Origin: Bacteroidia bacterium
GTDB taxonomy: Bacteria; Bacteroidota; Bacteroidia; Flavobacteriales; Flavobacteriaceae
Length of the DNA: 64,000 nucleotides
NCBI GenBank assembly: GCA_030427865.1
Contig: JAUICK010000006.1
Span: 62,001 to 126,000, forward strand
Reading direction: 5' to 3'
Numbering within the stretch: position 1 is the first letter of the stretch; every line of letters begins with the position of its first letter. Made by a program: the position numbers and the translations under genes. Positions 1-64,000 of the stretch are shown piece by piece. The notes under the pieces are model-generated. The model had not been told where the DNA came from. It saw nothing but the letters and a program-made list of their open reading frames with translations, and did not search any database.

Positions 1-536
1 TCATAACACCAATTATCAATATCAATGGCATCTGTTGGATTTGCTCCTTTCATTTCAGCAAAAATTGCTAAAATTCCAGTTCCACATCCCATATCTAATA
101 CTTTCTTATTGGCTAAATCTAAATTCAGTAAATGTTGTACCATCATATGTGTTGTTTCGTGATGCCCTGTACCAAAACTCATTTTTGGTTCTATTACAAT
201 ATCATATTTTAAATTTGGGTTTTCGTGAAATGGTGCTCTAATACTTACCAAATCATCCACTTGAATAGGTGAGAAATTCTTTTCCCATTCTGCATTCCAA
301 TTAGTTTGAGCAACTTCGTTTTGATTGTATTCTATAGAAAACTCATCAGAATTTATTACATAAACATCTTCTAAAATGGTTTCGCTCCAATCTACTTTTT
401 GAATGTAAGCAGTAACTCCGTTTTCAGTTTCAACAAAACTTTCAAAACCAACATTACCTAATTCTGCGATTAGAATTTCTGTAGTTGGTTCTTTTGGCGA
501 TATTGTAAAATTGTATTCTATGTATATATTATCCAT
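1..536 (-). CDS. prmA: Ribosomal protein L11 methyltransferase PrmA, partial (C-terminus beyond window start)
   Basis: Minus-strand translation from the ATG at 536: MDNIYIEYNFTISPKEPTTEIL...SFGTGHHETTHMMVQHLLNL...VLDMGCGTGILAIFAEMKGA, PrmA-type SAM motif; absent from ORF track because truncated. Confidence 0.9.
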   Translation of the reverse strand, partial: MDNIYIEYNFTISPKEPTTEILIAELGNVGFESFVETENGVTAYIQKVDWSETILEDVYVINSDEFSIEYNQNEVAQTNWNAEWEKNFSPIQVDDLVSIRAPFHENPNLKYDIVIEPKMSFGTGHHETTHMMVQHLLNLDLANKKVLDMGCGTGILAIFAEMKGANPTDAIDIDNWCY

Positions 537-555
537 AATTGCGTATCAAAAAAAA

Positions 556-583
556 TGCATCAAGATTTAAAAATCTCGATGCA
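556..583 (-). terminator. Rho-independent terminator downstream of tpiA
   Basis: tgcatcaagatttaaaaatctcgatgca hairpin followed on minus strand by T-run. Confidence 0.7.
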
Positions 584-614
584 AATTTATTGTAAATATC
601 TTTAAGTTCTAGGC

Positions 615-1373
615 TTAAATAGCTTTAATAATTGCAGTAAAATCTTCTACTTTTAAAGCTGCACCACCAATTAAACCACCATCTACATCTGGTTTAGAAA
701 AAATTTCTTCTGCGTTTGCAGGTTTTACACTTCCTCCGTATAAAATTGACACCTCATCTGCCACTGCTGCACTGTATTGTTTTTCGATAATACTTCTAAT
801 AAAAGCGTGCATTTCTTGAGCTTGTTCTGGGCTCGCAGTTTCTCCTGTACCTATAGCCCAAACTGGTTCGTATGCTAAAATGATGCTTTTCCATGCATCC
901 GCTTCTAAATGAAATAATGCATTTTTTAACTGACTTTCTACCACTGCAAAATGATTATCAGATTTTCTATCTTCTAACAATTCTCCAAAACAAAAAATGG
1001 TTTCTAATTTATTTTCGATAACTGCATCAACTTTTTTAGCTAAAGTTTCATCAGTTTCATTAAAATAAGTTCTTCTTTCTGAGTGTCCTAAAATAACTGT
1101 TTCTATTCCGATTGCTTTTAACATATCTGCAGAAATTTCTCCAGTATAAGCACCGTTTTTGGCTTGATGCATATTTTGTGCAACAACTTCTATTTTAGAT
1201 TTTTTAGCAGCTTTTACAGAAGATGATAAGTTTACAAATGTAGGCGCAACAATAACACGAGTGTTTTTTAACTTCTCTTTTTTTATCGATTTTTTTAAAT
1301 CTTTAATTAATTGTTTGCTTTCTTTCTTATTATTGTTCATTTTCCAGTTTCCTGCTACAATCTTAGTTCTCAT
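615..1373 (-). CDS. tpiA: Triosephosphate isomerase
   Basis: MRTKIVAGNWKMN...ILGHSERR...YEPVWAIGTG...YGGSVKPANA motifs. Confidence 0.98.
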   Translation of the reverse strand: MRTKIVAGNWKMNNNKKESKQLIKDLKKSIKKEKLKNTRVIVAPTFVNLSSSVKAAKKSKIEVVAQNMHQAKNGAYTGEISADMLKAIGIETVILGHSERRTYFNETDETLAKKVDAVIENKLETIFCFGELLEDRKSDNHFAVVESQLKNALFHLEADAWKSIILAYEPVWAIGTGETASPEQAQEMHAFIRSIIEKQYSAAVADEVSILYGGSVKPANAEEIFSKPDVDGGLIGGAALKVEDFTAIIKAI

Positions 1374-1488
1374 AATTGTTATTTTACCTCCTAAAAATTA
1401 GGCTTTGTTATCTATTTTAATTTTGATGTAAATTTAAGAAATGGAAAGACAAAAATCGTTGAGAAAAGTAAATAGTTACTAAAACGTT

Positions 1489-1986
1489 TTATATAGTTTT
1501 TTTCAAAGCTTGAATTATCTCTTTATCAAAAGCGTCGGTTGCTTTAAAGAGCGTTATTATTCCGGCTTCATCAATTACCATATATCTGGGAATCCAACGT
1601 AAACTTACAAAATCTACCAAATCTCCATTTTTCATTCCTTTAGGTAAATTATAATGTTTGCCTATAATATTATAACGTTGAATTCCTCTTTTCCAAGAAT
1701 TATTTCTTGTATCAACAGATAAAAATAGATAAACAGCATCTGGAAATTTTTTTTGTAATTCTTTTACTTTTGGCAATCCTTCTATACAATCTCTACACCA
1801 AGAAGCCCAAAAATCTATTAGAATTTTTTTTCCTTTGTATTGATTGATAACTTCTTGAAAAGTAAAACTATCACCTTTTATACTATAAATTTTTTCTTTT
1901 AAAGCTTCTGGTGTAAATGTAGTTGGAGTTTCTAAACTGCAACTCGTAAAAACCAAGACAACTAAAATTGATATTTTTTTGAACAT
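1489..1986 (-). CDS. Thioredoxin-like (TlpA/redoxin) lipoprotein
   Basis: Lipobox FTSC; DFWASWCRDC active-site motif. Confidence 0.85.
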   Translation of the reverse strand: MFKKISILVVLVFTSCSLETPTTFTPEALKEKIYSIKGDSFTFQEVINQYKGKKILIDFWASWCRDCIEGLPKVKELQKKFPDAVYLFLSVDTRNNSWKRGIQRYNIIGKHYNLPKGMKNGDLVDFVSLRWIPRYMVIDEAGIITLFKATDAFDKEIIQALKKTI

Positions 1987-2090
1987 TAATTAATTTTTCA
2001 TTTTTGTCTTCAAAATTATATTTTACTTACAATTCTGAACTTTAAATCAAAACAAAAATACCTACTTTTGCTTAACTTTTTAGAAAACAA

Positions 2091-2915
2091 ATGACAACAC
2101 AAGCACTTATTAATCAAATCAAAAAGAAAAAATCATTTTTATGCATTGGTTTAGATGTAGATTTGAATAAAATTCCACCTCATCTTTTAAAAAGAGAAGA
2201 CCCTATTTTTGCGTTTAATAAAGCAATTATTGATGCGACTCATCATTTATGTGTGGCTTACAAACCGAATATTGCTTTTTATGAAGCTTATGGTTTAAAA
2301 GGATGGAAGTCTTTAGAAAAAACCATTCAATATCTAAATACAAATCATCCCGAAATTTTCACAATTGCAGATGCAAAACGTGGTGATATTGGCAACACTT
2401 CAACTATGTACGCCAAAGCATTTTTTGAAGATTTGGCTTTTGATTCTGTTACAGTTGCACCCTATATGGGAAAAGACTCTGTAGAGCCTTTTTTGGCTTT
2501 TGAAAATAAACACACCATTATGTTGGCTTTAACTTCTAACGAAGGTGCTTTTGATTTTCAGACAAAGAAAGTAGATGACAAAGAATTGTATAAAACGGTT
2601 TTAGAGACTTCTAAAAACTGGAAAAACTCAGAAAATTTAATGTATGTTGTTGGAGCTACAAAAGCGGAATATTTTGCTGAAATCAGAAAAATTGTACCTA
2701 ATTCATTTTTATTAGTTCCTGGTGTTGGCGCTCAAGGTGGAAATTTACAAGACGTTTGTAAATATGGTTTATCAAAAAATGTAGGTTTATTAATTAATTC
2801 TTCAAGAGGAATTATTTATGCTTCTAATGATGAAAATTTTGCAGAAAAAGCTGCTTTAAAAGCAGAAGAATTGCAAAAAGAAATGTCAGTAATTTTAAGC
2901 AATCGTATTTCGTAA
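2091..2915 (+). CDS. pyrF: Orotidine-5'-phosphate decarboxylase
   Basis: [27 protein letters not shown] motifs. Confidence 0.96.
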
Positions 2916-3092
2916 ATCTCGATCTAAGTATTTAACTTGATTAATCTTTTCTAATACTTTCATTGCCTTAAAAGCCGCTGCATCGCTTTTAGATTCGTCT
3001 TCGAAACGATAATCATTAGATTTTTCTATAAGCTTAAAATACCTATCTTTTAGGTGATTTTTATAGGTTTGAAGTTGTTTTATTCTTGACAT
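2895..3092 (-). CDS. Small hypothetical protein (65 aa)
   Basis: ORF with 21-bp convergent overlap with pyrF; charged, plausible coding composition. Confidence 0.6.
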
Positions 3093-3158
3093 TTATTTAG
3101 ATTAGTTTTTAAATATAAGCAATTTATCGAAATAATTTAAAGCTCAAAGCACAAAAAA

Positions 3159-3183
3159 ACCTGTATTTTACTAAAATACAGGT
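3159..3183 (-). terminator. Terminator downstream of DUF4197 gene
   Basis: acctgtattttactaaaatacaggt perfect hairpin, T-run on minus strand. Confidence 0.75.
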
Positions 3184-3209
3184 GCTATAAATTTTGCAGT
3201 TGTTTACGC

Positions 3210-3920
3210 CTATCTATTGTCTTGTAATGCAAAAACTTGTTTTAATAAAGCTGTATTTCTCAAACCAACTTTTTCACGAATCCCTTTTTCTTCAACTTCT
3301 ATCATAGTAAAAACTCCTTTTAAAGCTTGGTTTGTTATGTACTGAGTTAAATTTGGATTTACTTTCTTAACAAAAGGCAATGAGTTGTATTTAGAGATTA
3401 AATTATTCCAAACTTTATCTGCACCAACTTTAGAGAACGAGTTTTTAATCACAGGACTAAAACTACTATATAAAGCTGTATTTGTTTTTTCTTGTAAATA
3501 AGTAGTAGCTGCATTTTGCTCTCCTAAAAGAATATTTTTAGCATCATTAAATGTAATTTCTTTTACTGCATTTACAAAAATTGGAGTTGCTGTTTTTACA
3601 GCATCTTCTGCTGCTCTATTTAAAACTTTTATACCTTCATCTGCTAAATTACCTAACCCTATTTTGCGCAAACCTTTATCTACAGCTTGTAATTCTTGAG
3701 GCAACAAAATTTTTACTAACTCATTTCTGTAAAACCCATCTTTAGATGTTAATTTAGAAACTTGGTTTTTAATTCCATTATCTAACGCCTGACGTAAACC
3801 ATTACCTATTTGCTCTTGAGACAGCACACCTCCATTTGGTAAATTGTTAACTACTTTTTGCAATTCTGCACATCCGGCAAATTGAATTGCAACCACTAAA
3901 ACTAAAATTCTTTTTATCAT
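3210..3920 (-). CDS. DUF4197 domain-containing protein
   Basis: Signal/lipobox, LPNGGVLSQEQIGNGLRQALDNGI and DGFYRNELVKILLP family-like sequence. Confidence 0.85.
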   Translation of the reverse strand: MIKRILVLVVAIQFAGCAELQKVVNNLPNGGVLSQEQIGNGLRQALDNGIKNQVSKLTSKDGFYRNELVKILLPQELQAVDKGLRKIGLGNLADEGIKVLNRAAEDAVKTATPIFVNAVKEITFNDAKNILLGEQNAATTYLQEKTNTALYSSFSPVIKNSFSKVGADKVWNNLISKYNSLPFVKKVNPNLTQYITNQALKGVFTMIEVEEKGIREKVGLRNTALLKQVFALQDNR

Positions 3921-3972
3921 TTTTATATTTTTATCTATTTTATAAGAAACTATTATTTTCTAAAAGTCACTT

Positions 3973-4739
<767 letters not shown>

Positions 4740-4908
4740 AATAACTAGATTTAGAATTCACCAAATTTACATCAAATATTATGCCGATTTAACTTTAAAA
4801 AAATTCAAAACTCTTTTAACTATAAAGAAATTTTAAAAAACTCAGAGAATCCTTGTGTTTTTTAAGATTTTCGTAAATTGCACTCCTAAAATCAAACATT
4901 TATTACGA

Positions 4909-7900
4909 ATGGAACAAATTTCTCCTTATAAACCTAAACATAAAGTTAGAATTGTAACTGCTGCTTCTCTTTTTGACGGGCATGATGCCGCCATTAATAT
5001 TATGCGTAGAATTATACAATCTACTGGGGTTGAAGTAATTCATTTAGGACATGATAGGTCTGTAGAAGAAGTGGTAAACTGCGCCATTCAAGAAGATGTA
5101 AATGCTATTGCTATGACTTCTTATCAAGGAGGACATAATGAGTATTTTAAATATATGTATGATTTATTGCAAGAAAAAGGTGCTAACCATATCAAAATTT
5201 TTGGTGGTGGAGGTGGTGTAATTCTTCCTGAAGAAATTAAAGATTTGATGGATTATGGAATTACACGTATTTATTCTCCTGATGATGGAAGAGAAATGGG
5301 TTTACAAGGTATGATTAATGATTTGGTAGAAAAATCGGACTTTGCAATTGGAGATAATTTACAAGTAAATGTAGATGATTTAGCTAAAAAAGAAGCTGGT
5401 AAAATTGCACGAGTTATTTCTGCTGCAGAAAACTTCCCAGAAATTGCAAAAGCTACTTTAGAAGAAATTCATACTAAAAATGCAACTTCTAAAACTCCTG
5501 TTTTAGGAATTACAGGAACAGGAGGTGCAGGAAAATCGAGTTTAGTTGACGAATTGGTTCGTCGATTTTTAATTGATTTTCCAAATAAAACGGTTGGTTT
5601 AATTTCTGTAGATCCATCCAAAAGAAAAACTGGTGGCGCACTTTTAGGTGACAGAATTCGTATGAATGCCATTAATAACTCAAGAGTTTATATGCGTTCT
5701 TTGGCAACTCGTCAATCAAATTTGGCATTATCTAAATATGTAAATGAAGCTGTACAAGTTTTAAAAGCAGCTGCCTTTGATTTAATCATTTTAGAAACTT
5801 CTGGAATTGGACAATCTGACACCGAAATTATTGAACATTCTGATACTTCTTTATATGTAATGACGCCAGAATTTGGAGCGGCTACTCAGTTAGAAAAGAT
5901 TGATATGTTAGATTTTGCTGATTTGGTTGCCATTAATAAATTTGATAAAAGAGGAGCATTAGATGCCATTCGTGATGTAAAAAAGCAATACATGCGTAAC
6001 AATAATTTATGGGATGTTCATATGGATGACATGCCTGTTTTTGGAACGATTGCTTCTCAATTTAATGATCCAGGAATGAACTCGCTTTACAAAGCGATTA
6101 TGGATAAATTGGTTGAAAAAACGAATGCTGATTTACAATCTAATATGGAAATTTCTGCAGCAATGTCTGAAAAGATATTTGTAATTCCACCCAATAGAGT
6201 GCGTTATTTATCAGAAATTGCAGAGAGCAATAGAAGCTATGATGATAAAGTTGAAGAGCAAGTTGTGGTTGCTCAAAAATTATATGGAATTCATCAAACT
6301 ATTTTATCTATTCTAAATGTCACGTCGAACGAAGTCGAGACGTCTTTCCTTTCTAAAAACGGAATTGACCAAGATGAGATTCTTCGCTCCGCTCTGAATG
6401 ACAAAACGAATGTCATTCCGACAGAAGGAGGAACGACTGACGAGGAATCTCAAATATTTTTTCTAAAATTATTAATCGCTCAATTTGATAAGGTAAAACT
6501 AAATCTTGACAACCATAATTGGGAAGTTATTTTAAATTGGCAAGAAAAGGTTCAGAAATATAAAAACCCTATTTATACATTTAAAGTTCGTGATAAAGAA
6601 ATAAAGATAGAAACGCATAGTGAATCGCTTTCACATTCAAAAATACCAAAAGTTGCTTTACCCAAATATCAAGCTTGGGGAGATTTATTGAAATGGAATT
6701 TACAAGAAAATGTTCCTGGAGAATTCCCTTATACATCAGGCTTGTATCCTTTTAAAAGAACTGGTGAAGACCCAACAAGAATGTTTGCAGGTGAAGGTGG
6801 CCCAGAAAGAACCAACAGAAGATTCCATTATGTGAGTTTAGGAATGCCCGCAAAACGACTTTCTACCGCTTTTGACTCTGTAACTTTGTATGGAAATGAT
6901 CCTGGGCACAGACCTGATATTTACGGAAAAATAGGTAATGCTGGTGTTTCTATTTGTTGTTTAGATGATGCTAAAAAACTCTATTCTGGTTTTGATTTGA
7001 GTCATACAATGACCTCTGTGTCTATGACCATAAATGGACCTGCACCAATGTTGTTAGGTTTTTTTATGAATGCTGCTATTGATCAAAATTGTGAGAAGTA
7101 CATCAAACAACATCATCTTGAACATCTTGTAGAAAAAAAGCTATCAGAAATCTATGATAAAAAAGGTTTAGAAAGACCTAAGTATTATGGTGATTTACCT
7201 GAAGGAAATGATGGTTTAGGTTTACTTTTATTAGGAATTACTGGTGATTTGGTGTTACCTTCTGAAGTTTATCAACAGATAAAAAAAGACACATTAACAC
7301 AAGTTAGAGGAACTGTACAAGCAGATATTTTAAAGGAAGATCAAGCACAAAATACGTGTATTTTTTCTACTGAATTTGCTTTACGTTTAATGGGTGATGT
7401 GCAAGAATATTTTATAGAAAAACAGGTAAGAAACTTTTATTCGGTTTCTATTTCTGGATATCATATTGCTGAAGCTGGTGCTAACCCAATTACACAATTG
7501 GCGTTAACTTTGGCAAACGGTTTTACCTATGTAGAGTATTATTTATCTCGTGGAATGGACATCAATAAATTTGGTCCAAACTTGTCTTTTTTCTTTTCAA
7601 ACGGAATTGACCCAGAATATGCTGTAATTGGTAGAGTTGCTCGTAAAATTTGGGCAAAAGCGATGAAATTAAAATACGGGGCAAATCCAAGAGCGCAAAT
7701 GTTAAAGTATCATATTCAGACTTCAGGTCGTTCTTTACACGCTCAAGAAATCGATTTTAATGATATTAGAACAACATTACAAGCTTTGTATGCTATCTAC
7801 GATAATTGTAATTCTTTGCACACCAATGCCTATGATGAAGCTATTACTACTCCTACTGAAGAATCTGTAAGAAGAGCAATGGCGATTCAGTTAATTATTA

Positions 7901-8406
7901 ATAAGGAATTAGGTTTGGCTAAAAACGAAAACCCTATTCAAGGTTCTTTTATTATTGAAGAATTAACAGATTTGGTTGAAGAAGCTGTTTTAGAAGAATT
8001 TGACAGAATTACCGAAAGAGGTGGTGTTTTAGGAGCCATGGAAACCATGTATCAACGCTCTAAAATTCAGGAAGAAAGTTTGTATTATGAAACCTTAAAA
8101 CACACAGGAGAATTCCCAATTATTGGTGTAAATACTTTTTTAAGCTCTAAAGGTTCACCTACTGTTTTACCTGCGGAAGTAATTCGTGCTACAGAAGAAG
8201 AAAAATTAAATCAAATTAAAACAAAAGAAAGTCTTAATAAGGCGCATGAAGAAAATGTTACATTACAATTAGCAATACTTCAAGAAGCTGCCATTCAAAA
8301 TGAAAACTTGTTTGATAAATTGATGGAAGCCACAAAAGTTTGTTCTTTAGGACAAATTACAGAAGCGTTATTTAAAGTTGGTGGACAGTATCGTAGAAAT
8401 ATGTAA
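4909..8406 (+). CDS. icmF: Fused isobutyryl-CoA/methylmalonyl-CoA mutase with G-protein chaperone domain (IcmF-type)
   Basis: B12-binding domain ([15 protein letters not shown]), MeaB-type GTPase ([13 protein letters not shown]), mutase domain; start set at [15 protein letters not shown] rather than ORF start 4855. Confidence 0.92.
6318..6452 (+). repeat. Dispersed palindromic repeat inserted in frame in icmF
   Basis: TGTCACGTCGAACGAAGTCGAGACGTC...GAGATTCTTCGCTCCGCTCTGAATGACAaaacgaaTGTCATTCCGACAGAAGGAGGAACGACTGACGAGGAATCTC, inverted-repeat structure. Confidence 0.8.
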
Positions 8407-8480
8407 ACTGTGAGTAATTTTTACAAAAAAATTGTAAATCACTTATCTTAGAATTGATTTTAAATTACTTTACAAATAAT

Positions 8481-8508
8481 AAAATCCGCACAATTTATGC
8501 GGATTTTT
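8481..8508. terminator. Terminator between convergent genes
   Basis: aaaatccgcacaatttatgcggattttt. Confidence 0.75.
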
Positions 8509-8529
8509 AAGTTTTGATTTCTTTAAAAT

Positions 8530-9171
8530 TTAATATTTATCATAAGTTACTTTTCCAGATTTTAAGTAATTAATAATATGTGTTATAGACCTTTGTTTTG
8601 CTTCTCGAAAAGTTTTGGTGAAATTAAATAAGAAAACAGATTCTTCTCCAATTGCAACAAAATCTAAAATTTCTCTATTTGTCTTAGCATCGTAAACCTC
8701 TACTTTTACATTTATCACACAATATTCAACAGATGTTGTGGTATTCATTCCTCCAACTCCGTTCATATTCATTCCAGGGGAATTGTGCCATTCTACTCTA
8801 TTGGTAACTTCAAAATTCGAAAAATAAATTACATAATCTGCATTTTCTTTGTTAGACGACTCGTATGTTGTGTTAGAAGTATCTATAAAAACAGAAGAAA
8901 AAACATCATTATTATTTAATTTTTTAGAAAAATCATTTAAATAACTTATAGCGAAATCGCTTTTCTCTGGGAAATTTTTTACAAAAGTTTTTTGAAACTC
9001 ATTCACACGAATATCATCTGAAGCTACAATTAAAACCTTTTTTGTTTTTGGTGTAACAAAATCTTCTTTTTTAGTAATATGTTCTACATAGCTTTTTGAA
9101 ACTTTACAAGACATAAAACTAAAAACAAACAATGTTGCCGCTAAAAAATAGTAAGTTTTTCTTTTCATCAA
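8530..9171 (-). CDS. Hypothetical lipoprotein
   Basis: Lipobox SFMSC, 213 aa. Confidence 0.75.
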   Translation of the reverse strand: MMKRKTYYFLAATLFVFSFMSCKVSKSYVEHITKKEDFVTPKTKKVLIVASDDIRVNEFQKTFVKNFPEKSDFAISYLNDFSKKLNNNDVFSSVFIDTSNTTYESSNKENADYVIYFSNFEVTNRVEWHNSPGMNMNGVGGMNTTTSVEYCVINVKVEVYDAKTNREILDFVAIGEESVFLFNFTKTFREAKQRSITHIINYLKSGKVTYDKY

Positions 9172-9178
9172 ATTTTAT

Positions 9179-10081
9179 TTATAATACAAAATTACTAAAT
9201 TCATCAAAACTAAGAGTTGAAAAGTTAAATCCTTTTGCTAATAATTTTTCTGGATAAACTTTTCTACTTTTTAAAATTAATTCGGGTTCTGTTCTTAAAA
9301 CAAATGCTCCGAATTTTAGCATTATTTTAGGAGTAGGGATACCTATAAAAGTCTTAAGTTTTTTTCTTAATATCTTTTGAAAGTCTTTATTTTTTATAGG
9401 ATTAGGAACACATAAATTGTAAATTCCAGATTCTTTATGTATTAAAAACTCGATTGCTTTTACATAGTCTACTTCTGTAATAAAACTTATAAATTGATTT
9501 CCAGAACCTTGTTTACCACCAAAGCCAAATTTGGTTAGTCTTTTAATAATTGGAAAAGCCCCACCATTGTTTCCTAATACAATAGAAGTTCTGGTAATAA
9601 TTTTTCTTGTTTTGGGTAATTGATAAGAATTAAAAACAGTTTCCCATTTCTTACAAACATCCATAGAGAAATCGTTTCCAATTTCTCCATTCTTTTCTGT
9701 CATTAATTTATCTTCAGAATGTGTATAAATAGTCGCTGACGAAGACTGAATAAATACTTTGGGAGGCAGCTTTAATTTCTGAACAACTTTACATAGAAGG
9801 TTTGTACTATCAATTCTACTACTATAAATCTTATCTTTGTTAATTTCTGTATATCTACAATTTACAGATTTTCCTGTTAGGTTTATTAAGACATCAGATT
9901 CTTCTAAAAAAGTAGACCAATAATTTTTAGTTTTTCCATTCCATTTTAAGTAAAAAACATTGTCTTTATTAACATGTTGTTTTCTGCTCAAGATATAAAT
10001 TACATTCTTTTTATCTTTTGTAAAGTAATTTATTAAAAGTTTCCCTAAATATCCTGTTCCACCAGCGATTACTATTTTCAT
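9179..10081 (-). CDS. TIGR01777-family NAD(P)-dependent sugar epimerase-like oxidoreductase
   Basis: MKIVIAGGTGYLGKLL Rossmann motif; ISFITEVDYVKAIEFL, GIYNLCVPNPI. Confidence 0.88.
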   Translation of the reverse strand: MKIVIAGGTGYLGKLLINYFTKDKKNVIYILSRKQHVNKDNVFYLKWNGKTKNYWSTFLEESDVLINLTGKSVNCRYTEINKDKIYSSRIDSTNLLCKVVQKLKLPPKVFIQSSSATIYTHSEDKLMTEKNGEIGNDFSMDVCKKWETVFNSYQLPKTRKIITRTSIVLGNNGGAFPIIKRLTKFGFGGKQGSGNQFISFITEVDYVKAIEFLIHKESGIYNLCVPNPIKNKDFQKILRKKLKTFIGIPTPKIMLKFGAFVLRTEPELILKSRKVYPEKLLAKGFNFSTLSFDEFSNFVL

Positions 10082-10461
10082 TATTCTTTTTCTTTTCTTA
10101 TTCTTAAATTATTCTCTTTACTTGCTTTTCTTCCTTTTAAAAAGAAGACAATAAATAGTATCATGACGATTCCTAAATAGATTGAAAAACCACCAATTTT
10201 TGCACTCAAAGTTTCTACCAAATCTTTGTATCCAGACAAACTATAAATTGATATTATTCTTAACGCAAAACCAATGTTTAATAAATAAAACCCTATTTTA
10301 AATAATTTGTTGGTAGCCATAGCAATTTCTACTTTTTGGTTAAAAATATCTAACATAAAAATCTTACTATTTTTAAATAAATGTTGAGAAACAAAGGTGG
10401 TTAAACCAATGGCAATAGGTAAATAAATGATGTACGCAATTAATTCTAATGAAGTGTTCAT
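10081..10461 (-). CDS. Small membrane protein, paralogue of adjacent ORF
   Basis: Hydrophobic segments; YLLNIGFALR shared with YLLNIGLAIW of next gene. Confidence 0.7.
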   Translation of the reverse strand: MNTSLELIAYIIYLPIAIGLTTFVSQHLFKNSKIFMLDIFNQKVEIAMATNKLFKIGFYLLNIGFALRIISIYSLSGYKDLVETLSAKIGGFSIYLGIVMILFIVFFLKGRKASKENNLRIRKEKE

Positions 10462-10463
10462 AA

Positions 10464-10808
10464 TTATTGATTTTTAAAATGTTTGTGAATGATGTAAACT
10501 GTGTAAATATTTATAAAATGAAGCGAGCCAATGATTAATAAAATATAACTCGATCTTCCTGTAACTTCTAAAATTATTTCTTCTAATGTATTTATTTTCC
10601 TCATTGTGTGTAAACTCCAAATAGCCAAACCAATATTTAGTAAATAGTAAGCTGTTCTTAATAAATTATTAATTCCGTTTCCAAATTTAATATCGTTTGG
10701 AAAATAGTTTAAGATATACACTTTTCCATTTTTGTAACAGAAGTTTCCCACATAAATTACAATTGTGCTTGATATTAAAATATACAATAGGTAAGTAATT
10801 TGATTCAT
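10464..10808 (-). CDS. Small membrane protein, paralogue of adjacent ORF
   Basis: Start reassigned to MNQITYLLY; tandem paralogue. Confidence 0.65.
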   Translation of the reverse strand: MNQITYLLYILISSTIVIYVGNFCYKNGKVYILNYFPNDIKFGNGINNLLRTAYYLLNIGLAIWSLHTMRKINTLEEIILEVTGRSSYILLIIGSLHFINIYTVYIIHKHFKNQ

Positions 10809-10999
10809 ATTTCTTTTTTTATAGATTCTAAAATGCAAGTAAAATATCCTGCAATACTTAATGGAATACATATGATGATAACCAAACCAAAACTATCTAT
10901 TTCTCTAAACAAATCTGCCAGCCATAACAGACCATAAAAAAGAGTTATTCTCCAGTAAACAACTAACCTATTTTGGTTTTTCATTGATAATTTCTTCAC
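10805..10999 (-). CDS. Small membrane protein; reading frame stays open upstream to 11119 without ATG
   Basis: ORF 64 aa, GTG start at 10999; frame extends upstream as INRITLIITITLYITFILGLYAQISIGFYTSVIGNN. Confidence 0.5.
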   Translation of the reverse strand: MKKLSMKNQNRLVVYWRITLFYGLLWLADLFREIDSFGLVIIICIPLSIAGYFTCILESIKKEI

Positions 11000-11184
11000 A
11001 AAAACAATAAAATTATTGCCGATAACACTTGTGTAAAATCCAATACTAATTTGTGCATATAAGCCTAAAATAAAGGTTATATAAAGAGTTATTGTTATGA
11101 TTAATGTAATTCTATTTATCTAAATTATTATGTTTAAAATTTTCATAGTTTCAGAAATTTATGAAAGTTTAAATGTAAATTTTT

Positions 11185-11688
11185 TTACTTTTTTATCATT
11201 TTTGTAAAGTTAGATAACAACCAATGTTCATCTGCTTTAATCGCTCTTTCTAAAATTCCATTTACCTTAGTGGTTACAGAAGATAAATCACTTAACACTT
11301 TTTTAAATTGTTTACCTTCTTCTGTTGTATCATCAACTTGTTGTAAATCTTCTAAGACTCTTAAAACAGGTTCTATCTCTCTTTTCTTTCGTTCTTTAGT
11401 AATTTGTTTAAATAATTCCCAAATATCTTTATCTGCCACAAAAAACTCTTTGCGCTCTCCTACTACAAATTCTTTTTGCACAATTCCCCAATCAATTAAA
11501 GCTCGTACATTCATGTTAACATTTCCACGAGAAATTTGTAAAGTTTCCATAATATCTTCTGCAGAAAGTGGCTTGGTAGAGACTAATAGTAAAGCATGCA
11601 CTTGTGCCATGGTTTTGTTAATGCCCCAAGAAGTTGCTAAACTTCCCCAAGTTTGTATGTATTTGTTTTTTGCTTCATTTAATTCCAT
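11185..11688 (-). CDS. GbsR/MarR-family transcriptional regulator
   Basis: MELNEAKNKYIQTWGSLATSWGINKTMAQVHALLLVSTKPLSAEDIMETLQISRGNVNMNVRALIDWGIV, GbsR-type wHTH. Confidence 0.9.
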   Translation of the reverse strand: MELNEAKNKYIQTWGSLATSWGINKTMAQVHALLLVSTKPLSAEDIMETLQISRGNVNMNVRALIDWGIVQKEFVVGERKEFFVADKDIWELFKQITKERKKREIEPVLRVLEDLQQVDDTTEEGKQFKKVLSDLSSVTTKVNGILERAIKADEHWLLSNFTKMIKK

Positions 11689-11716
11689 ACAGCAAATATA
11701 CAATAATTTTCTAAAC

Positions 11717-11734
11717 TTTCAATAATTATTGAAA
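11717..11734. promoter_or_regulatory. Perfect 18-bp palindrome, candidate GbsR-family operator
   Basis: tttcaataattattgaaa, self-complementary, ~30 bp upstream of regulator start in divergent intergenic region. Confidence 0.5.
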
Positions 11735-11852
11735 AATAAATAAATTTTACACTTATTTTTAATAGGTAAATAATTTCATTTAAAAAAAACATTTTAAATG
11801 CATCTTTTTTAATAACTTTAAGTCTATTCTATGAAAGTTAAAATCAATAAAA

Positions 11853-11960
11853 ATGAAAAATTATAAAAATCAATGCTCTTGTAGTTGTGTAGAATGTATT
11901 AATGGCGATTGCAAAAATTGCACTTGCGAAAGTTGTACATGTTCAAATTGTAATTGTTAA
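11853..11960 (+). CDS. Metallothionein-like cysteine-rich peptide (35 aa, 11 Cys)
   Basis: Not in ORF track; translates MKNYKNQCSCSCVECINGDCKNCTCESCTCSNCNC*. Confidence 0.8.
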   Translation: MKNYKNQCSCSCVECINGDCKNCTCESCTCSNCNC

Positions 11961-11969
11961 CTAAATTAT

Positions 11970-12035
11970 GTCATTTCGAAATAGAAGAACCATTAAGAAA
12001 TTTTATTATTTAAACTCCTCTACATTCGAAATGAC
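11970..12035. repeat. Degenerate copy of dispersed palindromic repeat
   Basis: GTCATTTCGAA ... TTCGAAATGAC terminal inverted repeats. Confidence 0.55.
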
Positions 12036-12055
12036 TTTTAAAAATAAAAGAATAA

Positions 12056-12661
12056 ATGGAAAATATAATTAAAATTGGACTACCATTTTTTTTTATTACA
12101 TATTTCAGTATTGTATTTCTATTAAAAACCATAATAATTGGTAAAAAGATAGGTAAAAGTCCACTTGTTTTATCTACAAAAGATAAAACAGCTTATACCA
12201 TTATTGGTAATTATTTTAAATACACAATCATAAGTGTTTTTCTATATGTTTTAACTTTTTCGATATTTCCTAACGTTAATGATTGTTTTTTACCCATAGA
12301 AATTTTAGAAATTAAAAGTTTAAAATTAATTGGGTTAAGCTTATTAATTCTTTCATTTATTTGGACAATTATTGCTCAAAATAATATGAAAAACTCTTGG
12401 CGAATAGGCATAGATTCTGAAATGAAAACAAAATTAGTAAAAAAGGGATTATTTAAAATTTCAAGAAACCCTATTTTTTTAGGATTAATTACAAGTCTAA
12501 TCGGTTTGTTTTTAATAACACCAAATGCTGTAACTCTATTCTTTTTAATTTTGAGTTTTATGTTGATACAAATTCAAATTAGATTAGAAGAAGAATTTTT
12601 AATAGAACAACACGGAATTTGTTATCAAGAGTACAAACAAAAAACTAATCGATTTATTTAA
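12056..12661 (+). CDS. Isoprenylcysteine carboxyl methyltransferase (ICMT/PEMT)-family membrane protein
   Basis: SWRIGIDSEMKTKLVKKGLFKISRNPIFLG...EEEFLIEQHGICYQEYKQKTNRFI. Confidence 0.85.
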   Translation: MENIIKIGLPFFFITYFSIVFLLKTIIIGKKIGKSPLVLSTKDKTAYTIIGNYFKYTIISVFLYVLTFSIFPNVNDCFLPIEILEIKSLKLIGLSLLILSFIWTIIAQNNMKNSWRIGIDSEMKTKLVKKGLFKISRNPIFLGLITSLIGLFLITPNAVTLFFLILSFMLIQIQIRLEEEFLIEQHGICYQEYKQKTNRFI

Positions 12662-12662
12662 A

Positions 12663-13202
12663 ATGACAACAAAACAAGTTTGGACAAAATATTCTGAAGA
12701 CTTAAAGCGATTTATCATTAGCAAAGTAAAAAACACAGCTATTGCTGATGATATTTTACAGAATACATTTATTAAAATCCATACAAACCTTCACACATTA
12801 AAAGACATTAAAAAACTAAAATCTTGGTGTTTTACGGTGGCAAGAAATTCGATTTTAGATTACTGGAAATCAACAAATAAAACCTTTGAAATTGCCAATT
12901 TTGAAAGCGAATCAACTATCGTAGAAAATATACATACAGAAAAAGATTGCTTAAGAGGCATCTTAAAGAACTTGCCAAAAAAGTACAGAGATCCTTTGTT
13001 TTTATCAGATATAAAAGGATTAAAACAGCAAGAAGTTGCCAATCAGCTCAAACAAAGTTTACCTACTACAAAATCTCAAATTCAACGCGCAAGAAAACTT
13101 ATTGCGCAAGGTTTTATAGATTGCTGTGGTTTTGTTATGAATGATAACGGAAATTTAGTTGGTGAAATTCAAGAAAAAAAAGATTGCAAAGTTTGCAATT
13201 AA
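12663..13202 (+). CDS. sigZ: RNA polymerase sigma factor SigZ-like (ECF)
   Basis: Sigma-70 r2/r4 regions (ADDILQNTFIKIHTNLHTLKDIKKLKSWCFTVARNSILDYW); Cys-containing C-tail DCCGFVMNDNGNLVGEIQEKKDCKVCN. Confidence 0.85.
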   Translation: MTTKQVWTKYSEDLKRFIISKVKNTAIADDILQNTFIKIHTNLHTLKDIKKLKSWCFTVARNSILDYWKSTNKTFEIANFESESTIVENIHTEKDCLRGILKNLPKKYRDPLFLSDIKGLKQQEVANQLKQSLPTTKSQIQRARKLIAQGFIDCCGFVMNDNGNLVGEIQEKKDCKVCN

Positions 13203-13262
13203 TTTAACAGCATATATCTTTATATTTTATTTATCTTGGTAAAAACTTAAATTACCTAAGAG

Positions 13263-14153
13263 ATGAAAGAATTAAAAAAAGAAGATATTCATCAAGAAGT
13301 ATTCGATTTATATGATGATTACGCCCACAATAAAATGGATAGAAAAGAATTTTTACAAAAACTTTCTTTATATGCCGTAGGCGCTATTACTTTACCTGCT
13401 TTATTAAGTTTTATATCACCTAACTATACAGATTCTATTTTGGTTCAACCAGACGACCCAAGATTAAACTCTAAAATGATAGATTATCCTTCTCCAAAAG
13501 GAGGCAAAAAAATGAATGGGCTATTGTCTATTCCAAAAAACATAGAAAAAAAGTTACCAGGAATACTGGTCGTTCATGAAAATCGTGGTTTAAACCCCTA
13601 TATTAAAGATGTAGGAAGAAGAGCAGCCTTAGAAGGTTTTGTTTCTTTGGCACCAGATGCATTAGCTCCTTTAGGTGGTTATCCTGGAAACGATGATGAA
13701 GGAAGAGCAATGCAAAGAAAACGTGACAGAATGGAAATGTTAGAAGATTTTATTGCAGGTTATAATTATTTAAAAAATCATAAAAATTGTACCGGAAAAG
13801 TAGGAGTAGTAGGTTTTTGTTTTGGGGGATGGATTTCGAATATGATGGCAGTAAAAGTTATAGATTTAAGTGCAGCTGTTCCTTTTTACGGTAGGCAACC
13901 TTCCAATGAATTGGCTGCAAAAATTAAAGCTCCATTATTATTACAATATGCTGGTTTAGACAAAAGAGTTAATGCTGGTTGGCCAGCTTTTGAAAAAGTG
14001 TTAAAAGCGAATAATATTGAACATATAGCTCATTTTTACCCAGAGGTAAACCATGGTTTTCATAACAATACAACACCAAGATATGATAAGCAAGCGGCAG
14101 ATTTATCTTGGAAAAGAACCATAGAGTTCTTTAAAAAACATTTAAGAAGTTAG
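13263..14153 (+). CDS. Dienelactone hydrolase family protein
   Basis: GILVVHENRGLNPYIKDVGRRAALEGF..GVVGFCFGGWISNMMA, catalytic Cys-containing GFCFGG. Confidence 0.92.
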   Translation: MKELKKEDIHQEVFDLYDDYAHNKMDRKEFLQKLSLYAVGAITLPALLSFISPNYTDSILVQPDDPRLNSKMIDYPSPKGGKKMNGLLSIPKNIEKKLPGILVVHENRGLNPYIKDVGRRAALEGFVSLAPDALAPLGGYPGNDDEGRAMQRKRDRMEMLEDFIAGYNYLKNHKNCTGKVGVVGFCFGGWISNMMAVKVIDLSAAVPFYGRQPSNELAAKIKAPLLLQYAGLDKRVNAGWPAFEKVLKANNIEHIAHFYPEVNHGFHNNTTPRYDKQAADLSWKRTIEFFKKHLRS

Positions 14154-14155
14154 CA

Positions 14156-14335
14156 ATGAGTGTACTAAAACACTTAAAACTCAAAATAAATTTTAAAAAA
14201 GTAAACTGTCCAAAATGTAAAGAAGAACAGCCTAAAATAAGAACGCCTAAAGGTTGGAGTGAGATTTTTTGGGGTGGAAATACTTGCAAAAACTGCGGTT
14301 GTAAAATGGATAGATTTGGTAATGAAAAAGGATAA
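14156..14335 (+). CDS. Small zinc-ribbon-like protein (59 aa)
   Basis: Not in ORF track; MSVLKHLKLKINFKKVNCPKCKEEQPKIRTPKGWSEIFWGGNTCKNCGCKMDRFGNEKG*, CPKC/CKNCGC. Confidence 0.75.
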   Translation: MSVLKHLKLKINFKKVNCPKCKEEQPKIRTPKGWSEIFWGGNTCKNCGCKMDRFGNEKG

Positions 14336-15149
14336 TAAAAAACTTATTAGCAAAGAATTAGAAGACTTTTACAACAAAGCTTCTGAAGAAACCAGACTTG
14401 AAAAAGGCATGGGATTTTTTGAGTTTGAACGCATTAAAGAACTCATAGAAATACACATTTCTAAACCAAACTCAACAATTATAGATGTTGGTGGTGGCAC
14501 AGGAAAATACAGTGAATGGTTGGCAAAAAAAAATCATATTGTTCATTTATTAGAACCAGTTACAAAACATCTAAAATTAGCAGAAAAAAGAGCTAAAAAA
14601 TTAAACAATCCTTTTTTTGTTACGAAAGGTATTGCTCAAAAATTACCTTATCAAAATAATACTGCAGATTTGGTAATTCTTCATGGACCTTTATATCATT
14701 TACAAAAAAGAGAAGATAGAATTCACGCTATTTTAGAAGCCAAAAGAATACTAAAAAAAGGAGGAATTATTTTAGGGTTCGCCATAAACGCAACTGCATC
14801 TACAGTTGTAGGTTTAATGAACGGAATGATTCATACCAACTCTTTTTTTGAGATGTGTAAAGAAGAACTCACTACAGGAATTCATAACGCACCCAAAGAT
14901 TTTTCTTTTTTGTTGGCAGATGCCTACTATCACAAACCAAAAGAGTTAAAAGAGGAATTTTTAGAACAAGATTTAAAATTCATTAATCTTTTTGCGGTAG
15001 AAGGAATGATTTGGTTAGACAACGAATATTTTGCAAATATGTTAGATAAAAAGAAATCGAAAACGTTAAAAGAACTGCAAAAAATCACTCAGAATAATGA
15101 GTACTTGTTGCCTTTTAGTCCACATATAATGATTGCTGTTAAAAAATAA
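14322..15149 (+). CDS. Class I SAM-dependent methyltransferase
   Basis: Start reassigned to MKKDNKKLISKELEDFY; IIDVGGGTGKYSEWLA motif I; overlaps zinc-ribbon stop. Confidence 0.88.
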   Translation: MKKDNKKLISKELEDFYNKASEETRLEKGMGFFEFERIKELIEIHISKPNSTIIDVGGGTGKYSEWLAKKNHIVHLLEPVTKHLKLAEKRAKKLNNPFFVTKGIAQKLPYQNNTADLVILHGPLYHLQKREDRIHAILEAKRILKKGGIILGFAINATASTVVGLMNGMIHTNSFFEMCKEELTTGIHNAPKDFSFLLADAYYHKPKELKEEFLEQDLKFINLFAVEGMIWLDNEYFANMLDKKKSKTLKELQKITQNNEYLLPFSPHIMIAVKK

Positions 15150-15173
15150 TTTAGTTTTTTTTAACTTTAAAAA

Positions 15174-17135
15174 CTACCTGTTTCTTTTTTTAGGAGCTCT
15201 ACTCACCTTCTTTTTTCTTCGATTAAAAGGAATCGCATCATCAAAAGTATGTTTTGCTGCTTTTGCTTTTTTATTCTTTTGCCAAGAATTATTTTCTGGT
15301 AATAATTTTTGAAGCAAATCTTGTCTCCCAACCTTGTTTAATGTGTTACGAATCCAATCTTTATTTTCTTTCTTATACCAGAAGAAAAATTTATGCTGGT
15401 CTTCTTTCTCTTTTTTAGTCTTTGGAGTTCGTGTAGGTTTTAAAGTGTATGGGTGATATCCTGAATAATAAATAACAGTGGCAACTGTCATTGGTGTGGG
15501 TGTAAATCCTTGCACTTGCTCTAACTGAAAACCCATATCTTTAGTTTCGGCAGCTAAATTTGCCATGTCTTCTACTTCACTTGCTGGGTGACTGGATATA
15601 AAATACGGAATTAATTGCAAGTTCAATCTTTTCTTCATATTTATCTTATCAAAACGCTTCTTAAATAAATGAAAATATTTAAAAGAAGGTTTACGCATTA
15701 ACTTTAAAACTGGGTCAGAAGTGTGTTCTGGAGCCACTTTTAATCGTCCAGAAACGTGTTTGGTCATTACCTCCTCTGTATAAGCATCTAACTCTTTGGC
15801 ATCTGCATTTTTATTAAACTCTGGCACCAGCATGTCATGCCGAATTCCGCTTCCAATAAACGATTTTTTTACTTTTGGGTGTTTATCTACTGCCTGATAC
15901 AAGTCTGTTAAAGGTTTATGAGACGTATCTAAATTAGAACAAATTACTGGCGAAATACAACTTGGTGCCACACATTTATCACAAATAGATTGCACTTTCC
16001 CTTTCATTTGATACATGTTTGCAGAAGGTCCACCAATATCAGATAAATAGCCTTTAAAATCGGGCATATTAGCTACTTTATCTACTTCTTTCAAAACCGA
16101 TTCTTGACTTCTACTTGCAATAAATTTTCCTTGATGCGCAGAAATGGTACAGAAACTACACCCTCCAAAACATCCTCTGTGAATATTTATTGAGAATTTA
16201 ATCATTTCAAACGCCGGTATTGGGCCACGTTTTTTGTATTTAGGATGCGGCAATCTTGTATAAGGCAAATCAAAAGAACCATCTATTTCTGCTTCTGTCA
16301 TGGTAGGGAAAGGTGGATTTATCATCAACAACTGCTCACCTATTTTTTGAAAAATTCGTCTTGCCTTTAGCTTATTAGATTCTTGTTCAATAGTTTTAAA
16401 ATTAGACGCAAATATTTTCTTGTCTGCCAAACAAGCTTCATGAGAATTGATTTCTACATCTTCCCAATCATTTACCACAGGGATTTTCTCTTCTTTTTGA
16501 TTGATTAAAACCGCTGTTTGTTTGATATTTTTTAAGCTCGAAAACGGAACACCTTTTTGCAATAACTCTACAATTTCACGTAAAGGCTGCTCTCCCATTC
16601 CGTAAACCAACATATCTGCTTTAGAGGTGTCTAAAATGGTTGGCAATAATTTATCCGACCAATAATCGTAATGTGTTACGCGTCTTAAAGAAGCTTCGAT
16701 TCCGCCAATTAAAACAGGTACTTCTGGAAACTTTTCTTTTAATATTTTTGAATATACAGATGTTGCATAATCTGGTCTAAACCCTTTATCTCCATTAGGT
16801 GTATATGCATCTTTATCGCGTCTTTTTTTACTAGCTGTATAGTTTGAAACCATAGGATCCATACAACCTCCAGTAACTGCAAAAAATAACCTTGGTTTAC
16901 CTAATTTTTCGAAATCTTGTAAATTATCATTCACACTGGGTTGTGGAACAATAGCAACTTTTAAACCGTAACTTTCTAAAATTCTTCCAATTACTGCCGG
17001 TCCAAAAGAAGGATGATCTACATAGGCATCTCCACTAAATAAAATTACATCCAATTCTTCCCAACCCCGAATTTTTACTTCTTTCTTTGTTGTAGGCAAC
17101 CAATCTGTTAATAGATGTTTTTTAGTTTCTTGCAT
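15174..17135 (-). CDS. YgiQ-family radical SAM protein
   Basis: NIHRGCFGGCSFCTISAHQGKFIASRSQESVL; C-terminal basic tail. Confidence 0.95.
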   Translation of the reverse strand: MQETKKHLLTDWLPTTKKEVKIRGWEELDVILFSGDAYVDHPSFGPAVIGRILESYGLKVAIVPQPSVNDNLQDFEKLGKPRLFFAVTGGCMDPMVSNYTASKKRRDKDAYTPNGDKGFRPDYATSVYSKILKEKFPEVPVLIGGIEASLRRVTHYDYWSDKLLPTILDTSKADMLVYGMGEQPLREIVELLQKGVPFSSLKNIKQTAVLINQKEEKIPVVNDWEDVEINSHEACLADKKIFASNFKTIEQESNKLKARRIFQKIGEQLLMINPPFPTMTEAEIDGSFDLPYTRLPHPKYKKRGPIPAFEMIKFSINIHRGCFGGCSFCTISAHQGKFIASRSQESVLKEVDKVANMPDFKGYLSDIGGPSANMYQMKGKVQSICDKCVAPSCISPVICSNLDTSHKPLTDLYQAVDKHPKVKKSFIGSGIRHDMLVPEFNKNADAKELDAYTEEVMTKHVSGRLKVAPEHTSDPVLKLMRKPSFKYFHLFKKRFDKINMKKRLNLQLIPYFISSHPASEVEDMANLAAETKDMGFQLEQVQGFTPTPMTVATVIYYSGYHPYTLKPTRTPKTKKEKEDQHKFFFWYKKENKDWIRNTLNKVGRQDLLQKLLPENNSWQKNKKAKAAKHTFDDAIPFNRRKKKVSRAPKKRNR

Positions 17136-17275
17136 AGTTTACAAAAATAAGTCATTTATAATTGACTATTATATGCTTTTTTTTAATAAAAACTAAATGC
17201 TGCCAAAGTTTTGTTAAATAAATTGAATCCTAGATAAAATCTAATATTTTTGCTCGAATTTTTAATTTATCAATC

Positions 17276-19135
17276 ATGAAAAAAATACTATTTGCTATAA
17301 TTACCATTGTTTTTTTGGGTAGTTGTGTTAGTTCTAAAATTTCTAAAAAAGGCAATACAATCAACGTTACCATAGATTTAAACAATGTTGTAGATGACAA
17401 AGTAAAAGTAGAAGTAAATCCAAGTAAATTAAATCAAAGAACCATTGTATACCAGATTCCTGCAATAGTGCCTGGCACCTATGCTATTAGTGACTATGGG
17501 CAATTTATTTCTAACATTAAAGCCTTTGACTATGAAGGCAAAGAACTTAAAGTAAGCAAATTAGACCCTAATTCTTGGCAAATTGACAATGCCAAAGAAT
17601 TAGATAAAATTTCTTATTGGGTAGATGACACTTTTGATTCTGAAAAAAAACATGGTATTTATGTAATGTCTGGAACCAATATAGAAGCTGGTAAAAATTT
17701 CTTTCTAAATTTACCCGGTTTTGTTGGTTATTTTAAAAACATGAAAGAATCTCCATATAATTTAACTATTAATCATCCTGCTAATTTATATGAAACTACT
17801 TCTTTAACTAACAAAAACTCTACAAAAGAAGACAATACTAAAGATATTTTTACTGCGTCTAGATATGATGAGATCTCAGACAATCCTATTATGTATGCAC
17901 CTCTTAATACTGTAAATTTTCAAATTAATGGTGTTAATGTTTCTTTAGCTGTTTATTCTCCAAACAACAAACATGCTGCTAAAGATATGGAAGAAGATTT
18001 AAAGAAAATGGTAGAAGCGCAAACTAATTTCTTAAAAGGATTTTCGACCACAGACGAGTACAATATTTTGGTCTATTTATTTGACCCAAAAGTGTATAAA
18101 TGGAGAAGTTTTGGGGCATTAGAACACTTATCTTCAACTACAGTAGTGTATCCAGAAACTTACAGCAAAAAGCAACTGGCTAATGGTATGATAAATGGAA
18201 CGGTTTCTCACGAGTTTTTTCATATTGTAACACCTTTATCTGTGCATTCAGAAGAAATTCATTCTTTCGATTTTAATACACCAAATATGTCTAAGCATTT
18301 ATGGATGTATGAAGGAATTACAGAATATTTTGCAAACTTGTTTCAAGTTAATCAAGGATTAATCTCTGAGCAAGATTTTATTGACAGAATGAAAGGCAAA
18401 ATTGCAAGGTCTTTGCGTTATAATGATACCATGTCTTTTACTAAAATGAGTAAAAATATTTTAGAAGATAAATACGCCAAAAACTACGGGAATGTATATC
18501 AAAAAGGAGCTTTAATTGGAATGTCTTTAGACATTTTGTTAAGAGAAGAAAGCAAAGGAGCATATGGGGTTAGAAATTTAATGAAAGATTTATCTAACAA
18601 ATACGGGCAACACAAACCCTTTAAAGATGATGAAATTTTAGCAGAAATAGTAAGCATGACTTACCCTTCTGTGGGCACTTTTTTCGAAAATCACTTAACA
18701 GGTAACAAAGCCATTAATTATGATGAATACTTTGCTAAAGTTGGTGTTGTTAAGAAAAAAGAAAGTATTGATGCTGGTTATTTCTTTGATAACAATAGAC
18801 AAATGTTTATTTCTGCAAATAGCAAAAGGCAAATTTATTTTACGAACAGAAAAAATACCGCTTTAGAAACTTTAGGCGTAAAAGCTAACGATATTTTAAC
18901 AGCTGTTAATGGAGAAGCTATTACATTACAAAATATCAGAACTTTTATAGGACAATCTATACAATGGAAAGAAGGTGATAAAATTACTTTTGAAGTTTTA
19001 AGAAATGGAGAAAAACTAAAATTAGAAGGTAATTTTACAAAAGGTACTACAGAAATAGAGAAACTTGTTATAGAAGATTTGCCAGATACAAACCCTAAGA
19101 AAAAACTAAGAAATGCTTGGTTAAAAGGCTTATAA
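17276..19135 (+). CDS. M61 family (glycyl aminopeptidase) metallopeptidase with PDZ domain, lipoprotein
   Basis: HEFFHIVTPLSVHSEEI, WMYEGITEYFANL, C-terminal PDZ-like segment. Confidence 0.92.
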   Translation: MKKILFAIITIVFLGSCVSSKISKKGNTINVTIDLNNVVDDKVKVEVNPSKLNQRTIVYQIPAIVPGTYAISDYGQFISNIKAFDYEGKELKVSKLDPNSWQIDNAKELDKISYWVDDTFDSEKKHGIYVMSGTNIEAGKNFFLNLPGFVGYFKNMKESPYNLTINHPANLYETTSLTNKNSTKEDNTKDIFTASRYDEISDNPIMYAPLNTVNFQINGVNVSLAVYSPNNKHAAKDMEEDLKKMVEAQTNFLKGFSTTDEYNILVYLFDPKVYKWRSFGALEHLSSTTVVYPETYSKKQLANGMINGTVSHEFFHIVTPLSVHSEEIHSFDFNTPNMSKHLWMYEGITEYFANLFQVNQGLISEQDFIDRMKGKIARSLRYNDTMSFTKMSKNILEDKYAKNYGNVYQKGALIGMSLDILLREESKGAYGVRNLMKDLSNKYGQHKPFKDDEILAEIVSMTYPSVGTFFENHLTGNKAINYDEYFAKVGVVKKKESIDAGYFFDNNRQMFISANSKRQIYFTNRKNTALETLGVKANDILTAVNGEAITLQNIRTFIGQSIQWKEGDKITFEVLRNGEKLKLEGNFTKGTTEIEKLVIEDLPDTNPKKKLRNAWLKGL

Positions 19136-19140
19136 AATAA

Positions 19141-19170
19141 AAGAAGGTTCTCATAAGAGAACCTTCTTTT
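19141..19170. terminator. Bidirectional terminator
   Basis: aagaaggttctcataagagaaccttctttt. Confidence 0.8.
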
Positions 19171-19900
19171 ATTTTATAACCAAATGTGGAACCTTATCTA
19201 AATTCCAATCAATTACCAAACCTTTAGCTAAAGATTGTGCTATTTCTTTACCATATAAAAACTCACACAAATATAAAGCTGCTTCAAAAGATTTTGCTCC
19301 ACCAGCAGAAGTAATGTATTTTCCATCGTGAACAAATAAAACCTCTTTTCTAATATCTAAATCTGGAAACATTGTTCTCATTTTATCAACATCGGAAGGA
19401 AAAGTTGTAGAAACTTTGTTATTTAACAAACCCGCTTTTGCCAACACAAATGCACCATCACAATGTGAAGTTATAAACGTCGCTTCTTTATCCATTTTAT
19501 TAACAAAATCAATCATTACTTTATCTTCTAAGTCAGAATCTAAATGATGCTCAGCAGAAGGCACTACCAAGATATCAATCTTTGGCAAACTATCTTTTAC
19601 ATAATTAAAATCGGGTAAGATTTTTATGCCTTCAAAAGTGGTAATTGCCTTATCTGTTTTTGCTACTATAAAGACGTTCATCGCTTTAATATTTTTCCTA
19701 AAAACGGTATGCTGAAAAATATCAAAAGGAGCTGTTAATTCTGTGTTATAAGTTCCTTCCATTATTAAAAAAGCAACATTATATCTGTCTTTTTCTAATT
19801 TCGGAAAAATCTTTTCCAATTTATTTTCTACAACCTTATTTTCTGTTTTAGATTGGCAACTTAAGACTACTACCAATAAAACCCAAACTATTTTTTTCAT
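19169..19900 (-). CDS. DJ-1/PfpI family lipoprotein
   Basis: FITSHCDGAFVLAKAGLLNNKVSTTFPSD. Confidence 0.85.
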   Translation of the reverse strand: MKKIVWVLLVVVLSCQSKTENKVVENKLEKIFPKLEKDRYNVAFLIMEGTYNTELTAPFDIFQHTVFRKNIKAMNVFIVAKTDKAITTFEGIKILPDFNYVKDSLPKIDILVVPSAEHHLDSDLEDKVMIDFVNKMDKEATFITSHCDGAFVLAKAGLLNNKVSTTFPSDVDKMRTMFPDLDIRKEVLFVHDGKYITSAGGAKSFEAALYLCEFLYGKEIAQSLAKGLVIDWNLDKVPHLVIK

Positions 19901-20009
19901 AAAAAAACTATTAAATAATGATAAAAGTATTTAAAATCATTTTAACAATTCATTTTTTAATAACTCTTTTTTGTTTTGTAGTTTTAGCACATACTAAACC
20001 AAACTAATT

Positions 20010-21947
20010 ATGAAACATTATCTGTCTTTATTACTAATTGGCTTTCTTATATTTTCATCTTGTCGTAAAAACACGCAAGAAGAAACTACAGAAAAAAAAG
20101 AAAATTATGTAGAAGAAAACTACACTAAGCAAGAAGTTGATATTGTAATGCGTGATGGAATAAAATTGCACACCACTATCTATTCTCCAAAAGATACAAG
20201 TAAAAAATATCCTATTTTAATGCAAAGAACACCTTATAGTTCAAGGCCTTATGGAGAAGGAAAAATGAAAACTAAAATAGGCCCTAATGTACATTTAATG
20301 AAAGACAAATACATTGTGGTCTATCAAGATGTTCGTGGACGTTGGATGAGTGAGGGAGTTTACGATAACATGCGTGCTTACAACCCTAATAAAAAAGAAA
20401 ATGAAGCCGATGAAGTTTCAGACACGTACGACACCATAGATTGGTTGGTAAAAAATGTAGACAATAACAACGGTAAAGTAGGAACTTGGGGAATTTCTTA
20501 TCCTGGGCATTATGCTACAGTATCAACTATAGATGCGCATCCTGCCTTAAAAGCAGCTTCTCCACAAGCCTGTATTGGTGATTTTTTCTTTGATGATTTT
20601 CATCATAATGGTGCATTTTTATTAAGTTATTTTAGAGCAATTTCTTTGTTTGGCACTTATAAAGACACGCCAACAGATTCTGCTTGGTACTCTTTTCCTA
20701 AAATGAATACGCAAGATCAATATCAATTTTTCTTAGACAAAGGTCCTTTATCGAACTTAAATGAATATTTTCAGTACGATAAATTAGATGTAAAAACCAA
20801 TGAAAACAAAGATAGAATAGATGATTTTTTCTGGAAAGAAATAGTAGAACATCCTAATTATGATGAAGTTTGGAAAAGCAAAGGAATTATACAACATTTA
20901 GATAAAGTGCCAAGTTCTGTAGCTACTATGATTGTTGGGGGTTGGTTTGATGCTGAAGATTTATACGGTCCATTAGAAACTTACAAAGGCATAGAAAAAC
21001 ACGGCAAAGACAATTACAACACCTTAGTTTTTGGCCCTTGGGATCATGGGCGTTGGGCAAGTTCTGGGGTTAGAAATTCGGTTGGGAATTATTATTTTGG
21101 CGATTCTATTTCATTAAAATTTCAAAAAGAAGTGGAAACAAAATTTTTTCATCACTTCTTAAAAGGAAATGGCCATAAAAATTCTGGTTTACCTGAAGCT
21201 TATGTTTATGATTCTGGAAGAAAAGAATGGAAATCTTATGATTCTTGGCCACCAAAAAATATCGAAAAAAAAATAGGTTTTTTAAGAGAAAATCAAAAAT
21301 TACAAATTGTAAATAAAAATACAGAATTCAAACATAAAATAGAGCCAATAAAATTTATAAGCGATATAAAACGTCCTGTACCCTATTCTGAAGATATTAA
21401 AACTGTTTTTACGCCACGTAAATATATGACAGACGACCAGCGTTTTGCAGCAAGAAGACCAGATGTTTTGGTATTTGAAACAGATATTTTAACCGAAGAC
21501 TTTACTTTGGCTGGAGATATTATGGCAAAACTAAAAGTGGCTACTACAGGAACAGCAGCAGACTGGATTGTAAAAGTAATAGATGTACATCCTGCAGATG
21601 CTGAAGAAAATAACGATAAATTACAAGGTCATTTAAAAATGAGCAATTATCATTTAATGGTAAGAAGCGAAGTAATGCGTGGGCGTTTTAGAAATAGTTT
21701 TGAGAAACCAGAACCTTTTACACCTAACAAGAAAACGGATGTTAGTATAAAGTTACAAGATGTCTTTCATACGTTCAAGAAAGGTCATAAGCTACAAATT
21801 CAAGTACAAAGTACTTGGTTTCCTTTAATAGATTTGAACCCTCAAACTTATGTAGACAATATTTATAAAGCTAAAAAAGAGGATTTCAAAACGCAAACAC
21901 ATACTGTTTTTACCGATTCAAGTATTGCATTTTCTGTTTTAAAATAA
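20010..21947 (+). CDS. CocE/NonD family hydrolase (X-Pro dipeptidyl-peptidase-like)
   Basis: VVYQDVRGRWMSEG, GTWGISYPGHYA, GPWDHGRW. Confidence 0.93.
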   Translation: MKHYLSLLLIGFLIFSSCRKNTQEETTEKKENYVEENYTKQEVDIVMRDGIKLHTTIYSPKDTSKKYPILMQRTPYSSRPYGEGKMKTKIGPNVHLMKDKYIVVYQDVRGRWMSEGVYDNMRAYNPNKKENEADEVSDTYDTIDWLVKNVDNNNGKVGTWGISYPGHYATVSTIDAHPALKAASPQACIGDFFFDDFHHNGAFLLSYFRAISLFGTYKDTPTDSAWYSFPKMNTQDQYQFFLDKGPLSNLNEYFQYDKLDVKTNENKDRIDDFFWKEIVEHPNYDEVWKSKGIIQHLDKVPSSVATMIVGGWFDAEDLYGPLETYKGIEKHGKDNYNTLVFGPWDHGRWASSGVRNSVGNYYFGDSISLKFQKEVETKFFHHFLKGNGHKNSGLPEAYVYDSGRKEWKSYDSWPPKNIEKKIGFLRENQKLQIVNKNTEFKHKIEPIKFISDIKRPVPYSEDIKTVFTPRKYMTDDQRFAARRPDVLVFETDILTEDFTLAGDIMAKLKVATTGTAADWIVKVIDVHPADAEENNDKLQGHLKMSNYHLMVRSEVMRGRFRNSFEKPEPFTPNKKTDVSIKLQDVFHTFKKGHKLQIQVQSTWFPLIDLNPQTYVDNIYKAKKEDFKTQTHTVFTDSSIAFSVLK

Positions 21948-21952
21948 AAACT

Positions 21953-22363
21953 ATAAAAGGGGTTTTCTTAGTCTTTTTTCTATCTGTTTACTGTTTAAGT
22001 GGTCAAAATCTAAAACAACATCAATAGAAAAATAGACTTTGGGTAATTTATGTTAATGATTTCCATTCTCATCAATTACAGAAACAACTTCACATTTTAG
22101 CAAAAGACAAAAAAGAATTACAAGAGAAAAAATTAGTTATTTATCAGTTTGTAAATGATAAATTTACTACTGATTATAATACAGTTTGGTTTTCTTCAAA
22201 AAAACAATTCGAAACATTTCACAAAAAATCTAATAATTTTGAGGTTTTATTCATTGGATTAGAAGGTGAGGCAAAATATAGACAAACAAAATTAGTATCT
22301 TTAGAAAAAATATTTACCTAGATTGATGGCATGCCAATGCAAAAAAGAGAACTCAAAAATTAA
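21953..22363 (+). pseudogene. DUF4174-like protein, start lost and two in-frame TAG codons
   Basis: Frame reads KGVFLVFFLSVYCLSGQNLKQHQ*KNRLWVIYVNDFHSHQLQKQLHILAKDKKELQEKKLVIYQF...NNFEVLFIGLEGEAKYRQTKLVSLEKIFT*IDGMPMQKRELKN*; stops at 22025 and 22319. Confidence 0.75.
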
Positions 22364-22367
22364 CTGA

Positions 22368-23222
22368 ATGAACTGTAAAAACTGCCAAGATACTTTAGAA
22401 GAAAATGCTCATTTTTGCGACAATTGCGGAGCTAAAGTAGTTTTATATAGAATTACTTTTAAGCAGCTTCTTTTAGATTTTTTTATTAACACATTTGGGG
22501 TAGATAGTCGCTTTTTTCTTACGCTTAAAAAAATGATAACTCACCCTGATGATGTGATTAATGAATATCTAACTGGTGTAAGAAGACGTTATGTAAATCC
22601 GTTTGCTTTTTTAGCGGTTGGTGCAGGTTTATCTCTTTTAATTTTCAATTATTTTGCAGATGATTTTATAAGAATACAATCTACCACCAACACAAATCAA
22701 ATAAAAGAAATTAAAAAAACTGCCGAAAAAGAGATTGTTATTACACCAGAAATGTCTGAAAAAGAAATTCAAAAGCTTTATTCTAAAAAGAAAGTTGCTC
22801 AAATGCAATTGAAATTTATGGATAAATGGATGCAATTTATGCTGCGTTACTTTAACCTACTAACTTTTGTTTTTCTTTTTATTTATGCTATTCTTAGTAA
22901 ATGGACGTATTGGAAACCTCATAATTTTGGCGAACATATTGTTATCAATGCTTATGTTTATGGTTTTGCAACCTACTTTACAATTATATCTTTTATAGTT
23001 GCAATGCTAGTTCATCCAGATATTTATACCTTTAGTTTATTAATATATATTATCTATTACTTATATGTTTTTGGTAAACTATACAACTATGGTATTTTAA
23101 AATCTATTTTTAAATTACTACGATTTTTAATCGGTTTTGCTATACTTTTTATTATTTTAACAATTAGTGCAGGAGTTATTGGCTATTTACTTGGCAGATT
23201 AGGTATTGTTAGTATGAAATAA
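22368..23222 (+). CDS. DUF3667 domain-containing membrane protein
   Basis: MNCKNCQDTLEENAHFCDNCGAKVV zinc ribbon followed by TM helices. Confidence 0.88.
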   Translation: MNCKNCQDTLEENAHFCDNCGAKVVLYRITFKQLLLDFFINTFGVDSRFFLTLKKMITHPDDVINEYLTGVRRRYVNPFAFLAVGAGLSLLIFNYFADDFIRIQSTTNTNQIKEIKKTAEKEIVITPEMSEKEIQKLYSKKKVAQMQLKFMDKWMQFMLRYFNLLTFVFLFIYAILSKWTYWKPHNFGEHIVINAYVYGFATYFTIISFIVAMLVHPDIYTFSLLIYIIYYLYVFGKLYNYGILKSIFKLLRFLIGFAILFIILTISAGVIGYLLGRLGIVSMK

Positions 23223-24425
23223 TTGACTTTCTTTTTTTAAAACCCTTAATAGATATAGTAAAATTAAAACCCCTAAAAGAGCAAAAAGAGTAATTGCATT
23301 CCAAGTAAATTCATAACCAAATTCATTTACCATTTGCATACCCACATTATGACTAAAGATGTGCGATAAAGAAAATGAAATGCTGTACAATGCCATATAT
23401 TCTCCTTGATTTCCTTTTTTAGCTCTTTCTACTGCAAAAGCATTCGAAAACGGAAAAGCAATCATTTCTCCTACCGTCATCAATAACATTCCTATAATTA
23501 GAACACCTATCCAACCTGTAAGGTTTAAAACGATAAAGCTTAGTGCTGTTAAAAACAACCCCAAGGTAATCAGTTTTACTTTCGATTTTTTAGTGTCTTC
23601 TAACCATTTTATTAAGGGCATTTCAAATAGGAAAATAAAGAATCCGTTGAATCCCATTAGCAATCCAATTTCAAATTCCGATAAAAATCGATTGTCTTTA
23701 TAATACAATGGCATGGTAGAAAAATACTGCAAGAACACAAACCCGAAGATAAACATGGCTATAAAAAATATCCAAAAAGCTTTGTCTTCGTAAGCAGAAA
23801 CAGGGTTTTTGGCTTTTACTTCGTCTAAAACTGTTACTTTCTTCGGATTTAAAACAATTAACAATAAGAAAGCAGCTAAAACACAGGTAATTCCATCTGT
23901 CCAAAACAAACCTTGATAGCCAATTCCTGTAATTATTAATCCTCCAATTGCAGGACCAGCAGAGAACCCTAAATTAATTGCCCAACGGATTAAGGTTACA
24001 GAACGAGTTTTATTTTCTAATTTACTGTAAGCGCTTAAAGCCACAAACATAGCAGGTCTAAAAGCATCTGCTACCAACATAACTAAGAAAATTCCGGCAC
24101 AAAATCCATGAAAAGTAGTAACATATTGTAACATTACAAACAAAATACCTGTAAGCAATAAACTAACAAACATTACTTTATAATAACCTATTTTGTCTGT
24201 TAGCTTACCTCCTATCCAAGTTCCTACAACAGAACCCAATCCAAAGAAAGACATAATCCAACCAACATCTGGAATAGAAAAATTAAGGTTCTTATTTAAA
24301 TATAATGATAAAAAAGGAATCACCATGGTTCCAGATCTATTGATAAAAGTGATTAAAGATAACCACCAAACTTCTTTAGAGAGTCCTTTAAAAGTATTAA
24401 AGTAGTTTTTAAAAAGTGTTTTCAT
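23199..24425 (-). CDS. MFS transporter
   Basis: 12-TM-like; GTWIGGKLTDKIGYYKVM. Confidence 0.93.
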   Translation of the reverse strand: MKTLFKNYFNTFKGLSKEVWWLSLITFINRSGTMVIPFLSLYLNKNLNFSIPDVGWIMSFFGLGSVVGTWIGGKLTDKIGYYKVMFVSLLLTGILFVMLQYVTTFHGFCAGIFLVMLVADAFRPAMFVALSAYSKLENKTRSVTLIRWAINLGFSAGPAIGGLIITGIGYQGLFWTDGITCVLAAFLLLIVLNPKKVTVLDEVKAKNPVSAYEDKAFWIFFIAMFIFGFVFLQYFSTMPLYYKDNRFLSEFEIGLLMGFNGFFIFLFEMPLIKWLEDTKKSKVKLITLGLFLTALSFIVLNLTGWIGVLIIGMLLMTVGEMIAFPFSNAFAVERAKKGNQGEYMALYSISFSLSHIFSHNVGMQMVNEFGYEFTWNAITLFALLGVLILLYLLRVLKKESQLFHTNNT

Positions 24426-24452
24426 TTTAGGTTGAGTTGATATTTGTATAAT

Positions 24453-24486
24453 AAAAAAGTCCGACTAAATAGTCGGACTTTTTTAA
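24453..24486. terminator. Terminator-like hairpin in divergent intergenic region
   Basis: aaaaaagtccgactaaatagtcggactttttt, 28 bp upstream of the MFS start codon. Confidence 0.6.
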
Positions 24487-24662
24487 TTGTTTGATTTTAT
24501 ATTGATATCATCAAAACATATAAATATACCGACTTTGGTGGTTTTTAATCCACGATAACTGGGTAATACATGTAGTGATTTTCCTCATTGTTGTTTTAAT
24601 TACTGCTCAAAACTACATAAAATTATTTGAATATTGTATTTTTGATTACCTAAAATATACAG

Positions 24663-24968
24663 ATGGCACTTTTTAAAAAAAATTACTCCCTTTATGTTTT
24701 ATTATTGTTTTTTGCGCTTAGCTTAACAAATTGTGCTGCCAAAAAAAAGATAGTAATTCAACAAAAAACAACTGAAAAAACAGATAAAATATCTGACAAA
24801 AACATTTTATATCTTATAGATGGCAAAGAAATTTCATCTAAAGATATTCATAAAATAAACACAAATAACATACATTCTATTACAGTAATTAAGGGCAAAA
24901 AAGACATTAAAAAATATACTGATAAATATTATGATGGAGTTGTAATTATAACAATGAAAAAATTATGA
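24663..24968 (+). CDS. Small lipoprotein with TonB-plug-like segment
   Basis: Lipobox TNC; IDGKEISSKDIHKINTNNIHSITVIKGKKDIKKYTDKYYDGVVIITMKKL. Confidence 0.65.
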   Translation: MALFKKNYSLYVLLLFFALSLTNCAAKKKIVIQQKTTEKTDKISDKNILYLIDGKEISSKDIHKINTNNIHSITVIKGKKDIKKYTDKYYDGVVIITMKKL

Positions 24969-25489
24969 AAAAACTAATTTTATTCTGCTCTTTTATTGTA
25001 CTTTTTTCTTGTGGTAATACAAAAACATTTCAAAGTTTTTTTAACAATCATAAAAAAGATTTGGGAGTAACTGCTTTTCAAGTACCTAATTTTATGAGAA
25101 CCATATTAACTAACATTTCGCCAGAAATTAATAGCTTATTTGGTAATGTAAAAGATTTTAAATTTATAACATTTAAAGACATTTCTAAAGAAAAACAACT
25201 CACCCTTATTCAAGAAATAGATTTGGTTACGGCTCATAATTTTACCGATATTTTAAGAACAAATAGTGTAGAGAAAACTAAAATTATTTCTGTAAAAGAA
25301 GATGGAAATACAGTTACACAAGCCATTATTTTTAATACCACTTTAGCTAAAAGTTCTGTTTTTTATTTAAAAGGCAGGTTTAATCCAAATCAATTAAAAA
25401 AACTATCAGAAACCAATCAATTTGAAAATTTATCAGATAAATTAATTCAGAACTATCAAATATCGCCAAAAACGCCTAATTTTAATTAA
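24965..25489 (+). CDS. DUF4252-like lipoprotein
   Basis: Lipobox FSC, 174 aa; family assignment from memory. Confidence 0.6.
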   Translation: MKKLILFCSFIVLFSCGNTKTFQSFFNNHKKDLGVTAFQVPNFMRTILTNISPEINSLFGNVKDFKFITFKDISKEKQLTLIQEIDLVTAHNFTDILRTNSVEKTKIISVKEDGNTVTQAIIFNTTLAKSSVFYLKGRFNPNQLKKLSETNQFENLSDKLIQNYQISPKTPNFN

Positions 25490-25501
25490 AAAAATTACAC
25501 A

Positions 25502-26116
25502 ATGAAAAAAATACTTTTAACCTTAACTTTATTGATGATATTTGCTTGCAACTCGCAAGACAAAAGACCTTTACCTGGCAAAACTAAATATCAACAAAAA
25601 TTAAACGCTAGTTATAAAGACGCTTCGAAATCGCCTTTAAAAAAGAAAGATTTAAAGAACTTTAAAGGTTTAGATTTTTTTCCTGTAGATTCTTCTTATG
25701 TCGTAAAAGCTAAATTTACAAAGACAGAAAACGCACCTACTTTTAAAATGGCAACAACTACAAATAGAAAACCTCTGTACAAAGAATACGGAAAGTTAAA
25801 TTTTATAATACAAGGTAAAGAATGTGAATTAACAATCTACCAAAGTCAAGACGATTTACGTGATGAAAAATATAAAAATTATTTATTTTTACCTTTTACT
25901 GATACTACTTCTGGTGAAGAATCTTATGGTGGTGGACGCTATATGGATGTAATGATAACTGATATTACTGAAGACAATACAGTAACTTTAAACTTTAACA
26001 ACACTTACAACCCTTATTGTGCTTATAACGATAAATATTCTTGCCCATTAACCCCAAGAAAAAACCATTTAGAAGTAGCTATAAAAGCAGGTGTAAAAAC
26101 GTTTAAAAAACACTAA
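25502..26116 (+). CDS. DUF1684 domain-containing protein
   Basis: LDFFPVDSSYVVKAKF...TDTTSGEESYGGGRYMDV..NFNNTYNPYCAYNDKYSCPLTP. Confidence 0.92.
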   Translation: MKKILLTLTLLMIFACNSQDKRPLPGKTKYQQKLNASYKDASKSPLKKKDLKNFKGLDFFPVDSSYVVKAKFTKTENAPTFKMATTTNRKPLYKEYGKLNFIIQGKECELTIYQSQDDLRDEKYKNYLFLPFTDTTSGEESYGGGRYMDVMITDITEDNTVTLNFNNTYNPYCAYNDKYSCPLTPRKNHLEVAIKAGVKTFKKH

Positions 26117-26365
26117 CTATTTCATATTTTTATTGGTCATATACAAACCGTAAATTGCACTAAATACAATTTTAAACCCAAAAAAGTTTTTCCATTTTCC
26201 ATCTGAGAAATTGTTTTTATTTAGAGTTTCAAAATCTCCAGAAAAAATTTCTGAAGAGCTATTTATTAATAACGAAATAACGGTTACAATTACAAAAAAT
26301 GGAAAGGCAACTTTTGCAAAGTTGGTCCAAAATATAGGCTGTTTTATTTTTTCTAAAAAAGACAT
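26117..26365 (-). CDS. Small hypothetical membrane protein
   Basis: 82-aa ORF directly after MazG-like gene. Confidence 0.65.
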   Translation of the reverse strand: MSFLEKIKQPIFWTNFAKVAFPFFVIVTVISLLINSSSEIFSGDFETLNKNNFSDGKWKNFFGFKIVFSAIYGLYMTNKNMK

Positions 26366-26692
26366 TTATTTTAGTTTTTTGTTGTTATGATGACGAACGT
26401 GATCGCGTTTGGTTTTAATATCTAATTTCTTTTCGAAAGCTTCTTCTAAATTTACACCTGTTTGATTTGCCAAACATAACACTACAAAAAGCACATCAGC
26501 TAACTCTTCTCCTAAATCTTTATTTTTATCCGATTCTTTTTCACTTTGCTCGCCATAACGTCTTGCAATAATACGTGCAACTTCACCCACTTCTTCTGTT
26601 AATTGTGCCATATTTGTAAGCTCATTAAAATAACGAACTCCATGATTTTTAATCCATTCGTCTACTTGTTGTTGCGCGTTTTGTATGTTCAT
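26366..26692 (-). CDS. MazG-like nucleotide pyrophosphohydrolase
   Basis: EEVGEVARIIARRYGEQ..KDLGEELADVLFVVLCLANQTGVNLEEAFEKKL. Confidence 0.93.
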   Translation of the reverse strand: MNIQNAQQQVDEWIKNHGVRYFNELTNMAQLTEEVGEVARIIARRYGEQSEKESDKNKDLGEELADVLFVVLCLANQTGVNLEEAFEKKLDIKTKRDHVRHHNNKKLK

Positions 26693-26873
26693 TTTAAATT
26701 TTAAAAAATTGAAGAATTAAAAAAATCAAAGATAACTATTATGAAATAATTTAGTTTGTTTCTAAGTTTATTTTCTTACATTTAGATAACATCAAATATA
26801 AAGCCTTTGAAACAGTTTTATATCTTTACGTAAGGTACAAGCAAATCGAAACTGGACAAAAAATTGAAAAAAA

Positions 26874-27653
26874 ATGAAAAAAATATTATTACTTATTGTT
26901 TTAAGCATATTAATTCCAGATAAATTATTAGCTTGTAATTGGGTTTCAAGTTCTTTTTGCTCTACAAGTCAATCCTCACTTTTTCAAAATGACTTAATTG
27001 TTTATGGAAAAATTATTGCAATCGACAATGACGGAATAGATTTTGAAATCATAGATGTTTTAAGAGGCCAAGAAAATAAAACAATTATAAGAATTTGGGA
27101 TGGTGTTGACTTTGAATGTAATGGAACTTTCTCAATGGCTGCAGCTGAGTTAGGAACTATTAACAATCATTTAATTATAATATTACCTAAGATAGCTGAA
27201 AAGAAAAGCTCTTGGGAAGTAATTGGAGATTACAGAAGACCTGATTTTTTTGAATACACCCCCAATTTAAGAGTTGAAAATGAAATTGTTTATGGACTAA
27301 TTTCTGGAATTGAAACCTATCCATATGTTGAAGAGCAAGCAACTTACGAAAACTTCAAAAATTCTTGGAATAGTAATAATGATTGTTCTTCAGTTGTTCT
27401 CAAAAACGAAAATTATAAATTTGAACAATTCAAAGTTTTATCGCTATCAAACAACAAATTTAAAATCGTTTTAAGTAATTCATCGAAAAAACAATTGAAT
27501 ATTTATAATGTATTTGGTTTAAAAGTGAAATCTGAATTTCAAGTGAATAATGAAATTGAAATAGACTTATCTAACTATTCTACAGGCGTATATTTCATCA
27601 ATTTAGTTTATGAAAACAATGAAATAAAAACCATAAAATTGATTAAAAAGTAA
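26874..27653 (+). CDS. T9SS type A sorting domain-containing protein
   Basis: C-terminal QLNIYNVFGLKVKSE...IDLSNYSTGVYFINLVYENNEIKTIKLIKK. Confidence 0.88.
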   Translation: MKKILLLIVLSILIPDKLLACNWVSSSFCSTSQSSLFQNDLIVYGKIIAIDNDGIDFEIIDVLRGQENKTIIRIWDGVDFECNGTFSMAAAELGTINNHLIIILPKIAEKKSSWEVIGDYRRPDFFEYTPNLRVENEIVYGLISGIETYPYVEEQATYENFKNSWNSNNDCSSVVLKNENYKFEQFKVLSLSNNKFKIVLSNSSKKQLNIYNVFGLKVKSEFQVNNEIEIDLSNYSTGVYFINLVYENNEIKTIKLIKK

Positions 27654-27849
27654 ATACCATAGCCTAAACTCCTTGTGTACAACTAATTAGGTGCGACTAA
27701 CTTACTCCATAAGGGGCATCTCACTAAACAATATAAAACATTAAAACAATACGTTGTAAGGCAGTTAAAAAAATGAGCATTAATAGAATTTTAGAAAAAT
27801 ATAAACTGATTAAAAAAATGCCTTATAGTAATGTGTAACCGCCATCAAA

Positions 27850-28623
27850 TTATTTCAAAAACTCACAAACCTCTTTATAAAATTGAGTAGGTTTTTCTGC
27901 ATGCAACCAATGCCCAGCGTTTTTTATTTCTACAATTGTTGCCTTTGGGAAATGTGCATCTATGATAGACACTTCATTTTGAGTGATATAATTAGACTTA
28001 TCGCCTTTTAAGAATAAAGTTTCATTTTCAAAAACAGTAAATGGAGGGAGCGCTTCACCTACTTCAGAATTATTTTCTGTAAGAGATTGTAAATTAAACC
28101 TGTAAGCAAGTTGTCCTTTTTCTTTCCAATACACATTTTTTAGTAAAAATTGACGTACACCAAATTCTGGAATTAATTTCGACAGTTTTTTATCAACTAA
28201 AGTCCTTGTGTTATCAATAGAGAAATCTATAGAGTTTAAACCTGCTAAAATAGCATTATGATGTGGTTGATATTGACGTGGTGAAATATCTACAACAATT
28301 AACTTATCAACCAATTCTGGATACGTAACTGCAAATAACATTGCTGTTTTACCGCCCATAGAATGCCCCATTAAATAAACACTTTCTAATTGATAATGAT
28401 TGATATAGCTGTACAAATCTTGTACTAAAACCTCGTAATTAAATTCGTCTGCATGGAAACTTCTTCCATGATTTCTTTGATCTATTAAGTGAACTTCAAA
28501 ATCATTAGAAAACTGATTTCCTAGAGTTTTCCAATTATCAGACATTCCAAAATAACCGTGTAAAATGAGTAATGGAGTTCCTGTTCCTTTTATGGTTGAG
28601 TGTAAAATTGGGTAATTAGGCAT
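27850..28623 (-). CDS. Alpha/beta fold hydrolase (YbfF-like)
   Basis: LLILHGYFGMSDNWKTLG...GHSMGGKTAM...GHWLHAEKP. Confidence 0.93.
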   Translation of the reverse strand: MPNYPILHSTIKGTGTPLLILHGYFGMSDNWKTLGNQFSNDFEVHLIDQRNHGRSFHADEFNYEVLVQDLYSYINHYQLESVYLMGHSMGGKTAMLFAVTYPELVDKLIVVDISPRQYQPHHNAILAGLNSIDFSIDNTRTLVDKKLSKLIPEFGVRQFLLKNVYWKEKGQLAYRFNLQSLTENNSEVGEALPPFTVFENETLFLKGDKSNYITQNEVSIIDAHFPKATIVEIKNAGHWLHAEKPTQFYKEVCEFLK

Positions 28624-28640
28624 TTGTATTGTTGGATTTT

Positions 28641-28682
28641 TAGATTTCTCAATCGCTTAAAAAAGCTAATTTCGAAATAACA
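28641..28682. repeat. Possible decayed copy of dispersed palindromic repeat
   Basis: agatttctcaatcgcttaaaaaagctaatttcgaaataaca resembles GAGATTTCTC...TCGAAATGACA. Confidence 0.35.
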
Positions 28683-28717
28683 ACTGAGACTGAATACATT
28701 TAACTGTAAACTTTAAA

Positions 28718-29431
28718 CTATTGAAGTCGATGTAAATACATATTCACAACATTCTCTAAACCCAGATACAAACTCTCGGCAATTAAAGCATGTCCAATAG
28801 AAACTTCTGCTAAATTTGGTATATTATCTTTAAAAAATTTAATATTATCTAAACTCAAATCATGACCTGCATTAATTCCTAAACCCAAATCGTGAGCTAA
28901 AATTGCAGCTTCTGCATACGATTTTACGGCTTCTGTATTTCCTTTTTCAAACTCACTCGCAAACTGTTCTGTATACAGCTCAATTCGGTCTGTGCCTGTT
29001 TTTGCAGCAGCTTCTATAAACCTTTTATCAGTATCAATAAAAATAGAGGTTCTAATTTTATTTTGTTGAAACTCTTGAATTACTTCTTGTAAAAAAGATT
29101 GGTTTGTAATTGTGTCCCACCCTGCATTAGATGTTATAGCATCTATGGCATCTGGCACCAAAGTAACCTGAGTTGGTTTTACTTCTAAAACCAAATCCAT
29201 AAACGATTTTATAGGATTTCCTTCAATATTATATTCTGTAACAACACTATTTTTTAAATCTCTTGCATCTTGATAGCGAATATGTCTTTCATCTGGTCTT
29301 GGATGAATCGTAATTCCTTCTGCACCAAATTCTTGAATATCTGTTGCCACTGTTAATAAATTCGGCACATTTCCTCCACGAGAATTTCGTAAAGTTGCTA
29401 TTTTGTTGATATTTACACTTAACTTTGTCAT
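28718..29431 (-). CDS. pdxJ: Pyridoxine 5'-phosphate synthase
   Basis: [24 protein letters not shown]...[12 protein letters not shown]...INAGHDL. Confidence 0.97.
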
Positions 29432-29497
29432 TGTCTAAAATTAGACTGCAAAGGTAAATTATTAAATCATTTTATCCTATATTCGTAAACGATGAAT

Positions 29498-30151
29498 ATG
29501 AACGATTACATCTTAGAAGAAATAAAACCATTACGTTTAAAAGATACTGTTAAACTTGCCCAAAAAGTATTTAAAAACTATCCTATTACACATTTTCCAG
29601 TAATTGAGAACAATAAATTATTAGGATCTTTTGCTGAAGAAGATATACAAACCGTAGAAAATAAAGAAGTTGAGTTAGTCGCTTACGCACATTTATTACA
29701 TTCTTTTTTTGCGGATGAAAAAGCAACTGTCTTAGAATTATTAAAAATTTTTGCAGACAATGACACTAATATTATTCCTGTTTTAAACGATGAAAAAGAC
29801 TATTTAGGGTATTTTGATTTGCGTGATGTATTAGACGTTTTTTCTACAAGCCCTTTTATGATTGAAGAAAGTGAAACCTTAATTATAGAAAAATTGAGAA
29901 ATGATTATTCTATGAGCGAAATTACTCAAATTGTAGAATCTAATGGAGGGAAATTATTAGGGTTGTATATTTCTGAAAAATCATCAGAATATGTGCAAAT
30001 TACTTTAAAAATAATTTCTGATGAAGTGAATGAGATTATGCAAACTTTTAGAAGGTATGATTATAAAATTATCTCTATGCACGAAAATGATATTTATTTA
30101 GAAGACTTAAAAAACAGATCAGAATATTTGCAAAAATATTTAGAAATGTAA
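29498..30151 (+). CDS. CBS domain-containing protein
   Basis: Two CBS-like repeats; LGYFDLRDVLDVFS. Confidence 0.85.
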   Translation: MNDYILEEIKPLRLKDTVKLAQKVFKNYPITHFPVIENNKLLGSFAEEDIQTVENKEVELVAYAHLLHSFFADEKATVLELLKIFADNDTNIIPVLNDEKDYLGYFDLRDVLDVFSTSPFMIEESETLIIEKLRNDYSMSEITQIVESNGGKLLGLYISEKSSEYVQITLKIISDEVNEIMQTFRRYDYKIISMHENDIYLEDLKNRSEYLQKYLEM

Positions 30152-30179
30152 GTATAGTAAGACTTAAAGAAAAAACATA

Positions 30180-31079
30180 GTGAAAAAAGCAGCAATTTAC
30201 GGTCAATCTTACGCAATTTCTTCAAAAAAAGAAATTCATACTTTACTAAAAGTTTTAGAAAAAAATAACATCGATTTTTACATAGAACAGCAATTTTATC
30301 AACTTCTAACAAAAAACAAAGTTTTAAAAGACACCTACAATTACTTTAAAAGCTTTAACGATTTAGATAGTTCTTTCGACATTATGTTTACAGTGGGTGG
30401 AGATGGTACTTTTTTACGTTCTGTAACTCACATTAGAGACTTAAACATCCCTATTTTAGGAATTAACACAGGCAGGTTGGGTTTCTTAGCAATTGTACCA
30501 AAAGATGTTATAGAAGAAAGTATTGAATTGGTTTTAAAAGGAGAATACACCTTACAAGAACGTTCTTTATTATCTGTAAAAACCACACCAAAAGTTGCAG
30601 ATTTTTCCGAATTAAATTTTGCCTTAAACGAGGTTACAATCGCAAAAAAAAACACAACTTCTATGATAGGTGTAAAAACGTATTTAAACAAAGAATACTT
30701 AACCAATTATTGGGCAGATGGCTTAATAATTGCCACACCAACAGGTTCTACAGGTTATTCTTTAAGTTGTAATGGCCCAGTAGTATTGCCAGATTCTAAA
30801 AACTTAGTAATAACACCTATTGCACCTCATAACCTTAATGCAAGACCCATGATTATTTCTGATGAAACTAAGATAAATCTCGAGGTAGATTCAAGAGAAA
30901 AAAGCTACTTAATTTCATTAGACTCAAGAGTAACATCTGTACCAAAAAACACAAAGATTTTTATAGAAAAAACATCTTTTACTATTAAAAGTATTTTACC
31001 TAAAAATCAATCGTTTTTAAAGACTTTACGAAGCAAACTTTTATGGGGAGAAGACATTAGAAATAAAACAAACCTTTAA
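30180..31079 (+). CDS. nadK: NAD kinase (GTG start)
   Basis: TVGGDGTFLRSV, GINTGRLGFLA, TPTGSTGYSLSCNGP. Confidence 0.97.
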   Translation: MKKAAIYGQSYAISSKKEIHTLLKVLEKNNIDFYIEQQFYQLLTKNKVLKDTYNYFKSFNDLDSSFDIMFTVGGDGTFLRSVTHIRDLNIPILGINTGRLGFLAIVPKDVIEESIELVLKGEYTLQERSLLSVKTTPKVADFSELNFALNEVTIAKKNTTSMIGVKTYLNKEYLTNYWADGLIIATPTGSTGYSLSCNGPVVLPDSKNLVITPIAPHNLNARPMIISDETKINLEVDSREKSYLISLDSRVTSVPKNTKIFIEKTSFTIKSILPKNQSFLKTLRSKLLWGEDIRNKTNL

Positions 31080-31185
31080 CGTATTTCTTGCAATATTTTT
31101 TTAAAATAGTTGTTATTCAAAAAAGACTGAATATTAACTTTATAAAGCAAATTGAAATTCCTATATTTGCTCGCTATTTTTTAAA

Positions 31186-31863
31186 ATGAAAACCAAAATA
31201 TTATTTTTTTTACTCGTTAGTTTTTCCTCTATTTTTATTGGACAAGTACATGAAGTTGGCTTAACATTAGGAGGTTCTAATTATGTAGGAGACGTAGGTA
31301 GAAATAACTATATTTATCCTAACAAACCAGCAGCTGCCGTTTTTTACAAATACAATTGGAATCCAAGAATAGCTCTAAGAGCAACCTATAGCTATATTCC
31401 TATTCAAGGTAATGACCTAAATGCCGATACAAAATTTAGAAAAGATAGAGGCTTTAATTTTACGAATACTATTAACGAATTTGGTGTAGGATTAGAATAT
31501 AATTTTTATGAATACGATTTATCTTCAGATGATAAAACTTGGACACCATATTTACTTTTAGAATTAGTAGGCTTTAACTATACAAATGTAGAATCTCATC
31601 CATCAATAGGAACAATTAACTACGGAAACAAAACTTCTTATGCAATTCCTTTCGGATTTGGTTATAAGTCCAAATTATATGGTACTTTAGCGTTTGCAAT
31701 AGAAGCAAAATTTAGATATACTTTTGTAGATGATTTAGACCTTGTTTCTAATATAACACCTAATGTAAATTTAGAAGGCACAGGTAATGATTGGTATATG
31801 TTTACAGGCGTTTCTTTAATATATACGTTTGGTAGACCTGCATGTTATACAAAAGGATTATAG
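31186..31863 (+). CDS. DUF6089-like outer-membrane beta-barrel protein
   Basis: QVHEVGLTLGGSNYVGDVGRNNYIYPNKPAAAVFYKYN. Confidence 0.85.
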   Translation: MKTKILFFLLVSFSSIFIGQVHEVGLTLGGSNYVGDVGRNNYIYPNKPAAAVFYKYNWNPRIALRATYSYIPIQGNDLNADTKFRKDRGFNFTNTINEFGVGLEYNFYEYDLSSDDKTWTPYLLLELVGFNYTNVESHPSIGTINYGNKTSYAIPFGFGYKSKLYGTLAFAIEAKFRYTFVDDLDLVSNITPNVNLEGTGNDWYMFTGVSLIYTFGRPACYTKGL

Positions 31864-31866
31864 TAT

Positions 31867-32610
31867 ATGGATAAAAAACTACTTATTGATTTAGACCGAG
31901 TTCCAAAACACGTTGCCATTATAATGGATGGTAATGGACGCTGGGCAAAAAGTCAGGGAATGAATAGGGTTTTTGGGCACAGAAATGCTTTAAAATCGAT
32001 ACGAGAATCTTTAGAATCTGGAGATGAAATTGGTGTAAAAGCAATTACCTTATATGCTTTTTCTACCGAAAACTGGAAACGACCTAAATATGAAGTAAAT
32101 GCACTAATGAATCTTATGATAAGTGCTTTAAACGACGAACTTCCTGGTTTTCAAAAAAAGAATGTACAAGTAAAATCTATTGGAAATCCAGATAATTTAC
32201 CCAAAAGAGCACAAAAAACACTCAAAAAAGTTATCGAAGAAACAAAAAACAATACGGGTATAATTCTTTCTTTGGCTTTAAATTACGGTTCAAGAGAAGA
32301 AATTGTTAATGCTTTTAAAAACATATCTAAAAAAGTTGTTAATAAAGAACTTAATATAGAAGAAATTGACGAAAATACTATAAAAAACCATTTATATACA
32401 TTTAATTTGCCCGATGTTGATTTAATGATAAGAACAAGCGGAGAACAACGCATTAGTAATTTCTTATTGTGGCAGATGGCATATGCCGAATTATATTTTA
32501 CAGATATACTTTGGCCAGATTTTAGACAAGAGCATTTTTATGATGCGATTATAGATTACCAGAATAGAGAACGAAGATTTGGAAAAACAAGCGAACAAAT
32601 TACAGAATAA
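31867..32610 (+). CDS. uppS: Isoprenyl transferase (UPP synthase)
   Basis: HVAIIMDGNGRWAKSQG..FGHRNAL...TLYAFSTENWKRP. Confidence 0.97.
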   Translation: MDKKLLIDLDRVPKHVAIIMDGNGRWAKSQGMNRVFGHRNALKSIRESLESGDEIGVKAITLYAFSTENWKRPKYEVNALMNLMISALNDELPGFQKKNVQVKSIGNPDNLPKRAQKTLKKVIEETKNNTGIILSLALNYGSREEIVNAFKNISKKVVNKELNIEEIDENTIKNHLYTFNLPDVDLMIRTSGEQRISNFLLWQMAYAELYFTDILWPDFRQEHFYDAIIDYQNRERRFGKTSEQITE

Positions 32611-32617
32611 ATTTTTT

Positions 32618-35173
32618 ATGAAATTATTTTCTGCTGCAATAGTAATATTTACAATATTTTTTACATTTAGTGCAAATGCACAAAATAAAAAAGACAGTTT
32701 ATCAACTATAAAAAAAGACACTTTACAAATAAAAAATATTACTTACGAAAAAGGTAAAGAATATATTTTAGGAGGTATAAGTGTAACCGGTTTAAAAAAA
32801 TTTAGCGAAGAAACTGTAAGAGTTTTTACAGGTTTAAGAACTGGTCTTCCAATAAAATTACCCGGAGACAAACTAACAAGTGCCATAAAAAAATTATACG
32901 AAAGCAAGCAGTTTAGCAATGTCGATGTTTATTTATCTAAAGTAGATGGTAATACAGTATATCTTCAATTCGATGTTCAAGAACTACCCCAATTAAACAA
33001 GGTTCAAATTACAGGAGTTAAAAAAGCAAAAGCTAAAGAATTAAAAAAAGAAGCTGAGTTAAAGTTAGGCGCAATGGTTACAGACAACCTTATTGTAACT
33101 ACAAAAAACTATTTTACAAAAAAATATACCGATAAAGGTTTTTTAAAAGCCAAAGTTAGTTTAGATGTACAAAGAGACACTGCAGATATCAATACTGTTA
33201 ATATGTCTATTTTTATAGATAAAGGCAAAAAAATTAAAATTAAAGACATTATCTTTAAAGGTAACAAAGCGCTATCAGACAAAAAGCTCAAAAAAGCGAT
33301 GAGCAATACTAAAGAAAAGTTTATTGGTCGTTTTTGGAAAACTTCAAAATATATCGAAGAAGATTATCAAGAAGATTTAGAAAGCATCTTAGACAAATAT
33401 AGTAGATTAGGTTATAGAGATGCTCGAATTCTTAGCGATAAAATTACTTGGAATGATGACAATACCATTAACATTCATTTAGAATTAGAAGAAGGAAGAC
33501 AGTATAGATTTGCAGAAATTTTATTTGTTGGTAATAAAGAATATACAGACGAACAACTACAAAGCTATTTAAGAATAGAAAAAGGCGATATTTACAATGG
33601 CGCTGTATTAAAAGAACGTATTAAAGGAGATGGTACACCAACTTCTCAAGATATCTCTACACTTTATCAAGATAATGGGTTTTTATTTTCTTCTGTAAAT
33701 GCAGTAGAAACAAAAGTAAAAAACGATTCTATTACAGTAGAAATTAGAATACGAGAAGACGAAAAAGCTCGAATAAGAAAAGTTACTGTATCTGGAAACG
33801 ACAAAACTAACGACCATGTTTTATTTAGAGAAATACGTGTTAAGCCAGGAGACTTATTTAGTAGAAGTGCAATTATTAGGTCTATTAGAGAAATTGGACA
33901 ATTAGGTTTCTTCGATGCAAATGTTTCTCCAGATGTAGTGCCCGATTATCAAAACAAAACTGCAGATATAGATTTTACTGTTGTAGAAAAAGGAGGAAGT
34001 CAAATAGAATTACAAGGTGGTTATGGTGGCGGTTCTTTTATTGGTACATTAGGTTTATCTTTTAATAACTTTTCGATAAGAAATATATTTAATAAAGAAG
34101 CTTACAAACCATTACCAATGGGAGATGGACAAACATTATCGTTAAGATTACAAACAAGTAGAACATTTAGCACCTATAGTTTTTCATTTACAGAACCATG
34201 GTTAGGAGGTAAAAAACCACAATCTTTGTCTTTTTCTATATATTCTTCTAATCAATACCAATTAAACCCACAAACTTTTGATGTAGATAGAAGTAGAAGT
34301 TTAGGAATTATTGGTGCCTCAGTAGGTCTTGGAAAACGTTTAAAATGGCCAGATGATTATTTTCAACTATCACAAACAATTGCATACCAAAGTTTTAGAT
34401 TAAAAGATTATGGTTTTAGAGTTGGTAACGACGTTCTTAATAATGGTACATTAAATAACTTATCTTACAATGCAGTTATAGCAAGAAACTCTGCAGGTCC
34501 AAGTTTAATTTTTCCAACCTATGGTTCAGAATTTTCTTTTGGAGTAAAAGCTACTTTTCCTTACTCATTAGTAAACGGAAAAGATTACAAACAGCCAAAT
34601 GGATTAACCAATACAGAAAAAAGTGCTTTTTTAGCAGATAAATACAAATGGTTAGAATATTACAAGTTTAATGCAAAAGGAAAATGGTACACTTCTTTAG
34701 CTAATAAGTTAGTTTTAATGACTAATGCAGAAATGGGTATTTTAGGATATTATAATTCTGAAGTAGGCTTATCTCCTTTCGAAAGATATTTTGTTGGTGG
34801 AGATGGTATTGCTGTTTTTCAATTAGATGGAAGAGAAGTTGTTGGTTTAAGAGGTTATGAAAACAATAGGTTATCTTCTATAGATGGTGGTTCTATATAC
34901 AATAAATTTCAATTAGAACTTCGTTATTCTATTACAGATTCACCTTCTGCATCTATATATACTTTAGGTTTTTTAGAAGCAGGTAATTCTTATGACAATT
35001 TTAGTAGCTTTAATCCGTTTGAATTAAAACGTTCAGCAGGATTAGGAGTAAGAATATTTATGCCAGCATTTGGTTTATTAGGGATAGACTTTGCTCATGG
35101 TTTCGACCCTTTACCAGGTCAAAACGTAAAATCTGGATGGCAAACACATTTTATTATTGGAAGACAATTCTAA
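32618..35173 (+). CDS. bamA: Outer membrane protein assembly factor BamA
   Basis: POTRA repeats and C-terminal barrel ending GRQF; start reassigned to MKLFSAAI. Confidence 0.95.
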   Translation: MKLFSAAIVIFTIFFTFSANAQNKKDSLSTIKKDTLQIKNITYEKGKEYILGGISVTGLKKFSEETVRVFTGLRTGLPIKLPGDKLTSAIKKLYESKQFSNVDVYLSKVDGNTVYLQFDVQELPQLNKVQITGVKKAKAKELKKEAELKLGAMVTDNLIVTTKNYFTKKYTDKGFLKAKVSLDVQRDTADINTVNMSIFIDKGKKIKIKDIIFKGNKALSDKKLKKAMSNTKEKFIGRFWKTSKYIEEDYQEDLESILDKYSRLGYRDARILSDKITWNDDNTINIHLELEEGRQYRFAEILFVGNKEYTDEQLQSYLRIEKGDIYNGAVLKERIKGDGTPTSQDISTLYQDNGFLFSSVNAVETKVKNDSITVEIRIREDEKARIRKVTVSGNDKTNDHVLFREIRVKPGDLFSRSAIIRSIREIGQLGFFDANVSPDVVPDYQNKTADIDFTVVEKGGSQIELQGGYGGGSFIGTLGLSFNNFSIRNIFNKEAYKPLPMGDGQTLSLRLQTSRTFSTYSFSFTEPWLGGKKPQSLSFSIYSSNQYQLNPQTFDVDRSRSLGIIGASVGLGKRLKWPDDYFQLSQTIAYQSFRLKDYGFRVGNDVLNNGTLNNLSYNAVIARNSAGPSLIFPTYGSEFSFGVKATFPYSLVNGKDYKQPNGLTNTEKSAFLADKYKWLEYYKFNAKGKWYTSLANKLVLMTNAEMGILGYYNSEVGLSPFERYFVGGDGIAVFQLDGREVVGLRGYENNRLSSIDGGSIYNKFQLELRYSITDSPSASIYTLGFLEAGNSYDNFSSFNPFELKRSAGLGVRIFMPAFGLLGIDFAHGFDPLPGQNVKSGWQTHFIIGRQF

Positions 35174-35237
35174 GAAAACTGTAAATTTGCAATACTAAAG
35201 TTTTTTTGGCATGGTTTTTTCTAAATACATTATACAA

Positions 35238-36035
35238 ATGAAAAAAATATTTTTATTAGTCGTTCTTTTATTTACTATTAGTACTTCTTTGGGGCAAAGA
35301 AATCAAGTAATTGCTTACATAGACATGGAATATATTTTAGAAAATATTCCAGAATATCTTGAAGCACAGAATACTTTAAATGCTAAAATTGCAAAGTGGA
35401 GAAAAAAATTAGATGACCAAGCAAGGCACATCGAAATTCTAAAAACAGATTTAGCTAATGAAAAAGCTATTCTAACTAAAGATTTAATTGAAGAAAAAGA
35501 AGAAGAAATAAATTTAAAACAAGTAGAGCTCAGAAGATTAGAATCTTTATATTTTGGCCCTAAAGGCGATATGTTCTCTGTAAGAAAACAATTAGTTAAG
35601 CCAATACAAGATCAAGTATATAATGCAATACAAAGCATTTCTAAGCGAAAAAAATATGATTTTGTATTTGATAAAACAAGTGATTTAGTAATGCTATATT
35701 CAAATAAAAAATACGATATTAGCGACCTTGTTTTAGCAACCATAGACAGAACAAGATTAGTCAATCAAAAAAACGAAAAAAGAAAAGCAAAGAAAAACGA
35801 AAAGAAAATCACTCCAAAAAAGGAATTAACTGAAAAGCAAAAGACAGTTATAAAAAAGAAAGAAGATGCTATAGCTAAAAAAATTGCAGACAAAGAAGCA
35901 AAAAAGAAACTAATTGCAGAAAAAAGAAAAAAACTCTTAGAACAAAGAGAAGAAAAAAGAAGACTTTTAAGAGAAAAAAAAGCAGCTGCTAAAAAGAAAA
36001 AAGAACAAGAAAAAAAAGATAAGAATAATAATTAA
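35238..36035 (+). CDS. OmpH/Skp family chaperone with long Lys/Glu-rich tail
   Basis: VIAYIDMEYILENIPEYLEAQNTL...; start reassigned to MKKIFLLVV. Confidence 0.88.
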   Translation: MKKIFLLVVLLFTISTSLGQRNQVIAYIDMEYILENIPEYLEAQNTLNAKIAKWRKKLDDQARHIEILKTDLANEKAILTKDLIEEKEEEINLKQVELRRLESLYFGPKGDMFSVRKQLVKPIQDQVYNAIQSISKRKKYDFVFDKTSDLVMLYSNKKYDISDLVLATIDRTRLVNQKNEKRKAKKNEKKITPKKELTEKQKTVIKKKEDAIAKKIADKEAKKKLIAEKRKKLLEQREEKRRLLREKKAAAKKKKEQEKKDKNNN

Positions 36036-36047
36036 ATTAAAACAAGA

Positions 36048-36554
36048 ATGAAAAATTTAAAAACGTTACTATTAATTGCTGTATTTACTTTAGGTGTTGG
36101 TGGTGTTGCAAATGCACAAAAATTTGGTCATATCGACTTTGAAAAATTAGTAGCTGAAATGCCTGCAACAAAAGCACTTAAAACTGATATGGAAAAGTTA
36201 GGAAAAACTTACCAAGATGAAATAGTTGGGATGGAGAAAAAATTAGAAGCTACACGAAAAAAGTACATTGCAGAATCTAAAACTCAAACTAAAGCAACTA
36301 ACGATAAAAGAGCTCAAGAATTGCAACAAGAAGGTCTAAAATTAGAGCAAGCTAGAAGAATTGCATACCAAGACATGCAAAAAAAGCAAGCAGATGAATT
36401 ACAACCTATAATTGAAAAAGCTCAAAAAGCAATCGAAGATGTTGCCGCTGCAAAAGGTATTACTTATGTTTTTGACGCTTCTGTAGGAAAAGGTTTATTA
36501 GTAAAAAAAGGAGAAGATTTATATAATGCAGTTAAAGCTAAATTAGGCTTCTAA
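36048..36554 (+). CDS. OmpH/Skp family outer membrane chaperone
   Basis: KFGHIDFEKLVAEMPATKALKTDMEKLGKTYQ. Confidence 0.9.
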   Translation: MKNLKTLLLIAVFTLGVGGVANAQKFGHIDFEKLVAEMPATKALKTDMEKLGKTYQDEIVGMEKKLEATRKKYIAESKTQTKATNDKRAQELQQEGLKLEQARRIAYQDMQKKQADELQPIIEKAQKAIEDVAAAKGITYVFDASVGKGLLVKKGEDLYNAVKAKLGF

Positions 36555-36577
36555 ACAAACCTAACAAATAACATTAA

Positions 36578-36606
36578 AAACCTACTGAACTCAGTAGGTT
36601 TTTTTT
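36578..36606 (+). terminator. Rho-independent terminator
   Basis: aaacctactgaactcagtaggttttttttt. Confidence 0.85.
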
Positions 36607-36617
36607 ATTTTTACACG

Positions 36618-37412
36618 ATGTCTAAATCTAATAATTATCCTATTGGTCTTTTTGATTCTGGTGTAGGTGGCACTTCTATTTGGAAAGAAATAAAACTACT
36701 TTTACCTAACGAATCTACCATTTATCTTTCAGATAGTAAAAATGCTCCTTATGGTAATAAGAATAAAGAAGATATAATTAAATTATCTATTAAAAATACA
36801 GAATATCTTATAGCGAAAAACTGTAAGTTAATTGTAGTTGCCTGCAATACAGCAACAACAAATGCTATTAAACTTTTAAGAGAAAAGTATGATATTCCTT
36901 TTATAGGAATTGAACCAGCCATTAAACCAGCTGCTTTAAAAACCAAAACTAATACTATTGGTATTCTTGCTACAAAAGGTACTTTAAACAGTAAATTATT
37001 CGAAAAAACTTCTAATAAAATCAATCAAAAAATAATTAGAAAGGAAATTATAGGTAAGGGATTAGTTGAATTAATAGAAAACGGAAAACTATATTCTGAT
37101 GAAATGACACAGCTTCTATCTTCTTACATTACTCCTTTAATGAAACAAAATGTAGATTGTTTGGTCTTAGGATGCACACATTATCCTTATTTGATTCCTC
37201 AAATAAGAGAAATTGTTGGACACAATATTCAGATTATAGATTCTGGTGAAGCAGTTGCAAGACAAACAAAAGCTATTTTAGAAAAACATCAATTAGTAAA
37301 CACTTCTAATATAGAAGCAACACATCAATTATTTATTAACAAGAATAAAAAGTTTTTAGAATTTTTAATTCAAACAAATAATCAAATAAAAGTTATAGAA
37401 AAAGATTTTTAA
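36618..37412 (+). CDS. murI: Glutamate racemase
   Basis: IGLFDSGVGGTSIWKEI, VACNTATTNAI, LGCTHYPYL. Confidence 0.96.
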   Translation: MSKSNNYPIGLFDSGVGGTSIWKEIKLLLPNESTIYLSDSKNAPYGNKNKEDIIKLSIKNTEYLIAKNCKLIVVACNTATTNAIKLLREKYDIPFIGIEPAIKPAALKTKTNTIGILATKGTLNSKLFEKTSNKINQKIIRKEIIGKGLVELIENGKLYSDEMTQLLSSYITPLMKQNVDCLVLGCTHYPYLIPQIREIVGHNIQIIDSGEAVARQTKAILEKHQLVNTSNIEATHQLFINKNKKFLEFLIQTNNQIKVIEKDF

Positions 37413-38389
37413 AATCTTCCAAAAGCTGCATTAATATTAGGACAAGCTGCTCCTCTTGGTTCTTTTGTCCATAAATTAATACCAACTGAGACCTGATGAA
37501 ATCCAGAGTTTGTTAAAACAGTATCATTCATTTGATTTGTATAGGTGTAAGAAAACATAAAATTTTCGTAATTAACACCTATAATTGGTGATATAAATTG
37601 AGAATTATCTATAGTATTTGCATCAAAACTTCTTCTGTAAGATACAGCTGCCCAAAGTTGGGTTTTAGATAAAGTCTTATAAGCTTTAATGTTAAAATCT
37701 GCTATTCTCTCTCCTGTTCCTTGTTTTACTTGAAGCATTAAAGAAGGTTCTAGCTGAATATAATTATCTTCTCCATAATAATAACCAACAGATAGAATAA
37801 AATTTCTTAGGTCTAAAGGCTCTTGCACATTTAGGTTGTTCTTGGCAGTTAGTAATAAATTCTTTACCGTAAAGTAAGAAAACAAACCTCCTCTATGATA
37901 AGCAACACTAAAATCGGCATTATAATAGCTTGTACTTTGTATAATTGCAGCAACATCTCCTGTTCCAAAAGATCTTTGGTCAGATTGATTTTGTACAAAT
38001 GTAAAAGCTAAACCAAAAGACAGTTGTTCAAAAAAACGACCATCACTTAAAGGTAAGTGATAAGCATAGGTTCCTTGTATACCTTTCTGAGAATGAAATC
38101 CGTTTTTATCATTAAATAAAACAAAACCATAACCAGCATTAGATTCTTCTCCAAATTTTGTATGAAAACTTAATGTTTGTAAAGCTGGTGCATTGGGTAT
38201 ACCAGCCCATTGCTGTCTGGCAGTCATTCTTAATTTACTTGAATTTCCTATACCTGCTGCAGAAGGATGAACCAGATATACATTATCAGACAAATAATCT
38301 TGATATATTGGCAATGTTTCTTGGGCGGAATTTTTTACAGAAAAAAATAAGACACATAAGAAACAGAATCGTACGTAATTTAACTTCAT
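37409..38389 (-). CDS. PorP/SprF family type IX secretion system membrane protein
   Basis: YQDYLSDNVYLVHPSAAGIGNSSKLRMTARQQWAGIPNAPALQTLSFHT. Confidence 0.93.
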   Translation of the reverse strand: MKLNYVRFCFLCVLFFSVKNSAQETLPIYQDYLSDNVYLVHPSAAGIGNSSKLRMTARQQWAGIPNAPALQTLSFHTKFGEESNAGYGFVLFNDKNGFHSQKGIQGTYAYHLPLSDGRFFEQLSFGLAFTFVQNQSDQRSFGTGDVAAIIQSTSYYNADFSVAYHRGGLFSYFTVKNLLLTAKNNLNVQEPLDLRNFILSVGYYYGEDNYIQLEPSLMLQVKQGTGERIADFNIKAYKTLSKTQLWAAVSYRRSFDANTIDNSQFISPIIGVNYENFMFSYTYTNQMNDTVLTNSGFHQVSVGINLWTKEPRGAACPNINAAFGRF

Positions 38390-38550
38390 TAAAGCGAGAT
38401 TATTTTAAGTTTCCAAATATATCGTTTTTCTGATAATAAATTCTTTTCAACTTAAACTTTTAACACTGTATTTAAACTGTTTTTTTTTCTTTTTATTGTT
38501 TTCTTAACTCAATAGATTGTTAAAGGTTTTGTAATGAGTAAAAAAACAAT

Positions 38551-39249
38551 TTAATGACACGCTTTTGTAGAAGAAACCAAATCTAAAACTGGCTCTGGAG
38601 AAATGTACGGAATACCTAATCCTAAACCTCTTAACACAAACAATACACCAATAAAAACAACTACAATTGGTATTGCTCTTTGAATTTTTTTCTTGAAAGT
38701 TCCTTTGGTAAAATTTCCTAAAAAAACAACTGCTGTCATTAACGGTATTGTACCTAAACCAAATAAAAACATATATAAACTTCCAGATAATGCATTTGTA
38801 GTTGCTAATGCGCCAAAAACTGCCATGTATACCAATCCACAAGGCAAAAAGCCATTTAAAAAACCAATGGTAAAAAAAGTGTCGTTTCTTTTCTTTTTTA
38901 GTTCTTTTCCTAAGGTGCTCTTTACCTTAAAAATAGTTTTATTAATTCCTTTAGAAAAATTAATTTTAGAAAAAAATGTTGGAAATAGAATAATTAAAAT
39001 CATACTTAGACCAACAATTATAGAGAGTTGCTGTTGAAATCCGAAGAAATAAAAACCTTTTCCTAAAAAACCAAAAAGAAGTCCTATTATACTGTAAGTA
39101 AACAATCTTCCTAAATGATAACTTAATACTTGAAAAAAACCTTTAGATTTGTTATTTCTATCAATAGGTAACATAAATGCAATAGGACCGCACATTCCAA
39201 CACAATGGAAACTACCTAATAACCCGAATATAATTGCAGAAATTAACAT
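38551..39249 (-). CDS. Sulfite exporter TauE/SafE (CcoH2-like) family protein
   Basis: GLLGSFHCVGMCGPIAFMLP...GFLNGFLPCGLVYMA. Confidence 0.93.
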   Translation of the reverse strand: MLISAIIFGLLGSFHCVGMCGPIAFMLPIDRNNKSKGFFQVLSYHLGRLFTYSIIGLLFGFLGKGFYFFGFQQQLSIIVGLSMILIILFPTFFSKINFSKGINKTIFKVKSTLGKELKKKRNDTFFTIGFLNGFLPCGLVYMAVFGALATTNALSGSLYMFLFGLGTIPLMTAVVFLGNFTKGTFKKKIQRAIPIVVVFIGVLFVLRGLGLGIPYISPEPVLDLVSSTKACH

Positions 39250-39695
39250 TAAAAAATAAGTTCTTGTTTAAATAAATAATCTTTATTTTTATAATTCCAA
39301 GAAACAGTTATGTTCCAACGACCATCTAACAAACGTTTCTCAGGCACGAGCAAATATGTATTAGTTAACGAAATAGGTATTTCGAAATCTAATTGTTTAT
39401 TAGATGGTCTATATAGGAACACTTTACCTTTAATCCCTTTAGGGGCGAAATTAGAGGGAAAATTTATTTGTATACCTTTTAGTGTTCTATTTAAAGTAAT
39501 ATTTTCTTCTAATGCTTTTGCGTTTTTAGTAGCATCAATTTCTTGTTGATAAAGTAATTCTTGTTGATAATATTTATCTGTAACCAAATCGTGACTATAG
39601 GTGTTATCTGTACTCATTGTAATTACGAAATACATAATAAATGATATAAAACCTACAATAGCAATAACAATTCCTGTTCCCCAATTAAATTTCAT
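39249..39695 (-). CDS. ccoH: FixH family protein
   Basis: Position in cbb3 cluster; NWGTGIVIAIVGFISFIMYFV. Confidence 0.9.
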   Translation of the reverse strand: MKFNWGTGIVIAIVGFISFIMYFVITMSTDNTYSHDLVTDKYYQQELLYQQEIDATKNAKALEENITLNRTLKGIQINFPSNFAPKGIKGKVFLYRPSNKQLDFEIPISLTNTYLLVPEKRLLDGRWNITVSWNYKNKDYLFKQELIF

Positions 39696-39718
39696 AATCT
39701 AAATTTTTACTTTAACAG

Positions 39719-39750
39719 TCTTCGAGATTTCTCCTAACGTCGAAATGACA
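39719..39750. repeat. Dispersed palindromic repeat copy (half element)
   Basis: tcttcGAGATTTCTCCTAACGTCGAAATGACA. Confidence 0.6.
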
Positions 39751-39798
39751 ACAACATTTTAATTTATTAATAGCTCGCTCCTTCTAACTTCTAACTAA

Positions 39799-41223
39799 TT
39801 ACCTATAATTTCTTGGTCCTAAAAAGTTGGTTACTGTAGTTTCTATTAGTTTATCTCCGCTAAAAACTCCTATTTCTAACTTTTCTTTATCGCCTTTTAT
39901 GGCTGATGCATTTAATTCTATAAATAAAGTTCCTTCTGCTAAACCTTGCTTTGGTACTATAAAATTATGATTAGACACTAATTTAATGGTTCCTTTATGA
40001 GATAAAATTTTATAGTTTACATCTGTGATGTCTTTTGTGGTTTTATTAATGACTTTATAAGTATAGACGTTACTAATAATGTTATTTTCTTTATGTTGAT
40101 ATAATTGCCCTGGTAATCTTAAAATAGTTGCTTCTACATCGTTTCTTAAGAACAACATGCCTATTAAAATTCCAACTAAAATGAAAAGAACTGCAGAATA
40201 ACCTTTCATTCTTGCTGATAATTTGAAAGGTTTTTTTTGATCGATATTATCTTCGCTAGCATAACGAATCAAACCTTTTGGCAAGCCAACGCTTTCCATC
40301 ATATGATCGCATTCATCTATACATGCTGTACAATTTACACACTCTAATTGTGTACCGTTTCTAATATCAATTCCTGTAGGGCAAACAACCACACATTGTT
40401 TACAATCGATACAATCTCCTTTTCCTACTGAAGCTCTATCTTCATTTTTTCTAAATTTAGCTCTTCCTTTCTCTCCTTCTCCACGCTTATAATCGTAAGC
40501 AACATTGATGGTTTTATTATCTAACAAAACACCTTGTAATCTACCATAAGGGCAAGCAATAATACACACTTGTTCTCTAAACCAAGCAAACACAAAATAG
40601 AAAACAGATGTAAAAATTAATAGAGCGATTAACGTACTAATATTATCTAATGGATTTCCGGTAACGTAACTAATAACAGTATCTCCACCAATTAAATATG
40701 CTAAAAATACATTAGCAATAATGAAAGAAATTACAAAGAAAATAAACCATTTTAAAAGCCTTTTTCTAATTTTTTCTGCATTCCAAGGTTGTTTACTTAA
40801 ACGAATTTGTTTTCCTCTATCTCCATCAATCCAATATTCTATTTTTCTAAAAACCATTTCCATAAAAATGGTTTGTGGGCAAATCCACCCACAAAAAATA
40901 CGACCAAAAACTACGGTAAATAGAATTATAAAAACAACACCAACAATCATTGAAACCACCAATAGATGAAAATCTTGCGGCCAGAAAGGAAAACTAAAAA
41001 TATTAAATTTACGTTCTAAAACATTAAACAATAAAAACTGATTTCCATTAATTTTAAGGAATGGAGCAGTAAGCAAAAAAATAAGTAAAAAGTAACTTAC
41101 ATAACTTCTGTATTTGTAAAATTTTCCGCTTGGTTTTTTAGGAAAAACCCAAGAACGTTTTCCTTCTTTGTTTACAGTAGCAATACTATCTCTAAATTGT
41201 TCGTCCTTGGGAGTTTCCATCAT
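39799..41223 (-). CDS. ccoG: Cytochrome c oxidase accessory protein CcoG
   Basis: FCGWICPQTIFMEMVFRKIEYWIDG; CIDCKQCVVVCPTGIDIR ferredoxin motif. Confidence 0.96.
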   Translation of the reverse strand: MMETPKDEQFRDSIATVNKEGKRSWVFPKKPSGKFYKYRSYVSYFLLIFLLTAPFLKINGNQFLLFNVLERKFNIFSFPFWPQDFHLLVVSMIVGVVFIILFTVVFGRIFCGWICPQTIFMEMVFRKIEYWIDGDRGKQIRLSKQPWNAEKIRKRLLKWFIFFVISFIIANVFLAYLIGGDTVISYVTGNPLDNISTLIALLIFTSVFYFVFAWFREQVCIIACPYGRLQGVLLDNKTINVAYDYKRGEGEKGRAKFRKNEDRASVGKGDCIDCKQCVVVCPTGIDIRNGTQLECVNCTACIDECDHMMESVGLPKGLIRYASEDNIDQKKPFKLSARMKGYSAVLFILVGILIGMLFLRNDVEATILRLPGQLYQHKENNIISNVYTYKVINKTTKDITDVNYKILSHKGTIKLVSNHNFIVPKQGLAEGTLFIELNASAIKGDKEKLEIGVFSGDKLIETTVTNFLGPRNYR

Positions 41224-41264
41224 TAATTGTATATCAAAAAGTACTTTCTAAATTTTAATAAAAT

Positions 41265-42125
41265 CTATTCTTGAACCCATTTATCTCCTTCTGCAGCTTT
41301 AGGATTTGCTGGTGTGGTACCTTGCAACGAAATTACATAGCTTGCTACTTTGGCAATATCACCTGCTTTTAGAGTTTTATTCCAAGCAATCATACCTTTA
41401 CCATCTCTACCTCCATCATGAATTGTTTTAAAAACATTTTTAATTCCTCCTCCTAAAATCCAATATTCGTCTGTTAAATTTGGTCCAATGGAACCTCCAC
41501 CATCTGCTAAATGACAAGAAGCACAGTTTAGTTTAAATATTGCTTTACCTCTATTTAAATCTTTTGCATCTGTTAATAGTGTAACATTTTCTGCAGTAAT
41601 TAATTCTACTGGAGCATTTTCTCTGTATTTTTTAAGCTCTGCTTTTGCTTCTGCAACTGCCAACTTATATTCAGTTGCTTGGTCATTTCCATCTAAAACA
41701 TGGAATCTTACCAAATACACAACAGCAAAAATAATTGTTGCATAGAACATATATACCCACCATGGTGGAAGCGAATTGTCTAATTCTCTAATTCCGTCGT
41801 AATTGTGGTCTAAGACAATTTCTTCTTCTTCTTCAATATCTTTTGCTTTAGTCCAAGATTTTAATACTCTTTTTACCCAAGCATTACTCTCTTCTGGTAC
41901 AATTCCATCTTTTTCATTTTGTAATTCTCTTGCTTTATTATAAGCAATAACATTGACCATTTCTTTTAAAACAATCACCAAAATAAATCCGATAAGCGCT
42001 AACCAAACTAAAGGATTTTCGTACACATCAAATGGGTTTTCGTACACCATAAACGACTTTGCAAGCGCAATAAACGTAACAATTACAAAGATTATATATA
42101 TTATAGATTGAAAAGATTTTTTCAT
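41265..42125 (-). CDS. ccoP: cbb3-type cytochrome c oxidase subunit CcoP
   Basis: NSLPPWWVYMFYATI; KLNCASCHLADGGGSIGPNLTDEYWI. Confidence 0.95.
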   Translation of the reverse strand: MKKSFQSIIYIIFVIVTFIALAKSFMVYENPFDVYENPLVWLALIGFILVIVLKEMVNVIAYNKARELQNEKDGIVPEESNAWVKRVLKSWTKAKDIEEEEEIVLDHNYDGIRELDNSLPPWWVYMFYATIIFAVVYLVRFHVLDGNDQATEYKLAVAEAKAELKKYRENAPVELITAENVTLLTDAKDLNRGKAIFKLNCASCHLADGGGSIGPNLTDEYWILGGGIKNVFKTIHDGGRDGKGMIAWNKTLKAGDIAKVASYVISLQGTTPANPKAAEGDKWVQE

Positions 42126-42137
42126 TGTGTTTTATTT

Positions 42138-42305
42138 TTAATGATCTAATGGTAAATTACTTACCGTATTTATATATTCTTTTTTTGCTGTAAAAACCCA
42201 CCAAAACAAGGCCACAAAAAAAGTAAAGAAAATAACTAATGATATCATCGGATAAATTTCTATTCCGGTAATACTCTCCATATGGTTTTTTACAAATTTT
42301 AACAT
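42138..42305 (-). CDS. ccoQ: CcoQ/FixQ-like small subunit (55 aa)
   Basis: Not in ORF track; MLKFVKNHMESITGIEIYPMISLVIFFTFFVALFWWVFTAKKEYINTVSNLPLDH*. Confidence 0.85.
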   Translation of the reverse strand: MLKFVKNHMESITGIEIYPMISLVIFFTFFVALFWWVFTAKKEYINTVSNLPLDH

Positions 42306-42309
42306 GGTC

Positions 42310-44505
42310 TTATTTTTTAGAAATTTTTTGTTCGTCTTTAACTTTAATATCAGTTCCTAAACGTTGGATATAAGCAATAATAGCTACAATCTCTCTGTTT
42401 TTCATTTCTACAAAAGGCTCTCCGTTTTCTTGAGCATATTTTTTATCTGCTTCGTAATTTTTAGCAAAATCTGGGTCTGCATATAAGTTTTTCTCAATTT
42501 GTGTACCTTGTTCTAACATACTTTGTTGAGCATTAGCAATATCATCTTCTGTATAAGGAACCCCTAAGGTTACCATTGCTTTCATTTTACTCTCTGTATC
42601 AGACTTATCAAGTTCGTTTCTAATTAACCATTTATAGGATGGCATAATAGAACCTGGTGATGTACTTTGCGGGTCGTACATATGGTTTAAGTGCCAGCTA
42701 TCGTTATATTTCTGACCAACTCTATGTAAATCTGGACCTGTACGTTTACTACCCCATAAGAATGGGTGGTCGTACACAAACTCACCTGCTTTAGAGTATT
42801 CTCCATAACGTTCTACTTCACTTCTAAAAGGTCTTACCATTTGCGAGTGACATCCCACACAACCTTCTCTAATATATAAATCACGTCCTTCTAATTCTAA
42901 AGGTGTATAGGGTTTTACACTGCTAATTGTTGGTATATTAGATTCTACTAATAAAGTTGGAATAATCTGAACAACACCTCCAATTAAAATAGCAATTGTA
43001 GCATAGATTGTTAATTTGATAGGTTTTCTTTCTAACCAAGTATGCCATCCTTCGCCTTTAGTTCTATATTTTGGCACTTTTGTTAAAGCAGCAGCTTCTG
43101 CTAATTCATCTTCTACTCCACTTCCAGATTTTACTGTTTTAACCACATTGTACAACATTACAATAGCACCTATGATAAACATAGTTCCTCCAATGGCACG
43201 CATCCAATACATTGGAATAATTTCGTTTACAGTTTCTAAAAAGTTTCCATACGTTAAAGAACCATCAGGATTAAACTGTTTCCACATAGAAGCTTGCACA
43301 AAACCTGCTACATACATTGGCAATGCATACATAATAATACCTAAAGTACCAATCCAAAAGTGGAAATTTGCTAAGGCTGTAGAATATAATTTTGTTTTAA
43401 ACATTCTTGGGATTAACCAATACAACATACCAAAGGTTAAGAATCCGTTCCAAGCTAAAGCACCAACGTGTACGTGTGCTATAATCCAATCGCTAAAGTG
43501 TGCAATTGCGTTTACGTTTTTTAATGATAACATTGGTCCTTCAAAAGTTGCCATACCATAACCAGTAATGGCAACAACCATAAATTTTAAGGTTGGATCG
43601 GTTCTTACTTTATCCCAAGCACCTCTTAAGGTTAATAATCCATTAATCATACCTCCCCAAGATGGAGCAATTAACATTACAGAAAATGCAACTCCTAAAT
43701 TTTGAGCCCAATCTGGTAAAGAAGTATATAATAAATGGTGAGGTCCAGCCCAGATATAAATAAAGATTAAAGACCAAAAGTGAACAATTGACAATCGATA
43801 AGAATATACAGGTCTATTTGCCGCTTTGGGTACAAAATAATACATTAACCCTAAAAATGGTGTAGTTAAGAAAAATGCCACAGCATTATGGCCATACCAC
43901 CATTGCACAAGTGCATCTTGTACACCTGCATAAACAGAGTAACTTTTTAAGGCACTTACAGGTAATTCTAAACTATTAAAAATATGTAAAACTGCAACTG
44001 TTACAAATGTTGCTAAGTAAAACCAAACTGCTACATATAAATGGCGTTGTCTTCTTTTTAAGATTGTCCAAATCATATTTACACCAAAAGCAACCCAAAC
44101 TAAAGCAATAGCAATGTCTATTGGCCATTCTAATTCAGCATATTCTTTAGATGTTGTGTACCCTAAAGGTAAAGTTATGGCTGCAGCAACTATAATTAAT
44201 TGCCATCCCCAAAAATTGAACTTACTTAAAAAATCGCTTGCCATTCTTGTTTTTAACAATCGTTGTAATGAGTAATAAACACCCGCATACATGGCGTTTC
44301 CAACAAAAGCGAAAATTACAGCATTTGTATGTAAAGGTCTTAAACGCCCAAAACTTAACCACGAAATACCGTCTGTTAAGTTGGGGAATAAAAACATTAA
44401 AGCTAAAATTAGCCCAACTGTAAACCCAACAATACCCCAAAGTAATGTTGCGTAGATGAAATTTTTTACGATCTTATTATCGTAATAAAATTGTTGCATT
44501 TCCAT
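42310..44505 (-). CDS. ccoNO: Fused cbb3-type cytochrome c oxidase CcoN-CcoO
   Basis: Heme-copper oxidase subunit I then EGRDLYIREGCVGCHSQMVRPFRSE (CcoO). Confidence 0.96.
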   Translation of the reverse strand: MEMQQFYYDNKIVKNFIYATLLWGIVGFTVGLILALMFLFPNLTDGISWLSFGRLRPLHTNAVIFAFVGNAMYAGVYYSLQRLLKTRMASDFLSKFNFWGWQLIIVAAAITLPLGYTTSKEYAELEWPIDIAIALVWVAFGVNMIWTILKRRQRHLYVAVWFYLATFVTVAVLHIFNSLELPVSALKSYSVYAGVQDALVQWWYGHNAVAFFLTTPFLGLMYYFVPKAANRPVYSYRLSIVHFWSLIFIYIWAGPHHLLYTSLPDWAQNLGVAFSVMLIAPSWGGMINGLLTLRGAWDKVRTDPTLKFMVVAITGYGMATFEGPMLSLKNVNAIAHFSDWIIAHVHVGALAWNGFLTFGMLYWLIPRMFKTKLYSTALANFHFWIGTLGIIMYALPMYVAGFVQASMWKQFNPDGSLTYGNFLETVNEIIPMYWMRAIGGTMFIIGAIVMLYNVVKTVKSGSGVEDELAEAAALTKVPKYRTKGEGWHTWLERKPIKLTIYATIAILIGGVVQIIPTLLVESNIPTISSVKPYTPLELEGRDLYIREGCVGCHSQMVRPFRSEVERYGEYSKAGEFVYDHPFLWGSKRTGPDLHRVGQKYNDSWHLNHMYDPQSTSPGSIMPSYKWLIRNELDKSDTESKMKAMVTLGVPYTEDDIANAQQSMLEQGTQIEKNLYADPDFAKNYEADKKYAQENGEPFVEMKNREIVAIIAYIQRLGTDIKVKDEQKISKK

Positions 44506-44527
44506 ATTTACTTAAATTTAATTCTGT

Positions 44528-44695
44528 TTAGTTAGTTTCTTTTTTTTCCTTGACCAATTCATCATCAAACAACATACGCACAGAAGGTGTGTACATATCA
44601 TCATATTGCCCTCTCTTTGTAGAAAGAATGAATATTATAAAAAAAGCTATTGCTACAATAATACTTATAGAAAGTAGTAGGTATATTACGCTCAT
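44528..44695 (-). CDS. ccoS: cbb3-type cytochrome oxidase assembly protein CcoS
   Basis: MSVIYLLLSISIIVAIAFFIIFILSTKRGQYDDMYTPSVRMLFDDE. Confidence 0.9.
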   Translation of the reverse strand: MSVIYLLLSISIIVAIAFFIIFILSTKRGQYDDMYTPSVRMLFDDELVKEKKETN

Positions 44696-44748
44696 ATCTT
44701 GCCTGATAATTGATTTTTCAAAAATAATAGTGATAGATTTCTTAAAAC

Positions 44749-44762
44749 ATGACAAATATCAT
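44749..44762 (-). promoter_or_regulatory. FNR-like box upstream of ccoS/ccoN operon
   Basis: ATGACaaatATCAT, ~54 bp upstream of ccoS start; similar to TTGAT-N4-ATCAA. Confidence 0.5.
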
Positions 44763-44787
44763 AATTCGTAAATATCTTAATAATTTG

Positions 44788-46152
44788 TTAAATAGTCATC
44801 GAAAATAACTGTGTTTTTGGTTTATTTTTTAATAAATGCGCATCAAAAGCCATACAAATGTTTCTTACATAGGGTCTTGCCTTTTCAGGAATAGCAATCG
44901 AGTTTTCATTTACCTGTACCAAACCGTCTTCTTCCATTTCTTTTAACAATGACAAATGTTTTTCTACATTATTTATTTTCATAGCATCTTCTTCCCACGA
45001 AGTGGAAAAATGACACATCATATTTAAAATGTGTTTTCTAATAATCTGATCTTCTTTAGACAATAAATGACCTCTAAAAATTGGCAGTTCGCCTTCATTT
45101 ACAATTTTTTGATATTCTTTAACTGTCTTTACATTTTGGGCAAATGCATACCAAGAATCGGAAATTGCAGACATTCCTAAACCAATCATTAATTGTGTTT
45201 TATTAGCTGTGTAGCCCATAAAATTTCTATGCAAAGTTTTGTTGATAGTTGCCTTATATAAACTATCGGTTTTCAGTGCAAAATGATCCATACCAATTTC
45301 TTCGTAACCTAATTCTGCAAAAAGATTTTTACCAATTTCATATAGTTCTCTTTTTTCATCATTTTTAGGTAAATCATTTTCATTGAATCCTCTTTGCCCC
45401 ACACCTTTTATCCAAGGTACGTGGGCATAACTGTAAAATGAAATTCGGTCTGGTTGCAATTCTTTGGTCTTGTTAATGGTATGAATTACGTTTTCTTTGG
45501 TTTGAAATGGCAATCCAAAAATTAAATCGTGACTTACAGAAGTATATCCAATTTCTCTGGACCATTTGGTAACCTGTTCTACTGCTTCAAAAGGTTGAAT
45601 TCTATGAATTGCCTTTTGTACTTTTTCGTTGTAATCTTGTACTCCAAAACTGACTCTGGTAAAACCGCAATTAAACAAAGTCTGTAATTGTTCTTTTGTG
45701 GTATTGTTAGGGTGACCTTCAAAACTAAATTCTGCCTCAGGATGTTTATTAGAAAGTGCAAAAATGCCTTCCATTAAGTACGCTAAGTTTTCTTTTGAGA
45801 AAAAAGTGGGAGTTCCACCCCCTAAATGCAATTCTTTGATAATGGGCGTTTCATCAACTAAATCAACATATAATTTCCATTCTTTTAAAACGGTTTTAAT
45901 ATAGTCTTCTTCGACTTCGTGACGTTTGGTAATATGTTTATGACACGCACAAAACGTACACAAACTCTCGCAAAAAGGTAAATGAATATAGATACTTATC
46001 CCTTCTGATGAATTGCTTTCTATAAATGATTTTTGAAAAGATTGAATCCAATCTTGCTTTCTAATTCCTTCTTTATTCCAATAAGGCACTGTTGGATAAC
46101 TGGTATATCTTGGTCCTGGAATATTGTATTTTTGTATTAACGATGTTTTCAT
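44788..46152 (-). CDS. hemN: Oxygen-independent coproporphyrinogen III oxidase
   Basis: YTSYPTVPYW; IHLPFCESLCTFCACHK radical SAM motif. Confidence 0.95.
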   Translation of the reverse strand: MKTSLIQKYNIPGPRYTSYPTVPYWNKEGIRKQDWIQSFQKSFIESNSSEGISIYIHLPFCESLCTFCACHKHITKRHEVEEDYIKTVLKEWKLYVDLVDETPIIKELHLGGGTPTFFSKENLAYLMEGIFALSNKHPEAEFSFEGHPNNTTKEQLQTLFNCGFTRVSFGVQDYNEKVQKAIHRIQPFEAVEQVTKWSREIGYTSVSHDLIFGLPFQTKENVIHTINKTKELQPDRISFYSYAHVPWIKGVGQRGFNENDLPKNDEKRELYEIGKNLFAELGYEEIGMDHFALKTDSLYKATINKTLHRNFMGYTANKTQLMIGLGMSAISDSWYAFAQNVKTVKEYQKIVNEGELPIFRGHLLSKEDQIIRKHILNMMCHFSTSWEEDAMKINNVEKHLSLLKEMEEDGLVQVNENSIAIPEKARPYVRNICMAFDAHLLKNKPKTQLFSMTI

Positions 46153-46205
46153 TTGTTCTCGATACAATTTTGTTTCATTTTCAACAAAATCACTCGAACT
46201 GACAA

Positions 46206-46904
46206 CTAATTCAGTTCTAAAGCAATTTCAATCATTTCTTTAAAAGTCTGCTCTCTTTCGTCTGCAGTAGTTCTTTCTTTAGTAACCAAACTATCAGAAA
46301 TTGTTAAGATTGATAAAGCATTTACATTGTGTTTTGCAGCGACAGTGTACAACCCTGAAGTTTCCATTTCTACACATAAAACTCCATAATCTGCCCATTT
46401 TTTATAGCTTTCAAATTCATCCGCATAAAATTCATCAGAACTTAAAATTCCGCCAGCTTTTACTGGAATCTTTTTTTCTTTGGCTACTTCTATTGCCTTT
46501 TGAAACAATTTAAAACTTGCTGTAGGTGCATAATCTGCGCCATTAAAACGAATAGTATTTAATCCTGAATTGGTAGATGCTGCCATTGCCAAAACAATAT
46601 CTCTAATTTTTACATCTTTTTGATACGAACCAGCAGAACCTACTCTAATTAGGTTTTTAACTCCATATTCTGTAATTAATTCTGTGCAATAAATTAGTGT
46701 GGATGGTATTCCCATTCCTGTGCCTTGTGCAGAAATTCTTTTCCCATTGTATGTCCCTGTAAAACCTAACATTCCTCTGACATCATTATATTGAATTACA
46801 TCTTTTAGAAAAGTATCTGCAATCCATTTTGCTCTCATAGGATCTCCAGGTAACAAAACTGTTTCTGCTATTTCTCCTTTTTTTGCTTCTATATGTACAC
46901 TCAT
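46206..46904 (-). CDS. deoD: Purine-nucleoside phosphorylase
   Basis: [18 protein letters not shown]...GTGMGIPST...[10 protein letters not shown]. Confidence 0.95.
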
Positions 46905-47239
46905 TCTATTACTTTTTTTACACGTTTTACACTGTCAGTTTTCGATAAAGTTAGCCTTACAATACTATCTTCTATTGCCAAAAGATTATGAATTTCTTGA
47001 GGTTTTAATGAAAGAATATCACCTTCGTTTAATTTTAGCACCTCATTATTAACTCCAAAATCTATAATTCCTTTAATCACATGAACTATAATAGCAAATG
47101 GTGCTTGATGATCTTCCATAACCTGACCTTTTTTAAATACAATTCTAATTTCTTTTGAAAAATGGGTATCTAACAATAATGACAAAGCAGGTTTATCTGG
47201 ATTGAATTTTATATTTTCTAAAAATGAGGCTACTTTCAT
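46901..47239 (-). CDS. Cupin domain-containing protein
   Basis: [40 protein letters not shown]. Confidence 0.85.
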
Positions 47240-47244
47240 AATTC

Positions 47245-49620
47245 TTATTTTATTTTATTCCCTAATAAATTGGTAGAAATAGTGGTAAACACTACAATAC
47301 TTATTGAACTTAATGGCATTAAAATTGCTGCTATTACTGGCATTAATTGACCTGTTACCGCAAAATACAACCCCACAACATTGTAACACAAAGACAGTAT
47401 AAAACAATATTTTATAATCTGAATTGCCTTCTTTGAAGCTTTGATATACGTTTCTATTTTGTTGAATTTTGAAGCATCTAAAATTCCATCGCAAGCTGGT
47501 GAAAACACATTGATGTTTTCTGACAAAGCAATTCCCACATCACTTTGCGCCAATGCTCCTGCATCATTTAAACCATCACCAATCATTAAAACTTTCTTTT
47601 TATCTTCTTGAAGATTGGCAACTACATTTAACTTATCTTCAGGTTTTTGGTTGAATAATAACTGCGTTTTTTTGGGCAAATATTTTTCTAAATAAACTTT
47701 TTCTCCTTCATTATCACCAGAAACAACCGCTAAATCATACTCATTACTCAGTGAATTAAAAAGAGATTTTACTCCTTTTCTATAGGAATTCTTAAAAGTA
47801 AATTTACCTTTATAAACTTCATTAAAACTTACATAGACAGAAGTATCTAATGTAGATTTTTCATCATTATTTTTCACAAAAGAAGAAGAACCCAATTTTA
47901 AACTCACATCTTTATACATTACTTGAATTCCTTTTCCTACAATTTCCTTATAATTGGATATTGTTAAGGTTTCAACTTCATCAAAAGAGTGATATAAAGT
48001 TCTACTTAATGGATGATTAGAAGCTCTTAACGAACTTTTTAAAATACTTTTCTCATTCTTACTTAAAGAAATTCCATCATAAGAAATTGTATTTTCTTTA
48101 TGTGTAGTTAAGGTGCCTGTTTTGTCAAAAATAATAGTATCTATTGCCGCTAACTGTTCTACAACTGTTGCGTTTTTTAAGTAGAATTTTTGCTTTCCAA
48201 AAATTCGCAACATGTTACCTAAAGTAAAAGGAGCAGCTAATGCAATTGCACAAGGACAAGCAATAATTAAGACAGCTGTAAAAACATTTAATGCTTTTGA
48301 TGCATCAAAATACATCCAAAAAGCAGTTGATACAAAAGCAATTAACAAAACGATTATTGTAAAGTTTTTACTGATAGTATCAGTAATCGTTTTAAAACCA
48401 GATTTTTTATCTTTTTGAAAAACATCATTACTCCATAATTGTGTTAAGTAACTCTGAGAGACAGAGTTTAACACTTCCATTTCGATGACTCCAGACAATT
48501 GTTTTCCGCCTGCAAATAATTTGTCTCCAGATTTTTTTGCCACAGGTTCTGCTTCTCCAGTGACAAAACTGTAATCTATTGCTGCATTTCCGTTAATTAA
48601 AATTCCGTCTACAGGGATTAATTCTTGATTTCTAATCAGTAACCTGTCCCCTTTTTCTATATCATAAATTTGAACATTCTCTTCTTTATCTTTTGATGTA
48701 ATTCGAGTTACGGCAATTGGAAAATAGGATTTATAATCGCGTTCAAATGATAAAAAATTATAGGTTTTTTGCTGAAAAAACTTCCCTAATAATAAGAAGA
48801 AAACCAATCCTGTTAAACTATCGAAGAAACCTGTCCCTAAATCGAAAATAATTTCGAAAGTACTTCTGATAAACAACACTGAAATCCCCAATGCTATAGG
48901 CACATCAATATTTAAAATTTTAGATCGTAAACCTTTAAATGCGGATATAAAATAATCTTTACCCGCATAAAAAACAACGGGTAAGGAGAAGAAAAACATC
49001 AACCATCTAAAGACGTTTTTGTATTTCTCTATCCAAAAACCATCAACTTCAAAATACTCTGGAAAAGAGAGGAACATTACATTCCCAAAGGCAAATCCAG
49101 CAATACCTAACTTATAAATAAGGCTTCTATCAACTGCTTTTTTTCCTCCTTCATAATCCTCTAAACTAATATAAGGTTCGTAACCAATTGAACTTAATAG
49201 CAAAACTATTTCTTTTAGAGAAGTTTTATCTGAATTATAGGTGATTCTAACTTTTTTCTTTGGAAAATCTACTTGAGAAGAGGCTACTTTAGGGTTTAAT
49301 TTATGCAAATTTTCGAGCACCCAGATACAAGAACTACAATGAATATGTGGAATATACAACGTTGCAATTTGGGTATTGCTATCATTAAAATCTAATAACT
49401 TTTCCGCAATTTCTTTTTTATCCAAGAAATCGTATTTCCCTTGTACTTCAGTAGGAATAGCCCCAGGATTGTCTTGAAAATCGTAATAACAAGTTAAATC
49501 GTTTTCTGAAAAAATCTCATAAACAGTTTTACAACCATTACAACAGAAAAATTTCTCATCAAATTTTATTAAATTATCATCACAAGAATCGCCACAGTGA
49601 TAACATTGTGTAGAATTCAT
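47245..49620 (-). CDS. ccoI: Heavy-metal translocating P-type ATPase (CcoI-like copper transporter)
   Basis: N-terminal CYHCGD, HIHCSSCIWVLENL, CPCAIALAAP, DKTGTLT. Confidence 0.95.
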   Translation of the reverse strand: MNSTQCYHCGDSCDDNLIKFDEKFFCCNGCKTVYEIFSENDLTCYYDFQDNPGAIPTEVQGKYDFLDKKEIAEKLLDFNDSNTQIATLYIPHIHCSSCIWVLENLHKLNPKVASSQVDFPKKKVRITYNSDKTSLKEIVLLLSSIGYEPYISLEDYEGGKKAVDRSLIYKLGIAGFAFGNVMFLSFPEYFEVDGFWIEKYKNVFRWLMFFFSLPVVFYAGKDYFISAFKGLRSKILNIDVPIALGISVLFIRSTFEIIFDLGTGFFDSLTGLVFFLLLGKFFQQKTYNFLSFERDYKSYFPIAVTRITSKDKEENVQIYDIEKGDRLLIRNQELIPVDGILINGNAAIDYSFVTGEAEPVAKKSGDKLFAGGKQLSGVIEMEVLNSVSQSYLTQLWSNDVFQKDKKSGFKTITDTISKNFTIIVLLIAFVSTAFWMYFDASKALNVFTAVLIIACPCAIALAAPFTLGNMLRIFGKQKFYLKNATVVEQLAAIDTIIFDKTGTLTTHKENTISYDGISLSKNEKSILKSSLRASNHPLSRTLYHSFDEVETLTISNYKEIVGKGIQVMYKDVSLKLGSSSFVKNNDEKSTLDTSVYVSFNEVYKGKFTFKNSYRKGVKSLFNSLSNEYDLAVVSGDNEGEKVYLEKYLPKKTQLLFNQKPEDKLNVVANLQEDKKKVLMIGDGLNDAGALAQSDVGIALSENINVFSPACDGILDASKFNKIETYIKASKKAIQIIKYCFILSLCYNVVGLYFAVTGQLMPVIAAILMPLSSISIVVFTTISTNLLGNKIK

Positions 49621-49670
49621 ATTTACTCTTTTGCCTTTTGCAAATTTCTAATAAGATTCTATTTTAGAAT

Positions 49671-49684
49671 ATGATATTTATCAC
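49671..49684. promoter_or_regulatory. FNR-like box between ccoI and crp/fnr
   Basis: ATGATatttATCAC. Confidence 0.55.
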
Positions 49685-49721
49685 ATTTTTAATATATTTG
49701 GTCTACATAATATCGGGCAAC

Positions 49722-50408
49722 ATGAGCAAATGTGAACAATGTATAATTCGTCAGTTTAACTCTCTAAAACACTTAAGCAGAGAAGAGTTGGTTAAAATGT
49801 CTAATTGCAAAACATCTAAAATTATAAAAAAAGGAGAAGCTATTTTTGATGAAGGAGAACGTTTAAAGGGTATTTTCTGTATTAAAGATGGCGTTTGTAA
49901 GGTCTCTAAAATGAGTGAAAATGGCAGAAATCAAATAATTAGTCTTGTTACAAAAGGAGATTTATTAGGAGAAAGGAGTTTAATTTCTGATGAAGCTTCT
50001 AACTTAAAAGCAATTGCTTTAAACGATATGGAAGTTTGTTTTATTCCAAAAGAAGAAATCATGAAAGATTTGGAGAAAAACCCTAGTTTTTCAATGAGCG
50101 TTTTAAAAGATATGGCTCAAACATTAAAACAAGCTGATAATGTAATTGTTGATATGGCACAAAAAACGGTAAAACAACGTTTGGCTGAAACATTACTAAA
50201 TCTTCAAGCTAAATTTGGAACAAATGAAGATAATGCTATTGATGTACATCTTTCTCGTGAAGACATTGCAAACATTATTGGTACTGCTACAGAGTCTGCA
50301 ATTCGTTTACTTTCAGATTTAAAAAAGAAAAAAATTATTGCCTTTAAAGGCAAGGACATCTCTATTCTTGATAGAAATGAATTGGAAACAATAGCGCAAG
50401 GTTTTTAA
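49722..50408 (+). CDS. Crp/Fnr family transcriptional regulator
   Basis: Start MSKCEQCIIRQFNSLKHL; cNMP-binding-like domain, HLSREDIANIIGTATESAIRLLSDLKKKKII HTH. Confidence 0.94.
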   Translation: MSKCEQCIIRQFNSLKHLSREELVKMSNCKTSKIIKKGEAIFDEGERLKGIFCIKDGVCKVSKMSENGRNQIISLVTKGDLLGERSLISDEASNLKAIALNDMEVCFIPKEEIMKDLEKNPSFSMSVLKDMAQTLKQADNVIVDMAQKTVKQRLAETLLNLQAKFGTNEDNAIDVHLSREDIANIIGTATESAIRLLSDLKKKKIIAFKGKDISILDRNELETIAQGF

Positions 50409-50434
50409 TTTTTTTTATTATTTGTTTATAAACT

Positions 50435-50467
50435 AAAAAAGGTTCATCTTTCGATGAACCTTTTTTC
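50435..50467 (+). terminator. Terminator downstream of crp/fnr
   Basis: aaaaaaggttcatctttcgatgaaccttttttc. Confidence 0.85.
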
Positions 50468-50501
50468 GGTCTGGACGGGACTATCCGTCTAACCAAAAAC
50501 C
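50467..50501 (-). other. Degenerate tRNA-Asp-like remnant, candidate attachment-site scar
   Basis: Minus strand ggtttTTGGTTAGAcggatAGTCCCGTCCAGACCG: D-arm-like and 3'-end-like segments of a tRNA-Asp with the middle missing. Confidence 0.4.
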
Positions 50502-50663
50502 CTTTATTTATAGTGCATTCAGGCTGTTTAAAAAAAACTCCACCTAATAACACACCTGTTAAATAGTATTTACGTAAAATTATAAATGAACGAATTGCAT
50601 TTGTTTGCTTCACTAAAATACAAAATATTACGCAATAAATCTAATAAAACAAGCATTAAAAAA

Positions 50664-50689
50664 ACCGCTTCTGAGCAACTAGAAGCGGT
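50664..50689 (-). terminator. Terminator-like hairpin downstream of DUF6266 gene
   Basis: accgcttctgagcaactagaagcggt. Confidence 0.7.
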
Positions 50690-50716
50690 CTATAAATGTA
50701 TTTAAACTTAAAGATT

Positions 50717-51358
50717 TTAAGAAGCCGTACCAGAGCCTAAATACACACTATTTGATACTACATTACCATCAGCAGAAACGAATGCCATAAAAAGCTCTAC
50801 TGCATCTCCTGCATAGGTGCTTGGTATATTTACAACTTGAGAACCTGCTGTTCTTACTGCGCCATCTAAAATAGAAATAGATTCCTTTTTGCTTGGATTG
50901 TAAACTAATACCATTGCTTTATCTGTAGCATTTGCATTTCCTTCTGCTGAATTATCGTCCCAACTAAAAGAAACTTGTCCAGCTGTTGCTAGATCTGTTG
51001 AGCCATTTAAAACTCCAGATAAATTACCTCTACTTAATAAAGCTAATGAATAATCGATTGTGAAATTAGGCGCAATACCATCTACTGCATTATTTAACAC
51101 ATAAGACATTGCTGCGTTAAACTCAGTTTTCTTAGTGGCAAACGACTTGTAACCAATCTTAACAAAGTCTTTATTCGCTTGTAAATACTCTAGTGTAATC
51201 GTAAATTTATTACGTTGATTAACTTGTCCCTCTGTACGAGGATTCGCTACGCTAGATGGTTTAATTCTGATGTAGTCGATACCTTTCCAGCTTCCGCCTA
51301 CAATGTTTCCTACCTTTCCAGATAAGCCCCCTAAAATTCCTTGAGATATTTTTCCCAT
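50717..51358 (-). CDS. DUF6266 family protein
   Basis: MGKISQGILGGLSGKVGNIVGGSWKGIDYIRIKPSSVANPRTEGQVNQRNKF. Confidence 0.85.
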   Translation of the reverse strand: MGKISQGILGGLSGKVGNIVGGSWKGIDYIRIKPSSVANPRTEGQVNQRNKFTITLEYLQANKDFVKIGYKSFATKKTEFNAAMSYVLNNAVDGIAPNFTIDYSLALLSRGNLSGVLNGSTDLATAGQVSFSWDDNSAEGNANATDKAMVLVYNPSKKESISILDGAVRTAGSQVVNIPSTYAGDAVELFMAFVSADGNVVSNSVYLGSGTAS

Positions 51359-51494
51359 TTTTATTTAAAATTTAAATTGTTACTTGTTCGAATTTGGTAC
51401 GGACTTAACTTTACTTTAAACCTTATTTTCACTACTAATATAACTAATATTAAAGCATTTTGTTACGGTTTTAGGGTATTCTGATGCCTTTGCT

Positions 51495-51932
51495 TTAAGC
51501 TTCTTTACTTTGCATTACTTTGAAACAATTACGAATATATGCAACCTTTAAAACCGCCATTTTATCAATGATTTTTTGTAACTCTATTTCTTTTTTATTG
51601 ATAAGCTCTACCGCTTTAATATGCTTTTGCATCTGATTGGTGATATTATTTGATTTTAAACCATTTTTAAGCGTATTTCTGCAATCATTTATAGAAATGA
51701 AAGGAATTACACTCCCTTTTAAATAATACGCATAAAAACCACCTATTTGCAACATTAAAGACAGGTAAAAAAGTGTGTTTTTATCACAATCATTTTGAGT
51801 GATAACCACAAAACAGTTTGCACAAGGATTTGATAAAGGCTTACCGCTGTTAAGCCCTTTGTTTAAAATAAAAAAATGAGGTTGCGCATAGGATTTACCT
51901 ACTTGGTGTGTTTTTAGTTCAAAAGTTGACAT
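51495..51932 (-). CDS. Hypothetical mobile-element-associated protein (possibly DUF6943)
   Basis: 145-aa ORF; family assignment from memory only. Confidence 0.55.
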   Translation of the reverse strand: MSTFELKTHQVGKSYAQPHFFILNKGLNSGKPLSNPCANCFVVITQNDCDKNTLFYLSLMLQIGGFYAYYLKGSVIPFISINDCRNTLKNGLKSNNITNQMQKHIKAVELINKKEIELQKIIDKMAVLKVAYIRNCFKVMQSKEA

Positions 51933-52185
51933 AGCTATCCAATTTAAAATTGCTTCGCTACGCTTCGCACCATTATTTTTTTTGAAAAGAAAAAAAGATA
52001 GCTACTATTGTTGTGGCGTGGATAAGGCTGTCAAGGTTTTTGGATAAAAGTTTTTTTAGCAAAAATGTACTAATTAAGCCCAAAGGCTATTGAAAAAAAA
52101 GTTTTATTCAAAACCCTTTAGGGCTTGACCTTTATAGCCTTTAGCGTGGGCTGTAGAAGCCACATATATTTGCTGCCTTTTTTTA

Positions 52186-52464
52186 TTATTTTTTATCTAG
52201 AATATCTAAAATATCTTGTTTTTTGTAAAACACTCTATTGCCAATACGACGAGATTTTAAAATATTGGTTTTAGACCAAATATTTAATGTTACTAAACTA
52301 ACTTTTAAATATTCTGAAGCTTGAAGTCTAGTTAGTAATTCATCATTTTTTTTAGTAGATATTTTTTTTAGATAATCTTCTATTTTTAAGACTAATTTAT
52401 CTGTAATTATATCTGACAATTCATCGATTGAGATTTCTGTAATTTGGATGGTTTTAGTTTTCAT
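52186..52464 (-). CDS. Helix-turn-helix (excisionase/MerR-type) DNA-binding protein
   Basis: LLTRLQASEYLKVSLVTLNIWSKTNILKSRRIGNRVFYKKQDILDIL. Confidence 0.85.
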   Translation of the reverse strand: MKTKTIQITEISIDELSDIITDKLVLKIEDYLKKISTKKNDELLTRLQASEYLKVSLVTLNIWSKTNILKSRRIGNRVFYKKQDILDILDKK

Positions 52465-52600
52465 AATTAAAATATAAATGTTTTTATAAATTTATTATCT
52501 TTATGCTTTGTGAGGTAACTCACATTCTTTTTCATAGCAATTTTTACCCATGTCTTTTCTGATGTGGGTTTTTCTTTTAAATGAAATTTAAAACTATTAA

Positions 52601-52910
52601 CGTACCTAGTGCGTGGGCAGAAGTGGCAGGTAAAAGCGTGGGGAAAGCGGCTATTTTACATAATTAGGTTATAGACCCTGTAGTTTACGAAAGAGGGCTA
52701 TAACATCTGGTTATGTAAATATAGCTTTGGAAAAGTTTAGGGTTTTATGAAAACAATTAAAACGACTAGCTTTTTGTAGTTGTGTTTGAGTTTACGAAAA
52801 TACAAGCTACAATATGCTAGAACCTATGAGATAAAAAAACGCTAAACTTAGGTGTTGGAAAGCGGAACAACACAAAAAATAGAGGGTTTTGAGGTACGAG
52901 AATACTAGGT
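52601..52910. ncRNA. Candidate structured non-coding element (strand and nature unknown)
   Basis: ORF-free; nested complementary segments enclosing two large hairpins with shared loop motif TTTACGAAA. Confidence 0.45.
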
Positions 52911-52925
52911 TTTGGGTTGTGGGGA

Positions 52926-53546
52926 CTATAAAGGGTAAGAATCATCCATAACTCTCGGAATAAAATAACCCTTTATACAATTGGGGTTACGTAGAGCAAT
53001 CTGTATATGGTTTTTCTCTTTGAAACCTGCATTAGGATATAATTCTTCACCTTCAAAAAATACGCCTCTCACAGAATCAAAAGGTCTTTTATTTTTATCT
53101 TTATTAAATTGATGTATAGATTCAATTACAGCACAATCTAAATATCTTTTTAATAAATCACCATTTTCTTTTAATGGAATATTTTTAGGGATTTTAATGT
53201 TAAAAACTTCATTAGACTTTTTTAAAGTTTCATAACCTACACTTAGCAAAGCTAAATTTTCAGAATCTAATAAATCAAGACAAAAACCTAAATCGATTAC
53301 TGCGCCTAACACAGCTGGCTCTTTTATCTTTTGTTTTTTATTATGTGGAGGATTTTTACTTAAAAAAGTTGCAAATTCTAATGCTCTTTGATAATTATTT
53401 TCCCAAAAATATATCCCACTACCAAGCCAATCATAAGAGTTATCGCTTTGCTCAAGAATTTCACCTTCAACCGAAACAATCTTATCCCTTAATTCTTTAT
53501 CACAACCGTGAAAACCTAAAACTAGACCGCTTCTCTTGGAGTACAT
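52926..53546 (-). CDS. ADP-ribosyltransferase-fold-like protein, putative toxin
   Basis: LGFHGCD...DWLGSGIYFWE...VRGVFFEGEELYPNAGFKEKNHIQIALRNPNCIKGYF, ART-like H-Y-[E/Q] pattern. Confidence 0.5.
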   Translation of the reverse strand: MYSKRSGLVLGFHGCDKELRDKIVSVEGEILEQSDNSYDWLGSGIYFWENNYQRALEFATFLSKNPPHNKKQKIKEPAVLGAVIDLGFCLDLLDSENLALLSVGYETLKKSNEVFNIKIPKNIPLKENGDLLKRYLDCAVIESIHQFNKDKNKRPFDSVRGVFFEGEELYPNAGFKEKNHIQIALRNPNCIKGYFIPRVMDDSYPL

Positions 53547-53560
53547 AAAGACTTTAAAAA

Positions 53561-53731
53561 TTACTTTTTATAGCCTAGTTTAATTGGAGTGTGGTAATAA
53601 ACTTTGCGTAAATTACCGTTAGGAGTATTTATACCAGCTTTAATATAAAATTCTGTAGCAGTTTCTTTTGAAGAATTAATCTCTGTTGTATATTCTTTGA
53701 ATTCCTCTAGGTATTTAGCAGTATTACTCAT
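53561..53731 (-). CDS. Small partner of ART-like gene (56 aa, putative antitoxin)
   Basis: Not in ORF track; MSNTAKYLEEFKEYTTEINSSKETATEFYIKAGINTPNGNLRKVYYHTPIKLGYKK*, 14 bp upstream of ART-like start. Confidence 0.65.
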   Translation of the reverse strand: MSNTAKYLEEFKEYTTEINSSKETATEFYIKAGINTPNGNLRKVYYHTPIKLGYKK

Positions 53732-53960
53732 TTAGTTTTATTTATTATAATGAAATTATTTAATAAAATTAAATATCTATTCTATTACATAAAGATATAA
53801 AACGTTTATAAAGTAAACAAATATATGTTATATAATATTATATATGCTTATAATATACAAACTTTATACCATTTATTATATTGTAAACGTTATACTTAAC
53901 TGTATTATTACTTTAATTAATAAGACGTTTATTAGTTTGAGTAGTTACAAAATAATGAGT

Positions 53961-54452
53961 TTATCTATTATTTTCTTTAAAATATTCAACACCTTTAAAA
54001 GCAGCTATTTTGGCTTCATCAATTGTATTAAATAGTTTATTACCCCAAACATTGTTTACACAACATTTATATTTTTTTGAATTAGTATCTGTAATTATAG
54101 TTATAAAATTGTCTTTAAATTTTAAGTATATATTGCCTTTAGCACTAATTTTCCAATTCTTTTTTAACCAATTATTAAGTCTTTGAGCTTTATTGCGAAG
54201 TAGTTTTTCTTGTTTTTTGGGATTTACATAATCATTTGTCATTTTCTCTGCACAAATGCAACCTACATTTAAGGTTTCTGGATAATTTGGATGTTCTACA
54301 ATGTGTACATATCTTATCTTTTCATTATTACACATCATGCATTTTTGATAATCTGTTTCTGAAATGGATTCACCATTTTCTCGAATATCAATAACATTAA
54401 CTAAAAACCAACCTTTGTGTGGTATATCCTTTTTATCCCATTGAAATGACAT
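53961..54452 (-). CDS. Hypothetical Cys-rich (putative zinc-binding) protein
   Basis: CMMCNNEKIRYVHIVEHPNYPETLNVGCICAEKM. Confidence 0.65.
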   Translation of the reverse strand: MSFQWDKKDIPHKGWFLVNVIDIRENGESISETDYQKCMMCNNEKIRYVHIVEHPNYPETLNVGCICAEKMTNDYVNPKKQEKLLRNKAQRLNNWLKKNWKISAKGNIYLKFKDNFITIITDTNSKKYKCCVNNVWGNKLFNTIDEAKIAAFKGVEYFKENNR

Positions 54453-54470
54453 ATTGCTTTAATATTTAGA

Positions 54471-55073
54471 TTAATGCCTACCACAAAGAGGCTTTAATCT
54501 ATCTGCTACCATTTTTTCTAGTAAGTTTAAATACATTGGGTTTTGTATATCTTTAAACTCAATTACGTTTAAAGTAATTTCAAAATCTAAACCTTGTGCA
54601 TAATGAACTAACTGCAAACCTTGAGTTCTATTAACTTTATAATAGCCCATATGTTGATTTATTCTACCAACTATATTTGTTAGGTTCGCAGGTTTTTTCT
54701 TACCTCTTCTAATGCCTACATATAACACTTTACTACCTTTATTTGTGTTTTTATTTTTTGCAGGAACTGTTCTATGACCTGTTGTTCCTTTTGGAGTTCT
54801 AAAAGCATTTATTAAATCATTTAACTCATTGGCTTTACTTTCTGTTTCTAACTCAAACCAATATAAACAATGGTTGTGTTTGTGGTCTAATTCTTCAAAT
54901 AAATATCTAAAATCCTCATCAACATTAGGGGAATATCTATCTTCTTGATAGTCTTTTAAGTTTTTGGTATTGAATTTTTTAGAATAAAAACCTTCGACTT
55001 CTTTAGCTATTATTTTATCTACTATAGCTTCTAATTTGCTATTTATTAAATTAATTTCAGATGCAAGTTTCAT
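54471..55073 (-). CDS. GIY-YIG-like nuclease superfamily protein
   Basis: SKVLYVGIRRGKKKPANLTNIVGRINQHMGYY; ATGA overlap with hsdM. Confidence 0.5.
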   Translation of the reverse strand: MKLASEINLINSKLEAIVDKIIAKEVEGFYSKKFNTKNLKDYQEDRYSPNVDEDFRYLFEELDHKHNHCLYWFELETESKANELNDLINAFRTPKGTTGHRTVPAKNKNTNKGSKVLYVGIRRGKKKPANLTNIVGRINQHMGYYKVNRTQGLQLVHYAQGLDFEITLNVIEFKDIQNPMYLNLLEKMVADRLKPLCGRH

Positions 55074-56692
55074 ATGGTATCTAACCCCAATTCTTTTAAA
55101 TAACTATTATGCTCTTCTCTACTTGATTTTATGTTCTCTTCAATAGCTACAAGTTTTGTATTCACTTCTTTTAAGTTGATGATGGGTTCTGGTTTTGCTG
55201 TACTAACATATCTAGAAATATTTAGGTTGTAATCGTTTTTTTCTATTTCTACCATTGATACGCTACGTGCATACCTTTCTATTTTATCTGGTCTGTTTTG
55301 ATAAGTATCAACTATTCTCTTTATATCTTTTTTTCGTAAAACGTTCTGACGTTTTTCTTTTGCAAAATTCTCTTCATCACTTGCATTAATAAATAACACA
55401 TCATCTTCTTTTTTACACTTCTTTAACACCAATATACAAACTGGAATACCAGTTGAAAAGAATAAATTTGATGGCAAACCAATTACAGTATCTATATTGC
55501 CATCCTTTAGTAATTTTTCTCTGATACGTTGTTCTGCACCACCTCTAAATAAAACTCCATGAGGTAAAATAATAGCCATTGTACCCTCATCACTTAAAAA
55601 GTGAAAACCGTGTAATAAAAAGGCAAAATCTGCTGCCGATTTCGGTGCTAAACCATAATTTTTAAAACGAAAATCTTCACCCATTGCTTCTGAAGCATCC
55701 CAACGTAAACTAAAAGGTGGATTTGCAACAATAGCATCAAAAGTTACTTTTTTTGCAGGATTCATTTCGTTTAAAATATCCCATTCGTTTTTTAAGGTAT
55801 CTCCGTGAAATATTTCGAATTCAGAATCTTTAACACCGTGCAACAACATATTCATACGTGCTAAGTTGTATGTTGTGATGTTTTTTTCTTGTCCGTAAAT
55901 TCTACTGATATAGCCACCGCCTTTTTCTATCTTATCTTTTACATTTAAGAGTAAAGAACCTGAGCCACAGGTAAAATCTAACACTCTATTGATTTTTTTC
56001 TTTTTCCCTGCTTTTGGATTTTGACTGTCTAGTGTTACAATTTCTGATAAGATGGTAGAAATTTGCTGTGGTGTATAAAACTCACCTGCTTTTTTACCTG
56101 AACCTGCTGCAAACTCACCAATTAAATACTCGTAAGCATCACCTAATGTGTCTGTGTCTGTTGAAAACTCTGCAATACCATCTGATATTTTTTTGATGAT
56201 AGTACATAGCTTTTTATTTCTATCTGAATAGGTTTTACCAAGTTTTTCTGAATCTAAATTGATTTCTGAAAATAGACCTTTAAAAGAACTCTCAAAAGAT
56301 TCGTTTTCTATATACTTAAAACCCTTTTGAAGATTTACCAATAACTCGTTATCTTGAATACGTGCTAATTCTGAAATGCTACCCCATAAATACTCTGGTT
56401 TAATCACATAGTGTACCTTTCTACGCATTTGCTTTTCAAAAGGTTCTATATCATTTGGGTTTGCTTCATACCAAACTGACAGTGGAGTACGTTTATCATT
56501 TGTTTCTAAATTAGGATAATCTGAACCTAATTCTTTTTTTACAGAAGCCTCATAGTTATCTGATAAATAACGTAAAAAGAGAAATGATAGCATATAATCA
56601 CGAAAATCATCTGCGTTCATTGCACCTCTTAGATCATTGGCTATATCCCAAAGGGCTTTCCCTAATTGTTCTTGTCTTTGTTTTGCAGTCAT
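55070..56692 (-). CDS. hsdM: Type I restriction-modification DNA methyltransferase subunit
   Basis: DFTCGSGSLLL, FDAIVANPPFSLRW, GKKAGEFYTPQ. Confidence 0.97.
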   Translation of the reverse strand: MTAKQRQEQLGKALWDIANDLRGAMNADDFRDYMLSFLFLRYLSDNYEASVKKELGSDYPNLETNDKRTPLSVWYEANPNDIEPFEKQMRRKVHYVIKPEYLWGSISELARIQDNELLVNLQKGFKYIENESFESSFKGLFSEINLDSEKLGKTYSDRNKKLCTIIKKISDGIAEFSTDTDTLGDAYEYLIGEFAAGSGKKAGEFYTPQQISTILSEIVTLDSQNPKAGKKKKINRVLDFTCGSGSLLLNVKDKIEKGGGYISRIYGQEKNITTYNLARMNMLLHGVKDSEFEIFHGDTLKNEWDILNEMNPAKKVTFDAIVANPPFSLRWDASEAMGEDFRFKNYGLAPKSAADFAFLLHGFHFLSDEGTMAIILPHGVLFRGGAEQRIREKLLKDGNIDTVIGLPSNLFFSTGIPVCILVLKKCKKEDDVLFINASDEENFAKEKRQNVLRKKDIKRIVDTYQNRPDKIERYARSVSMVEIEKNDYNLNISRYVSTAKPEPIINLKEVNTKLVAIEENIKSSREEHNSYLKELGLDTI

Positions 56693-56697
56693 TCCTT

Positions 56698-57759
56698 TTA
56701 ATACTTAAATTTATATTTAACTTGAATTTTTTGAAAAATATCCTTTAAAAGATCTTCGTCAGCTTCAGCCATTTTATTGAATTGCATTTTGTATGCATTT
56801 TTATGTGATAAATGATTTATAATAACCATTGTATCTGCAATTTTTTCTTTTTCAATTCCTATTTGTTCTAGTGTAAAACTTATTCTACCTTGACCAAGAA
56901 AAGAAGATATATTTTCTAATAATTGTCTTAGAAGAACAAAATGATAGGCAAATAATTCTGATTTAATTGCCTCGTCAATTATTTGCATTAAATGAAGATG
57001 AAATAAAAACACATCTTTTTTTGCATTTTTTAACTCAAGTGTTTCATTAGTATTTTTTAGAATTCCAACCTTTGTAATTTCTTTGAATTTACCACTTTTC
57101 TCACCTCTTGTTAATCTATCTGCAAGAATTGAGAATAAACCTATGTGATGTGTGGTTAATATTATGTTTTTTTCTAGATAATTATCTTCAATTAAATTAA
57201 ATATAGATTCAGAAGTAACATAAATGTTATGTTCATCTAAACTAGAAACAGGGTCATCTATAAAAATATGAGCATTTTGAATATCTGCAAAACCATCAAC
57301 TTCAAATAAAGCCAAAAAGAAACACCATACAAAAATACGCTCTTCGCCTCTTGATATTTTAATTGGACTTTCTGTTTCTTCATCTACAAAGAAAGTAATG
57401 GATTCAAAACCCCGTTCTAAATCCTCATAATTAAACTTGAACTTATATTTCGGTTTATATAAAGCTAGTTTTTCTTCAATAATAGGCACATCTAAAAAAG
57501 AATGAAATTTATTTAGATTACTACTGTTTATGGTGAGCTTAATGTCATTATTATCATTTGATTCATCATTATCCCAAACAAACAAATCTTCACTAAAAGC
57601 ATTATAATAAACACCAGAATGATTATCATCATTTTTTTCTTTAGATATATCTTTATACGCTACAGAAAGTCTTGTTTTCCCTGCACCATTAAATGCATAT
57701 ATTAAAATAATATTCTCATTTAAGCTATATATTTCTTCAGCAATTTCTTTATGATTCAT
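56698..57759 (-). CDS. AAA/ABC-type ATPase, PrrC/RloC-like putative anticodon nuclease
   Basis: Walker A FNGAGKTRLS, signature ISRGEER, Walker B HIFIDDPVSSLD, C-terminal LLRQLLE...INHLSHKNAY (RxxxE...H). Confidence 0.65.
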   Translation of the reverse strand: MNHKEIAEEIYSLNENIILIYAFNGAGKTRLSVAYKDISKEKNDDNHSGVYYNAFSEDLFVWDNDESNDNNDIKLTINSSNLNKFHSFLDVPIIEEKLALYKPKYKFKFNYEDLERGFESITFFVDEETESPIKISRGEERIFVWCFFLALFEVDGFADIQNAHIFIDDPVSSLDEHNIYVTSESIFNLIEDNYLEKNIILTTHHIGLFSILADRLTRGEKSGKFKEITKVGILKNTNETLELKNAKKDVFLFHLHLMQIIDEAIKSELFAYHFVLLRQLLENISSFLGQGRISFTLEQIGIEKEKIADTMVIINHLSHKNAYKMQFNKMAEADEDLLKDIFQKIQVKYKFKY

Positions 57760-57761
57760 TT

Positions 57762-58970
57762 TTAAATAATGTTAGGAAACAATTGTTGTAATAAACCTTT
57801 TTTATGGTGTTGTAATTGTTCTATTCTTAGTGTTTGTTTTTCTATTAAAGTATCTACAGATGATAAACACTTGGCTATTCTTTGTTGTTCTTTTGGGTCT
57901 TTAGGTTTTAAAATCTTCAGTTTCGAATAAACAGAAATCCAATGTCTCTTATGTGTACTTACTTCAAACTTCAAATTTTGAATAGCTTCAAACATAAATT
58001 TTATATCATTATCATCTTTAGCTAATAAAATTTTCATTGCTGAGGATTTAACCTTGAAAGAAAAATCTACAAATTTTGATGCTGTTGTAAAGTCATCAAA
58101 AATAATAACTGGAAGGTTTTCATTAAATATTCCTTCTTTTTCATCTGTATAACCTAAAACAAATGTTTTACCTGCTGTTAATACAGGTGTTTCAAACTTA
58201 TCATCATAATCAGTACTTTCAACTAAATAAGGTGTTGGCTGTAAGTAATCAAGACATTTTTCTAAAGTAGTTGGTATCCAGTCTCCATCATTTTGAAATT
58301 CTTTAAAACGAAATTGTGGTTTTGTCTCTCCTTGTTTTGGAAACAACTGTTGTAACAAACCTTTTTTATGGTCTTTTAAAAGGTCTAATTTTTCGGTTTC
58401 TGCTGTGATTAAATTGTCTAAGGATGATAAACAATTGGCTATTTTTTGTTGTTCTTTTTTGTTTGTTGGAATTGCTAATCTAAATTCTTTTAACCAAGTA
58501 GAGTTTAAATTCATTTTAGCACCACCAGCAACTTTCTGCTCCACTTGTTTCCAGAATAAATCTGAATCCATCCAATATCTGACATACTTATTATCAGCTC
58601 TTCTGTTGACTCTAAAAAAACCAAGACTAACAAAAATACCAAACTCAACATCTTCTTTAACAATAATTGGATTACCTAAATTAGAACCAACCCTAGTGAA
58701 AAGTATGTCACCGACTTTTGGTTTTGTACTATCAGGCATACTTAAAAACTTCTCTTCACTTATGTAATTTATATCTTTAAAATCAATATACCCATTTGAG
58801 ATATTCTTTGAAGATAAAAAAGGGATACCTGAATCAATATAATCTGGCTTATGAGTTAAACCTATTTTAATTTTTCCAAGCTCCGAAAACCCAACATCTT
58901 GATATTCTGAATCAAACTCAGGAAAACGTAATTTTGGAATTAACTTTTGTTCTTCTTTATTCATAAGCAT
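57762..58970 (-). CDS. hsdS: Type I restriction specificity subunit
   Basis: Two TRDs, repeated KEQQKIANCLSSLDNLI...HKKGLLQQLFP conserved regions. Confidence 0.95.
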   Translation of the reverse strand: MLMNKEEQKLIPKLRFPEFDSEYQDVGFSELGKIKIGLTHKPDYIDSGIPFLSSKNISNGYIDFKDINYISEEKFLSMPDSTKPKVGDILFTRVGSNLGNPIIVKEDVEFGIFVSLGFFRVNRRADNKYVRYWMDSDLFWKQVEQKVAGGAKMNLNSTWLKEFRLAIPTNKKEQQKIANCLSSLDNLITAETEKLDLLKDHKKGLLQQLFPKQGETKPQFRFKEFQNDGDWIPTTLEKCLDYLQPTPYLVESTDYDDKFETPVLTAGKTFVLGYTDEKEGIFNENLPVIIFDDFTTASKFVDFSFKVKSSAMKILLAKDDNDIKFMFEAIQNLKFEVSTHKRHWISVYSKLKILKPKDPKEQQRIAKCLSSVDTLIEKQTLRIEQLQHHKKGLLQQLFPNII

Positions 58971-61941
58971 TTAATCCTGCTATTTCACGCCCTTGGGCTA
59001 GTTTGTTTAATAAGGGTACTAAATCTTCCATTAAGTTTAATTCTTTTACTCTACGGTCTTTCCAACCTAAGTCTAAAGGAGCTAATAAATCCGTTAACTT
59101 TTCGCCATCAAATAGCATTCGGTTTAATATTTCATTTATAAACGCATTTAGGCTTTCTGTTGTAATACTATGCTTTTCTGCAAGAATTTGTATTTCTTTT
59201 GCAGCTTTATGGTCTTTAAATTGTTGGTAGCCTTTGCGTATTTCCTCTTCATTTAAAGCATTCCCTACTTCTAAGGTATTTATGTAGGCAATAATATCTA
59301 CACGTTCGTCCATTAAATTGGCACTAGAGCTTAATAGGTTTATTAGCTCCTCACGTGTCATTTTATGCTTCGATGGTTTGTCTTGTGTGTATTTTGCAAT
59401 TAAACCAATGATATAATCGTAATCGATTACTGCAGAAGAAAAGAGTACAAATTCGAAATCTAATTGTTGTATATCTTTAGGTGCTTGGTCGCCTTTTTTA
59501 TTTTGAGCAGCCTGTAAACGTTTAGCCGTATCTAAATACGCCGATTTAAAAGAACGTAAATCGTCTTCAGGTAATAAGGCTTCAATGGTTTCTGTTTGGG
59601 TTTCTTCTAAATCTGTATATTGATCTAGTTGTGTTTTGTAACGTTGTACTTCTTTAAAGGCATTTATAAAACCTGCACGTGCTTCATCGCCTTTTAAATT
59701 ACTCACTTCAGAAGCATTACATTCCAACCCTTTGGCTTCCATAAACTGCACCAAATTGTTTACTGCTTTTTGGTATTTCTCAATAACTTTAGGTGCAGCA
59801 TCTACCAACCAAATTTCTTTTGCTTTATCTATTTTAGCCCCAGAAAAACGAATCATTGCTTTGTTTACCTCTTCTTCTTGGTCTCTAAAGACTAAAATAT
59901 TACCATAAGGTTTGGTATCGTTTATTACTCTATTGGTACGTGAATAAGCTTGTATTAATCCATGGTATCTTAAATTTTTATCTACATACAACGTATTTAG
60001 ATATTTAGAATCGAAACCTGTGAGTAGCATATCTACCACAATAACAACATCAATCTTGTTTTTATGAGGATAGTCTGCATTGGTATATTTTTGGTCTTTG
60101 ATACGTTTCTGAATATCTTGATAATACAAATCGAACTCACTTATACTATGGTTTGAACCATATTGTTTGTTATAATCTGCTAGTATAGTAGTTAAAGCTT
60201 CTTTCTTTTTGTTAGGTTCTATTTGATTGTCTGCCTTTTCTTGAGGTAAATCTTCTTGTATTTGTTTTATGTCCTTATTACCTTCTGCTGGAGGAGAAAA
60301 CACACAAGCAATTTGCAATGGTTTGTAATCTGGATTTACTTGGGTAAACTCTCTTTGATTTTGTTTGAATAAATGATAGTATTCAATAGCATCTGAAATA
60401 GAAGATGTAGCCAATACACTATTAAACCTTCTGTAATGTGTTGCTTTATCGTGCTTTTTTAAAATGGTATCAATTACCGCCATTTTATGGCTTAAACTAT
60501 CGGTATCAATTTTTACATCAGGTTTAAAATAATCGATATGAAAACGCAATACGTTTTTATCTTCAATGGCATTTGTAATGGTATACGCGTGTAATTCTTT
60601 TTGAAAAACATCTTCTGTAGTTTTATAAGATGCCTGTGTACCTTCAATAGTTCTATAAGTGGCATTTTCTTCAAAAATGGGTGTTCCTGTAAAACCGAAT
60701 AATTGTGCTTTCGGGAAAAACTCAACAATTGCTTTATGGTTTTCTCCAAATTGTGAACGGTGACATTCATCAAAAATAAATACTACACGTTTGTCTTTTA
60801 AAGGAGCTAAGTGTTCAATGTAATTTTTATCATTTTTGGTATCTAATGCCAAGCCAAGTTTTTGAATTGTGGTTACAATTACTTTATCTGCATAATCTGT
60901 AGAAAGCATTCTTTTTACCAATGTTTTGGTATTGGTATTTTCTTCTACACTACCTTCTTGAAATTTATTAAACTCCTCTCTGGTTTGTCTATCTAAGTCT
61001 TTTCTATCTACAACAAACAAACATTTTTCAATAGCATCATTATCTTTTAAAAGTGTAGAAGCTTTAAAAGAGGTTAGCGTTTTACCACTTCCTGTAGTAT
61101 GCCAAATGTATCCATTTCCTCTATCTTGTTCAATACAATCAACTATAGCTTTTACTGCATAAATTTGATAAGGTCGCATTACCAATATCTTTTGCTCAGT
61201 TTCCACTAACACCATATAGCGACTAATCATTTCACCTAAGGTACATTTTGCTAGAAACTTTTCAGTAAAATCGTCTAAGTGATTAATTTTAGAATTGTCT
61301 TCTTTGGCTAAAGTATAAACTGGTAAAAACTGCTCGTCTGCATTAAAAGCAAAGTGTTTGTTATTATTGTTAGAAAAATAAAAGGTTCTTGTTTTATTAC
61401 TAACGATAAATAATTGCATAAAGCACATTAAGGAATTGGTATATCCGTTTCCTGCATCATTTTTATAATCAACTATTTGTTGCATTGCACGATTAGGACT
61501 AATCTGCAAGGTTTTTAATTCTATTTGAACGAGAGGTAGTCCATTAATCAACAAAATAACATCATATCTATGATTGCTATTTTGGGTATTCATTCGAAGC
61601 TGATTGATAACTTCAAAATCATTTTTACACCAATCTTTTATATTTACTAAAGTATAATGAAGAGGTGTATCGTCTTCTCTGATAAAGGTGTTTCTTTTTC
61701 TTAATAAGTTAGATGTTTTAAATACATCTGGGTTTATAATCTCTGTAAGTAGCTTATCAAATTCGGTATCCGTTAATTTAACTCTATTTAATGCTTCAAA
61801 CTTTTGTCTAAAGTTTTGCTCTAATGAAGCTCTATCTCTTATATCAGTTCTATAGGTGTATTTTAGGTCTTGCAATTTACCTACAAGTCCATATTCTATA
61901 TCTGCCTCATTAACACTATTTATTTGTGTATTACTACTCAT
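58957..61941 (-). CDS. hsdR: Type I restriction endonuclease subunit R
   Basis: GYIWHTTGSGKTLTSFKA, IFDECHRSQFGE, FTGTPIF, VVDMLLTGFDSKYLNTLYVDK. Confidence 0.97.
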   Translation of the reverse strand: MSSNTQINSVNEADIEYGLVGKLQDLKYTYRTDIRDRASLEQNFRQKFEALNRVKLTDTEFDKLLTEIINPDVFKTSNLLRKRNTFIREDDTPLHYTLVNIKDWCKNDFEVINQLRMNTQNSNHRYDVILLINGLPLVQIELKTLQISPNRAMQQIVDYKNDAGNGYTNSLMCFMQLFIVSNKTRTFYFSNNNNKHFAFNADEQFLPVYTLAKEDNSKINHLDDFTEKFLAKCTLGEMISRYMVLVETEQKILVMRPYQIYAVKAIVDCIEQDRGNGYIWHTTGSGKTLTSFKASTLLKDNDAIEKCLFVVDRKDLDRQTREEFNKFQEGSVEENTNTKTLVKRMLSTDYADKVIVTTIQKLGLALDTKNDKNYIEHLAPLKDKRVVFIFDECHRSQFGENHKAIVEFFPKAQLFGFTGTPIFEENATYRTIEGTQASYKTTEDVFQKELHAYTITNAIEDKNVLRFHIDYFKPDVKIDTDSLSHKMAVIDTILKKHDKATHYRRFNSVLATSSISDAIEYYHLFKQNQREFTQVNPDYKPLQIACVFSPPAEGNKDIKQIQEDLPQEKADNQIEPNKKKEALTTILADYNKQYGSNHSISEFDLYYQDIQKRIKDQKYTNADYPHKNKIDVVIVVDMLLTGFDSKYLNTLYVDKNLRYHGLIQAYSRTNRVINDTKPYGNILVFRDQEEEVNKAMIRFSGAKIDKAKEIWLVDAAPKVIEKYQKAVNNLVQFMEAKGLECNASEVSNLKGDEARAGFINAFKEVQRYKTQLDQYTDLEETQTETIEALLPEDDLRSFKSAYLDTAKRLQAAQNKKGDQAPKDIQQLDFEFVLFSSAVIDYDYIIGLIAKYTQDKPSKHKMTREELINLLSSSANLMDERVDIIAYINTLEVGNALNEEEIRKGYQQFKDHKAAKEIQILAEKHSITTESLNAFINEILNRMLFDGEKLTDLLAPLDLGWKDRRVKELNLMEDLVPLLNKLAQGREIAGLNAYE

Positions 61942-62057
61942 TCGACGTTATAGCTTTTTTTATTTGTTAAAAATATAAATATATATTGATTAAATAATAG
62001 GTTTTTGAGCATTTCCTTTTTACCCCTGTTTTAAGGTATATTACAAGTTATAAAACA

Positions 62058-62957
62058 TTAGTTGTTTTTGCAATAGTTTATCTGTTCTATAATTTTACTT
62101 CTGATGCTTTTTTCTAATTCTGAATCTGTAAACGTTTCTAACAGTTTAGCGTACTTTTTTCTGTATAGGGTATATGAATCTTTATGATATTTTTTTAAAC
62201 CCATACAACTGTCTTTATCTTTCATAGCCCCCATTAGCATTATTTCTTTTGGTTGTAATTCTTGATAGTTGATTATGGGTTGTTTTTTAATTGTATCATA
62301 CACATTTAATAACTCATCTGCCAACGCATCAAACTTTTGTTTGTTTACCAAATCTGCTACTGTATATATGCCTATGGCATTTTTACCCGTATTTATGTAT
62401 CTGTAGTTTGCTTCTAGTTCAAACCGAATTAAGCTTTTATCTACTGTAACACCTGATTTTAATTTGGCTTGATAGGTCTTGTCATAGCCCTTTATATTGT
62501 AATTTGTCGCCTTAAAATGAGCACCATAAACACGAGTTGTATTGCGCATTAAAAAGGGTTTTTTGCCTTTATATTCTAGCCAATTTCTAAAGGTATTGTC
62601 TTCAATTTCGTTAATGACTACTGCTACTGATGTTTTTCTTACTTGAGCCGTATATAAATTGAAATCGAAATAATCATTAAGTTCCTCAATCGCCTTTACC
62701 ACTTCTGAATAGATAAAGGGTTTGTAATTGTTATTCATATAGAATTTTTGTAAACTATTACTTATTATCAATTCTGATGAAGTTAATTTAAAATCTAAAT
62801 TTCTAAATTTTGCACTATAAGAAGTTACCTCGCAAATTTTGGGATTGTATTTTGGCGACCATTGAATATTGTTCCAATAAAAAGGCTCTCTTGTTCTTCT
62901 AATTACTTCTTTTGGCATTTTGTCTATTTGCTGAACTAAAACGTTAGTATCGTACAA
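62058..62957 (-). CDS. Phage G2P/X-like rolling-circle replication initiator (inovirus/IME-type Rep)
   Basis: FKATNYNIKGYDKTYQAKLKSG...SLIRFELEANYRYI resembles YDK...E / RFE motifs of Phage_X/G2P Reps. Confidence 0.6.
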   Translation of the reverse strand: MYDTNVLVQQIDKMPKEVIRRTREPFYWNNIQWSPKYNPKICEVTSYSAKFRNLDFKLTSSELIISNSLQKFYMNNNYKPFIYSEVVKAIEELNDYFDFNLYTAQVRKTSVAVVINEIEDNTFRNWLEYKGKKPFLMRNTTRVYGAHFKATNYNIKGYDKTYQAKLKSGVTVDKSLIRFELEANYRYINTGKNAIGIYTVADLVNKQKFDALADELLNVYDTIKKQPIINYQELQPKEIMLMGAMKDKDSCMGLKKYHKDSYTLYRKKYAKLLETFTDSELEKSIRSKIIEQINYCKNN

Positions 62958-62968
62958 AACAGTAGCCT

Positions 62969-63247
62969 TTAATTTTTAACTGCTTCTTTGTAATTTTTAT
63001 CTAAAAGCTGTTGTACGTCGCTCATTCTATAATAGATTTTTGAGCCTATTTGAGAATAGGAAATGACACCTGTATCTCGCCAAGTTTGAGCAGTTCTTTT
63101 GCTAATGTGCATTAGCTGTAAAAACTCTTGATTGTCTAAAAAAATGTCTTCTGGTTTCTTTTGCTTTTCTTTTAGTTGATTGTTTAATTCGTCTAAACGA
63201 TTTACTAAATCTGTGTACTGTTGTGCGCTTAAAATGATTGCTTCCAT
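62969..63247 (-). CDS. Helix-turn-helix (excisionase-like) DNA-binding protein
   Basis: NQEFLQLMHISKRTAQTWRDTGVISYSQIGSKIYYRMSDVQQLL. Confidence 0.85.
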   Translation of the reverse strand: MEAIILSAQQYTDLVNRLDELNNQLKEKQKKPEDIFLDNQEFLQLMHISKRTAQTWRDTGVISYSQIGSKIYYRMSDVQQLLDKNYKEAVKN

Positions 63248-63379
63248 TTACTTCAATTTTTTGTGTTTAACATTAATTTCGGAGTAAATTTGAGCTAATA
63301 AGTGAAGTAAAAACAGTTAAAGGGGGTTGTATAACCCCCTTTAAAAGCCTTATAAACATTGAGTTTGTTTATTAAAAAA

Positions 63380-64000
63380 TTATTTTAATTTTCTTAAATT
63401 AGAAAGCATTGTATGTAAATGAGTTTCCCAAAATTCAATGGCATTTAAACTTGGAGTATTGAATTCATTTCTCAACTTATTTGTACTTATACCATTTTCA
63501 GAAGATTTTTTTGTTTGGAAATTAGATGATATAAAACGAAACAATTCAGCATCAGATTTTGTATTAAAAATTTTGGGTTTAAGGTCGTTTATCATTTTAA
63601 ATAATAACGACAATTGAGGTACTGATAGCTCTGTTTTAAGTGTTGCTTCTTTTACAGTTTTAGGTTTGTCTTGTTGTTCTTTTTCTTTTAGTTTATGTAA
63701 TTGTGAATTGATTAAACCTTGTAATTGATAGATGGAGAAAAACTCAAAAGGAAAAAATAACTTTTCTTTATTTATGTAAACAAAGTCCAAATCCATGTCT
63801 CTTGTTTCCATATTAAAAGCTTTACTCTTTTGAATATAACCTAATCGTATTAAGTCATCTTCTGTGTATCCATCCGCTTTTAATTTTTCGATTGCTTGTT
63901 CGGTTTCGTCTTCAGAGAAATCTCCTTCCATATCATCCTTTTCCCCAAACAAATAAATCTCAATATCTTTATATAGATATTTTAATGCGTCTTCTTCTAA
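63380..64000 (-). CDS. Hypothetical mobile-element-associated protein, partial (N-terminus beyond window)
   Basis: Frame stays open past the listed start to window edge (LEEDALKYLYKDIEIYLFGEKDDMEGD...). Confidence 0.7.
   Translation of the reverse strand, partial: LEEDALKYLYKDIEIYLFGEKDDMEGDFSEDETEQAIEKLKADGYTEDDLIRLGYIQKSKAFNMETRDMDLDFVYINKEKLFFPFEFFSIYQLQGLINSQLHKLKEKEQQDKPKTVKEATLKTELSVPQLSLLFKMINDLKPKIFNTKSDAELFRFISSNFQTKKSSENGISTNKLRNEFNTPSLNAIEFWETHLHTMLSNLRKLK

Follow-up and report, generated by a model that had tools for sequence, protein, structure and literature searches.

An integrated island of about 15.2 kb occupies the right-hand part of the window, by which we mean the whole 64,000-nucleotide stretch of DNA that was analysed. 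It has inserted at tRNA-Asp and runs from a 16-bp repeat of the tRNA 3′ end at 50466-50481 (strand not assigned) to the 3′ end of the tRNA itself at about 65690; the tRNA (about 65690-65764) lies beyond the window, and the island integrase is found at this end. Read along the minus strand, the order is integrase, HTH, Rep_trans-like gene, cargo, a noncoding element that we call RNA-1, HTH_17, DUF6943 and DUF6266. The last three genes, all on the minus strand, are at 52186-52464 (HTH_17, by domain match), 51495-51932 (DUF6943) and 50717-51358 (DUF6266). The cargo operon (54471-61941, minus strand) holds a type I restriction-modification system (HsdM, HsdS, HsdR), a PrrC-like gene and a gene for a 200-aa protein, and the last cargo gene (52926-53546, minus strand) encodes 206 aa without a family match that by eye read like an ADP-ribosyltransferase-type protein, with a stop codon that abuts RNA-1.

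The replication or relaxase protein at 62058-62957 (minus strand) is Rep_trans-like at E 0.0034 and 17.4 bits, which is below the Pfam cut-off of 29.6. After its stop codon follows a conserved motif, TTGTAATATACCTTAAAACAGGGGTAA (62020-62046, minus strand), which forms the Rep-side border of the cargo, since the cargo diverges beyond it. The motif is preceded by AC and resembles the CTTG nick site of HUH Reps, and from its sequence it may have a role in nicking. Type A islands likewise have a conserved motif, TTGTAATATACCCTAAAAAAGGGGTAA, at the Rep-side border. Between DUF6943 and HTH_17, at 52102-52184, there is one more conserved block of noncoding sequence, TTCAAAACCCTTTAGGGCTTGACCTTTATAGCC, which is matched in the DUF6266 loci that were compared and possibly forms a hairpin GGCTAT/ATAGCC. 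The predicted structure of the DUF6266 protein is of low confidence (pLDDT 55.9), and the model of a DUF6266-like protein (pLDDT 71.7) gave no Foldseek match at E ≤ 0.001. At five other loci (L239-L242 and L244) the DUF6266 gene is divergent and isolated except for a small HTH gene next to it; RNA-1 is not nearby, and the two genes are perhaps a minimal mobile pair.

RNA-1 itself extends over 52600-52925 on the plus strand, as delimited by homologues, by covariation and by the stop of conservation after GTGGGGA. It is about 330 nt long, with a sharp 3′ end and an approximate 5′ end, as conserved sequence reaches further upstream in some subgroups. The preliminary description had placed a structured noncoding element at 52601-52910; its sequence and coordinates were as given and the element is indeed conserved, but its true end is at 52925, 15 bases further on. 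No ORF of at least 70 aa lies in 52465-52925, and RNA-1 is not a decayed coding gene, a possibility that the same description had allowed for. Both of its strands fold with much more stability than dinucleotide shuffles do (z = -5.4 on the plus and z = -6.4 on the minus strand). The Rfam scan proposed there gave no Rfam 15 family at gathering score for the window or for 20 homologous loci (cmscan), and permissive matches were far below threshold. Among open-licence papers no description was found for DUF6266, for a flavobacterial structured RNA or for satellites. RNA-1 is thus real, an apparently undescribed structured element, and very probably an undescribed family of noncoding RNA.

The fold is a conserved structure of three arms, arm A, arm B and a 3′ hairpin. 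An alignment of 36 copies has 98.5% of the cells in the consensus helices paired, and two-sided compensatory cells number 167 against 49 in shuffles, with none of 500 shuffles reaching the observed number; this comparison is inflated by related sequences, but when partners were slid, a control that retains the relatedness, at most 21 such cells were found. RNA-1 thus exceeds both controls, as is expected for a structured noncoding RNA. Hairpin A, TTTTACATAAT..GTTATAG / CTATAAC..TTATGTAA, comprises helices 1 and 2 on the plus strand at 52649-52725 and is borne out by covariation much as it had been drawn (52650-52725), with 99-100% of cells paired and four pairs with two-sided changes in a stem whose sequence is itself highly conserved. 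Hairpin B (52766-52820, plus strand), CTAGCTTTTTGTAG..CTACAATATGCTAG with the loop TTTACGAAA, is helix 3, and the earlier proposal was right here as well, as 11 of its 17 pairs show two-sided changes. It is enclosed by the outer helix of arm B (52732-52850, plus strand), in which AAAGTTTAGGGTTTTA (52732-52747) pairs with AAAAACGCTAAACTTA (52835-52850). This helix, first proposed as AAGTTTAG/CTAAACTT, was missed by the alignment-based fold because subgroups differ strongly in sequence there, and is instead supported by the energies of its arms: in 67 distinct copies the mean is -20.3 kcal/mol for own arms and -13.3 kcal/mol for arms swapped between copies.

The third arm occupies 52867-52925 on the plus strand, including the terminal GGGGA. 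This 3′ hairpin is helix 4, with 98.9% of cells paired, and joins ACAACACAAAA-AA-TAG (52867-52882) with CTA-GG-TTTTGGGTTGT (52905-52920); the copy in the window has one G-A mismatch and a compensatory change of the consensus CAG/CTG to TAG/CTA. Other pairings had been suggested in this region. The closing helix ACCTAGT/ACTAGGT and its alternative CGTACC/GGTACG are not kept in homologues, and a hairpin GTGTTG/CAACAC is absent as a conserved pairing, its bases belonging to the longer 3′ hairpin. Both ACCTAGT/ACTAGGT and GTGTTG/CAACAC compete with that hairpin and were rejected on the homologues. The repeated GGAAAGCGG generalises to a motif GCGTTGGnnAGCGGA that precedes hairpin A and the 3′ hairpin. 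The shared TTTACGAAA loop has counterparts of the type GAGGnACGA in homologues, and this is a loose generalisation read by eye from the alignment. Short versions of RNA-1 without hairpin B exist (loci L036 and L051), and the core is therefore hairpin A and the 3′ hairpin with their leading motifs. About 300 nt upstream of RNA-1, the loci L047, L093 and L059 have another unit, which contains the hairpin-B motif and finishes in an GGTGGTGGGGA end of its own. Since such a unit precedes RNA-1 in many islands, the full RNA may be longer or duplicated.

On the consensus helices there are 43 G-U/U-G cells but only 7 A-C/C-A cells, and reading the arm-B duplex on the minus strand weakens it (-13.9 against -20.3 kcal/mol on the plus strand). 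It is therefore the plus strand that folds. This favours RNA over single-stranded DNA, although the G-U bias is to some degree compatible with a folded single DNA strand as well.

DNA homologues of RNA-1 occur in 67 of 400 genomes of the family to which the window belongs, or about one in six, some of the matches being short or partial, and the genome of the window carries a second copy (locus L004). A scan of GTDB species representatives with an exact pattern gave 66 stretches, and the named genera were all marine Flavobacteriaceae, among them Winogradskyella, Olleya, Polaribacter, Algibacter, Mesonia, Tenacibaculum, Formosa and Cellulophaga, with a few MAGs besides. A model of the 3′ hairpin, run on 398 genomes drawn from the order, matched solely in the same family. 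Plasmids gave no match to RNA-1 (distant blastn), phages searched with its 3′ part gave two chance matches only, and a search for DUF6266 in phages and plasmids gave nothing. A single IMG/VR contig (L190) was considered as evidence for a phage and rejected, as its neighbouring gene is common to L004.

The islands that carry RNA-1 differ in their replication genes. In other islands initiator-like and DnaC-like genes replace the Rep, and the left module holds a DUF6266-like gene, DUF5675 and genes that by eye look like those of small membrane proteins. A third class consists of tandem 7-9 kb units linked to Rhs loci, with two tyrosine recombinases. DUF6266, DUF6266-like or DUF6943 genes lie 5′ of RNA-1 in 41 of 50 loci (DUF6266 or DUF6266-like in 39, DUF6943 in 27), and 8 of the 50 belong to the Rhs class; these eight are without the DUF6266/DUF6943 set within the stretch read, and another Rhs array has a DUF6266-like gene. 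L191-L194 (G680:C1:2091000-2122000 and 2236000-2266000) are Rhs loci in which nearly identical units of 9 kb stand in tandem arrays of three; each unit has two tyrosine recombinases, a protein of about 500 aa (without a Pfam match for the copy that was tested), an HTH protein, an Rhs C-terminal segment and RNA-1. RNA-1 is consequently independent of any single replication or integration system. It is found alongside replication modules and integrases that are unrelated to one another, which makes it unlikely that its role depends on a particular Rep or a particular integrase. It is part of the island backbone, with a fixed place between the DUF6266-side module and the variable cargo operon.

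That place can also be taken by something else. Ten related DUF6266 islands without RNA-1 have another conserved noncoding block in the same slot, of about 500-1100 nt, which we call RNA-2 (L235, 8380-9185, and equivalents in L225, L229-L234, L236 and L237). It is unrelated to RNA-1, and its 3′ end is sharp as well. An Rfam scan of four of the ten loci gave a tRNA and no other match. The alignment has 126 G-U against 21 A-C cells, and 50 of 171 pairs show two or more Watson-Crick types (RNAalifold), which suggests a second structured family in the slot of RNA-1.

The 3′ end of RNA-1 is the exact start of the swappable cargo, which often consists of antiviral defence genes. Copies that are 97-99.7% identical over RNA-1 continue into unrelated sequence from the first base past GTGGGGA. 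Among 390 pairs with at least 88% identity and different downstream sequence, which are not independent as 103 unique elements represent 48 cargo-end types, 329 share 0-3 bases beyond the end, 11 share 4-6 and 50 share 8; the 8-base cases that were inspected are the same cargo with a one-base shift in an A-run. At least 20 cargo switches took place inside element clusters of 95% identity. The terminus has stayed intact while the neighbouring cargo was exchanged. The last nine bases hold 1.4-2.0 bits per position and those beyond mostly 0.1-0.5; at +2 and +3 the values are 1.0 and 0.7 bits, as antisense TTA stops would lead one to expect. The adjacent ORF converges on RNA-1 in nearly all loci, and an antisense stop triplet begins 0-3 nt past the end in 34 of the 48 types, whereas controls gave 14.9 (at most 27 over 2000 draws).

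How this border arose may be considered in two ways. The 3′ terminus of either the RNA or its gene could itself be what receives cargo, joined past GTGGGGA beside a stop codon in an RNA- or structure-directed manner that would be used by the unrelated families RNA-1 and RNA-2 and be distinct from integrons. We give this little credence. The same metal-resistance cargo joins RNA-2 with about 18 extra bases, and L045 (10190-10274) and L055 retain, between two copies of GGGTTTTGGGTTGTGGGG, about 28 codons left over from an older cargo gene, a trace of past cargo exchange; both observations count against a purely site-specific origin. Selection for compactness together with homologous swapping via the conserved flanks is therefore possible, and in our view more probable than active joining. 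A search for transposon-like terminal repeats, in the form of inverted copies of the 3′ end, found none as a general feature.

As to function, we consider it reasonably probable that RNA-1 is a structured noncoding RNA, read from the plus strand, which belongs to the island backbone of marine Flavobacteriaceae and serves the life cycle of the island. It would be transcribed and act as RNA, probably as a scaffold or regulator to which a protein of the island or the host binds via the GCGTTGGnnAGCGGA and GAGGnACGA motifs, and it would serve the island rather than the cargo genes themselves. That RNA-2, which is also rich in G-U pairs, takes the same place in ten related islands supports a reading as RNA. 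Upstream of RNA-1 no conserved promoter was seen (TAnnTTTG in 36 of 102 copies, 32.9 expected), and at the 3′ end there is no U-tract or intrinsic terminator, only GGGGA and then unrelated cargo; a 3′ end of the RNA at GGGGA would therefore need processing. The preliminary description had left the choice between a structured RNA and a folded single-stranded DNA site such as an oriT, a Rep nick site or a recombination site. Homologues, covariation and strand bias uphold the former, and the named DNA sites found no support. An oriT or double-strand origin of the Rep is unsupported, as RNA-1 is present with Rep_trans-like, DnaC-type and Rhs/recombinase modules alike and the nick-like motif is elsewhere (62020-62046); RNA-1 is shared by islands whose replication genes differ, so that it does not belong to a single Rep as its cognate site. 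An att site of the island was rejected, as those island ends that can be placed are in tRNA genes and the junctions of the tandem units in Rhs coding sequence. As to an omegaRNA or reRNA, none of the gene clusters that the loci have in common was recognisable as TnpB or IscB, and HEARO of Rfam gave no match.

A more general DNA site, for single-strand origin, packaging or transfer, that is seen by a host or helper factor when the island is transferred or replicated, is to our judgement rather unlikely, although it would agree with the folding of one strand only and with an orientation that is constant relative to the cargo in nearly all loci and relative to the Rep in fully read type A islands. 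A site recognised by a helper could also be common to islands with unrelated replication genes. The CTTG motif, if real, would however displace the minus strand, whereas the plus strand folds, which is a mismatch for a single-strand origin; long single-stranded DNA is not to be expected in islands with DnaC-like genes, and the strong tolerance of G-U pairs and the reshaped arm B are more typical of RNA. That RNA-1, as a 3′ insulator or bidirectional terminator, keeps cargo transcription out of the backbone or stabilises the cargo mRNA, with compactness as the reason for the sharp border, seems clearly improbable. Cargo genes do converge on it in most loci, and in about 27 of 50 their stop codons lie within 0-16 nt of it, but the cargo mRNA would carry the minus strand while G-U/A-C bias and duplex energies favour folding of the plus strand, neither side of the 3′ hairpin has a T-run, and a terminator would need nothing like so large a structure. 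Highly improbable is an attachment site in the manner of integron attC, with a folded bottom strand, a tyrosine recombinase and a site of its own for each cargo unit. Near-identical elements after different genes, the exact junction close to a stop codon, folding of the non-coding (bottom) strand of the cargo and the two tyrosine recombinases near RNA-1 in some units speak for it. But nearly all loci have one site per island, arrays of single-gene cassettes are absent, the tandem copies are whole 7-9 kb units with their junctions in Rhs sequence, island ends lie in tRNA genes, and RNA-1 is several times the length of attC.

The likeness to attC is nevertheless close in one respect, a near-identical folded site that stands, with an exact junction, beside the stop codons of genes unrelated to one another, the non-coding strand being the one that folds. 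RNA-1 differs in its three arms, its length of about 330 nt, its single copy per island, its cargo of whole operons and in having no evidence of recombination in the element. If the border is actively made, it bears on an old open question, how genes are joined precisely, at the stop codon, to a mobile folded structure. Phages or mobile elements frequently carry GOLLD and ROOL. Together with OLE, these two belong to the large, ornate, strongly covarying noncoding RNAs of bacteria (PMC12286853). RNA-1 is likewise bacterial and strongly covarying, but it is about 330 nt long with another layout, matches no Rfam sequence or model, lies at a cargo border and was restricted to Flavobacteriaceae in the searches made. 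Flavo-1 and other flavobacterial RNAs of Rfam (named in PMC9723704) are also structured motifs widespread in this family, and none of them matched RNA-1 by cmscan. To the few large RNAs of bacteria that lack a known function, RNA-1 adds a family with a fold supported by covariation and a model to search with, and it is placed at the cargo slot of islands that carry defence and metal-resistance genes across many genera of marine Flavobacteriaceae. Mobile elements such as SXT/R391, P4-like elements and PICIs also carry their defence or resistance cargo in a fixed place between conserved backbone modules. The islands with RNA-1 share this arrangement with such integrative elements and phage satellites, but here one border of the cargo coincides exactly with the point where a covarying, structured element has its 3′ end.
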